Source: Corallium rubrum | Taxonomy: Eukaryota > Cnidaria > Anthozoa > Scleralcyonacea > Coralliidae | Assembly (NCBI GenBank): GCA_964035015.1 | Contig: OZ035999.1 | Coordinates: 3,640,627-3,704,626 of the forward strand | DNA: 64,000 nt | Reading direction: 5' to 3' | Shown here: piece by piece, positions 1-64,000 of the stretch | How the letters are laid out: the number at the start of each line of letters is the position of its first letter | Numbering within the stretch: the first letter of the stretch is position 1 | Notes under the pieces: generated by a model | Told to the model about the DNA's origin: nothing | What the model saw: the letters and a program-made list of their open reading frames with translations, nothing else | The model's database searches: none | Made by a program: the position numbers and the translations under genes

Positions 1-278
1 ATCATTGTGAATTCACGTGAACAACACGTGATTAAAGCTGACGTCAAAGGGAAACATTGCAATGTTTCCCTCGGCAAAAAGAAACATTGAGTTTGTTAAA
101 CAACACGTGACCATGATTTGACCAATAGGATTTCATCTTTGGCAACCGAAAGTCCTTGGTATATAACAATCATTTTTGTTGTTATTTACTTTGTACTACT
201 GTTACAATAATAACAATAAACAAATGGAAGATCTTTTAAACACGTTGTCATTGTTCTTTTGTTTAGAATTATATACAG
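1..278. other. intron or upstream flank of the first gene, with a small foldback
   Basis: No coding exon is visible before position 279. A perfect palindrome (GGGAAACATT at 49-58 facing AATGTTTCCC at 61-70) is preceded and followed by CACGTGA-type motifs near 16, 26 and 103. The stretch ends in a pyrimidine-rich tract with two possible acceptors, TTTAG at 262-266 and ACAG at 275-278. I read it as intron sequence because the following reading frame stays open upstream of its first ATG. Confidence 0.5.
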
Positions 279-3200
279 GGTATGCCTCCTCTACCCGGAT
301 CAAATGCCCTGTCGTCATTAGTCAAACAAGTGTCATCTCTACCATCTAATCTCGCTAGTAACGACTCGGTTTCGGCTGGCGAGAAACGATCGGAGAAGCC
401 ACCGCCCCCCGGATTTATGGAAGCCGACTATCAAGATAGTGGTATACCTGAAGTACCTCTTCCCAATATGGTCGTGAACATGAATCCTGCCGTGAACGAG
501 TCGTTGGCCTTTAAGCCGTGGTGGCCGAAGGACCGGGTGGTGTTCCATCGTGTCCAGCAGCTGTGTCATCTGGTCGTGTCCGGCGAATGGCCGTCGAAAC
601 CAGAGAGAGCGGAAAGAACGGTTGATCAATCGGCTCCTGATGTATCCGTTTCTCCCGGTGCCTTCCAGATATTTGCTGAGAGCGAGATGGATGGGAATTT
701 TGCTGGTGAACCGTTGCCGGATCCTGCTTCGAAGGCTTTCAAAGTTAAAAAGGTAATGGTTCTCCTGACGAAGGGCCTTCGCTCGAAACGTCGAGAAGAT
801 TTTTCTCTGTTTTTCAGGCCAACGTGACTTAACCCTGGTAATATTTGGATTTCAACCGTGGCCGACGCTGTCCTAGAAGCTTTTAATGGTTCTTCCTAGC
901 TGTGTTTGTTAAGTTAACTAGCTCTTTATTTAACAAATAAAACATAAAGCTCCGTACATATGTACTCTTATAAAGGCACGTTTGACGTCATTTGAACACG
1001 AAAGCAGTTGAGTAGAGGCACGAGGCGATAGCCTTTTATAAGAGCAAACGAACCTTTATAAGAGTACATATGCACAGGAGCGGTATGTTTTATTTGTTTT
1101 ATAAAATAAGAAGGAAAAAAACAAACTAATAAAGTGGGATAGTTTTGAAAGTTCGCTATAGCTTTTCCCGCCAGGTGACGCCATCCTAAGCCATTTTACG
1201 TCATTCATGATCTTCATACTCTTATAAATGTACGGGGCCCAGCCAATCAGAGCGTGCGTAGAGGACACCTTATTTTATAAAATCAAGTGAAACGATCTAT
1301 ATTTTTTTTGTCTTTAGCATGAGGGATTAAAAGTCACTCTTAAGAAGAATAGGAAGAGAAAAAAGAAAGATACTGAAGGTAATTGATGAGTAATTTTTGT
1401 CAGTTCTTACTGTACAAGCTGTCGTTATGTGTTAAAAACGGCACAATTTAAGTCTCTAGACAAGACAAACTCAAAGCTCGAGTAATATTTCATAAACGAG
1501 TGGGAGTGTTTTACGTAATATGTAAAGGCCGACAATGAGGACTAGACCGGGTTTTCAAGTACGAGGAATTCGTTCCAGTCCGAGGCGAAGCCGAGGACTG
1601 CAACGAATTCCGAGTACTTGAAAACCCGGTCTAGTCCGAATTGGAGGCCTTTACATGACTTCTCAAAATCACTTAGTGTATTCCCAAAATGAATTAGTGC
1701 ATTAGTAATTAGTGTATGGATGAATAACCGATTGTGTGAAGTAATATTTCCAGTCCAAGGACTTGAAATATTATTTCCAGTCCTTGGACTGGAAATAATA
1801 TTTCAAGTCCTCTGCCCAGTACTTCCCTGGTATTTCAAGTCCCTTCACGTGGTGCAATTCAGCGCTTCTGATTGATTGATTATCTCATGAATTATTAATA
1901 AGTTTGAGAAATAATAGTTCAAATACGAGACGGAGGACTTTACCGGGATTTCAAAGTTCGCGTGCTTTTTGAAAAGGCGAGCCTTTTTAATGCACGAGGG
2001 CTTTGTAATCCCGGTAAAGTCCGACGTCGAGTATTTGAATTGACTTCTCAAACTCAAAACTCCGAAGATACCTCCAAAACGTAATATAATTTGTCTTATT
2101 TCAATGTCCCAAGACTTTGAAAACCTATGTTGCATTATTTCAAAGTACTAGTACTTTTCCTCCGATTTCAAAGCACTGATCAAACATTAATTTCTTTTGT
2201 TTTTGGTTCATGAATTATTAATGAGTTTGAGAACATGGGTTACAAACACGAGAGGACAATGAAAATCGCGAGGCCGTTATAACCGAGTAATTAGTGCAAA
2301 GTTTCACAGAAACTTTGCGGTATTGTGATGAGTGGCGAAAATTCACACGATAGATACATAGATACATAGATAGTGTAAACTTTCCGGGGGTTAATTTACC
2401 AGGTTTAACGACATACATACTTGTCGTAGTTGAAAGGCTAAAACCAGTGAAAATGTGAAACACTAGTATCAGTCTTTCATAGACGACAAATATTTATGTC
2501 GCTTAAAGCTCGTAAGCCCTATAAACAGCGATAACAGACAGGTTTGTACCTTATCTATGGATATTTCTTGAAAGACGTGTTTATCTTAATATACCAAGAA
2601 TGAAAGAAGTTTCCCCCCGGAATATATTAGAATACAACTGCGCACGCGTGGTTTTGTTTGCGACTGGCGAATACAACAATGGCGGAGAAACCCAAAGGAG
2701 TGATCGATTTTTCTTCTCGAAACAACGAATTTCTAGGCTTTAGTGCATGGCTAATTAAATATGGTCTGGGCGAAAGGATTTATTGTCTGCCCAGCGGAAG
2801 GTCAAAGGTGCGAATAAATATTAAAAGCTTTATATTTAACTTTAATATGGTGTGGCATGTTGACGATGTTGTGAAGTCGGTTTGTAGAGTGTTGTTGGTT
2901 CGTGTCTGTTCTATTTTCAGCTCAGTAACAAATTCTGTATACTGGAGATCGTAGACTGTCTTCGCATTTTGATTTGGCGTTCAATAAGCAACTGTACGAA
3001 GAACTCTGGCCAAATAGTAAACATGAATGTTTAGTTCTACATGTATCTGTACCTGCGTGAACTTAGCGCGTGATTGGGCAGACGATTCGCAAGGCTAACA
3101 TAACGTGAAGCTAGCAACATAATCATCAGGCGTAATAATTTGTGAAGGCAACAAAAACTTACTTATCTTGACATTCACTTGACAAATTTTAGTCAATTTT

Positions 3201-6200
3201 GATCTGGATTGACTGGACGTCACACGATACGTATTAGTATCGGAATTCTTGTGATGCGCCAAGCTTTTTATGCAAAAATTTCGAGGAGTTTAAAAATATC
3301 TTGATGTTATTAAACAGACCGGAAAACAATAGTGAAGGGCACAAAAGACGTCAGTATTCGTGTTTGTCGGAGTTTATAATTTTTTTTGCGTTCTTGAAGA
3401 GAAAATGACTCTTTAAGAATCCCTCGAGATTCTATTTTGGGTTGTTTGTCTGAGTTTTCGCTTGTATTAAATTAACTTGGGCTTTGCTCAAGAAAATGGG
3501 CTGGCAGGTTGCGGGACTGGCGGCTCTGTCCGTACACGTGGCAAAAATTGTTATTACTAGAAACTTTGCACTGTCCTTGGGATCTAGTTTTCATTGTTCT
3601 CGAGTGTTTGTAAAACATGAGGCAAAAAATGGCGGACATGGGGAATTTTTGGACGTCAGTTTCAGGCCCTATACGCGGTCATCTTGGATGTTAGTCTTAG
3701 TCTTTTTTCTCGCGGCCATAATAATATCACTATAAAATGCATGAAATATACACCAAGACTCATATAAATTCGAAATAAATGTTCTTAACTTGTTTCCGCT
3801 TAATTTCTATTTGTTGATGCTTGCGTCTTTCTGACTTCCGAGTCGAGTTTCAACTACATTTTGACGAGTTCCACTCACGGTCAATTATAACCTCTTTATA
3901 CTAAAAATAAGGAAAGGCTGGTAACTTTCATATAGAGAATATTTCAGACGACCCTCATTTAAATCTCCGTAAAATACACAAAAACCGCTCGATCTCGAAA
4001 ATTGCCATGAATACATTGGTCAAGAAATTGGCTATCCGTTCATTGCTCAGTCATCTTCTTTGTAGCTCGACTGAAACGTTTATATACAAACCGGCTTTGG
4101 CTTTACAAAAGCTCTCGCCGTATGCGTACTGCGAGCGGCCGGTGTCACCTCAGTTTGTATAAACGTTTCTCGAGCTGCGAAGATGAACGTTTGGGTCAAA
4201 AGAGCAATGAACCGACGAAAGTCAAGTTCTTAACTAATGTATACTGGCCTATACTGATGGCAATTTTGGCGAGATCGAGCGATTTTTGCGGATTTTACGG
4301 AGCTTCAAGTGTGGGCCGTTTGAAATATTAGAGAGCAGAGCTTAAGAAAATACAACGTGAACGTCAAGGACAACGTCCTTAACACAATAGAATTTTCCTC
4401 ACACAATAAAGAAGTTGAACAATTCTTAGTCCCAAGAGTAATCTTAACGCCGTTCCGGGTGTACGTTTGGGCTGGCTGTGGTTCGGCCGCGAGGAAAAGA
4501 CTAAGTCTGACATCCAAGATGACCGCATAGGGGCCTAAAACTGACGTCATAAAATCATTTTACAATATCTGCTCATTTTATTATGCAGGGATTGATGGAA
4601 ACGTCGCCAAGGATTCTGTGATGACTACTCCGTACCAAGATGACCTTAACATTCCATTTAAAATAGAAACTCCCGACATAGGAGCTCAAGCTATTGGAAC
4701 CCAGGCTCTCGTCGTGAAACCAAAGAAGAAACGTCAGCGGAAGGAGAAAGCCGACAAGCCCCCGAAACCACCATCGGAAAAGAAGAGAAGAGGACGTAAA
4801 CCGAAGACCGAGAAATTGCTGGCCCCAGCCGCTGCTGCTGCTTCTGATTCGCTACAAACGTCGTTACCATCGCAACCTGCCAGGGAGCTCCAGGATTGGG
4901 CGAAAGGAAACAACACGAACGTTTATTTACCCCAGGAACTAATGAATGGACCTCAGGAATCTCCTATCGTTAGCGACGTTAACATGAGGAGGGCTTCGAT
5001 TGAAAACCAACTCGACGAGGTAAAAAAGGTTATGAAATAATGATTTTGCCGTGGTGACAAACTTTAAGAGCTTGTGTACCGCCTAAATATACAACCTGTA
5101 TGTAATTCAGCCTGTAGAAACTCGTGTAGTCACGATAGCTTGTCGAATCCTCACGTCACTTCTCAGATCTGAGAAGTAGATTTTGATTGGTTCAAAGTGC
5201 ACGTGACCATAATGGTTTATTTGATTTCAGTATTTGATCTTGCAACGATTGTAATAGGCGAGTCTCAGGGTGTTGCGCGCGCATCATTTTTCAAAAAACT
5301 GGCAAACTCCACCCAAAGTTAACATACTGTTTAAAATAAACAAAGTATAGATACAGTTTCTGGATGTTTAACGGTTAACACTGTTAATTCTTTGAACGTT
5401 TTCATGGCGATAAAGTAATATAAATAAGTTTTGTGGAAACACCACGTAAAATATTTCTTTGCTAAGCTTTCGGCCTGTTGACTCAGGCCTTCATCAGAGC
5501 AATAATAACAAACTGTTGGCTCGCGTCATTTATAAATTAAGCAACTGATCAATTAAATCACGTAAGAATACAATGGCGTATCACGTTAATTTTATTAATT
5601 AGAAAACAAAATCAAGAATGTTCTCCGAATAGGGCACGCCACGTGCTATTTAATGGCTGTCCCTCCTGAGAAATAGTGTGATGTTTTGCGATCTCAATGG
5701 ATTCTCTTGTTCTTCGCGTGAAGTATTGCTTGTCGCTGGCACTTGTCGCTTAACACTGTTATTCTGCTGTTATTGGCTCGCTAGTAAGTCTGTTTGCCAT
5801 TGCTTGTGGGGAGCCTACCAAGAGCACTAAAGGGAGTGTCTGGGTTTGGCCAATCAGAATCTTTTTACCGAATCATGCTCAGCAGAGTTTCGACAAGTTA
5901 TCTTGCGAGTTTTCACTTACTGAATTACAGGGTGTAAATTTAGGCTATGCACGAGCTAAGCCGCCTAAGGGAATGAGACTGCGACAGTTTCCTGGATACA
6001 ACTTACATACATGCAATCCAACCACTAATCTCAAATAATTGCTGCCGAGCGTCAGCGAGGCAGCACACTATTCTTGACGTTGCCTCGTGCCCAGTCCTTT
6101 TTCCGAGCTATGTATAGTCGACCAAGATCTCGATTTGTTAAATTTTGCGTTTGTTTGTTTGTCGGCATTACGTCATCCATATCTGAGCTGATGTGACTCA

Positions 6201-9200
6201 GTGCGCATGTTCCGCTACCGTTCACTCAGCTTCTTCCTGGACAGAAAATTCACGATAAGAACAAATACATCATGTCTTTACTTTCTCGTTGAAGTATTCA
6301 TCAAGGTCATGAAGGTTTCAGTGGCCAGTCTCGAGGAAAGCAGTGCTCTTTCATGAGTTTATCAGCGCTGTTAACAGCACAAACTATCGAGTGGAACTCG
6401 ACAACCATGATCTCATTCCTCGTGAGAGATTTCTGTCGCTGAACAAACTGTTGTTTGTTGCCGTTGGTTAGTAGACAAGCCAAAGAACTCGTCCATGGAG
6501 ACATGTCGATCAGAAGTTGTCAACACCAGGGCGGCGATGGATTTTCTAAATTGTCAAATGGCAATGCCACGACACACTAAGTTGTGAACTGTCTTACAAT
6601 CTCGGTGAGGAGAGTTTATCTTGTCGAGGTAAGATATCAGTTTCTACAACTGACAACTGTTCCTTGGTAGGAAATTTCATGGTTGTTTTCTTCTATTTTT
6701 AGGTGTACAATATATATTGGTGTGGGTTAATTGTGTTTGTGCTGATCAACATTCTGACTGCGTTTGTGTATGTTGACTGATACAATGGAACATAATTTGC
6801 TGTACTGTATAATTTTATTAAAGCTCTAGATTTGTCAAAACATAATTAAGCACTTGGAATTGCATTGACAGTTTTGCCACAGCATTAGAGCAAGAGGCAC
6901 GATTATTTAATATTTGTATATTATTGTGTGTATATCCTGTTAAAACCCTTGCCATATTATGTTGGTGTGGGTTAATTGTGTTTGTGCTGATCAACATTCT
7001 GACTGCGTTTGTGTATGTTGACTGATACAATGGAACATAATTTGCTGTACTGTATAATTTTATTAAAGCTCTAGATTTGTCAAAACATAATTAAGCACTT
7101 GGAATTGCATTGACAGTTTTGCCACAGCATTAGAGCAAGAGGCACGATTATTTAATATTTGTATATTATTGTGTGTATATCCTGTTAAAACCCTTGCCAT
7201 ATTATGTCAAGTGATAAGTTATAGTAACTTGTAGTTTTCAATTTTATAATTAAAAAATATAGAAGAAATGTGTAAATACTCTGTCTATTGTAATTAATAT
7301 TAAATTTTTGGACTTTCCACTGTCCTGCTGGGAAGAGGTGAGAAAAACTTGGGTGGAGTGGGCAAACTTGGGTGGAGAGGGCAATCTTGGGTGGAGTGGG
7401 CAAACTTGTGGAGTAGGTAATCTTGGGTGGAGTGGGCAAACTCGGGTGGAGTGGGCAATCTTGGGTGGAGTGGGCAAGGGGGTGTCACATTGGCCACAGA
7501 CTACATAGAGTTGCTTGTGGAGTAGGCAGCACTTCACTTGCGATAGTAATTTCTAGTATACTCATTATACTGGATAGAGCATCTATTGTTTCGCGCCTGG
7601 CAAAAATTGAAGTCGGAAGTGAGGCTAAAAATCTCGCGGCCACCATATCCGGTGGGACCCACAATATTGCTGAATCATAGTTTTCGCCTCTGGTTTTCGC
7701 ATTAAATGATCGGGTTTTTAACGAAAACCAGCTAAATTTTTGCAACATGTATCTGTCGCTATGTGAGAACTTAAAAGTGGCTGTATGAAAACCAAGTGGG
7801 TCCCACTTGAAATGGCCGCCACTAATTTATTCCGACTTCACAGTGAGCACCGGATGCTCTATCCAGTATAATGAGTTTATTATTTGAGATCAGTGAATCC
7901 AACGCGAACGTTGCGGGTTCGAGCTCCATCTGAAGTTTGAATTTTTCTGAGTATTACAGTCAAACCAGATGTTCTTTTCCGTGCGACCTTGCAATATTGA
8001 TAGCAACATTGCACTTAGCAAGTTGCTAAAAATTCGCATTTTAAATATGGAACTTCACATAATATGAAGTTTTAGACTTTTAGCATATACCTCGCAGGTG
8101 AGTTGTGCTTTTCACGCAATCTGATTGGTTCCTCTAGCTCGGGATATCCTGCACTATTCACCTGCGGGCAAAACAAAATGGCGGCCAGTTTTGCTTTGTT
8201 TACCGACGCAGGAGATTTTGTTGATAAACAAGGCTGATGTTGTAGAATAACGAGAAAAGTCAACAAAATTAAGTAGAAGAGTGTCCACGGGTATGTTTCT
8301 TTACAATTTTCTACCATTAATATATTCAAGAGTTGTATTAAAAAACTGTTTTGTCGACAAATATCGAGTACGCCAAGTGTCCAAGTTGCTAGCGGCCGTG
8401 TCTTGTATAAAATACAGAAAAATATAAGTTAAGAATGTTAAACTTGTTATTTCATTTATGAGGTATATGCTAAAACAATTATTCAACTCAGTGTCGGTGA
8501 ATAGTGTGGATATTCTATTCACCTCCATTTCGGTGAATAATTGTTAAATATTGAAAGTCAGAACAACCAACTCTAAGTAAACTTCATGTTAGGTGAAGTT
8601 CGATATTTAAAATGCGAATTTTTAGCAACTTGCCAGGGAGTCGCCGTGTATCATTAGCAAATCAACATTGCAATGTTGCTGTCAATATTGCAAGATCGCG
8701 CGGGAAAGAACATCCAGTTTGACTGTAACAATTTACGACAGCTTGTACAGCAAGAACTAACTTTTTTTCCGTTTGTATTTTTTTAGTCTCGTATCAAGCC
8801 CATTCAGCCAACTACTGATGACCCTGTGCGACCAAACACCTTCCGAAAATCTGTGTTAAAAGTAAGTGAATTATCCACTAAAGAAAAAAATAACGATTTA
8901 AACAGATGCTGTCAATGAGTGGCAAAAGGCTTGGGAGTGGGAGTCAGGCCTTGTGTATGTGAAGGTTTATAGTGAGACTTCTGGTAGATTTACTATTGTC
9001 TGCCCACCATTTCCAGAGCTAGCAAATGTCGTTTGCGTGATGTGATAATTCGTCATTCGTTGCTTTCGTGAGTCACATGAAACACTGATCACCTCTGTTT
9101 ACGGAAGCCAATCAAAAACAGGTGTATTCGTGTCATAGTGTTTACTGTCCAATTGAGCTGTATACCTGCTTGTTTGTAAACAGATTAATAGCGTCTTGTT

Positions 9201-10662
9201 ACCCAGTTGCTCTATCTTAACATATCTGAGCCATATATGTAAGGCAGCACTTCACTTGGGATAGTAACTTCTAGTTTAACTCATTATTGCCAAGCATGGC
9301 TGAGGGTTCCCCTTTTGACGAGTAAAATCGTCTGGCGTATAGTAAAACAAAAAAGGGGCCCGTTTTGGGCCGCCTCGTGCAGCAATGGGTTAAACGGGTC
9401 ATTCGTGAGCGCCTTATTAGATAGACATATGATGAGGATGCATGGGTCACGTTTCTCTGATTAAATGATGAACTAACCATGTTGCTGCCTTCCTTCTGAT
9501 GTCTTCACTCACTCGGCAACGTTTTGCATCCTGAGAACTGCATGAATATTCGACATGAAAATGTTATCGACTATATAGGGAAATTAAAAGTACCGCACAC
9601 ATTAATAACAATGTTTTGTTTTTGTTTTGTTTTGTTTTGTTTTGTTTTGTTTTGTTTTGTTTTGTTTTGTTTTGTTTTGTTTTGTTTTAATCACTATAGC
9701 TGTAGATTTTTGACTTTTGTTGGGGTTTTTATTTTAAGGTTACTTTAATTATATAGCGTAAATTAATTAAGAAATCGTTCATGGTTTGGCGTGTTCCTTC
9801 TCCATTCGGAGATCGTCGGAGATGTTCGGAATCTTGAGCTGGACATAAACCGACACATCTCCGACGATTTCCGAAATGTCCGATCTTTGAAAGAATCCCT
9901 GCGGAGGATTTTCCCGCGCTTAAAATTTCCGTGCTTCATCGAGAAATGGAGCACGCATGCAAGCAGCCAATTAGAAGCGGCGGTATATTAATACTATGTA
10001 CAAAGTTAATGATGATTTGTTAATCTCAACAGAGTACTGCGGACACTCCTGAAAGAGACTTCGAAGAAATGCAACGTCTCCTGAGCTCATCGTCATCTCA
10101 TTCAGACAAGCCGCCATCATTCGAACCAACCAGTGTCCCTCCTACCAACCCGATCGTAGTGAGTCCTTCCGCAACCACCCCCCTGCGTGTCTCGCCTTTC
10201 AACAGCACGGAGTTCCCGTTCGGCAATAACCCGTACCTAAACTACTCTAACTACCCCAACAGTGGCATCATGGGTTACTCCCATCCGCCTGCCAGTACAT
10301 CGCCCGGATTCGGTGCGGGTTTTCCTGCGCAAATGCCGTCCAAAAGCTCGGCAGGCTCGAGCCCGACGTCGAGCACTTCGACAGGCAGCGTCGGCTCCAG
10401 TTCTCAGAAGTCGTCAACGTTTGTCTACGATTCTCCGTTCCCCGTGACGAACCCCCCAAACCTTTCCGCCAGGAACTTTGGCGAGTCACTTGGGTTTAAT
10501 GGCTTCCCAAGTGGTCTATCTACGGCCTCGTTGAACTACTCGAAACAATTAGGTTTGGATGATCCCGACAAGATGTTCGATAGCGACAGTGAGAACGAAC
10601 AGAGCGAGGACCTCGAGGATAGCGATGACGAAGGTATCCCCTTGGGTCCCATTCCATCCTGA
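279..10662 (+). CDS. C-terminal part of an AT-hook-like, low-complexity nuclear protein (5 exons; 5' end outside the window)
   Basis: Exons 279-752, 1318-1378, 4589-5019, 8787-8861 and 10033-10662 join in one frame of 556 residues; the stop is TGA at 10660-10662. All junctions are GT-AG with matching phases (0, 1, 0, 0). I do not recognise the family. Exon 1 encodes Pro/Ser-rich sequence and a WWPKDRVVFHRVQQL segment that looks like the most ordered part. Exon 2 is almost all basic (KKNRKRKKK). Exon 3 carries Lys/Pro-rich sequence with an AT-hook-like core, RRGRKPK, then an Ala run. The last exon is Ser/Pro/Asn-rich and ends in an acidic tail (DSDSENEQSED, then DSDDEG). Basic AT-hook-like plus acidic tail suggests a chromatin or transcription factor; this is inference. 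The first acceptor may instead be at 267, which adds four in-frame codons. The N-terminus lies off the left edge. A hammerhead-like motif lies just after the first donor. Confidence 0.72.
753..1317 (+). other. intron 1 of the first gene
   Basis: The donor is GTAATG at 753 and the acceptor is TTTAG ending at 1317. It contains a complete hammerhead-like motif at 760-797. A second acceptor-like site (pyrimidine tract, CAG ending at 817) would define a 65-nt mini-intron; using it leads to a stop after four codons (TAA at 830-832). From 950 to 1250 there are partly inverted repeats around the motif CTTATAAAGG and the palindrome ACATATGTACTC/GAGTACATATG. Confidence 0.55.
760..797 (+). ncRNA. hammerhead ribozyme-like motif, intronic, sense to the host gene
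   Basis: Read on the + strand: stem I 5' strand UUCUC (760-764), core CUGACGA (765-771), one bulged A (772), stem II GGGC/GCUC (773-776 with 781-784) around a CUUC loop, core GAAA (785-788), a two-base turn CG, then U791 C792 and stem I 3' strand GAGAA (793-797), which pairs fully with 760-764. The expected cleavage site follows C792, the classical GUC. Helix III is minimal, as known for hammerheads of Penelope-like elements. The extra A before stem II is a departure from the textbook core. It starts 8 nt after the splice donor. Confidence 0.6.
1521..1655. mobile_element. palindromic MITE-like foldback element
   Basis: Outer arms TGTAAAGGCC (1521-1530) and GGCCTTTACA (1646-1655) enclose a nearly perfect hairpin from ACTAGACCGG (1541) to CCGGTCTAGT (1635). 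The centre is around GGCGAAGCCGAGG. It has no coding content. Related foldbacks with the same style of arms follow at about 1735-1840 and 1915-2050. Confidence 0.7.
1735..2060. repeat. two further foldback repeats in tandem
   Basis: 1750-1820 is built from alternating AAATATTATTTCCAGTCC and its complement. 1917-2045 is an imperfect palindrome with arms ATTCAAATACTCGACG-like / CGAGACGGAGGACTTTACC and ...GGTAAAGTCCGACGTCGAG. The flanking sequence CATGAATTATTAAT with GAGTTTGAGAA occurs at 1887 and again at 2210, suggesting a repeated insertion unit. Confidence 0.55.
2679..3034 (+). CDS. possible small two-exon gene nested in the first gene's intron 2
   Basis: A convincing start context (AACAATGGCGGAG) begins an open frame of 43 codons at 2679-2807, ending at a GTGCGA donor. 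The next acceptor (CTATTTTCAG, ending 2920) joins in phase 0 to 37 more codons and TAG at 3032-3034, giving 80 residues. The first exon reads MAEKPKGVIDFSSRN and then a hydrophobic/aromatic stretch (FLGFSAWLIKYG). I do not recognise the family. Phase 0 at its end does not fit the phase-1 acceptor of the host exon at 4589, so it is not simply an extra exon of that gene. It could be a separate small gene, an alternative first exon spliced elsewhere, or chance. Confidence 0.35.
3652..4549. mobile_element. long foldback DNA element (~900 bp palindrome)
   Basis: Left arm GACGTCAGTTTCAGGCCC (from 3652) is matched by the inverted right arm ending at 4549. The symmetry continues inward: the CTCCGTAAAATAC block near 3966 mirrors GATTTTACGGAGC near 4290, and the GTTTATA block near 4080 mirrors 4160. 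The centre is near 4115. Open frames inside it (for example near 3484-3735 and 4122-4331) are not conserved genes. It lies in intron 2 of the first gene. Confidence 0.72.
5404..5520 (-). mobile_element. Penelope-like/retrozyme-type terminal fragment with hammerhead
   Basis: The flank GTTTTGTGGAAACACCACGT (5429-5448) recurs inverted near 50020-50040 beside the same ribozyme-like motif, so this is one dispersed family. Assignment to a Penelope-like element rests on the hammerhead architecture and the lack of a tRNA-like head; no reverse transcriptase is present here. Confidence 0.45.
5459..5502 (-). ncRNA. hammerhead ribozyme-like motif (minus strand)
   Basis: On the minus strand: stem I UUGCU (5502-5498), core CUGAUGA (5497-5491), one bulged A, stem II GGCCUG/CAGGCC within 5489-5472, core GAAA (5471-5468), a GC turn, UU, then AGCAA (5463-5459), which pairs perfectly with UUGCU. 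The cleavage position is U17 rather than the common C. It is antisense to the host gene intron in which it lies. Confidence 0.6.
5520..6716. other. non-coding intron sequence
   Basis: This part of intron 3 of the first gene has no open frame with coding character and no clear repeat that I can bound. Short A/T-rich and G+T-rich stretches only. Confidence 0.4.
6717..7206. repeat. perfect 245-bp tandem duplication
   Basis: 6717-6961 and 6962-7206 read identically by eye, both starting TTGGTGTGGG and ending CCATATTATG. No unit boundary motif is visible. Either a very recent duplication or an assembly artefact. Confidence 0.85.
7345..7482. repeat. G-rich minisatellite, ~21-bp unit
   Basis: About six units of GGGTGGAGTGGGCAAACTTG with variation (AGAGGGCAATC, GTGGAGTAGG). 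Overlapping open frames on both strands here are only repeat translations. Confidence 0.8.
7560..7876. mobile_element. MITE, family A copy 1
   Basis: Terminal inverted repeats ACTCATTATACTGGATAGAG (7560) and its complement ending at 7876. Internal sequence includes ATTGAAGTCGGAAGT mirrored by ATTCCGACTTCACAG. A second copy with the same ends lies at 62528-62776. Confidence 0.78.
7895..7960 (+). repeat. tRNA-like promoter remnant (SINE fragment)
   Basis: GCGGGTTCGAGCTCC (7913-7927) resembles a pol III B box, followed by TTTTTCTGAGTATTACAG. The same tail (GTTTTTCTCTGAGTAAC) follows a B-box-like GATTCGAGTCCC at 13129-13140. Too short to class further. Confidence 0.4.
7955..8727. mobile_element. 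DNA element with ~110-bp terminal inverted repeats and a nested second element
   Basis: Left end TACAGTCAAACCAGATGTTC (7955) mirrors GAACATCCAGTTTGACTGTA ending at 8727. Arms also share TTGCAATATTGATAGCAAC and AAAAATTCGCATTTTAAATA. A second pair of arms, GCATATACCTCGCAGG (8083) and GAGGTATATGC (ending 8470), lies within, so one element appears nested in another. Confidence 0.72.
9241..9491. mobile_element. short element with 9-bp inverted ends
   Basis: AAGGCAGCA (9241) faces TGCTGCCTT (ending 9491). The left end GGCAGCACTTCACTTG plus GATAGTAA also occurs at 7526-7548 next to MITE family A. It contains the widespread motif GACGAGTAAAATCGTCTGGC (9318-9337). Boundaries are tentative. Confidence 0.4.
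9612..9688. repeat. (TTTTG)n microsatellite
   Basis: About 15 uninterrupted TTTTG units. It lies in intron 4 of the first gene. Confidence 0.95.
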
Positions 10663-10946
10663 GATCCCTCGTGTTCCTACGTTCGGGTCCAGTCCTTCGG
10701 ACAGCCCGTGTAACCGAAACTGGTCCAAGCTGATCACCGGGAGAGTATTTTACTGACAAGAGCGGAGGATAAATCATTAAGAGGGGGATTTTTTCTATGT
10801 CGCGTATTTTTGGCGAAAAGCGCTGAAAACTCAAGAACGTTTTGGCGTACCACTCAAAACTTCCTTATTTTGGCATTATTGTGGAGCTTATAGAATCAAC
10901 AAACATTTTATGAGCATTTTGGGGTTGGGAAACATCAAAATATAAA

Positions 10947-10952
10947 AATAAA
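10947..10952 (+). promoter_or_regulatory. candidate polyadenylation signal AATAAA of the first gene
   Basis: AATAAA lies 285 bp downstream of the TGA stop in A/T-rich sequence, immediately before a foldback element at 10969. It is the first canonical signal seen after the stop. Placement rests on the hexamer alone. Confidence 0.4.
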
Positions 10953-10968
10953 ATCATAATTATGAAGT

Positions 10969-11318
10969 TCGGTCCGTTTCAGACGGCGTATGTTTCCGCA
11001 TGAGCCGTATCTAATACTAGAATTAAGTTCATGAAAAACACGCCGTCTGAACCAGTTACTAAATACGGCAGTTTGTAAGAACTTCGACCTAATTATCGCG
11101 ATCGTGTTATACGACTGTGGTACGACTTTGATTCAAACGACGTATTTTTCATGTTCCGTATGTAATGCATAAACTGATGGTAATGTTTAATGTATGATTT
11201 TACCCAGAATTTGAATATGAATATGCATTTAATCATATTTGACTCAATAAATACGGCGTCTGAATCAAACGCTGTTCTTTGGTCGAACTACAAGTATACG
11301 CCGTCTGAAACGGGCCTT
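10969..11318. mobile_element. MITE-like element with repeated GACGGCGTAT motif
   Basis: Left end GGTCCGTTTCAGACGGCGTA (10971) mirrors TACGCCGTCTGAAACGGGCC (ending 11316). Two internal copies of ACGCCGTCTGAA-type motifs (11040 and 11250) suggest subterminal repeats. It lies directly downstream of the first gene's 3' UTR. Confidence 0.7.
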
Positions 11319-11319
11319 A

Positions 11320-12098
11320 AGTATGCTATTACTATTAAGTATGAATTCGTCATATTTACAGTAATTAATACATAATTTGCTCGTGTTCAAAAAACATTTT
11401 CTTTTTGGCGTACCAATCAAAATCTCTTTAGTTTAGCATTATTGCGTAGCTCGTACATTAAACAAACTTTTTAAAACATACCAATCGATAAAAAATCTAT
11501 AATTGTAGTAGAAATCACTCAAATCAGTTTTGAGCGTATGTGACGTAGAAAAAATTCTCCTTTTATAAAACAATAACTTATTTATTGGTGACTAGCAAAA
11601 ATCGAATACCTTCAACGTTCCAGGGAATATTAGTAATAATTGATTCACCTTTTTTTCTGACCGATAATGTCCCTAACTATTGGTGTTAGGAAATGTATAA
11701 AAAGACTATTTAATAGACCTATGGCTGCCTCGCCAAAGAATTTGTAATGTACGAGGCGTGTATGATATTTTTTAAAATTGAACAGCGCTCTGATCGCCCT
11801 AGTATTTAAGTTAATCGCCGGTCGTTCATTTTATATCCTTGTTAATAATACAGATTGTCTTGTGAATAACTTAAATTTAGATACAACAGTATTTGTCGGT
11901 TGGTAAACCGATCATATACCGACACTGGTTCAGATTTCTAACTTCTCTTTTTGGGAGAGATTTCTCTCAAAATCAATTTCTATAGTAATTTCTCTCAATT
12001 TTTTAAGAAATATTAAAATTTAAATTTATTTGTCTCGACAATATCGGGGTTTTGTACATTTTTAGAAAAAGTGAGCTGCGTGTTACCTTCTTGGAGCG
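11320..12098. other. intergenic, no feature supported
   Basis: A/T-rich sequence between the first gene and the foldback at 12099. No coding-like open frame. 11380-11420 (TTTTGGCGTACCA) repeats a motif seen at 10840-10850. Confidence 0.4.
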
Positions 12099-12237
12099 GC
12101 CTCGTCCCCAGGCGCTTTGTTTGCTACGCCGTTGCGTGAGGCGCGCGTGGAATTGGCAGTTTCCACGCGCTCTCGACTGCCAATTCCACGCGCGCCTCAC
12201 GCAACGGCGTAGCAAACAAAGCGCCTGGGGACGAGGC
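12099..12237. mobile_element. near-perfect 139-bp palindrome
   Basis: GCCTCGTCCCCAGGCGCTTT (12099) mirrors the complement ending at 12237, with a centre near 12168 (GCGCTCTCGACTGC). Such an uninterrupted hairpin is typical of a recently inserted foldback MITE. The open frames on each strand are mirror images of one another and are not genes. Confidence 0.82.
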
Positions 12238-12250
12238 TGAGAATAATAGC

Positions 12251-12631
12251 GAGGTTAAGTTCCACTTCCGATGCGAGTACCAATACTGAATACGGTTCTG
12301 ATCATGCGCAGTAGATCAGCGTATGGTATTCGATAGTCAACATTCCGTAGTAAACTTAGCCTGCTTAGCAGGCGTTACTGGATGAGGGGTCTAAGCCTTC
12401 TCCCCAGTCCCCTCATGCAGTAACGCCTGCTACGCAGGCTAAAGTAAACTGGATTTTGATCGCTGGCCCCGTTGGGTGGTGAAACAATACAAAATATTTG
12501 AATAAGAATAGAGTTAAATTCCCAAAGGATAAGGAATGTGCACCAACATGGCCGCCGTGACGTCATATGAAAACCAAGTATTGGATTTCGAATATGACAT
12601 ATTCGCATCGGAAGTCGGGCTTAACCGCCTC
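12251..12631. mobile_element. MITE with a second palindromic element nested inside
   Basis: Outer ends GAGGTTAAGTTCCACTTCCG (12251) and its imperfect complement ending at 12631. Inside, 12357-12441 is a hairpin with arms TAGCCTGCTTAGCAGGCG and CGCCTGCTACGCAGGCTA. The inner GCCTGC-TAGCAGGCG motif also caps the large element at 55312. Confidence 0.68.
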
Positions 12632-12884
12632 CATGTTTCATATTGAAGTGCCTGAAGCGAAAATGAAGTCTGTCAATATTTGAAAGAACATTTAAAATAA
12701 TGTACAAAGTAACATCTGAAAATAAACTCTGCGAGTTGTGGGGGGAGCGGAGATAAGACCCTGGGTACGAGGTGTGGGGACGAGACAGCATATCCTCTCA
12801 TTTCGAAATGATGATTATCGTCATTTGTGAGATGTTGAATTAACAATAGTCATCATTTTAAAAAAAGAATTCCCTACCCTCAAA

Positions 12885-12985
12885 CCCCCAACTCGAACCC
12901 CACCTCTAAACCTGACCCTAACCCTAACCACAACCCCCCTGACAACAACCCCCCGTTGGACCTAACCCTAACCACAACCCTCCGG
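12885..12985. repeat. CCCTAA-like interspersed repeats
   Basis: Several CCTAACCCTAACC runs mixed with CACAACCCCCC. They resemble degenerate telomeric repeat (TTAGGG complement) but are short and interrupted. Confidence 0.5.
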
Positions 12986-13084
12986 AAAAAAGAGTCCCGC
13001 TTCAGACCCCGACCAGTACGGATTGACTAGTTCCCAGGCGTATAAATATCGAAAACAACCTCGGTCTACCGTCTGAGTTCCAGT

Positions 13085-13190
13085 GGCTCAATGATGAGAG
13101 CGTCCGGCTGGCATTCGGAAGGTTGTGGATTCGAGTCCCGTCTGAAGCTCAGAGTTTTTCTCTGAGTAACAGGGAGCCTAGGCTTGAGCT
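13085..13190 (+). mobile_element. tRNA-derived SINE head
   Basis: TGGCTCAATGATGAGAGC (13084-13101) resembles a pol III A box and GATTCGAGTCCC (13129-13140) a B box, with spacing like a tRNA, then a TCTGAAGCTCAGAG tail. Not a cloverleaf I can fold, so treated as a SINE. Confidence 0.5.
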
Positions 13191-13572
13191 TATACCACAG
13201 GTAACCCAAATTCTCTTCTGACTTCTCTTATAAAATTAATAGAGATGCCTGCGGAGGAGGCTAACAGGGAGCCCATCTTGGCAGCACGTGCGCACTTGTG
13301 GCGGACTCGAAAGACGCTCGGGGGACTGTGGCAGGGGATTTAAAAAAATACGGAAAACGGTTACCGGAAGCGAGGAAAAAAACGGGGGGAAAGGGGGGAG
13401 GGAGAGGAAATATTATTTTCCTAAAGACACCACGATCGAGTGTGCCACAGGTTACCCACGCTCTGCCAAGATGGGCTCCTGTGTCTGAGTTTAACTTACG
13501 ACAGCTTGTACAGCAAAAACATACGAAAAAGCTTTACCAACTCAAGTTGAAAACACTAATAACGTACCGAAA

Positions 13573-14071
13573 GTAACATCTTTTGCAGTTTTTCGTTTCC
13601 TTGCTTCGTTGAGTATTTGAAGTAGTTGATATGCAAATTGAACATTTTGACGTCACATGTGCATAATGACTTCTCGGAATGACTTTCAAAATGGTGACTG
13701 AATTGAATATTCTTTTATGTGCATTTTAATAAGCCTTTCTGGCCTCGTTTGTGTGTCTGTAATATAATTCAAAAGAATCTTTGCTTTATAACGAGGCCAG
13801 AAAGGCTCATTTAGATGCACAAGAATATTTAAAACGGTGGTCATGATTAAAGTACATGGTCTATATTGTCGTCATTATGAAATCAAGCGTGTGGAAGTGT
13901 TTCTCCCACAACACCAAAACATAATAGGCTAATAGCAAAGATATATAACCTCCGATAACTCGTTATGCAATATGCACGTGTGACGTCAAAATGTTTAATT
14001 TGCATATCCAACATCTTGAAATATCTCAATGAAGCAGGGAAACAAAAAACTGCAAAAGTCTGGATGTTACT
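13573..14071. mobile_element. MITE with a nested inner hairpin
   Basis: Outer arms GTAACATCTTTTGCAG (13573) and CTGCAAAAGTCTGGATGTTAC (ending 14071) with continued mirror blocks around GACGTCACATGTGCATAA. Inner hairpin 13731-13808 has arms AAGCCTTTCTGGCCTCGT and ACGAGGCCAGAAAGGCT. The CAGTTTTTCGTTTCCTTGCT stretch relates it to the copies near 26530 and 27320. Confidence 0.65.
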
Positions 14072-14471
14072 TCATCATTTTAAGTGTTCTTTTTAAGACA
14101 GACGTAATTTTCGTTTCAAAATTCTGTAGAACGAAATTTTTTAAAAATTAATAAACATGATTTTTCCGGAAAAAAAAGTATTCGTTCCACAGAATTTTTT
14201 TAAAATCGGCCTATTGATTACTCATACTTCAAGAAAAGTTCTAATGAAAAAAAAATTGGAGGTCACCAAAGTTTTTTTCGAGTTAAATTAGTTTGAAGGG
14301 TAATTGGCAGCCGTTTTGAAACGTCATTGTTGCCATAGAAACGACTGTTGGTATTTATTTGGTAACAGTTTCTGATTGTCAGACTGTTTAACTATGCATA
14401 ACATTTAGTTTTATTATTTTTTCGAATTGTTTATGTACGTTTTTTGGACTCTCAAAGTTGTATTTTCCATT

Positions 14472-14565
14472 TTTCAAGAAACTGTAAGGAGCCACCTTAA
14501 CATGCTGCTGCAATTTGTGATTTAGATGCATGTTAAAACGCCGACGATCGGCGACATATGAAAAC
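14472..14565. repeat. fragment of a dispersed MITE (ATGTCGCC family)
   Basis: TTAACATGCTGCTGCA, GATTTAGATGCATGTTAA and CGATCGGCGACATATGAAAA match one arm of the full inner elements at 26871-27044 and 47708-47888. Confidence 0.65.
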
Positions 14566-14850
14566 CAGGCTTTACTGGGGAAACATTCAATTTAGGTTGC
14601 CCCAGCATTTGTAATTAAAATACAAGCACGATTTTTATTGGACCACCGACCTGTATACATAGTCTGAAAGGATTCATGTAAACGGTAGCTTTAATCCTGG
14701 TTTAGTGTAAATTTGTGGTCTTATTGGACCAAATTATGAAGATAGTAGCAAAGGAATTTAATACGAACAGCATGAAAACGCATTAAGCTTCAAACATAAA
14801 ATAAAATATCATATTCATAATTGTAATTATGCGAATCACATGAGACAATA

Positions 14851-14891
14851 TTCTGTCAACAAGGCCCGTGATTCGGGCCGAAAGCTCAGAA
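14851..14891 (+). ncRNA. degenerate hammerhead-like motif
   Basis: Stem I UUCU/AGAA (14851-14854 with 14888-14891), a strong stem II GGCCCG...CGGGCC (14863-14879) and GAAA (14880-14883) are present. The first core reads GUCAACA instead of CUGANGA, so it should be inactive. Confidence 0.4.
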
Positions 14892-15174
14892 AAGTTTTAT
14901 TCAGCTGTCATCACTATCCAGTCACAAATCTTTCTTTAATTCTATGATTATCAGGATGAAACCCTTCAAAAAAGCCAAAATTTAGCAATGATTTCGAGGC
15001 TATTAAAAACGGTCAAAATCCTCCATATTTCGACATCAAGTGACACGTTGCGCCTTTTTTCAGAACTGGTGATATGACCCAGGGAACATGCGCAGATTGA
15101 CGTCACTCATAAATTAGTCAGAGAGCTGACATCAAAAGAACTTTGATCTGTTGTTTTCGAGATCAGCTTGAAAA

Positions 15175-24689
<9,515 letters not shown>

Positions 24690-25060
24690 TCACAATCATG
24701 GTCATGGAACACTACTATAAACCGAAATATTTTGTCAGTGAACGACTTTACCATCCAATCTGACCTTTCATTTCACATCACAACCTGATCAATATACATG
24801 AATTCTACTTGAAAAATTCTGCCATAAATTTCCATGATAATTCTAGGCTATATTTGTGGATTGTGTGCTATCATGGAACTTATGCTGAACTACAGAATAG
24901 ACATATTTTACTGTGACACTCAAGCTCCACTGCTAGCAGGGTTGGATTATAATTATGTTTACGAACAGTTTAATGATTGACCTATATCAACAAGAAGTAG
25001 TTATCAGGGCTTGACATTTACTTCTGACATAACTTGCCATTACGAAGATATTCACGTGCT
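24690..25060 (+). other. RAB2 3' UTR region
   Basis: Sequence directly after the stop. A/T-rich, no coding frame. I could not fix a polyadenylation site; AATAAA-type hexamers are not placed convincingly before the element at 25066. Confidence 0.4.
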
Positions 25061-25065
25061 GTTGA

Positions 25066-25600
25066 AAGGCCGGTTTACACAGGTGATTTTTGCTGCGATT
25101 TTTCTCATCCTGACGCATGGGATTGAGTGGATGACTCGCAAAAGTATTGAACCATATAGTTCAGCACAAAAAGTTCAATACACCAAATCGTAGTTTCATT
25201 TTGGCCCACATGCAAATTAGTTTCCTATTCAATTTGGGCCCCTATGCAAATTACATCGTGTCTATTAAAGCATAACGGGAAGATAACATAGGCTGGGACT
25301 GTTTTTTCATGTTTTGAGTTCATTATTTTTGGACACTACGTTTAGGATTATTGTCAAGGATAAGCACATTTTATCCTTATAGAATACCTAAACATTAAAA
25401 AGTTTCTGAAATCAGAAATGTTATGTTTACAAGTACGGCTGCTTCAGCCTCATGTTATAAATGAACTACGTTTTATCCCGACTCAGATTGTATGCGCAGT
25501 CGAAACTCCGATTTCGTCTATACATTCGTAAGTCAATTCATTCGATTTCATGCGTCAGAAGGCGATAAATCGCAGCCAAATCGCCTGTGTAACGAGCCTT
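25066..25600. mobile_element. DNA element with AAGGC(C/T)GGTTTACACAGG ends
   Basis: AAGGCCGGTTTACACAGGTG (25066) mirrors CGCCTGTGTAACGAGCCTT (ending 25600). ATTTTTGCTGCGATTTTTC mirrors GATAAATCGCAGCCAAAT. Confidence 0.72.
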
Positions 25601-25636
25601 AATAAAGAGCAGTGTGTTTTATCATGGTATAAAAAT

Positions 25637-26159
25637 GATGGTAAAGGGGGGATCACGTTTCACCCGCAATAAAATGGTTATTTCACATTTTACGAGTGAT
25701 AAAACGGCCATTTTACGTATCACAAAAAGCATTGGTGACATTTCAATTTTATTACAAAATCATCGAAATGCTGACGAAAAGGATCGAAGGCTTTAGAAAG
25801 TAAGCAGACTGCAAGATACTTTGGCGGCGCATTTTTCGCAAGTCTTGAATAATGATGATTCTTTGTTAATTTTATAAGTTTTTTCGTATGTTTTTGCTGT
25901 ACAAGCTGTCGTAAGTTATCAAAAACAGAGCTGAAAGCACTAATAACGTATAACTTTATAAGCTTAGAAATTATGAAATAGGTGAAGCAAAATCACAGTT
26001 CACGACAAATTGAGAACTTAATTCACATTTGACGGGCATTTATTATCGACATTCACAGCTGTGATACAAATCATGTTTTACGACACAAAAATCTAACATT
26101 TCACATTTCAAAAAAATATTGGTAATTCACGGTTCACGAAAATACCCTTTACCACCATC
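25637..26159. mobile_element. repeat with inverted GATGGTAAAGGG ends
   Basis: GATGGTAAAGGGG (25638) faces CCCTTTACCACCATC (ending 26159), with several TTTCACATTTTACGA-like internal blocks. It contains a copy of the dispersed motif ACGACAGCTTGTACAGC (complement near 25894-25912). Confidence 0.6.
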
Positions 26160-26469
26160 TCTATAAAGACACAAGGTAATAGCCGAGTGTTTTATACCTG
26201 ATAAAACACAAACTGCGAGTTTATTCAACGGCTTCAAAAACGAACCATTTCGTAAGTTCATTGACGTTAAATTTTGAAGATTGATTTTGTGTAAACCGTA
26301 AAATTCAGCAAGATATTTATCGAAACGGCAAACGTGTCTCTAGCACATATAGACACCGACATGGTACTGATTTATATTTTGCTTATACTGTAGTGAGTTT
26401 TTGAAGGGCATTTACAACGATGAGTTATTGTAGATGCCCATAAATATCGGACACGAATAATTTATCTTT

Positions 26470-27420
26470 AATACTTAAAGTGCCTATGAAATGAAAATTA
26501 AGTTGTTTGAAAGAACACTTAAAATGACAGAGTAACATCTTTTGCAGTTTTTGGTTTCTTTCTTCGTTTTTCAGCTATTTCAGTTTGTTTGAAATGTAAA
26601 TTAAACATTTTGACGTCACAAGTGCATGAGTTATCAGAAGGGTTATATATCTTTGCTATTATCAAACCAAACTTAAAGTGTCTATGAAGTGAAAAATACG
26701 TTGGAATTTTTGTTGTTTTATTGTACAGAGGAGCATGACAGGAGCACTCACTGAAAATTTCAAGAGAATCTGATGCGTAGTTTTCGCGCTATCAACTCTC
26801 AAAATTTGCCGTGGATAGTTTGTTTTGGGGAAATTTGGGTTTCTTGTTAACAATGCCTTAAGCCTGGTTCTCATATGTCGCCGATCGTCGCCGACCCATG
26901 ATTTAGATGCATGTTAAATAAAAGAATAAAAGCACTGCTTTTCTGCATTGTTCTTTATTACTTAACATGCTGCTGCACTTCCCGTTTTAACATGCATCTA
27001 AATCACAAATCGCCAACGATCGGCGACATATGAGAGCCAGGCTTTATGACGTACACAGATGGTCATTAATAGTGAAATCTATTGTTCTTATGCATAGTTG
27101 TCCATTTGCGTACGTCGTAAGCATTGTTACCGAAAGCCCAAACTAGCCTGAGGAAATCACACGCTATCTCAGCCACGGGCTCCATTCTGTTTGAAAGCGG
27201 GAGGGGAGTGGCGCCTGAGGCAGCCTAAGTACGAACCTCCGATGATCCAATCAACCTACGCTTTCAGTTCACCCGGCCCTGGGAAGGTTAATCCGGCACT
27301 GGTGACATTTACATATCAAACTGAAATATCTCCACAACAAAGCAAGGAAACAAAAACTGCAAAATATTATACTTTTGTAATTTTAAGTGTTCTATAAGAC
27401 AAACTTAATTTTCACTTCAT
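26470..27420. mobile_element. nested MITEs (AAAGTGTCTATGAAGTGAAA family with inner 26871-27044)
   Basis: Outer-family ends ACTTAAAGTGCCTATGAAAT (26478) and ACTTAATTTTCACTTCATA (ending about 27421) surround a second arm start at 26674 (CTTAAAGTGTCTATGAAGTG). Inside it 26871-27044 is a palindrome, AGCCTGGTTCTCATATGTCG to CGACATATGAGAGCCAGGCT. The same inner-in-outer nesting recurs at 47523-48146, so the compound may itself have moved. Confidence 0.65.
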
Positions 27421-27660
27421 ATGCAGTTTAACAAACGCCAAGTCTATATAATGAATACTGTGTTAGGAAGTCATAGAAAAAGTAAAAACAAATAATTTTA
27501 ACTTAGCAGGAAAAGCTAAATTTTATTTTATCCACAAGTGTCTGTTATTAGCTTTGGATAAAACATTGATGTTTTATTATTAATCGATGTTTTATCCGAT
27601 TTATAGACATTGATTAAATATTGACTTCCTTCATGAAATGATTTTTAATTAAGGGTCATT

Positions 27661-27850
27661 CTCGTTCCCAGAGCCCACCTTCCCCACCCGGGAAACGAGA
27701 GACTGGGATAATCCGTTTCACATCGATATTTCATTGGCTGATGAACACGATTACTCTTCTTCCGGATAACAAGAATCCTGTGATGGCGTGAACGGATTAT
27801 CCCAGAGCCTCCCGTTTCCCGCCCGCTGGGTAAGGGGAACGTGAGATTGA
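27661..27850. mobile_element. MITE, family B copy 1
   Basis: CTCGTTCCCAGAGCCCACC to GGGTAAGGGGAACGTGAG, with internal mirror GGGATAATCCG / CGGATTATCCC and GGGAAACGAGAG / CTCCCGTTTCCCGC. Copy 2 is at 53591-53799. Confidence 0.78.
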
Positions 27851-27882
27851 GTGAGACATGCACTGCAGTGCAATCTTATACT

Positions 27883-28575
27883 CAGTGGCGCAGCTAGCTA
27901 TCTGGGGGCCCGTGGGATTGATTACTTCGGGGGTCCTTTCCGATTTAGTGACCGCATTTCAAGGGGGGTTTGGGGGCATGCTCCCCCAGAAAAGTTTTGA
28001 ATCTAGGGTCTCTGAAATGGTAGATTATTTGAATAGATTCATTCATTCATTCATTCCATTCATTCATTCATTCATTCATTCATTCATTCATTCATTCATT
28101 CCATTCATTCATTCATTCATTCATTCATTCATTCATTCATTCATTCATTCAATCATAGCTTGCGCGCAGACATTTTACCCAATCTCCGCGGATTGGTTAA
28201 AAAGTCAGTGCACACTCTCGCCAAAATCTCCCCGGTCGCGCCGCCCCTGCGTATGGGTCAAGGCATCCCTCCACCCCCAAGAGAAGATTTTCGGTGTAAG
28301 ACTCAAGACTGTCAGACAAAGTGGCAGGCCCTGAAGGTGCGACAAACCAGTGGAAGGGTCCGGGGAAATGCTCCCCCAGGAAATTTTTGATTTTCAAATG
28401 CTCTGAAGTCTGACATGCTATTTCCTGCATTTTGAGGGCAGTTATAACCATCAGAAAGGGGTGTTCTATGGAACCAACGGATCTCGCCACAAAATGCTCG
28501 GGGCCCCTAATTAATTCCTTTTGCTCAGGGCCCGTGGGGTTTACCCACCCTTCCCAATAGGTAGTTGCGCCACTG
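27883..28575. mobile_element. hAT-like non-autonomous element
   Basis: CAGTGGCGCAGCTA (27883-27896) is mirrored by TAGTTGCGCCACTG (28562-28575), which fits hAT-type ends. The interior has no transposase frame; it contains the (ATTC)n tract and G-rich TGGGGGCCCGTGG / GGGGCCC blocks near each end. Confidence 0.6.
28037..28152. repeat. (ATTC)n microsatellite
   Basis: About 27 ATTC units with two single-base interruptions (CATTCCATTC). The open frame through it (repeated HSFI) is artefactual. Confidence 0.95.
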
Positions 28576-28966
28576 TAATAAGACTTATAAAGGCACGTTA
28601 AATTTTCTCGATCTACTATAGACTTTTTGAGATTTCCTGATTTTCCTGAGATTTTAACTCATCCTGCAAATTTCCTTTTCAAGTCAGGATTTCCTGAGAA
28701 TCTGGAAATTTCCTACTAACTATATACTAAAGGTTTCTGATTGGTTAAAGTCGCAACGAGCATGGAAACGAATCTGTAATTGCAATATGATTGGTTCGTT
28801 ATAGCCAATCGGAAAACCCCATTCGTATTCGATTTTACCCAAGAGGCCTGGGGACCACGAATGGCACGAAGTACAAAATTACAAAATGGAGTAAACGTTC
28901 TGAACATTTTGTGTTTAGTTTAGAGATAAACTATCGATTTTGTTTAGTTTTGCTTATTAAATAATA

Positions 28967-30291
28967 ATGTTAAGCCTTGGGCTAGCTCTCTCTGCTGGCT
29001 TCTGTGCCGCAATGGCCTCACTTTGTGTAAAACTCGCTCTTTCCTCCGAAGAAATGTTCCAAACAGCTCTTTGCAAGCACGTGCCATTGTGGAAGGAAAC
29101 GTCTTCTCACTGTAAACAGGTAAGTTATTATTTAGTTTTTATAGAGAGTAATACACGGATGTGCGAAAATATGGAATTTATCTCGAGTGTTGACCAGGAT
29201 ATTTCACGAGTGAGTAAGGCGAGCGAGTCGGTATATCCTGTTCAACACGAGAAATAATTTCATATTTCCAAACATCCATGTATTGTTCTGTACTTCTGTA
29301 CATGTACAAAATAGAGCAGTATACTCTAATGCGTTTTAATTTACTTTCCAGCAAGTAAACGACATTGTAAGTTGTTGTGGAAAAGTTGAAGTAGCTAAGA
29401 ATATCTTTAATTTTTTTACTAGGTTGTTTTCCTATCAAGAATCATCCTGTTTGGTTTAATGTTTTTATTTAATGGCTTGATGTGGACTTTGTTTGTGAAG
29501 TCATTGAGAAATTCATCATCTTCTGCTCAAGCAATGATAACTAATAGTGCTTCAAATTTCATCTTTAGTGTAAGTTGCAAATTAGTAGAAACAGTATTTC
29601 AGCATTTACATTAACATTTCAAAAGTGCATTGCAAAAATCTTTTTGGAAGGCTAATCGGGCTAGGTAGCAAATTAACAATTTTTATACGCTTGGCACCAC
29701 TGCGAAGCTTACAAAATGTTTTTGATTTTTTGTGCGCTTGGGGCCATTGCCAAGCATACAAAATTTTCAGATTTTTTGTACACTCAGGGCCATTGCCTTA
29801 AGGTGGATTTCCATTCAGTGCTTTTTGTCGCACGATCAATGATTTGCGATCGCTTTCTTTTGTCTTATGGGCTCTGGACCAGCTCCGTTCCACCCGAGAA
29901 GGCATGAAACAAAGAAAGCGATTGCAAAAAGTTCATGCTCACTCGAAAAAAAAAGTTGAATGGAAATCCACCTTAACATACAATATTTTTACAATTTTTG
30001 TATGCTAGTGAGTACCACTGCTGAGTGCCAAGCGTACAAAATTGTCAGATTTAAGGGTGTCAGTAATATCTAAGTATCTGTCATGATACTAATCTCAATA
30101 AATAAAGTTGTTTACTTTTGCAGGCCTTGTTTGGCATGGTTGTGTTTGGTGAAATATTATCTCTTCGCTGGTGGATGGGAGCATCGTTTATTATACTTGG
30201 ACTTTTTCTAATCAACAAAAATATGAAAACACCAGATGGTGCTTTTGAAGACAAGGACAAGGAAAAATTGAGTGCCAAGAAACATTCTTGA
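28967..30291 (+). CDS. TMEM42: TMEM42-like multi-pass membrane protein (3 exons)
   Basis: Exons 28967-29119, 29423-29569 and 30124-30291 join in phase 0 to 155 codons; stop TGA 30289-30291. Introns are GT-AG. Four or five hydrophobic helices are visible: MLSLGLALSAGFCAAMASLC at the start, VVFLSRIILFGLMFLFNGLM at the head of exon 2, the FVKSLRNSSSSAQAMITNSA turn-like segment, then ALFGMVVFGEILSLRWWMGA and SFIILGLFLIN. The C-terminal tail is charged (DKDKEKLSAKK) and probably cytosolic. The layout matches TMEM42, a small EamA/drug-metabolite-transporter-like half protein whose substrate is unknown. Length is like the vertebrate protein. The start is the first ATG of the exon and there is an in-frame hydrophobic helix directly after it. 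Confidence 0.85.
29149..29286. mobile_element. palindromic MITE in TMEM42 intron 1
   Basis: AATACACGGATGTGCGAAAA faces its imperfect complement ending CATGTATTG near 29286. GAGTGTTGACCAGGATAT mirrors ATATCCTGTTCAACACG. Confidence 0.72.
29670..30060. repeat. diverged repeats plus an inserted MITE in TMEM42 intron 2
   Basis: Three to four diverged units of CTTGGGGCCATTGCCAAGC followed by ATACAAAATTTTCAGATTTT. A MITE at 29798-29976 (TTAAGGTGGATTTCCATTCA mirrored by GAATGGAAATCCACCTTAA) splits the array. Confidence 0.65.
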
Positions 30292-30428
30292 GATTACCCA
30301 GATAGTGCTGATCAAGTTACCCCATTTGTTACCAGGTATGAAGTTACTAGACTAAGTAGAAAATTTTGTAATTTTTACATTTCTGGTACATATAGTAGTT
30401 TAATGATTAGACCATTCAGGGTTTGAAT
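30292..30428 (+). other. TMEM42 3' UTR region
   Basis: Between the stop codon and the next mobile element. No clear AATAAA was found here. Confidence 0.35.
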
Positions 30429-31021
30429 TGGGTCATTCCAGAAAACATCCACACCTCCCCCATGGAGGAAGGTGACCCCCTCAGGGTTCTGCCCACGGTG
30501 GGCGGTGCAGGGTGGCGGCACCCAGTACTCAGCAGTGCCGCCCGGCACTCATGCCAAAGCGGACTCTTCTGCCCGGCACTCGAAAAGTATCAAATATGCA
30601 ATACGAAAACCCCATTCTTGTATTTTTAATATATATTTTATAGATATAATTTTTAATATATATTTTATAATATAATCTTTTTATTCAAACAATATTATTA
30701 GATGAAGTTCAGCACTACATGCTCACAATACTAGTTACTGGTGATTCAGTGAAATACGATATTCCTGCTAATCACTTCGCACTTTGTTTATTGATGTCGC
30801 GCAAAATTTCAAAAGTTGTCGGCGGGGGGATGGGGGGGGTATGCCCTCAGGCCTGCAGGTACCCGGCACTCGCATGGTCCTGGGCAGAACCCTGCCCCCT
30901 CCCCCCTTCGGATGTCCTAGTACATTTTACTATTATCAGAAGTAGATTTACCCCCCTCCCCTCCCCAGATGGCACAAATTTCCTCTGTGGGGGAGGTATG
31001 GATCTTTTCTGGAATGACCCA
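30429..31021. mobile_element. DNA element with TGGGTCATTCCAGAAAA ends
   Basis: TGGGTCATTCCAGAAAA (30429) mirrors TTTTCTGGAATGACCCA (ending about 31022), each next to CC/GG-rich sequence (ACCTCCCCC on the left, GGGGGAGGT on the right). No transposase. Confidence 0.7.
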
Positions 31022-32375
31022 TTACATATTGCAATTCACAAATCGTGATGCACTTTTTGAAATAATTATGCGATCTAAAACAAACAAAAATTCCAAAATC
31101 GCAATGCAAAGTAACCGCTGGGTGCCCTCCAATAACTTCTGCACAGCGTGTTTTGGTTTATTACAAAACAAAACAACAGCTTTGGAAAGTTCTCATGTTA
31201 CATCGCATCATAACAATAAAAACGTTCTGAAACAAACACTGCTACTGTAAATTTATCCTTCATAATGCAGTGAGATTTTGAGCACAAAAATAAAACAAAC
31301 ACATGTCATTTCAGACACATTTCTGACACATTTCTGACACTGTTGTTTCACCTGCAGTTTGAAATGTCACATTTAATGAGTAAAATGCTTGGAAAGGTTC
31401 GAATTACATACTGATGAGTTTGATGTTTGAAACAAGCTTAAATAAATGCGTTGTTTTTTGCACAGCATTTCAAATTCTAGTATAATCCAGAACTCCAACA
31501 CCAATTCTGTCTGAAATACTGAAGCAAAAGTGGAAGTTGAAATTGGGAGGGGGGGTGGGGTGGGGTTGGGGGTGGGGGGGGGTTCAGTCCCAGCCCACCC
31601 CACCCCCCTACTTTTTCAACAATATTTTCACAATGCACTTTTGAAATGTTTATTCAAACCCTGCATCATGTACATGTATCATTAAAATGTATGAGCACAG
31701 CTTTCAGGCACACTTTCAGCTCAGAAAATTCAATCATACAGGTACATTTTTCCAAACTTCTTTGTTTGTTAGCTGTGTTTACACACTTGTCACATGTATT
31801 TTCCAAACAATTAATTTTGGTCAGAAACAAAAATTATTCGATGTTATCCACTGGTGTTGTAGTTGAAACTTTTGGGATCACAACCCATTAGTCTGATATA
31901 GAAATTTTGACCTAATGGTCTCAGTCCAAGTCCCATTAGTCCAGGACCAGGCTTTTAGCCTGAAGGGCATCCGGGCATCATGGGAGTCACCCTGGAATGA
32001 AAAGTGGATGGCTTCGTGGATGCCCAAAGTTTTAAAGATAAAGGAAATTATTCTCAACGATTTACATAAAATATAAATTTTTACAAAAAAGTAGCCTATC
32101 AATATCACTAAGTCAAGAGTCATAATTGCATTCAATACATGATATAATGACAACACAAATGGTGCAAAGTTGAGAATGTTCGAAAAACCAAGAATGAATC
32201 TGACATTATACTTTAGTGCACCACACAGACACTAACATGAAGTTGCTTCCTTATTAATACCGATGTACTGAAGTTTCAATGTGAGATTGTCGTATCGCGG
32301 TAGCCTTCGGATTTGTAAATTTCCAGAAATATTTTTCCGGAGGGGTGTTGGGTGGATTATATGCACCACGAAGAT
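31022..32375. other. intergenic, low-complexity G tract only
   Basis: No gene supported. 31540-31610 is a G-rich/C-rich low-complexity tract. Short direct repeats TTTCTGACACATTTCTGACA lie at 31318-31340. Confidence 0.4.
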
Positions 32376-32399
32376 TGGACGCCCTCTCAAAATCCTGGC

Positions 32400-33710
32400 T
32401 ATAAGCCTGGTCAGGAGCTATCTTGGTAGGACAGCTGATGACAACATAAGACAATCAGAGATATGGTTGTGGAGACAGAGTTTGGATCTATCTCAGTATG
32501 ACAACTGACAATTAAAGACAGCCAGTGACATGGTCATGGAAATAACTTCATGATCTATATCAGTATGACAAGGGACCCTTCCGGACAAGGCAGTACAACA
32601 GGTTAAAAGAAAAGCGAAGGGAAAAGAACTTGATCACGTGATACTCGAAGGACAGCAAATAGAGAACGTGCACGCGTTTGAATATCTGGGCAGCCGGCTA
32701 CAGTGTGACGGTGAAGATAATGCGGACGTTAGTTATCGTATGGGGATAGCACAATCTGTTTTCAGCTCCCTATCCCATATGTGGACCGACCAACGCTTAC
32801 CACTGTCGATGAAGCTGAGGCTGTATAAGACTGCCGTGTGTTCGACACTAGCACACGCTTGCGAAGCGTGGAAACTATCGGTCAACGTGAAGAAGACAAT
32901 CAACGGATTCAACAGCAGATGCCTGCATGTTATCACCAAGGAAGACTACCGAGAAACGGCATCCAACCCCGTATATTCGACTTGGTGCTCGCGATACGCC
33001 GCCGCAGACAACGTTATCTCGGCCACATCTTGCGTATGGCCGCAAACCGTTTGGCGAGGCGCACGCTCGTTGCCTATGTTCACGGTGGTGATGTAGTACC
33101 AGCTGGGTCCCTCCTCGAGGACTGTGAGCGGATGCCATTTGAAGACCTGGCGCGCCTCGCAAGAGACAGGAAAGGATGGCAGAAGAGAGTGAAAGCTCTC
33201 CACTAACTCTTACGAACGCATTGTAGCATTGCACCTAATGGGTGCGTGATGTAAAACATACATACATCAGTATGACAGCTGATGACAACTAAAGACAACC
33301 TGGCACATAGTCATGGAGTTATTATCCCAGTGTGATCTATCGCAGTGTAACAGCTGACAACTAAGGCCAGCAAGTAACATGGTCATGGAGATATATTCAG
33401 GATCTTAATGCCAGTGTGATAGCTGACAACTAAAGACAGCCAGCAGTGACATGCATGGTCATGGAGATAGGGTCAAGGTCTATTTCAGTGAGACCGCTAC
33501 TGTACGACAACTGACAAATAAAGACAGTCAGTGGTCCTGGTCGGAGATATGGGGTGAGGATCTATCAATTAAAGACAGCCAGGGACATGGAGATAGAGGA
33601 AACAGCAAGAGACATGGTCGTTGAGATAGAGGATCTATCTCAGTACGACAGCTGACAACAACTAAAGATAGCCAGTGTTATGGGATAGTCTTTTATACCA
33701 CTGACCAGCC
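32400..33710. repeat. minisatellite of ~55-70 bp units, interrupted by a LINE fragment
   Basis: Units share CAGTATGACAGCTGACAACT, then AAAGACAGCCAGTGACATGG and TCATGGAGATA. Units occur at about 32400-32580 and 33265-33700; 32580-33260 is an unrelated reverse-transcriptase fragment. Confidence 0.8.
32600..33262 (+). pseudogene. decayed LINE reverse transcriptase C-terminus, frameshifted
   Basis: Frame 1 (from about 32600 to 32970) reads like the thumb and tail of a non-LTR reverse transcriptase (FEYLGSRLQCDG, RLPLSMKLRLYKTAV, NSRCLHVIT). The frame then shifts near 32970 and continues in frame 2 as FDLVLAIRRRRQRYLGHILR and LARDRKGWQKRVKALH to a stop at 33204-33206. The 3' end runs into ACATACATAC, a short repeat tail typical of several LINE clades. 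Only the 3' end is present, as expected of 5' truncation. It sits inside the minisatellite. It is not functional. Confidence 0.75.
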
Positions 33711-34234
33711 ATTGGACGAGGACAATAAACTGCAGGCTCACAGAGCACCTGCTGATCCCTAATTGAATCCTAACTTATCACGACATAGATGAAAGCGATT
33801 TTCTAATTACTCATTTAAGTAACTTTTTTTTGTCCCAGACAGAAAATAAATAATAAACATTTTGACCAATCAAAGCTTCTGTTTGTAGCACCCCACGTGC
33901 AATTTTGACGAACAGTATCACTTTCTAAAGTCCTTATCTTCATTTTTGATCTCGCGCTACTTCTATTATCAAGAAGAACAAGCATGCATTATCGTCGGGG
34001 AACTGGTCGTCTTCGAGCTGAAAAAGAATTGTGCATTTTGGACTAATAATAGTCGGGGTTTTAGACAGCGCGTAACAAAAAAAGATAGCCGTGCATTTGC
34101 TGCTCAGAAGATTCCAGTTTTTTCTGTTTGAAATCATTTTCACGGTGAGTAAAGTGACGATACTGACACTCGCAGACGTTTTATTGTGGAGAATTTGAAT
34201 AAGACTTGCTTTGTAACCGTTACTAAATAATATA

Positions 34235-34375
34235 CACTTAATGTCTGCTTCCGAGGGAAACGGTTAGTTTCGTTTTCCCAAGAGTCTTGATATTTCTCGA
34301 GACGAAGTCGAGGGAAACATCGAGACTCGAAGGAAAACAAAACTATCTGTTTCCCGAGGGAGCAGACATTAAGTG
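34235..34375. mobile_element. palindromic MITE
   Basis: CACTTAATGTCTGCTTCCGA mirrors GGGAGCAGACATTAAGTG (ending 34375), with GAGGGAAACGG / TCTGTTTCCCGAG inside. Confidence 0.75.
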
Positions 34376-34383
34376 GGGTTTTT

Positions 34384-34765
34384 TATATAGCTTGAGTTTC
34401 GCTGAATAATTTCGACGTTTATCAAGGGAAAGACCAAGACATTTCGTCTGGCTCCGTAATTTCACTTCAACCAAACAAATATGAGTCTCAGAACAAAAGA
34501 ACAGCAATACATTTCCCCAGTTAATCTTCACACATGCTTTGAAGACCTATAACTATTCTTTTTTTCCTACCAAACAAGCTTTTGTTCATGATGCCGTGAA
34601 GAGTTCAAAGTTCTACAGGGCAACAATTGAAAACTTATTGACCGAGCAGGCAATAATTTCTCAATTATTGCCCGCTCGGTAGACATTGAAATTTAACTAA
34701 GGTCATGTGACTACAAACCAAACAATGACTCATCGTTGTATCCAGTGAAACTCAAGCTATATAAC
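34384..34765. mobile_element. MITE with inner hairpin
   Basis: TATATAGCTTGAGTTTCGCTG on the left mirrors CAGTGAAACTCAAGCTATATA on the right. At 34640-34682 ACCGAGCAGGCAATAATT faces AATTATTGCCCGCTCGGT. Confidence 0.7.
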
Positions 34766-34934
34766 AATACATTATATCATAGGGGCTATATTATCTTATT
34801 AATTTTCTCCGAGTTGCTGTTACGACTTACGGTGTTACCTCTCTCCATGTTTCTAGGCGGGTTTGACTTTTAAGTTTCTGGCTAACACTAGGCGAGAGAG
34901 AATCCATGGACGGGAAAAGATTAGCGGCTAATAT

Positions 34935-35430
34935 AGCATATGGCACAACCCTTGCATAAAACTGAACGCTTCTGACTTGTGTATGGAACAATAAAATAAG
35001 TTCAAAGACGTATCTGTTAAGATCCGATCAATCCAGTAACGCGGAAAAGAGTTCATGTCTATAGCATATTGCGCAGCCTGTCTATAGCATATTGCGCAGC
35101 CGTTGCATAAAACGCGACGGTTATGTGATGTTTGAAACGAGTAAAATTCGTCTACGTTCTAGGACGTTGTATCTGTTAGGATCTGATCAATCCACCGACC
35201 CTGAAAAGACTTCAGGTTTATAAGCTATAGTATATTGAATCCCAATGGAACCGTTACACAAAACGCGACGGTTGTGACGTCTGAAACGAGCAAAATTCAT
35301 CTAAGTTCTAGGACGTTGTATCAATCTACGGACGCGGAAGTGTTCGGTTTATTGGCCATAGCACATTGCACAACCGTTCTACAAAACGCGACGGTTGGGT
35401 GACGTATGAAACTAAAAGGAGTAACATTCG
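34935..35430. repeat. tandem array of ~140-bp diverged units
   Basis: Three and a half units share TAGCATATTG, then ACAACCGTT-like, AAAACGCGACGGTT, GTGACGT.TGAAACGAG and GGATCTGATCAATCCA. A 24-bp internal duplication (CTGTCTATAGCATATTGCGC) is seen at 35057-35102. Confidence 0.75.
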
Positions 35431-35432
35431 TC

Positions 35433-35740
35433 CTCGAATTTTCCTTCCACTAAAATCCCTAGAACATGCTATGTAATCGAGTGAAATGCCCAATATTACT
35501 TATAATGTACCCCATTCTCTCCTGGCATTACCACCTTAATGTATACAGAACTCCCGATCAAGCTCTCGGCAACGGCCTCCGTGGCTCAGTGGCCAGAGCA
35601 TTGCACTAGAATCGCAAGGTCGTGGGTTCAATTCCTGCCGGAAGGCCTGTGTAGTTGCATTTTTCGCAACTGGTCCCGGTTTGGTCTTAAAATGTATATA
35701 TTCTACACTCGAATTTTCCTTCCCCTAAAATCCCTAGAAC

Positions 35741-35744
<4 letters not shown>
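35433..35744 (+). mobile_element. tRNA-like repeat with terminal direct repeats, copy 1
   Basis: The core has TGGCTCAGTGGCCAGAGC (A box-like, 35582) and GTGGGTTCAATTCC (B box-like, 35623). It is flanked on both sides by CTCGAATTTTCCTTCC and AAAATCCCTAGAACAT (35433 and 35708, 275 bp apart). The right copy runs into a (TA)n tract. Confidence 0.75.

Positions 35745-35824
<80 letters not shown>
35742..35824. repeat. (TA)n microsatellite
   Basis: About 41 TA units directly after a tRNA-like repeat. Confidence 0.95.
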
Positions 35825-35826
<2 letters not shown>

Positions 35827-35854
35827 ATTAGAGCAGTGTTGTGCAAATTGACTA

Positions 35855-36400
35855 AAAGTCAAGTCACGAGTCGAGTCATTTAAGTGTCTGGTCGAACTAT
35901 CCTACAAGTTTTTTTCACACCGTTGCACGCAACGTATGAAAGGAAAGGACCGCGGGGGCTGATCTTGCTTTTTAGCAGTCGGTGTCTGAATTGCGAAAGA
36001 CGCAATTAACTTGGCCTGGTCGAAGGTAAATTTTTATCAAAGGCGCATCTGGCAGCCGAGATCTGAGTATTGGTTTTTCCGAGGAGGGGAGACTACTGTA
36101 GTATAGTATCAGCATGGCACGCCAGATCAGTGAAGTCCAGTTATTTTGCCAAAGAATCTCTGAGTGGCATCTGACTCGAGTCATTTGAGGTAAGTGAGTC
36201 GAGTCAGACAACTTCGAGGGGCCAGATTAGTGAATTCGCCTATATCAGAGACTCGCCGGGTCGAGTCATTCGGAGTCTGTGACTCGACTCGCGAGTTAAT
36301 TTTTGTAAAGGACAAAAGACTCGAAGCGACTCGGCGAAAATAATGACTCGGGTTCGAATCATTGACTCGACTCGAGTTGTTCCAACACTGGACTCAGTAA
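35855..36400. repeat. GACTCGAGTCA-rich diverged repeat region
   Basis: GACTCGA or its complement TCGAGTC occurs many times (35866, 36175, 36195, 36250, 36285, 36310, 36345, 36365). Because the motif is near-palindromic the region can fold many ways. No coding frame. Confidence 0.55.
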
Positions 36401-36769
36401 GTAGCCTGTATACAGAGTCTATACAGTGTATAGTTAGCAAATTCATCAGGTGGGTGGAACATCCTGGAGTAAGGCACTAACTTGACTTATGAAGGGCATA
36501 TTGTTTCTTGGCATGTGGCCTCCCTCGTCTAGTTACAAATGCGCCGTAACGTTGTATCGCATTAAATGCAACAATTTCCAGTTCATACATAGCATTAATT
36601 TTTAATCCCGGTTTTCATATAATCGCAACGATCTCACGATTAGCGTACGATACCACAATGAGAACATACCACAATGAGAATATCGTTGCGACGCAGATAC
36701 GACAAACCTAACACCTTCCGTGTCGTTGGAAGCTTGGTTTTCAACGATCATTACGATTACATGCAAGAG

Positions 36770-36930
36770 TCGAACTAAACGGTAATCGAAATAGTGAAAT
36801 AAAAGTAGCGTGCTGCGCAGGCAGTGTTGAAATAGCAATCGAAATATAGTAAGGGGTTATAAGAGATACTGCCGAAACAGAGAACGTAGGAGTCTAACGT
36901 TTCGAGCGAAGGCCCTTCGTCCAAAAACGG
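36770..36930 (-). mobile_element. Penelope-like terminal fragment with decayed hammerhead
   Basis: The block from AAGTAGCGTGCTGCGCAGGC (36802) through TACTGCCGAAACAGAGAACG and TAACGTTTCGAGCGAAGG matches 49473-49592. The minus-strand ribozyme core reads UGGACGA in place of CUGACGA; stem II and GAAA are kept. Confidence 0.6.
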
Positions 36931-37413
36931 TAATCGTGCGGTTTAAACGATTTTTTGCCGAAATAGGCCGCAAATGCTAATTTATCGGTGAAAATAATGT
37001 TTTTAACCGTAGAATAGCAAAACAACACACCCCTCAACTTCCCATTTTGGCAGATGCATATATGGGGCGGATGCATATTTGGATATACTGATAATTAGCG
37101 TTGAAGTGGTGAATTGCCTTCACCCACATGGAAGTAGTTCATAGAACTAATTGGGGGAAACTATGGTTACGTACACACTATATCAGATATAGGCTTATGC
37201 TCTGTTCCAAAATGTTTTCAGTTCAAATGAAAACAATTTTCATCAGCATCGTAGCGCAGGATATGTCCGTATACAAAGCAGGGTTTTGTTTCCGCAAGAG
37301 TCAAGACTCCATTCACTTTGAACAAAACAACGATTCGACGATTTTGCCGTTTACGTTATAATTGGATGCCACCTCCAACAGCGGAGCGTTGCTTCGCTAC
37401 AAAAGTTTCGATT

Positions 37414-37500
37414 TTGTAGAGGGAGGAAAACTGGAGAATCCTCGATGTACAGGAGAGGACCAACTACTGTATTCACATGAGGCTAAAGGGGTCAGCCATT
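37414..37500. repeat. fragment of the 5S-like repeat family
   Basis: GATTTTGTAGAGGGAGGAAA, then GGAGAATCC and GAGAGGACCAACTACTGTAT match the fuller copies at 44165-44340 and 45200-45370. Confidence 0.6.
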
Positions 37501-37629
37501 CGAGTACTGTATATAAACCCCATCCGACGTGCTTAATGTTTAACAGCTTGTACCATCTTGAAAAACCTTGGCCCTTGTATCGTGCGATAGTCCCATGCAT
37601 GATCGCGTTTCGATTATGAATGTGAACAA

Positions 37630-37631
<2 letters not shown>

Positions 37632-37712
<81 letters not shown>
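37632..37712. repeat. (TA)n microsatellite
   Basis: About 40 uninterrupted TA units. Confidence 0.95.
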
Positions 37713-37713
<1 letters not shown>

Positions 37714-37901
37714 AAGCACGTGTGATTTTGTTCACGGAATGTCGGAAAGTGCTCGATACCATAAAGGTAGAGCGAATATAGTATAGTTTAAGGGGGCTTG
37801 CCTCAAAATGTTGAGTGTTGTTGAATGTAAAACTTTTATTTCAAATTTTCAACGTTTCAGGGCGCTGCCGCTTTACAACCTATAAATGCTGTTAAAACAC
37901 G

Positions 37902-38010
37902 GTTTGGTCTTAAAATGTATATATTCCAACATTCGAGATCTTCCTTCACCAAAAATCTCTGGGACGTGTAGTTTAAATGTGTGAAATGTCAAATTAGCCT
38001 CACTAAACTC
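37902..38010 (+). repeat. 3' fragment of the tRNA-like repeat
   Basis: GGTTTGGTCTTAAAATGTAT, then ATTCGAGATCTTCCTTCACC and GTGTGAAATGTCAAAT are a diverged form of the terminal block in the fuller copies. Confidence 0.65.
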
Positions 38011-38460
38011 AACATATTAGTCTGCATGGTTTAGGTTTGCACTCGAAAGGCGTCAGTATTTCGTTACTAAAAATTTCGGCAGTTTACCACCATTTCACTT
38101 CACTCTATCCAAAATACCGCCTACGCAGCTCTGTTTTTTGCACTCAAAAGTTCTCTTTGCAGTACGACTAATTTGCAGTCATGTTGAGACTAGCTTTTCT
38201 TTTCACCAGGAAGATTGATATTGTGCTGTGGCGTTTCTATTAGTCGTTACAAAGGCGTTATTGGTTTTTCAAGCAAAATTACATTCCCAAAATTTAATAC
38301 GAATTAGAACAATATTTTATTTGCACTGTTGAACTAATATGCAATTAAGACCGCCTAACTTTTATTTTCGGGGAAGAATTATATTTAAATTTTTTGTTTG
38401 ACTTATTTGTTACCATGGCGCATAGTTAACGGCTTTCCAATCATCACGACCGAACTAAAG

Positions 38461-38688
38461 TCACAGAATAAAGACTATACAGAAGGGCCACTCGGGTCGG
38501 AACCTTTGAAGTTTTTGTCTCCGCGCATGTCGCATTACGCATGTTGCTCAGCCAGTAAACTGCATGTTCTGGCCAATAAGCACGCTGAACTGGCTGTCCT
38601 AGCCAGTAAACTGCATATTTTTGCATAAAAATACAAGGACACGTTGTACCGCTAAGTGGCCCTTGTGTATAGTCTTTATTCTGTGCTA
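38461..38688. mobile_element. palindromic MITE with internal short repeats
   Basis: CACAGAATAAAGACTATACA mirrors TGTATAGTCTTTATTCTGTG. The centre carries three GCCAGTAAACTGCAT-like units. Confidence 0.75.
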
Positions 38689-39061
38689 AAGTGTAGATAA
38701 ACAAAAAGGAAAATTACATTTTTGCATTCAAACTATAATGCCTAATTTGCGTTAAAGTTGATAATTATTTAGAATTATTGTACTTCTCCGAAAGAATAAC
38801 AAGTTATCAGAGTATACCGAAGTAGCTATTTTTTTGTATAGCTGAGGTAAAACGGACATAGATATATACTTAAGCCGGACTTTTTTTCTCGATAAAATTG
38901 TCCACACCGGCATAAGTAGTAGTTTACCCAGGATGAATCAAGTGTGAACTGTTTTCAAGCTTAAATGCCCAGGAAACGTTTCTTAACCACCTACAGACCT
39001 TGATCCTGTAATCTTCTAAGCTTCCTTTAGCGGTATCTTACGTTTGCATATAAAACGTCAT

Positions 39062-39322
39062 TCACTCTTGTGCTGTCGTGGTAGGACCACATAGCGCCCT
39101 CACGAGCTTCAACCACGTGTCTCTGTCCTGTGCAGCCATCACTGCTTCATAGGAGATGGATAGTTCCTCAAGGTCTCTCGCAACTGTGTCCCTCCATCGC
39201 AGCCCTGTCGTCCAGGTCTTCTTTTCCCTTTCGGCTCCCAAAATAGCAGCCTGTGGGTCGGTCGTGTTGGTGACATCCTGACCATATGTCCTAGCCATGT
39301 CAGTCGTTTCTGTTCGTTTCAT
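39062..39322 (-). pseudogene. LINE reverse-transcriptase C-terminal fragment
   Basis: The minus-strand frame reads LRWRDTVARDLEELSISYEA, then AAQDRDTWLKLVRALCGPTT, the familiar tail of a non-LTR (CR1/jockey-like) polyprotein. Nothing upstream is preserved. It differs from the fragment at 32600, so two LINE lineages have inserted here. Confidence 0.75.
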
Positions 39323-39409
39323 ATGAAACGTAGTTATTCTATACTCTGAATGTCTGTATCAACGCCAGATTACAATTACTTGTCAAAGGGATACTTTTCA
39401 TGCAGACAG

Positions 39410-40600
39410 CTATATAGAATGCAATGGGTTAACAAGTCTATACTTCATTCCTGCCTGAACCGGCCAAAAACGGTTTCTCTTAATTATTTCTGAACTCTGT
39501 CTAAGACTTTAACGTTAGATTATTTTGCTAATCAAAGGGCAAACTCTTTAACAGTATAGGCTGGTCAGAAATTGGCTAGCAAGTTTATAACTCTGATGTA
39601 CTCCTTCCGAAGCCAGCCAAAAAATAGCCCCTTGATTATTTAATTTTGTTTCCGTCTAAAGCCAGATTAAAATTTACGAAGTGGCTAGGTCCGGCAATCG
39701 ATTCCAGTATCGGCGCGGCATGAAAGTAACGAGACCGTTGAGTGGGACGTAGCGAATTTCTGTTCTATCACTGACCACTAGCACTATCAGCCGCTCAAAA
39801 CGTCAGCATTTCTTTACTAAGATCTTGGCAGTTCACAAAGGTTGTTGCTTTGCTATTGTTATATCGAAAACACTGCCAATGCAGCAGTCCGACCTTTTGC
39901 ATTCGACGTTTACTCTATCTCATCAGTTTAGAAACCTCTTGGTAAACCCTTTCTTTTATATAAAACGGAATGAGACAAATTAAGGCAAACCATTACGTTT
40001 CCCATGTAAACAGTAAAATTGTACTGTTGTTTTGACCACCGATCGATAAGAGAATTTCGTGACACGAGTTAGGTCAGTTAGCCGGGATAGCCGGCTCATG
40101 TAATGTGTAAGGTTTTACCTTTGGTTCAAGGTTACTATACATGAATTAAAACATTCTCATAACGTAGGCCATCACACATTCAATGACAGTATTTGAGTAT
40201 ACACTGGTTGACACAGCTGAACTGAGTGAATCGAAGAAGGAAAGATATTAAGACAACACGCAAACACGTGTTACAACAGTTACGTTTAATCGGAATCTGG
40301 CTGCGCTGGTACTGGAATCGATTGCTGGAGCTTTAGTTTTTCTTGAACGAGTTCCGCTTACCGGACCTGTATAGTCACTTCGTAAAATTTACTCGTCAGC
40401 GTGAAAACTCTCAAACAGCCTAGACTAGATAGCAATGGGTTATGGAACCCTGCACGCTTTTAAAATTTCTTGCCTAAACTGGTCTAAAAGGATCCCTTTA
40501 TTGTGTTACTTTGTCTAACGCCAGACAATTTTACTCTCGTCAAAGCGAGAACCCTCAGACATCCTAGCAATATATTAAACAACAATTAACGAACGACAAA
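39410..40600. repeat. old, diverged units of the CTGGCTAACGCCAG satellite
   Basis: Blocks such as GCAATGGGTTAACAAGTCTA, GGCCAAAAACGG, TAACGCCAGACAATTTTACT and GAGAACCCTCAGACATCCTA (40549) are the complement of units in the array at 41451-42000, with heavy divergence. Confidence 0.5.
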
Positions 40601-41142
40601 ATACCGTGCAGGCGAAAAAGTGAAGTTTCTACCACATCGATATAACACGCCAGTGTACGTGCTGCACTTCTAAAGAGAACAGTTTACATACGACTGATAG
40701 GATTATTCAGTATAAATAACTAAATTAGGTTAGTTTTCTCGGCTTTTGGCCTGTAAATATAGCTCTCGTGGTTCCCAGGTATCAATTTGTCTATTTCGAA
40801 CACTGCATGATTATAGTTATTGTGCGTGATGTGTCCGTTACTAAAATTAATGGTTTCTGACATTCCATATACAACAATCGCCCAGCAGGGATCCTCAAAC
40901 AAAACTACGCACTCCTGTGATCACAAAACACGAAGGCAATCAACATTCTTCGTGAAATTCGTTGTAACTTCGCTACAAAACCCATCAATTAAGGCCTCGA
41001 CCACACCTATATGTTTCTAGGCAGCATTTGACTGTCAAGTCTTTTGTACTCTACTCTGGCTAATGCTAGACGATTTTACTAGTCGTCACATGGAAAATCC
41101 ACCGACGCAAGAAGGTTTTGAATTTGAATTTGAAAACTTTAT

Positions 41143-41363
41143 TTAAAGTGCTTATATCACTTGTGGGATTTTAACGTATTTCAATAGAGCAATGAACGAC
41201 GAATTAAAACGAACGACTGAAATTTTTGAGAATTGGCATGTTCAGAAGCCAATATGTCAGGAACTATTTGACTAGATCAAAAACGGCAAAATAACTTATT
41301 AACTGATTTTTTCTGTTCTATTTAAATACGTTAAAACCCCACAAGTGACATAAGCACTTTAAA
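41143..41363. mobile_element. palindromic MITE
   Basis: TTTAAAGTGCTTATATCACT and GTGGGATTTTAACGTATTT mirror AAATACGTTAAAACCCCAC and AAGTGACATAAGCACTTTAAA. Confidence 0.75.
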
Positions 41364-41439
41364 GAGGGATGCACTTAAAAGTGTAAACGCTAATAACCTT
41401 ATGACTTTCTAAGGTTAAGAACACCTTTACCCATGCATG

Positions 41440-42010
41440 GCTGTCTAGCATGTCTGAGGGTTCTCTCTTTCACGAGTGAAATAGTCTGGCGTTAGACAGA
41501 GTAAAACATGAAAGGGTCCGTTTTTGATCAGCTCAGGTATATACGAGTGGGTTAATCACTTGTTAACCCATTGGTTGCCTAGGATGTCTGAGGGTTCTCT
41601 CTTTCACGAGTGAAATAGTCTGGCGTTAGACAGAGTAAAACAAGAAAGGGTCCGTTTTTGACCAGCTCAGGTATACGAGTGGGTTAATCACTTGTTAACC
41701 CATTGGCTGCCTAGGATGTCTGAGGGTTCTCTCTTTCACGAGTGAAATAGTCTGGCGTTAGACAGAGTAAAACAAGAAAGGGTCCGTTTTTGGCCTGCTC
41801 AGGTATATACGAGTGGGTTAATCACTTGTTAAACCCATTGGCTGCCTAGGATGTCTGAGGGTTTTCTCTTTCACGAATGAAATAGTAGTCTGGCGTTAGA
41901 CAGAGTAAAACAAGAAAGGGTCCGTTCTTGACCAGCTCAGGTATACGAGTGTGTTAATCACTTGTTAACCCATTGGCTGCGGCTGCCTAGGATGTCTGAG
42001 GCTTCTCCGA
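41440..42010. repeat. satellite array, ~134-bp unit, four units
   Basis: TGTCTGAGGGTTCTCTCTTT recurs at 41451, 41585, 41717, 41852 and (variant) 41993, so spacing is 132-141 bp. Each unit has TTTCACGAGTGAAATAGTCT, GGCGTTAGACAGAGTAAAAC and GTGGGTTAATCACTTGTTAA. Single units or fragments occur at 9318, 17750, 42030, 42490, 43005, 46305 and 61220. Confidence 0.88.
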
Positions 42011-42579
42011 CTGGTGTTTACTAACGATGTCTTTAGTATTTTACTCTGGCTAACGCCAGACGATTTTACTCGTCATTGGAGTGGCTACTGGGCGATAAAG
42101 GGTTAACAGACTATCTCTGTTATCTCACTTAAATTTCTTTACTTTCTCTTTTCTGGATGTTTAAATATAAAAAACAAAAAAGAAACAGCTGCTTTGTTGG
42201 ATAGGCAGCAAATTGATGTGGACTTAGAAGATCTTGAACTCAATTCTGTGACATTATTCGAGGATTTCAGTTCCTCGATAGAGTCAATAATTTCTTTCAA
42301 AAACAACGACGCAGCACCTTAATCTTCTTCAAACTGCAGACCAGCCATTCCGGCTCCATTGTTGTTATTCAAAACCAACGTAAGAAACATCGTATCCTGT
42401 GCTTTATATTGTGAATTATCAGACAAGTCCTCATTCCAAGATGGAAACCCGCTATCTAGCTCCACTAAAGACAGTTAACGAAGTCTTTGGTATTTTACTC
42501 TGGCTAACGCCAGACGATTTTACTCGTCAATGGAGTGGCTACTGGGCGATAAAGGGTTAAACAAAGTAAAACAGTAAAG

Positions 42580-42662
42580 GGACTGTTTTTTTGTTTTTTG
42601 TTTTTTGTTTTGGGTTGGGGTTGGGTTTTTTGTTTTGTTTTTTTTTGGGGGGGGGGGGGGGC
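42580..42662. repeat. T/G low-complexity tract
   Basis: TTTTTTG units passing into a run of 14 or so G. Open frames here (poly-Gly) are artefacts. Confidence 0.85.
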
Positions 42663-42691
42663 TCAGGTACGAATGGGTCATGGGTCCCCTT

Positions 42692-42982
42692 CGAGTCAGA
42701 GCCCCTTTCCGACCTACGCAAGCTTCGGGGGAAAGTAGGCTCTGCCAACAAACTCGATCTTCCCCCCAAGTTTGGGGCGAGTCAGTCATGTTTTAAACTG
42801 GTCAAACAAGTTCTAGTTTACGAACACGCGTAAGCAGGAAAATAGGAAGGGACGCGTTAGAGCCTGGGCCCAAAATATTATCTTGGCAACCGTTCACGCA
42901 TGCTCAAAAAGAAATATCGAGTTTGTTGGCAGAGCCCACTTTCCCCCGAAGCCTGCGTAGGTCGGAAAGGGGCTCTGACTCG
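42692..42982. mobile_element. palindromic MITE
   Basis: CGAGTCAGAGCCCCTTTCCG and GCTTCGGGGGAAAGTAGGCT mirror their complements ending at 42982; CAACAAACTCG mirrors CGAGTTTGTTGG. Confidence 0.78.
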
Positions 42983-43631
42983 CAGGGTAACGAATGGGTT
43001 AATCACTTGTTAACCCATTGGCTGCCTGGGATGTCGGAGGCTTCTCCGGCTCTTTGACGAGTAAAATCATCTTCATGGTATTAAACAAAGTAAAACAGTA
43101 AAGGGACTGTTTTGGGCCAGCTCAGACAGGAATGTGTTAAGTTCGTAAATGCGTCCAAAGAATGGATAAAGGGCTCTGCTCGAAACGTCAATTTTTTCGT
43201 CGCTAAAAGTCTCGGCAGTTTACGCCACCTTTTCACTTTGCTGTATACACAGCACTTTTTTTACACTCTCGTATTGAAGAATATATGCATGCATGTTTAC
43301 GAACGCAGCTTTTAATGGACGAGGCCTAAAATAACAGCCACCTGAAAGTGTTAATAAATGAAATTAGTGTGGATAATTGCTCTATTAGCAAAGCAGGTGG
43401 AAGTACGTTTAATTTTTGAACAAGCCAAATTGCCATATATTGTTCACGTTCCGTGTAATCTTCTCTTCCTCGTAGTTTCCGTTTTTCACTTTCCAATCGT
43501 TTTTTGGCCCTAAGGACAATACTAGTAATTCAACTCATCTTACTTTAAAAGTATATAACGAGGCGGAAACTATAGTTGGGATCAGCCGAAACGACCTTGG
43601 ATGACTCGAAATAATGTTTCTATAGATGCAT

Positions 43632-43740
43632 TTTTGCAACTGGTTCCAGTTTGCTTTTAAAATGTATATGTGTATATATATAATACTTCCAACGCTCGAA
43701 ATTTCCCGTCACCAAAAATCCGTAGAATATGAATTTTGAA
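43632..43740 (+). repeat. diverged 3' fragment of the tRNA-like repeat
   Basis: GCAACTGGTTCCAGTTTGCT, AAAATGTATATGTGTATATA and CTCGAAATTTCCCGTCACCA correspond to the shared terminal block. Confidence 0.6.
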
Positions 43741-44127
43741 CTAGAAGGGTGTTAACAATGCTTGTTAATTCACGCTCGTACGTCCGGTACTGCATGCTAT
43801 TCTTAACTTGTTTTTCGCGATCGTTTTGCATAAATAGCACATCCGCTACCTGTTACATGCGTTTATTGCTCACCTTTAAGCATACAGCCTATGCTCTGTG
43901 GCAACGAAACACTTGCTTGATCTGGTCCCTGGTTAGATACTCATTTTAACATAGCTTTCATGTCTGAGGTGAGTGTGTAGTTCTGGTTTGTTGAATTTGT
44001 TTTACACTAATAAGAGAGCTCCTTGTTATAATAAAGGTTTTTAATTAGAATACATCAAACGTGTATCTTTACAATCAAATTACTCCTAAAGGATTTTCAA
44101 TGTGGCCGTGTCGAGGTGATATGGCGC

Positions 44128-44345
44128 TTTAAGCAGCCGTCATACGACACAGTTCAGACCACGGATCCCAGCTAAGACCTAGATGTTGATTTTACGGAGG
44201 GAGGAAAATCGGAGAACCCGGCGAAAAACCCTCGGAGCACAGGGGAGAGATCAACTAAACTCTACTCACAGAAGTCCCAAGCTCGAGAACGGGGTTGCTT
44301 GTTCCCAGACGGTCACCCATCCAAGTACTAACCTGGGTTAGCTCG
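44128..44345 (-). mobile_element. 5S-like SINE (SINE3-type), copy 1
   Basis: On the minus strand it reads GGTTAGTACTTGGATGGGTG then ACCGTCTGGGAACA, the 3' part of 5S rRNA, followed by a shared body (GTTTAGTTGATCTCTCCCCT ... TTTTCCTCCCTCCGTAAAAT, CTAGGTCTTAGCTG). Joined to a tail shared with copy 2, it fits a SINE derived from 5S rRNA. Confidence 0.6.
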
Positions 44346-44649
44346 CCAACTCGGGTCAACCTGTCTACGAATAAACCCATGTTAGCGTTTACACGATATC
44401 CGGGTCAACCACCCTTTTCAAGACCTGGGTCGGCCCGGGTTGGAGAGGTGCGACGGTGCTGAACTTTGGCCAATTCCTTCATGTAAACACGAGTTGGTTT
44501 GACCCGGGCTCGTGTAAAGTGTTGGCAAAATGATAATTTGTGTTGAGAAAAGCTGACCCGGGTTGGGGGGAAAAACAGCCAACCCGAGTTCATGTAAAAA
44601 GAATAACCTGTCGAGGTAGTGCTGTGCCCGACTTGTTTTGATAACGAAA

Positions 44650-44684
44650 TACTGACGTTTCCAGTGGAGCCCTTCGTCAGAGTA
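44650..44684 (-). ncRNA. hammerhead-like motif with poor stem II
   Basis: On the minus strand: stem I UACU (44684-44681) and AGUA (44653-44650) pair, CUGACGA and GAAA are intact and the site is GUC-like. Stem II between them (GGGCUCCACUG) does not pair well, so activity is doubtful. Confidence 0.4.
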
Positions 44685-45169
44685 AAATGTGGACTCCGCT
44701 CGAAACGTGCAGTATTTCGTTATCAAAACTATATTATCGGCAGTTTACAACCTTTTCACTTTGCTCTATCTAAAAACTGCCTATATACGCAGCGATATAC
44801 TTTTTATCACAAATTATATATACGCTCTGCATGCGAGCACTTCTTTTTATCGCTCAAAAATGATAAACTCCTCGAATTTTAATTGTTGTAATATATACAT
44901 GCATACACATAGTAACGGAAAACTGATGTTTCGCGCAGAGCCCTTCATCAGAGGGATGCATGATTGGGGAGGCAGGCTTGGGTGCATGGCATAAGCTGTT
45001 AACGCGCCACTGTCTCTCACGACTGAAGTTAAGCCCGCGGTCGAATGGGGTTATAACCACAACATAACAACATGTATTTATACCGCGCAAATTCAACTTT
45101 AAGGTTTTCAAATGCGCCTTACAATAATTTTTGACATGGCTGAGTCGAAGGCATATTAAAGGCACTCAG

Positions 45170-45405
45170 GCAGCCACCATACGACACATATCGGCCCATG
45201 AATTACAGCTAAGACCTAGGTGTTGGTTTTTGCGGAGGGAGGAAAACCGGAGAACCCGGTGAAAAACCCTCGAAGCAGAGGAGAGACCAACTAAACTCTA
45301 CTCACATGAGTCTCAAGCTCGAGAACAGGGTTGTTCCCAGACGGTCACCCATCCAAGTACTAACCCCGTCCAATCGGGCTTAACTATTGGTGAAAGGCAG
45401 CGCCC
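45170..45405 (-). mobile_element. 5S-like SINE, copy 2
   Basis: Minus strand: GTTAAGCCCGATTGGACGGG, TTAGTACTTGGATGGGTGAC and CGTCTGGGAAC, a longer stretch of 5S-like 3' half than copy 1, then the same body and CTAGGTCTTAGCTG tail. A partial inverted copy follows at 45468-45540. Lacks the 5' half of 5S, so it is not a 5S gene. Confidence 0.65.
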
Positions 45406-45540
45406 TATAACAGCACACGCCAACCGTGCACCCCTAGTACTCGGATGAATGACCAACTTAGCTTCGTGTGTTGGTTCTCTCCTGTGCCTCGAAGGTTCTT
45501 CACCGGGTTCTATTGTTTTCTCTCTCCGCAAAATCAATAT

Positions 45541-46900
45541 CATAGTTTCCCCACGGTGCGAGGGACATTGGGTTATCAGTATATAAATACTGCCGTATGT
45601 TATCCTCAATAAATAAAGTCGCTTTATATGATGCATGGAATGAAAACAGTCACGTCATGCACTTTTGTACCATTTACCTATTGGTGAAAGAAAATTTTGA
45701 AGATCGATCTGAACGAGTCTGCAGATCGATCTAAACGAGTGTGAGATTGAGATCGTTTTGAACGGGAAAGAGCGATCGAGAAGATTGACAGTATTTCATT
45801 GTTGTCGTGGAGATTTCGAGATCAACCCTCTTTTTTTTTACCTGTAGCCATAGATGACCTAAGATGAATTAGTGAAAACTCTTTAGAATATGAATCTGTA
45901 GGAGCATCAAGGGTCCGCTCCCAACATTTTAACACAGCCGAAAGCGTCGGCCTATAGTAAACCGTTTATATATCGCTGGTTCGAACCCTCTCCAATGCGT
46001 GGTCAAGTCAAGTTTTCACTCTATACTTGTCCGCTATATAGTTCGTCTACCCGAGGTGATACCAATATCTTTAATCTACACCAACTTTTCCTCCAGACCA
46101 TTCCTACTATTCTGCTTTAATCAAGATAAGGACAGGTTAAAAGAATGATGTTGGCATTTGAGTTCGCGGGCCTCCGCGTGCTTTGTTCTAATAGATTATA
46201 TGTCGATGTATATCATGTACAATCGATCTCGCATCTTGCAGGGGCCGTGTATATACATGAGCCGCGGGCTCGCCTGGTTAACACTTTGAAGCCTGACGAC
46301 GAGTCTTTAGTATTTTATTCTGGCTAACGCCAGAGTATTTTATTCTGGCTAACGCCAGACGATTTTATTCAGCACAGGGAGAGGTCCAGGCCTCAAAGTG
46401 TTAACTGACTCGCGTATAGGATCTTACTGTATATAGTTGAGTTTGGCTGTCAACCCGGGCTCGTGTAAAGGCCCTCTACAAACTCTCTACGCAGCGCTAT
46501 ATAATACTTTTTTAATCACAACTATCTACGCTTTGCACGCAAGCTCTTCTTTTTATCGCTCAAAAATGATATACTCTACGAATTTTAATTGTTGTAACGT
46601 CGACATTATACATGCATACACATTTATTAAACTTGTCCCTATAGCCGACAGGACTTTTTAGAGCTAATTTTTAACTGCAAAGCCATAGATCGAAAACTTA
46701 GGTTCCTAAAATGTTTTTCTATAGAGATTTAATAATAGTGGTAATATTTCGGAGTAAAATCAGGAAAATATTTGACTGCCATCGGAAATATAGTTTTTAA
46801 GAGATATTGAGTTATCAAGTGTTCTGCATTTTGGCCATTGTGTATTTTCACTTTGCATTAAATTGGGTAATTAGTGGTCATTTTAAAACACAATTATGGT
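45541..46900. other. intergenic, scattered satellite fragments
   Basis: 46305-46375 holds two copies of TATTTTATTCTGGCTAACGC. 45700-45750 has a short duplication of GATCGATCT..AACGAGT. Otherwise nothing bounded. Confidence 0.4.
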
Positions 46901-47068
46901 GCCAATCACCGTTTAGTTATCCTTAATTACAGTAATAAGAACATTTCCCCCGCATTTTATTACACCAAATAGCGTCTCAAAATTAAAATGAACCCGATAA
47001 TTATATATATAAACGGCCTTTATAATCATTGAGCCACTAGAGCGCATGCAGATATATATAGACCGAGT

Positions 47069-47455
47069 TTTAAGGATTTTTGGGTGAAGGAAAATTCGAG
47101 TGTAGAATATATACATTCATTGTACTCTATATTATTCACTTCGTATTCGGCACTGAACGTTAACCCCTTCACGTACGTCATGGCACGCTACGTATACTGC
47201 AATCGAGTGGTATTCGTATTATGTTCTAAGGATTTTTTGGGAAGGAAAATTCGAGTGTAGAATATATACATTTTAAGACCAAACCGGGACCAGTTGCGAA
47301 AAATGCAACTACACAGGCCTTCCGGCAGGAATTGAGCCCACGACCTTGCGATTCTAGTGCAATGCTCTGACCACTGAGCCACGGAGGGCGTTGCCGAGAG
47401 CTTAATCGCGAGTTCTGTATATATAATAAGGTGGTGATGCCAGGAGAGAATTGGT
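47069..47455 (-). mobile_element. tRNA-like repeat with terminal direct repeats, copy 2
   Basis: The terminal block AAGGAAAATTCGAGTGTAGA occurs at about 47087 and 47238. Between them is a segment (ATTCACTTCGTATTCGGCAC ... AATCGAGTGGTATTCG) that is also found at 53910-54002. The tRNA-like core follows with GTGGCTCAGTGGTCAGAGC on the minus strand. Confidence 0.7.
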
Positions 47456-47522
47456 GTCATGGCGTTATTTTTAGCTTCGATTGTCTTATGTTGATATTCC
47501 GAGTTGTAAACTTCAAAGTTAA

Positions 47523-48146
47523 CGTGTCTATGAAGTGAAAAATTTGTTGGCATTTTTGTTGTTTTTTTGTACAGAGGAGCATGACAGGAGCACTCACTGA
47601 GAATTTCAAGAGAATCTGATGCGTAGTTTTCTCGCTATCAACTCTCAAAATTTGCCGTGGATAGTTTGTTTTGGGGAAATTTTGGCCTCTTTGTAACAAT
47701 GCCTTAAGGCTGGTTCTCATATGTCGCCGATCGTCCGATCCATGATTTAGATGCATGTTAAGTAAAAGAATAAAAGCACTGCTTTTCTGCATTGTTCTTT
47801 ATTACTTAACATGCTGCTGCACTTCCCGTTTTAACATGCATCTAAATCACAAATCGCCGACGATCGGCGACATATGAAAACCAGGCTTTATGACGTACAC
47901 AGATGGATCATTAATAGTGAAATCTATTGTTCTTGTGCATAGTTGTCCATTTGCGTACGTCGTAAGTATTGTTACCGAAAGCCCAATTTTTCTCCAAGAA
48001 CGAACTAGCCATGGCAAACTTTGAGTGTTGATAGCGCGAAAACTACGCATCAGATTCTCTTGAAATTTTCAGTGAGTGCTCCTGCCATGCTCCTCTGTAC
48101 ACTGAAACAAGAAAAATGCCAACGAATTTTTCATTTCATAGACACT
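47523..48146. mobile_element. full-length nested MITE
   Basis: Outer arms of about 160 bp (GTGTCTATGAAGTGAAAAAT left; ATTTTTCATTTCATAGACAC right) enclose an inner palindrome at 47708-47888 (GGCTGGTTCTCATATGTCGC to GCGACATATGAAAACCAGGC). Same nesting as at 26674-27050. Confidence 0.8.
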
Positions 48147-48159
48147 TTAAAGCTGTACA

Positions 48160-48345
48160 TTTATTAATTACATTGTGAAATACGAGACACCTAACAACTA
48201 AGACCAAGTTTTTACACAAATTGGCCTAAACTTATTGCTGCTGGGCCAACAGAAATGAAGATGTCACATTTGCCACCCCCTTACAATCTCGCTTTAATTT
48301 TGACCATCCGTACTTAATTGCAGGTTTCTAGTATCCCTTTTATGT
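48160..48345. repeat. dispersed repeat, copy 1
   Basis: GAAATACGAGACACCTAACA, CAACAGAAATGAAGATGTCA and CAATCTCGCTTTAATTTTGA recur with few changes at 51823-52010. Confidence 0.7.
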
Positions 48346-49351
48346 CTTTATATAATATAAAACCATGATTGTGAGATTTTGCAATTTTAGGCCAGTTTGT
48401 TTTTGTATATAAGAATTGCTAAATAGGGTGACAGCCTTTTTGATCAGAGGTTCCGGAGTTGCATACAACTGTTTTAACACTCTTGTTTCCCATAGCAATC
48501 TTGCTAACATATCAGTAATTTTATCTGATCGTTATCTTTATTACAATAGTTGATAAGTACAGAAGGGACGAAGGATTCGTTGGAATCGTTGAGCGGAAGT
48601 CGTTACCGTTGCGAAAATTAAATTGAAAGTAAATATGATTGACGCGTATTAATATAATTAAACTTTCGGTACTGCCTTAGAATAAACACGTCTCTGTTTT
48701 TTCACTGTTGTGAAAATGTCCATTCTTTAATTTTTACCGTAAAGGGTCCTCAGGAGTTTAGTTAATTTTATTTTAAAAGCTGTTTAGAGCTTCGTAGCGG
48801 TTCATGTATTGTCGTTTCCAACGTGTCAGGTTTTCGTGAGAATTTATGAAAAATGCATGCATGCTCTTCCTGTCATTTCGATTGCCTGGAATCTTGATGT
48901 AGAACGACCGACGTCTAATTATTTTAATGGCTTTTTTTTAAAAGAAGACAAAACAAAGCAAGATCAACAAGCTTTTAAGGTGACCTCGGTGTCGTGTTCC
49001 CCGAGCTTATTAATAAAAAAATCGTGCTTCACACAAGTCGCTATAAAGTTTTGAAAATCGCGTTAGTGGGCTTTGGTCAGGATCAGGAAGGTCAGTTGAT
49101 ATAATATTATAGTATTAAATATGAAAATGTGTATATTATCCTTGTTTCGAAGAGACGCATGTTGTGAAGAGTCGTATATAAAAGGCGGTGTAGGCTACTA
49201 GTACTGCCGAGATTTTTGAGAACGAAATACGGAGTTTATATCATATATATATATATGATAATAGATAAAGAAAGTAGTCGTTTACAATAGATCACAGAGT
49301 GCTCGATACTTTTGAAGGTAGAGCAAGATAGATTATATTTAAAAAATTAAC

Positions 49352-49400
49352 GTTGCTACTCCGAGTTTCACGCTTAACGCTTAAGCGATCATCAGGCAAC
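49352..49400 (-). ncRNA. hammerhead ribozyme-like motif with all three stems
   Basis: On the minus strand: stem I GUUGC (49400-49396) pairs with GCAAC (49356-49352); core CUGAUGA (49395-49389); stem II CGCUUA/UAAGCG within 49387-49371; core GAAA (49369-49366); stem III ACU/AGU around CGG; A17 at the cleavage position. The only flaw is a U-U pair at the base of stem II (49388 and 49370). This is a different sequence family from the motifs at 760, 5459 and 19219. Confidence 0.65.
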
Positions 49401-49407
49401 TGAAAAA

Positions 49408-49471
<64 letters not shown>
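49408..49471. repeat. (TA)n microsatellite
   Basis: About 31 TA units. Confidence 0.95.
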
Positions 49472-49472
<1 letters not shown>

Positions 49473-49476
<4 letters not shown>

Positions 49477-49690
49477 TAGCGTGCTGCGTAGGCAGTGTAG
49501 AAACAACAATCGAAATATAGTAAGGTTAGGTATACTGCCGAAACAGAGAGCGTATAGGAGTCTAACGTTTCGAGCGAAGGCCCTTCGTCAGAGAGAACGT
49601 TTCTCTCTGACGAAGGACCTTCGCTCGAAACGTTAGACTCCTACGTTCTCTGTTTCGGCAGTATATCTAACCTTACTATATTTCGATATA
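49473..49690. mobile_element. face-to-face Penelope-like ends with paired hammerhead-like motifs
   Basis: From TACTGCCGAAACAGAGAGCG through TAACGTTTCGAGCGAAGG to CTCTCTGACGAAGG the sequence mirrors around about 49597 for roughly 100 bp each side. Minus-strand motif 49561-49594: CUGACGA, GGGC/GCUC, GAAA, stem I UCU/AGA. Plus-strand motif 49604-49637: same, with one stem II mismatch. The left arm also matches 36802-36925. Confidence 0.65.
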
Positions 49691-49851
49691 TATATAAGAT
49701 CTATATAAGATCTATATAGAGTGTTCATAACAGTTGTATATATAGAGCTTGATATAGCCAGGAATATATATTTATAAGTTTTATTTATTTTTCTACGTTT
49801 GGCCTATATGAGCTACTAAATGTATATATGTATATACCAGCTCAAACTATA

Positions 49852-50060
49852 TTGCGTTGACGAAGGCCTGAGTCAAACCACACTACAATCATTTGGTCCG
49901 GAGTATCGCCGTACGAGATGTGAACCTGTTCTGGTCCACGGATACCGTTGTCTTGTTCGTGCTTGTTACTAGCCGTTGGGGCAGTCAGGCCGAAAGCTTA
50001 GCAAATAAATATTACACGTGGTGTTTCCACAAAACTTATCTTGAATACTATTATCGCCAT
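49852..50060 (+). mobile_element. Penelope-like fragment with split hammerhead-like motif
   Basis: GACGAAGGCCTGAGTCAA (49859) and CAGTCAGGCCGAAAGCTTAG (49982) are the two halves of the 5459-type motif, separated by about 105 extra bases in the stem II loop. The first core begins UUGACGA rather than CUGANGA. The flank ACGTGGTGTTTCCACAAAAC matches 5429-5448 in reverse. Confidence 0.5.
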
Positions 50061-50742
50061 GCAAACTTTCAAAGAATTAAAGTAATTACAAACTCGTGAG
50101 CCACTCGCCCTCGTAATTTTCTACGAGCAGATAAATTTAAATAGTTCACTCAGAACAATGGTTAAAATTATAATATTTCTTTTTTAAAATTTTAATAAAA
50201 GTTCTTAACAGTTGTTTGGAGTGAACTATATATATATGTTTAACGCTGGAGAAACGAAGTTTTGTTATCGATTGATGTACATTTTTGTCTAATTATTTTT
50301 ATTTCGTGTGAAACATTTTGTTGAAAGAAAAAACTCTTCTACAGTATTGTAGTATTATTTTCAATAACTCTGCATTAAATAGTTGATCCGATACAAAAAT
50401 TTGTTCTTTAGTTGCTGAGTTTTAAATTTTACGATATAGCTATAACCTTGCGAGTTAGATATCAAGTGCATGCATGGGGTATTCTGCCCTGTTTCTTCCT
50501 CCTGTCACTTTTGTGACAAATATATTAAAAAAACGTTTCAGAATTGCCAAGACTTTTTTTTACTTTATTCCTGGTGTCAGAATGAATTACAGTCAAACTG
50601 GAAATACCTTCCATTTCCTCTTCTGTAGTTGGTTGTGTATTACTGTATTTCTGCTGAAGAACGAGGAAAGTCTAGTGATAAAAGTCGCCAATTCTTGATG
50701 TATATTCGTCTGTTGCTATCGATTGTATTATGAAGAAATGTC

Positions 50743-51236
50743 ATTTAAAGTGTATATGAAACTAAAATTAAGTTTGTCTTATTTGAAAGAACTCTTAAAA
50801 TAATGGGGAATATCAATTTACAGCTTTTTCATATTTTACTTAGTTCTTGAGATATTTAGACTTATGTGATATTCAAATGAGATAACTTTTGGTTCGTTTT
50901 TTTCTAATTAACATATTCGAAAATCGCGAATATTTTTAAGATTACTGAACAAAATCTCTTGAAACTTTGCATAGTACTACAGTTCATGCAACTAAACATG
51001 AAGGACAAGTTACAAGTGATTTTGATCAATAATCTTAAAAATATTCACGATTTTCGAATATGTTAATTAGAAAAAAACGAACCATAAATAAGTTAGTCTC
51101 ATTTGAATATCACATAAGTCTAAATATCTCAAGAACTAAGTAAAATATGAAAAAGCTGTAAATTGATATTCCCCATTATTTTAAGAGTTCTTTCAAATAA
51201 GACAAACTTAATTTTAGTTTCATATATACTTTAAAG
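50743..51236. mobile_element. MITE with ~220-bp arms
   Basis: TTTAAAGTGTATATGAAACT at the left mirrors AGTTTCATATATACTTTAAA at the right, and the arms match almost without gap through AATAATGGGGAATATCAATT, GATATTCAAATGAGA and TATTCGAAAATCG. The loop is only about 70 bp. Confidence 0.85.
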
Positions 51237-51822
51237 CTAAATTATACTATGTATGTAAAGTTTTCAACAAAATATTTTCTCAGCCTTCAGGCTTCGGTAG
51301 CAGCTACAAAAATACAGTAATACGCAATGAAATACAGAGGAAGAAGTGAGAAGGTATTTCCATTTTAACTGTAAATCGCAGAATTGACGTCTCAAGCATT
51401 CTAAAGCAAGACCTATAATCATTTTAATTAAAAACCAAATTAATACACAAACATAACGGCCCAGCACCTTGTTTTTTGACATTTTAATTTCCCGACAGGT
51501 CAATCACAAAACGACCGTAAACAGACTATATCTTCCCATCTAAACACACACAAAAGGAACGCCTGTTCGTATGAGGCGATCTCAAACACTGACTTGTGTA
51601 TGACTGGACGGCGGCTCCAGCTCAAAAAGAGTCCGAATAAAATAGCGGAAAGGTCGCTTCTTTTTCGCTATCCAGTTAGAAAGTCCGGTTCATCTTTTTT
51701 CTTCCGATCCGCTTCAATTATATTTCGTCCGTCATTAAAACGGCTATCACGCCATCTTAATAGTTTATTGACTTTTCTCGGAGCTTGCAAACTTCAAAGT
51801 TTAAGCTGTGCGATAATTCGAT

Positions 51823-52010
51823 TATGAAATACGAGCCACCTTACAAATTTCGAGGATTTCTGAATCATTAAGACCACGTTTTTACAAAAGTTGGCCCAAC
51901 CTTAATTGCCGCGGTGCCAACAGAAATCAAGATGTCACATTTGCATTGCCCTTTCAATCTCGCTTTAATTTTGACCATCTGTATTTCTGTGCCGGTTTCT
52001 ATCTCTTTCC
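51823..52010. repeat. dispersed repeat, copy 2
   Basis: Matches 48160-48345 (GAAATACGAG, CAACAGAAATCAAGATGTCA, CAATCTCGCTTTAATTTTGA). Confidence 0.7.
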
Positions 52011-52011
52011 T

Positions 52012-52092
52012 GACCTGAGCTTTGCTGAGCTGAGCTGGCCTCAGCTGAGCTGAATTGGTCTCAGTTGAGCTGAACTGAGCTGAGCTGGCCTC
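52012..52092. repeat. GAGCT minisatellite
   Basis: Irregular CTGAGCTGAGCTGGCCTCAG units. GAGCT and AGCTC make it partly self-complementary. Confidence 0.8.
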
Positions 52093-52295
52093 CTGTGCCT
52101 TGATGGCTTTACTCTGAGTTCTTTTTTTAAAGTTAAAACACATGCAGCATGGCCTGTGAGCATAGACAATTTTGTCAAAAATCTTGTTCAGCTCTAGATC
52201 GATTGAATACAATAAGGTAGTTACAGGTATACAATTTCATCAATTTTGTCACAAATATGCATTAACGCAGTAGATACGTGTACGCCTGGGCGTGC

Positions 52296-52299
<4 letters not shown>

Positions 52300-52352
<53 letters not shown>
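52300..52352. repeat. (TA)n microsatellite
   Basis: About 26 TA units, followed by ATAATATAATATAA. Confidence 0.95.
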
Positions 52353-52359
<7 letters not shown>

Positions 52360-52993
52360 ATAATATAAAACCGTTATTCATGATTCTGGGGCAACCACAT
52401 GCCGCTGGCTATAGCGTACAATTCCGCGAGCTAGTGTACGGATTCCACAAAATGTGACATCCTCCGCGGCTATACTCGTCAGCGCACCGCAGTAGAACGA
52501 GAGATGCATGTGCAACATGAGGCAGGCAATAATCGTGTTAAAACAATTCCTTGTGTTGGCACCTTGATTTATTTTATACCTTGACTTCTTTTTGTCATAA
52601 AACGACTTAAACTAAAAGTTCGTCAGAGTGGCATTCTATGAAAGGGGGTAAAAATTCTTCGTTCTCAGTTTCATGCCACAAGAATTCTTCCATACTTGAA
52701 GAGCGTTGTGGGAGGTTGCCATATTGCGATAGGACTGCCCCGCATCCAGCAGGGGCGGTCAAATAAGTCAGATGACAGACTAAGGTATAAAAATTCCTAG
52801 ATCCGCCTCTGTTCACAGTTGTATGTACATAAGTGGGCGCGAAGTGCGTTATTGCTCCAATTATTACCATATTTATCACCTGTTAAAGTCAAAATCCCAC
52901 CTCTGCTTCTGTAGTTTGTTGTGTATAGGAAAATCTAGCGATAAAAGTTGCTTACTCTTGATTTATAAGTCATATTGGGCATTTCACTCGATT

Positions 52994-53433
52994 ACATAGC
53001 ATGTTCTAAGGATTTTGGGTGAAGGAAAATTCGAGTGTAGAATATATACATTTTAAGACCATTGCACTAGAATCGCAAGTTCGTGGGTTCAATTCCTGCC
53101 GGAAGGCCTGTGTAGTTGCATTTTTCGCAACTGGTCCCGGTTTGGTCTTAAATGTACATATTCTACACTCGAATTTTCCTTCACCCAAAATCCTTAGAAC
53201 ATCGAGTGAAATGCCCAATATTACTTATAATATACCCCAATTCTCTCCTGGCATTACCACATTATATATACAGAACTCGCGATCAGGCTCTCGGCAACGC
53301 CCTCCGTGGCTCAGTGGTAAGAGCATTGCACTAGAATCGCAAGGTCGTGGGTTCAATTCCTGCCGGAAGGCCTGTGTAGTTGCATTTTTGGCAACTGGTC
53401 CCGGTTTGGTCTTAAAATGTATATATTCTATTC
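52994..53433 (+). mobile_element. tRNA-like repeat, head-to-tail dimer, copy 3
   Basis: ATTGCACTAGAATCGCAAG occurs at 53061 and 53325, a 264-bp period, each followed by the B box-like TTCAATTCCTGCCGGAAG and the terminal block. An inverted terminal block (52994-53060, TGTTCTAAGGATTTTGGGTG) abuts the left end. Second unit has an intact A box-like GTGGCTCAGTGGTAAGAGC (53308-53326). Confidence 0.75.
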
Positions 53434-53590
53434 TTGACTTATATTTGGTTGTTGGTATCGATTTGAAGAGAAACATTCGTTATATTATGATTAAATTCCA
53501 TGAAAGCTAAATTATACTTTTATTCACATTTTTCGACAAAATATTTTCCTCACGCTTCAGTAGCGACTCCATTTTGACTGTAAGCCCAAT

Positions 53591-53799
53591 CTCGTTCCCA
53601 GAGCCCACGTTCTCCACCCGGGAAACGAGAGACTGGGATAATCCGTTTCACATCGATATATCATTGGCTGATGAACACAGTGAATTCTATATAACTCTTC
53701 TTCCAGATAACAAGAATCCTGTGATGGCGTGAACGGATTATCCCAGAACCTCTCATTTCCCGCCCGCTGGGTAAGGGGAACGTGGGCTCTGGGAACGAA
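53591..53799. mobile_element. MITE, family B copy 2
   Basis: CTCGTTCCCAGAGCCCACGT to ACGTGGGCTCTGGGAACGA. The ends are better preserved than in copy 1 (27661), with ACAGTGAATTCTATATAACT as an extra insertion. Confidence 0.82.
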
Positions 53800-53887
53800 G
53801 ATTGCTGTAAGCCGTGTTTAGCGCGCGGGCTGCTAGCACTTTGCCACTTTCCAGTCACCGTCTGTGAAGAAAAAAGACCATTTGTAT

Positions 53888-54373
53888 ACTCTATATTATT
53901 CATTGTACTCTATATTATTCACTTCGTATTCGGCACTGAACGTTAACCCCTTCACGTACGTCATGGCACGCTATACGTATACTGCAATCGAGTGGTATTC
54001 GTATTATGTTCTAGGGATTTTTGGTGAAGGAAAAGTCGAGTGTCGAATATATACATTTTTAAGACCAAACCGGGACCAGCTGCGAAAAATGCAACTACAC
54101 AGGCCTTCCGACAGGAATTGAACCCACGACCTTGCGATTCTAGTGCAATGCTCTTACCACCGCGAGTTCTGTATGCATTAAGGTGGTACGTAATGCCAGG
54201 AGAGAATTGGGTTTATTAGAAGTAATATTGGGCATTTCACTCGATTACATAGCATGTTCTAGGGATTTTTGGTGAAGGAAAATTCGAGTGTGGAATATAT
54301 ACATTTTTTAAGACCAAACCGGGACCAGCTGCGAAAAATGCAACTACACAGGCCTTCCGGCAGGAATTGAAGC
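53888..54373 (-). mobile_element. tRNA-like repeat, head-to-tail, copy 4
   Basis: TGTTCTAGGGATTTTTGGTG at 54007 and 54255 (248 bp apart), both followed by GACCAAACCGGGACCAGCTG and AACTACACAGGCCTTCCG. The first core loses part of the A-box side; the second stops at GGAATTGAAGCC. The leading 53888-54006 segment is shared with 47121-47225. Confidence 0.72.
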
Positions 54374-54633
54374 CGCGTGATCGAGTGGTGAAAGACCCAG
54401 CGTACTTAGTGTGGGGTAGTAATGATGTATTGAGTCTGTCATAATACGTTAAGTCGCCATGCGTTCACGCAAAGAGGAACAGTGGTGGGAGTGAAAGGTT
54501 TTAATCGTGCATGGGAGTATAAGGCTCTGTTTACATGGAGGTGTAGGGTAACCCTTCTAGAAGGGTTCTAGACACTCTAGCCATTGAGCTATATACCGAG
54601 GTTAGGATGGAGAGCCAAGGCTAAAAATTCATA

Positions 54634-54938
54634 AGTAATATTGGGCATTTCACTCGATTACATATATACCATGTTCTAAGGATTTAGGGTGAAGGAAAAT
54701 TCGAGTGTAGAATATGTACATTTTAAGACCAAACCGGGACCAGTTGCGAAAAATGCAACTACACAGGCCTTCCGGCAGGAATTAAACCCACGACCTTGCG
54801 ATTCTAGTGCAATGCTCTGACCACCGAGCCACGGAGGCCTGTGTATATAGTTGCATTTTTCGCAACTAGTCCCGGTTTGGTCTTAAAATGTATATATTCT
54901 ACACTCGAATTTTCCTTCACCCTAAATCCTTAGAACAT
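54634..54938. mobile_element. tRNA-like repeat, head-to-head copy with 14-bp target-site duplication
   Basis: A minus-strand unit (54634-54834) meets a plus-strand partial unit (54835-54938) inside the core. Both outer ends are the terminal block. GCTAAAAATTCATA flanks the whole at 54620-54633 and 54939-54952, which marks it as one insertion. Confidence 0.78.
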
Positions 54939-55311
54939 GCTAAAAATTCATAGTCGCGTGTTCTTAAATGGTTGCGTTCGCATTTTTCTATTACGTACAA
55001 TGGATAAGGGGTGGGTGGGTGGGAGGCGTAAGCATTTGGCACCATGTGGAAACCATGAATGCCCATTATAACTATACTTATGTACTGGACAATTGGCAAG
55101 GGCCGCAAGACAAAGATTTTACATGCGTAGCCCCGTGATTTCCAAACTGTAGTAATAACTGAGTCAAAAAGTGCCCGCCCTGATCCTCGTCAGATCGAAC
55201 TCGCTCGAGTGCTTCTCTTAATAACTCCTTCCCAGATTTCCTTGTTCTCCATAATTAGCTTTCTGTATATGTCTCTCTTTGAAAGGCTTGTTGTGTCAGT
55301 CAGATACTAGC

Positions 55312-55812
55312 CTGCGTAGCGGGCGTTCTGTTCTGGGGGAGGGGGTTGAGAGGGCCAGGGATTAAGAGAATCGGGTTGAGAGCGCTAAAGGAAAAAGGCT
55401 TGAGAGGCGCGGGTGGAGCGCGCGAGAGAGGTGGCTATTAGAGACCTTAAGATACCCCGGGTTCGGTTTACGGGTACAGGTACCGCCATTTTTGTTTACT
55501 CGTAATAGAGACCTTATGATAGCCCGGGTTCGGTTTACGGGTACGGGTAGATTACCCGTACCCGTAGTCGTATGTACGGGTAGACCATGATCTACCACGG
55601 GCAAACGGGTAGATGATTACGAGTAAACAAAAATGGCGGTACCCGTAAACCGAACCCGGGGTATCTTAAGGTCTCTATTTTCCTTTCGCCTCACTTTATT
55701 TTTTCCTCGCCTCTTGCGCGCGCTCCACCGGCGCCTCTCAAGCCGCTCTCAACCCGCCTCATTTAATCCCTGCCTCTCAACCCTCTCCCCCAGAACAGAA
55801 CGCCTGTTGTCA
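55312..55812. mobile_element. 500-bp palindrome with a nested palindrome
   Basis: GCCTGCGTAGCGGGCGTTCT mirrors AGAACAGAACGCCTG; GGGGGAGGGGGTTGAGAGG mirrors CCTCTCAACCCTCTCCCCC. Inside, 55437-55679 has arms TAGAGACCTTAAGATACCCC and GGGGTATCTTAAGGTCTCTA with ACGGGTA repeats at its centre. Open frames on both strands are mirror artefacts. Confidence 0.78.
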
Positions 55813-55819
55813 GATGCGA

Positions 55820-57640
55820 ATTGATCCACTTATGCATGTGATTGCAGGTCTCCCTCGTGACCTTGTTCCTGTGTTGGTTTCCAGTTCATTTCCGCGCTAT
55901 ATGTGGCCAGCAAACGCCGGGCTCTTAACACATCAGTAGAGTCGCGTGCCTCGCCGGTTCAGTGTAAGATGAGGGTCCACAATAGGTTTCTCGGGACGCG
56001 GGATAACGTATATTTTGATAATGGGAAACGGAAAATAACGGACGGGATTCGGGATTTCAGAATGTCGCGGGACGCGGGATATACAAATATTTACCTGCGT
56101 GATACGGGATAAGCAGATTAAACAGCAGGATTCGGGATTTTTCGTATATTTTTTTGCTTTGCATATGCTAGGAGATGGGCTAAGCTAGTTGTCGGCAAGA
56201 CTTAAAACATTTATATAAGTAATACAGCAAGACATTGCCTGACTCTGCCCAACGTCTGCCTTGATGATCTGCCAGGCACCTAGATACTACGACAAAGAAT
56301 CCCCGGTATTGGCGCTATTGGTATTTTGCGCTATTCAAGAACGACTCGGAAGGCTTGGAAAGTCAAGTTTGTGTTTGTGATGTGATAAACTGTGTCGCAT
56401 TGTTCTACGAGAAAGGCAAGAGTGGTAATTCGTTAGCTCGTTAGCTTTGTCAGGCAGTCCATAAGCAGGGGAGCCGGGGAGGCCGCCCCCCTAATATTTT
56501 ATAAGGAGGGGCCGGAATAGCTCCCCCTCCCCCCCCCCCCAAAAAAAATAAAAATAAATTGGATTTAAAAACATTGCAGCGAAATATTTGAATTCGAAAC
56601 TAGAAGTATTTGAAATCGTATATATATTAATCAAATACCTGTGATCGATATTTTAATAACAACATTTTTGAAAGAATTAATGAAAGGGCCTAACGAAAGA
56701 GGTAGAGAAGACTCTGAAATTGCCATTTCCGACGATCTAGAGACTCCAAATTTTCAGAAATTTCCCAAGTCGGCCCCCCTAAGTTTATCAACCTTCCTAC
56801 GCCTCTAGTCCATCTAGAAGAACTGAAGGACACTCCGACTAACACCTACGACCCGAGGACCACAATGGCAAATAAACAAACCACAACACAACACAACACA
56901 ACACAACACAACACAACACAACACAACACAACACAACACAACACAACTCTCGGACGGATTCCACCCTTCCATCTCCAAGTACAACGGTCGGGGCCATACT
57001 CAAATTTAGAGCCGCGTGGCCCATTCTAGCGGATCGATGGCCTTGAATTTATTTATTTATACCTTTCCTCATATCGAGATTACTGAACTTCCAGTTTCTA
57101 GATAATTCGCGCAATTACTGGCACAGAATTTCTCGTCATTTGTGAACATTCCAACCCGAGATTAAAAATATCTAAACCGGATTTATATTCACCAATGTTT
57201 ATATACATCGTCTTGATCGGAAGTGCTTCGGATGGGGGTTGATTTATAACAAAAAACATCCCGTTTGCTTGATCAGTTTCTTCATTTTTTTGAAACAAAT
57301 TCTAGACCATTGTCTGGTGTTTTGTTTCATTGTATGTTCACTAATTTTCTTACAATTTCAAATATATTAAAAGCCTAAAAAACGCTCGTTGCAATATTTG
57401 TTCGTGCCCTGTATTTAATTAATGTTATTAATTAGAGTTTGCCGCGGTTTTCCTATTGTACCGCACGGAGTCTAATAAGATCTGAATCGCGATATATGAC
57501 GTATTTATAGCCTTTTAATATAGAGAATTATAATAATACTTTCTCCCTCGTTTTACCGCGTTTTAAGAACCTTGTTTTTTTGTGGGGGTTTTTTCTTGTA
57601 TTTACGCTCGCCACGCAACCGTACAATATATATATGTATT
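55820..57640. other. intergenic upstream of the receptor gene
   Basis: No gene seen. 55970-56130 has degenerate CGGGA repeats (ACGCGGGATA, TTCGGGATTT). 56460-56560 and 56770 carry GCCCCCCTAA-type low-complexity sequence. 56876-56945 is the (ACAAC)n tract. Confidence 0.4.
56876..56945. repeat. (ACAAC)n microsatellite
   Basis: About 13 ACAAC units. Confidence 0.95.
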
Positions 57641-58029
57641 TCCCCCAAAGCTGTATTTGGATTGAAACTATTAAGTGTCTCAAGTGTTTTTGTTTGAAAT
57701 TTGTAGATATAAGAAACGAACTCGGTTTACATCACCTGCATTCTGTCTACCGCGACTAGGGTTGGTCGCTTCTTGCGTAGTCACCGTCTCCTGTCGTAAT
57801 CAAATCTCCCCACACCTGTGGTTGTTATTCGATCTCCTCGGATACGCTTGGGCGCGTACCTTGATATAGCTGCGTCACCTGAGAGTATTGAAAGACATTT
57901 CTCATTCCTTCCTGTAGTGCGAGCATTGTCCACGGGAACTTCGTCCGTCTATATAGTCGGTCCGAACGCAATACAACAAGAACGGACCGAGAAGGACGAC
58001 AACTAAAGAACCAAAAAGAAGTGTTTCTT

Positions 58030-59073
58030 ATGTCTCTTTCTACCTCAACATCGGTCACCGGTGTCACTACCGAGAAACCAGATGTTACTGAGGGATTCAA
58101 AACATTCGCCTGGATATTTTGTATGTTGATCTCGCTTACCGCGTTCTTTGGCAACGCAGCTTTACTCTTCGCCGTCTGTAGGGATCCTCTACGGTGCTTC
58201 AAGACCCGAGCATCGAGTGTTTTTACCTTGAGTTTGGCGGCCTTCGACCTGCTCACGGGATTTGTTTACACTGTGTGGTACATTGCCAATCTATCACGGT
58301 CATCCATTACGACCTCCATCTCGATGGTTTTCATTATTAATTTCGTTCATGTGAAGGGCCAGTGTGCTTTCTTGACCGTCTTGGCCTTGGCTGTGGATCG
58401 ATACATCGCCGTGGTCTACGCCGTACGCTACAAGAAGATCGTAACGAGAAAGAAACTTATAATATGGACTGGGGTCATTTGGGGCTACTCGTTCGTCTTC
58501 ACGACCATTGTGAACGTTCTTGACCAGCAGAAAAGCCAACCGACGCTCGTCGACGTCGCTTCCTACATGCATCTCTTCTCTCATATCGAGATCGTGCTGG
58601 TCCTAATCGCTGTCACCGTCCTCTACGTTATGTCGTTTAAGTCGCTACGAAAACACGGCCGAAAACTACGCTCGAGTGGCAGGGTTAACATGGAGCGAAA
58701 GCAACAGTACTTGAAATCGGAAAAGCAGTTCGCCGTGGCTATTCTTCTAACCATGATTATCCTAATGTGCACAGTCACCCCGCATACCATCTACATGATT
58801 ATCAAGCTCTCGAAAGGACTATGCCCACATTGTACCAGTAGTGTGGACTACCTACGGTTCGCGTATCTAAGCGAAGGCATATACCTGATTCTCTTCGCGG
58901 CGAACCCGTTTGTCTACGCCTGGCGACTGCCTACGTTTCGTAGCGCGCTCGCTCTGTCGGTGAGAAAGACCAGGCGAAGCGTTTACTACGATAAGTCAGA
59001 GAAGCCCGAAAGCATGAAAGAAATGTCGGACAAAACAACGTCTTTGCCAAGGATCAATACAATCGCGAGATGA
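58030..59073 (+). CDS. Rhodopsin-class (class A) G-protein-coupled receptor, intronless
   Basis: 347 codons in one exon. The first ATG is at 58030; an upstream GTG at 58021 is in frame but is not a likely start. Seven hydrophobic helices are clear. Landmarks: GN in TM1 (41-42), LAAFD in TM2 (Asp73), DRYIAV at the end of TM3 (123-128), Trp146 in TM4, Pro251 in TM6, NPFVY in TM7 (292-296), and a Ser/Lys-rich tail. It lacks the TM3 cysteine and any cysteine in the short second extracellular loop, has no proline in TM5, and carries CPHC (265-268) in extracellular loop 3. Those traits are shared with the melanocortin/EDG/cannabinoid group, so a MECA-like cnidarian orphan receptor is my best guess. 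The usual TM6 tryptophan is replaced (CTVTP). Ligand unknown. Couples to G proteins at the plasma membrane by family knowledge. Codon use is G+C-richer than the flanks. Confidence 0.9.
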   Translation: MSLSTSTSVTGVTTEKPDVTEGFKTFAWIFCMLISLTAFFGNAALLFAVCRDPLRCFKTRASSVFTLSLAAFDLLTGFVYTVWYIANLSRSSITTSISMVFIINFVHVKGQCAFLTVLALAVDRYIAVVYAVRYKKIVTRKKLIIWTGVIWGYSFVFTTIVNVLDQQKSQPTLVDVASYMHLFSHIEIVLVLIAVTVLYVMSFKSLRKHGRKLRSSGRVNMERKQQYLKSEKQFAVAILLTMIILMCTVTPHTIYMIIKLSKGLCPHCTSSVDYLRFAYLSEGIYLILFAANPFVYAWRLPTFRSALALSVRKTRRSVYYDKSEKPESMKEMSDKTTSLPRINTIAR

Positions 59074-60150
59074 TGATCGCGGCCCCGGCGTATTTATAAT
59101 TCCGAAAACGATTATTTAAGGTATTCATAATGTCAAGAGAGTGATTACTGAGACATTATACTCTTAAATGGATGGTTCTCACAAAACCGACTGGCCCCTG
59201 TGATAGCTAGACCGCAGTTCCATTATGGAGACAGGAAATAATTGTTGTCCAAATGTGGCACACGCTGAGACACTTAGACAACAGCAGTCCAAGACTCGAA
59301 GGGAAGATTTGATGTTAGTCTCTGACAATAGTCGCGGATCAACGGTATATTTGATTATACAGTTCATTTAAAGCTTGTGTACATCGGATGTGTTTTCAAA
59401 CAACAGTTTCTCGACCTCAAAGAGCTTTCACATGGACTGGTGCCTGTTTGGGTGCGTCAAGTACGTAGTTCAAATGTACTAGTATAAAATTCCGATCTCA
59501 AAGAGACGTAGAAAGACATGTATATAAAGACATCAAGCCGTGCGTGAGATTTGAAAAAAAAAACCAAAAAACAAACGTTCTAAACGAAACCTCGGGAATA
59601 TTGTTTAATATATGACAACATTGTAAGACAGTGGATTCGACAATACTTGTATAGAATAATTATTGTTTTGTTCAACTATGAAATAATGTAAATATACGAA
59701 GGGTGGTGACTTTAACATTTTAATTGTTTTCAACGATCGTTCGAGAACTCGTAAAAGACCATTTCCTATTAATAATATACTTTGCTTCTGTCTCTAACCA
59801 AGGACCCGCGGTTCGATTTAGGAGCCATAATAATTCCGGTTTGACTCTTTGAGGCTATTTTCGTGAACATCAGTTCGTCATCGGGAAATAACAAAGTCAT
59901 TTTCAAAAACATTTTTCTGTTAACTTGTCGACCGTTTGTTTGGTTACGAAAACTAACTGTTTGCATTATCGGCAGATGTAGGATGCAGGTGATCAGGTTT
60001 TAATCTCTAATTGGCCATCTTTGTTTAAAAAACGTGCCAGACTCGGCTAATCATTTCTTGTTCTTTGTGTTATTGTCTTATTAGACGTATATACACAAGT
60101 GACAAACTATGAAATTATATCACGAATTAGCATTAATTCTGTCGAGTGAC
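59074..60150 (+). other. receptor 3' flank
   Basis: Follows the TGA at 59071-59073. A/T-rich, without coding frame or bounded repeat. A polyadenylation site could not be assigned. Confidence 0.35.
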
Positions 60151-60163
60151 GTGATTTTTTATA

Positions 60164-60483
60164 TTAGAAGTAATATTGGGCATTTCGCTCGATTACATAG
60201 CATGTTCTAAGGATTTTGGGTGAAGGAAAATTCGAGTGTAGAATATATATAATATACATTTTAAGACCAAACCGGGACCAGTTGCGAAAAATGCAACTAC
60301 ACAGGCCTTCCGGCAGGAATTGAACCCACGACCGCGAGTTCTGTATATAATAAGGTGGTAATGCCAGGAGAGAATTGGGTATATTATAAGTAATTTGGGC
60401 ATTTCACTCGATTGCATAGCATGTTCTAAGGATTTTGGGTGAAGGAAAATTCGAGTGTAGAATATATACATTTTTAAGACCAA
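60164..60483 (-). mobile_element. tRNA-like repeat with terminal direct repeats and 13-bp target-site duplication
   Basis: TAATATTGGGCATTTCGCTC (60171) and TAATTTGGGCATTTCACTCG (60391) begin two near-identical ~90-bp terminal blocks, both ending TTTTAAGACCA. The tRNA-like core lies between and has lost its A-box side. GTGATTTTTTATA flanks the element at 60151-60163 and 60484-60496. This is the clearest whole insertion of the family. Confidence 0.8.
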
Positions 60484-61269
60484 GTGATTTTTTATAGTCT
60501 AGTTGCCACTGGCAATACATAGTTTGTATTAAACCAGCCTTAGCAACATTGCATATCTGGGTATATCAATGTACTTTCATCACCCTCTATATGTTGAACG
60601 TGGACATTTCACGCCGATTTATGTCAAGAACAGAATGTCTGTTTTCCATCTGAAAAAAACTTAAGTGCTGCGTAGGCACTTCGCGGATAAAAGGTTGTGA
60701 TCTGTCGAGATTTTTAGCAACAGTACAAATGTACAATGACTCACGTTTCAAGCGGAGCTCAAAACATCAGTATATATTTTGTGGCAAAAATCTAAAAGAA
60801 TTCCGATCGGCATTTCATCACCTTTTTGCTTTGTTTTATACTTCTCATCGCCGTTCTCCGAAATCTGTATTTCTTTTGTGCATAGGTTTATAGGTATTCG
60901 TGCATGCATGAATGTCCGGTTTAACCCCCCTTAATTGGTGACTGGGAGCACTCCCCTTTATGACATATCGGGTTAACAGTTGCCTCAGTTTATTATGCTT
61001 TAACGTTGCATAACACGACTCTTAACGACAAAGGTTGGGAGATCATTTATGCAAGGTCGTCTGGCCCACAGCTGACAAACGAGTTGTAATTATTCTGGAA
61101 AGACGCAGCGTTCACAAATCGTTGCATCGTGTAATAGCGGCTTAATAAAATACGTATGTGACATACAGATCAACACGAACTTTGACCCCTTTGATGGCTG
61201 CAGACCTCTCATGTCAGTGTGCTGAATAAAATCGTCTTGGCGTTAGCCAGAATAAACCTTAAACTGGCT

Positions 61270-61360
61270 TAAAGCCTGGTTCTCATATGTCGCCGATCGT
61301 CGGCGACCCGTGATTTAGATGCATGCTAAGTAAAAGAATAAAAGCACTGCTTTTCTCTGC
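61270..61360. repeat. one-arm fragment of the ATGTCGCC MITE
   Basis: AAGCCTGGTTCTCATATGTC, GCCGATCGTCGGCGACC and GATTTAGATGCATGCTAAGT match the left arm of 26871 and 47708. Confidence 0.7.
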
Positions 61361-62344
61361 CCACTACTCGCTATGAGTGTTGCTAAGTGGCGTACTACGG
61401 TGCTGCCCACTGCTCTACATGAGCGTTGCTTGACTGCTAGCCGGCAATGACGACGCTCAACTAGTACCAGTCTTCCATGGCCGCTGACCTTAAGCTTGCA
61501 ACTGTTACGTTTTTGCACTGTTTTTCCTACCACAGTGGGAGTTATATGCAGAGTTGGAAAAAGTATTCAACCTTCCTCCGGATGGGTTTTTAAGTTTAGA
61601 TAACTTTCCTCAAAATATATAGCGAGAATTTTGTGTTTTGAAACGTTCATAAATACTGCGTGACTTTTACAGTACCTTGGTTTTCTAGGTTTTCCTATAT
61701 AGGTAAGCTTTGGCATACTACAATAGCTACTAATAACTGACCGCTGCTGACTGACAGCCTACTAACTACCCTCGACTGCTGCGAAGATACAGACATCACA
61801 GCAGACATCAGCGTACATGTCTCACACATGTAACTGCTGCCAGTGCTGCATAATTGTTGGTTAGCCAATGTTTTGCTGCAAATCGTTTTTCTTCTCGACA
61901 CCTTTCTTGGTCAGTTGTAACTTTCTCAGATTTATACCGAATGTGTTGTTTCACGTGTTTTCACTTTAAACCTTCCTCCGGGTGGTACCCGCATACCCGC
62001 AGCTTTTTTCCAACCCTGGTTACATGAGACAGGCGGGTAATTCGCCCTGGCGAGAACTCAGCACTGGCAGCCGGGATCTCGGCAAGGCAGGATAAACATT
62101 TCCCCATATAAACACTTTTCCCTGGGTAACTCGACATACCGCACTTTCGTTGATGGTATCAGTTTCATATAAACAGAACGTGATGCTTATTCCGGCAAAC
62201 CGGATAACTCGACTGAGCGGATAGTTCGGCTCCAAAAATATGAACGAGAAAGGACATGTCTGCATGCGAACATATAAATAGACGGTAAACTGCCGAGAAT
62301 AGTTTTTATAACGAAATATTGTCGTTTCAAGCGGAGCCCTTTAC

Positions 62345-62505
62345 CTAAAGGCCTGACCAAACGCTTTCAACATTTCATTCAACATCGTTCAACATTGTTG
62401 ACGCGTGTTGAACGAAAATTTGAACATGTTCAAATTTCGTTCAACACCATTCAACATCGTTCAACATCATTCAACAGGGGGTGGCCAAACGCTTTCGAAT
62501 GTTGA
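62345..62505. repeat. TTCAACATCG-rich repeat
   Basis: TTCAACA occurs about nine times in both orientations, bracketed by GACCAAACGCTTTCAACATT (62355) and GGCCAAACGCTTTCGAATGT (62483) in the same orientation. Confidence 0.65.
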
Positions 62506-62527
62506 ATCCACTGATCTCAAATAATAG

Positions 62528-62776
62528 ACTCATTATACTGGATAGAGCATCTATTGTTTCGCGCGTGGCAAAAATTGAAGTCGGAAGTTTCGCCTCTGGT
62601 TTTCGCTTCAAATGATTGGATTTTTAACGAAAACTGGCTAAATTTTTGTGACATGCAGTAGCCACTTTTAAGTTCTCCCATAGCGACAGATGTATGATGG
62701 GTCCCACTGAAATGGCCGCCGCTAATTTATTCCAACTTCACAGCGAGCAGCGGATGCTCTATCCAGTATAATGAGT
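62528..62776. mobile_element. MITE, family A copy 2
   Basis: Same ends as 7560-7876 (ACTCATTATACTGGATAGAG and complement) with a shorter interior. Confidence 0.8.
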
Positions 62777-62805
62777 TAAGTCCTTGATGTCACAACTGCT
62801 CCTTG

Positions 62806-62890
62806 GTTTGGTTTTTAAAATGTATATATTCCTAACACCCGAATTTCCCTTCACCAAAAACTTCTAAAACATGCAGTTTAGTCGAGTGAA
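62806..62890 (+). repeat. diverged 3' fragment of the tRNA-like repeat
   Basis: TTGGTTTTTAAAATGTATAT, ACCCGAATTTCCCTTCACCA and GTCGAGTGAAACGCC match the terminal block. Confidence 0.62.
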
Positions 62891-62899
62891 ACGCCAAAT

Positions 62900-64000
62900 A
62901 TAATAAATATACCTAATTCTATATATGAATATGTATATATACTTGAGGCTATTATATGCAACAAGATAAGGTCCAATATTATAGAATATTTACTAGTAAT
63001 AAGACTATACAATATTGTTAAGTGCTTATCCATAGCTCGTTTGTTTGTTTCTTTTGTCTCAGTTATGTTGCTTATACCGATTAAAAGAGGAAAAGGACAG
63101 TCATTAGAAAGAGATATCGTTGCAATTAGCATACACGAAGGTAAATTCCATTGCGTTCTATTAATTACATATTTTGTTTCAAAGATAAAGATTATACCTC
63201 AGTTGATATTGTTTCCATGGTTTGCTTGCTATAATAAATACAGATTGACTTATATGACTAGTAAACCGGAGTCGCGGGTTGGAATCCCAGCGAGTTTTTT
63301 GTTGTTTTTCCCCCCAGTATGGTTTGTCACTCAGAGTCAGTATATCATTATAAGTTCGCTCAATAATTATTCCAAGTACAGAATACCTAATTTTCACCCA
63401 ATGTCCTCAAGGCGTTATGTTCATTTTACCTTTTGAATATATTTTTTAACTCCGTCTATTATTTCCTTCAATTTGTCTGTGACAGTAAACGGCGAAATAA
63501 GCCAAATTGAAAAGAATTTGATATCTGACGGAAAATGACTTATTTTGTCCTTAAAATGTCTACATATATGGTTGGAAAACGCTTTAAGACGATATTTTTT
63601 TATGTCATTCTTTTTGGGTAAAAGTGTTTATACCCGTTTTCAAAATTACGCGACTCAGTCGACATGTGAGTTTTATGGCAATGATCAAAATACTTCAATA
63701 GTAACTTACTTTGTCATCGTATTCAACATATTCCCATGGATTGCAATGTTATTTCAGTAGTTAAATAATTCACCATTCGGTCATCATTAACGTTGATGTC
63801 TGCCATTTTGTGACAACAAATTGCTATAAAACTCATGTCAACTTCCGGGGGCATGTAAGACTTTAGTTTAGTTTTATATACATTTTGGCGTATAGCCACT
63901 ACAATTAAACGTCTTTAATAATTAGTTTAGAATTATTTATTGTCCAGCTTTGACAGTGTTACACAATGTATTTTAAATGTATTTTGGAAGTTGAGAAACA
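62900..64000. other. right end of the window, nothing bounded
   Basis: A/T-rich. The open frame at about 63041-63436 includes a B-box-like GTCGCGGGTTGGAATCCC (63272) but shows no protein family. No gene supported. Confidence 0.4.

Follow-up and report, generated by a model that had tools for sequence, protein, structure and literature searches.

The 64,000-nucleotide stretch of Corallium rubrum DNA analysed here (the window; contig OZ035999.1, positions 3,640,627 to 3,704,626) carries, directly after the splice donor of a coding exon, a motif that resembles the hammerhead ribozyme. The question raised by this locus is whether the motif acts on the splicing of its host gene or is a passenger left by a mobile element. 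A preliminary description had taken it for a complete hammerhead whose cleavage could compete with splicing and set the choice between a long and a truncated protein, and had added that it might be a Penelope-like relic. In our analysis, the motif very probably belongs to a passive and recent stub of a Penelope-like element (PLE) that sits in an existing intron and is removed together with that 565-nt intron.

The minimal hammerhead lies on the + strand at 760–797. Stem I is formed by UUCUC (760–764) and GAGAA (793–797), the core strand CUGACGA occupies 765–771 and GAAA 785–788, and stem II pairs GGGC (773–776) with GCUC (781–784), one of these pairs being G-U; the core extends over 765–792. 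GUC stands at 790–792, with the cut predicted between 792 and 793. Every base that the preliminary description had assigned to stem I, CUGACGA, stem II, GAAA and GUC is present, and its 3' product start at 793 fits this cut. The motif is real, yet it is not the complete hammerhead that had been claimed. GAAAC runs straight into GUC (GAAACGUC), leaving helix III with two possible pairs and zero loop, and 760–886 is a single unit lacking a helix III loop both by sequence and by the covariance model R1 described below. The intact CUGANGA..GAAA..UH core with stems I and II, and a loopless helix III that could pair only between two copies, are features of PLE-type hammerheads; an ACGU palindrome is found at 788–791. 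Minimal type I hammerheads of PLEs were reportedly treated by Cervera and De la Pena in 2014 and by Lunse et al. in 2017. The window motif differs from this kind in nothing essential, sharing the intact core, the short stems I and II, the loopless helix III, the thousands of dispersed copies and the location in a PLE terminal repeat; it is distinguished as a solo stub whose 5' strand of stem I lies partly in the target duplication. Sections of PMC7761336 and PMC7229834 describe such minimal type I motifs in PLEs, and the former states that they lack helix III or loop contacts and calls their role 'a mystery'.

A covariance-model match, which the preliminary description had expected of a genuine hammerhead, was obtained with a model built from other element families and was not obtained with the Rfam hammerhead families. 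None of the latter reached its gathering score over the whole window, and none appeared even at an E value of 10 when the search was restricted to 600–1000. Of the 41 distinct motifs collected from other families, 38 went into model R1, with the family of the window copy and three window motifs left out; the model matches 759–798 with 38.6 bits (E = 7.7e-9), one of five strong minimal hammerheads that it finds in the window. In the alignment of these 38 motifs, covariation was counted over eight pairs in two stems and compared with shuffles and slid controls. Paired cells amounted to 76.6% versus 55.6% in shuffles, and 63 cells had changed on both sides versus 24.2 in shuffles. The covariation score was 0.572 versus 0.220 in shuffles, with none of 500 shuffles scoring as high and slid controls at 0.191 or below; kinship among motifs can inflate such counts, and the slid controls are subject to the same relatedness. 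Stem I is the weaker of the two, with 69.7% of cells paired and the outermost pair unpaired in 21 of the 38 motifs. Counted by itself, stem I gave 109 of 164 versus 86.3 in shuffles (0/5,000), and its arms were fully paired over four positions in nine of 41 motifs. Since both stems covary and model R1 finds its matches, the hammerhead fold, on this comparative evidence, is maintained by the element families and not by the host intron.

The motif is also far too abundant to be accidental. The window contains a single CTGANGA..GAAANGTCGAGAA and 100 shuffles of it contain none, and across the 474 Mb of the genome CTGANGA-N(4-24)-GAAACGTC has 6,030 exact matches (2,868 + 3,162), whereas its reversed control has 33 (18 + 15). 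The family core 34-mer, TTTCTCCTGACGAAGGGCCTTCGCTCGAAACGTC, has 1,700 exact matches genome-wide (809 + 891) and its control none; the window copy stands outside these 1,700, as the first base of its 34-mer differs (GTTCTC versus TTTCTC in the family). A chance likeness to a hammerhead would be compatible with the Rfam result and with a local fold whose stability is unexceptional relative to shuffles (z = -0.54; z = 0.92 for 741–900), but it is refuted by the copy number relative to the control, the covariation in other families and the match to model R1, and its probability is practically negligible.

The boundaries of the unit identify it as an insertion. The PLE terminal fragment (760–886, + strand) is similar to tailed family copies from 760 to 883–888; as the element shares TTCT and TAA with the duplication, these ends can be placed only to within a few bases. 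It is flanked by two + strand copies of TAATGGTTCT, at 754–763 and 884–893, which form a 10-bp target-site duplication, in keeping with the variable-length duplications of PLEs; among random pairs of 16-mers from the window, 81 of 200,000 shared a 10-mer. TTCT both ends the left copy and opens the TTCTC of the element, and the 5' strand of stem I is partly target sequence. The 3' part (844–886, + strand) is a tail, about 40 bp of extra sequence that one type of element end carries. No ORF is carried by the window copy. Taken together, these sequence features make it a terminal-repeat stub of a PLE with a tail.

Among 26 family matches spanning from 770 or before to 880 or beyond, five are 100% identical to the window copy and, with a single exception, identity is 95.7% or higher. 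Since the copy is identical to five of these tailed matches, the insertion is judged to be recent, an age that is based on family identity, the homologues of the host gene being distant. The recent insertion in turn explains why the motif is intact, and there is no sign that the host intron has retained it. The pre-insertion site is predicted to have read GTAATGGTTCTTCCTAGC; a search of the same assembly for an empty allele, allowing up to three mismatches, found none. The description as a Penelope-like relic is thus right in its first half, given the PLE terminal repeat, tail and target duplication, and not in its second, as this is a young copy.

To characterize the family, 48 loci were taken from places of the genome-wide pattern matches, 40 of them stretches of contig C1 and the other eight given by the pattern search itself, and 53 copies of the family were found in 40 of these loci. 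TATAAATA lies 43 nt upstream of the core in 34 of the 53 copies, GTRAGT at -22 from the core in 41, and TTTTTCAGG no more than 40 nt downstream of the core in 52. Two kinds of end were observed. Tail-less ends (32/53) mostly stop at or near ...CCCTGGTAATAT, with unrelated DNA beyond, and tailed ends (21/53) continue for about 40 bp to approximately ...GTCCTAGAAGC(C)TTTTAA; the sequence across the tail junction is found 939 times in the genome as an exact match. Some loci, among them L036, L037, L045 and L047, hold facing pairs of copies, one tailed and one tail-less. The two kinds of end and the inverted pairs argue for the pLTR-and-tail anatomy of PLEs, in which terminal repeats are inverted or direct and a tail of 30–40 bp is optional. 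Target duplications of 12 bp (L046) and 15 bp (L026) were detected by script in two other short copies, and by eye L032 and L035 also look duplicated. Of the 16 short-5'-end rows, 13 gave no duplication by script; these include several inverted or AT-repeat junctions.

Full PLE copies encode a reverse transcriptase with a GIY-YIG endonuclease, and the traces of coding sequence are partly consistent with this. In L037, each of the two arms has an ORF upstream of the hammerhead and in the same orientation. One ORF piece matches RVT_1 with 26.8 bits (E = 5e-6), under the Pfam cut-off of 29.6; the other two pieces tested matched no Pfam family, and the reverse-transcriptase piece had no match among PDB sequences. 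The C-terminal piece has 1,229 homologues and, among the 120 listed, RVT_1 occurs in 11 and GIY-YIG in six; named PLE homologues among the matches listed include those of Oculina patagonica, a gar and a land snail. An ORF neighbouring the L037 element has six homologues, the one named being from Paramuricea clavata. Phage records gave no match.

The family compares well with known elements. Adineta Penelope, according to the portion of PMC3846280 available, has inverted pLTRs, a 31-bp tail and 8–10-bp duplications, and the available portion of PMC11167929 describes for Anolis PAc a tail of 30–40 bp between two internal reverse-transcription start sites and a hammerhead near the element start. 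Inverted terminal repeats, an optional tail (about 40 bp here) and duplications of about 8–15 bp are shared with both, as is the position of the hammerhead with Anolis PAc. The Adineta families are low-copy, whereas the copy number here is far higher and the window copy is ORF-less. In scale, the 6,030 pattern matches resemble the type I motifs of Acropora millepora, which sections of PMC7229834 number at over 6,000 per genome and assign mostly to the atypical minimal kind; the experiments described there concern the canonical, tandem kind. The present insertion was not reported in those parts of the PLE and hammerhead literature that the search returned, including PMC6431247 and PMC3136932.

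The way in which such a stub may arise is suggested by the upstream ends. In 15 copies the upstream match ends 36 nt or less from the core, and 12 of these ends fall 1–14 nt before it, about 30–40 nt past a TATA-like box; six of the 12 are inverted junctions. Transcription of the element would probably start about 11 nt upstream of the core, downstream of GTRAGT. On the basis of the 12 ends, the stub may derive from RNA begun near the pLTR start site and reverse transcribed from an internal start, although these data are suggestive only. An intron belonging to the element itself was considered as well: GTRAGT...CAG would frame 75 nt in 32 copies and 77 nt in nine. The Penelope of Drosophila virilis has a 75-bp intron; a literature search for that length found no paper. 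We regard a native intron in the terminal repeat as doubtful because it would contain the probable start site, past GTRAGT.

The coding exon of the host gene (282–752, + strand) lies in an open frame at 267–827 with the first ATG at 282, and has 14 homologues at 51–67% identity; a Pfam search with four frames of the gene found nothing above cut-off. [VI]KKV is kept at the same place in all 14 homologues, with V corresponding to the donor GT (753–754), and divergence begins immediately after it. The donor at 752/753, as the preliminary description had placed it, is therefore a genuine, conserved exon end. In ten homologues the read-through extends six residues or more beyond the donor, and the ribozyme translation is absent from the read-through of all 14, which are, however, distant relatives. 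The presumed host intron (753–1317, + strand, 565 nt) would run from GT at 753 to TTTAG at 1313–1317 and is followed by a 61-nt in-phase exon (1318–1378) and GTAATT. In two homologues (P0132 and P0135) the read-through enters a short run of basic residues similar, by eye, to the product of exon 1318–1378, which supports 753–1317 as an ordinary intron. Further repeats at 925–1283, in this intron, and at 1505–2233, past the next exon, match several of the sampled loci (L033 at 71–81%, L018 at up to 91%, L034 at up to 97%, and L039 at 83%).

A second acceptor-like sequence is supplied by the insertion. The pyrimidine tract with CAG at 801–817 (+ strand) is the TTTTTCAGG that follows the core in nearly all family copies, and on this comparison the CAG derives from the transposon and not from the host. 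The arithmetic of the preliminary description holds: CAG ends at 817, 753–817 measures 65 nt, and a join of 752 to 818 gives four codons (A N V T) before TAA at 830–832. In eight loci of other families (L001, L049, L060, L061, L064, L065, L070 and L071), GGCAG is seen by eye about 26–33 nt past the predicted cleavage site.

Family membership, the tail, the duplication, the conserved donor and the absence of the motif from the 14 homologous exon ends are what sequence comparison establishes. In the explanation that we favour, a PLE end piece of about 120–127 bp, comprising the hammerhead, the acceptor-like tract and the tail, inserted just past the host donor and duplicated 10 bp, and the whole 753–1317 intron would be spliced out as it was before the insertion. 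The lone hammerhead would be inactive or nearly so, with helix III forming only between two copies through pairing of ACGU with ACGU, and PLE hammerheads may moreover need PLE protein. Folding predictions agree that inactivity is most likely. In the predicted minimum-energy monomer, GACG pairs with CGUC and the cleavage site is buried at -12.6 kcal/mol, versus -8.6 kcal/mol for the hammerhead fold, and a nested dimer of two copies reaches -16.1 kcal/mol, the best two-strand pairing being another at -33.2 kcal/mol; all of these energies ignore tertiary contacts. As the lone ribozyme is without the helix III loop that it needs, the stub is most likely without effect.

Alternatively, splicing could be disturbed without any catalysis if the donor at 752 were sometimes joined to the transposon acceptor at 818, yielding a 65-nt intron that holds the hammerhead and a stop after four codons, with the ribozyme uninvolved. 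The tract has 14 pyrimidines in 17 positions, equal to the presumed true acceptor at 1317; it is present in 52 of 53 copies, and GTRAGT is also found in 41 of the 53, so that judged from sequence a weak splicing competitor is possible. Against this, 23 sites of equal pyrimidine content occur on the + strand of the window, so that the tract is not special, and an intron of the element's own is doubtful, as argued above; we consider such exonisation unlikely. A broader version treats PLE ends as portable modules of ribozyme and acceptor, so that a cut or mis-spliced host transcript would track transposon activity. The stub past the donor would create the 65-nt alternative intron containing only the hammerhead, and cleavage would occur only once the fold is completed by PLE protein or by another PLE hammerhead RNA, for which the thousands of copies could be a source. 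We hold this version to be very unlikely.

Cleavage in cis, competing with splicing and setting the long versus the truncated protein, is the reading that the preliminary description had advanced, and it found no support. In its favour, the core bases are intact, the stems pair and the element families have conserved the fold, and amniote intronic hammerheads have been proposed to influence splicing in the part of PMC6155905 available. Nevertheless, helix III of a lone copy cannot close, the monomer is predicted to misfold, the insertion is recent and absent in all 14 homologues, and, according to PMC11167929, the Anolis PLE motif required PLE protein for cleavage and its site was neither the start nor the end of any RNA-seq read. 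We therefore rate cis cleavage as highly improbable, and catalysis at 760–797 would, from these predictions, be the least likely step in any effect of the stub.

Extremely improbable, finally, is a hammerhead domesticated under selection in the host gene. Amniote intronic hammerheads (RECK and CTCL) have a full helix III. The window motif shares with them a location in an intron and the origin from retroelements that PMC6155905 proposes for them, and it is intact, in sense orientation and adjoins a conserved donor. RECK and CTCL are, however, conserved in many species, whereas the insertion here is recent and missing from the homologues, and its intactness is explained by its identity to other copies.

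A suspected regulatory ribozyme thus turns out to be, in all likelihood, a recent transposon insertion. An intact core beside a splice site is no evidence of function where thousands of near-identical copies exist. A genome with 1,700 exact cores and at least one copy adjoining a splice site would be suited to measuring cleavage in vivo.

The four other strong minimal hammerheads of the window belong to other families. Two of one PLE-like family stand head to head at 49558–49597 (- strand, 46.0 bits with model R1) and 49601–49640 (+ strand, 43.9 bits); the downstream sequence TTCTCTGTTTCGGCAG is similar to the main family's acceptor-like tract. The remaining two are on the - strand at 44648–44686 (45.5 bits) and 44919–44957 (38.4 bits). 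Five tRNA matches over the Rfam cut-off, at 13077–13149, 35575–35646 and 53300–53371 on the + strand and at 47317–47388 and 54767–54838 on the - strand, are possibly tRNA genes or tRNA-derived repeats.
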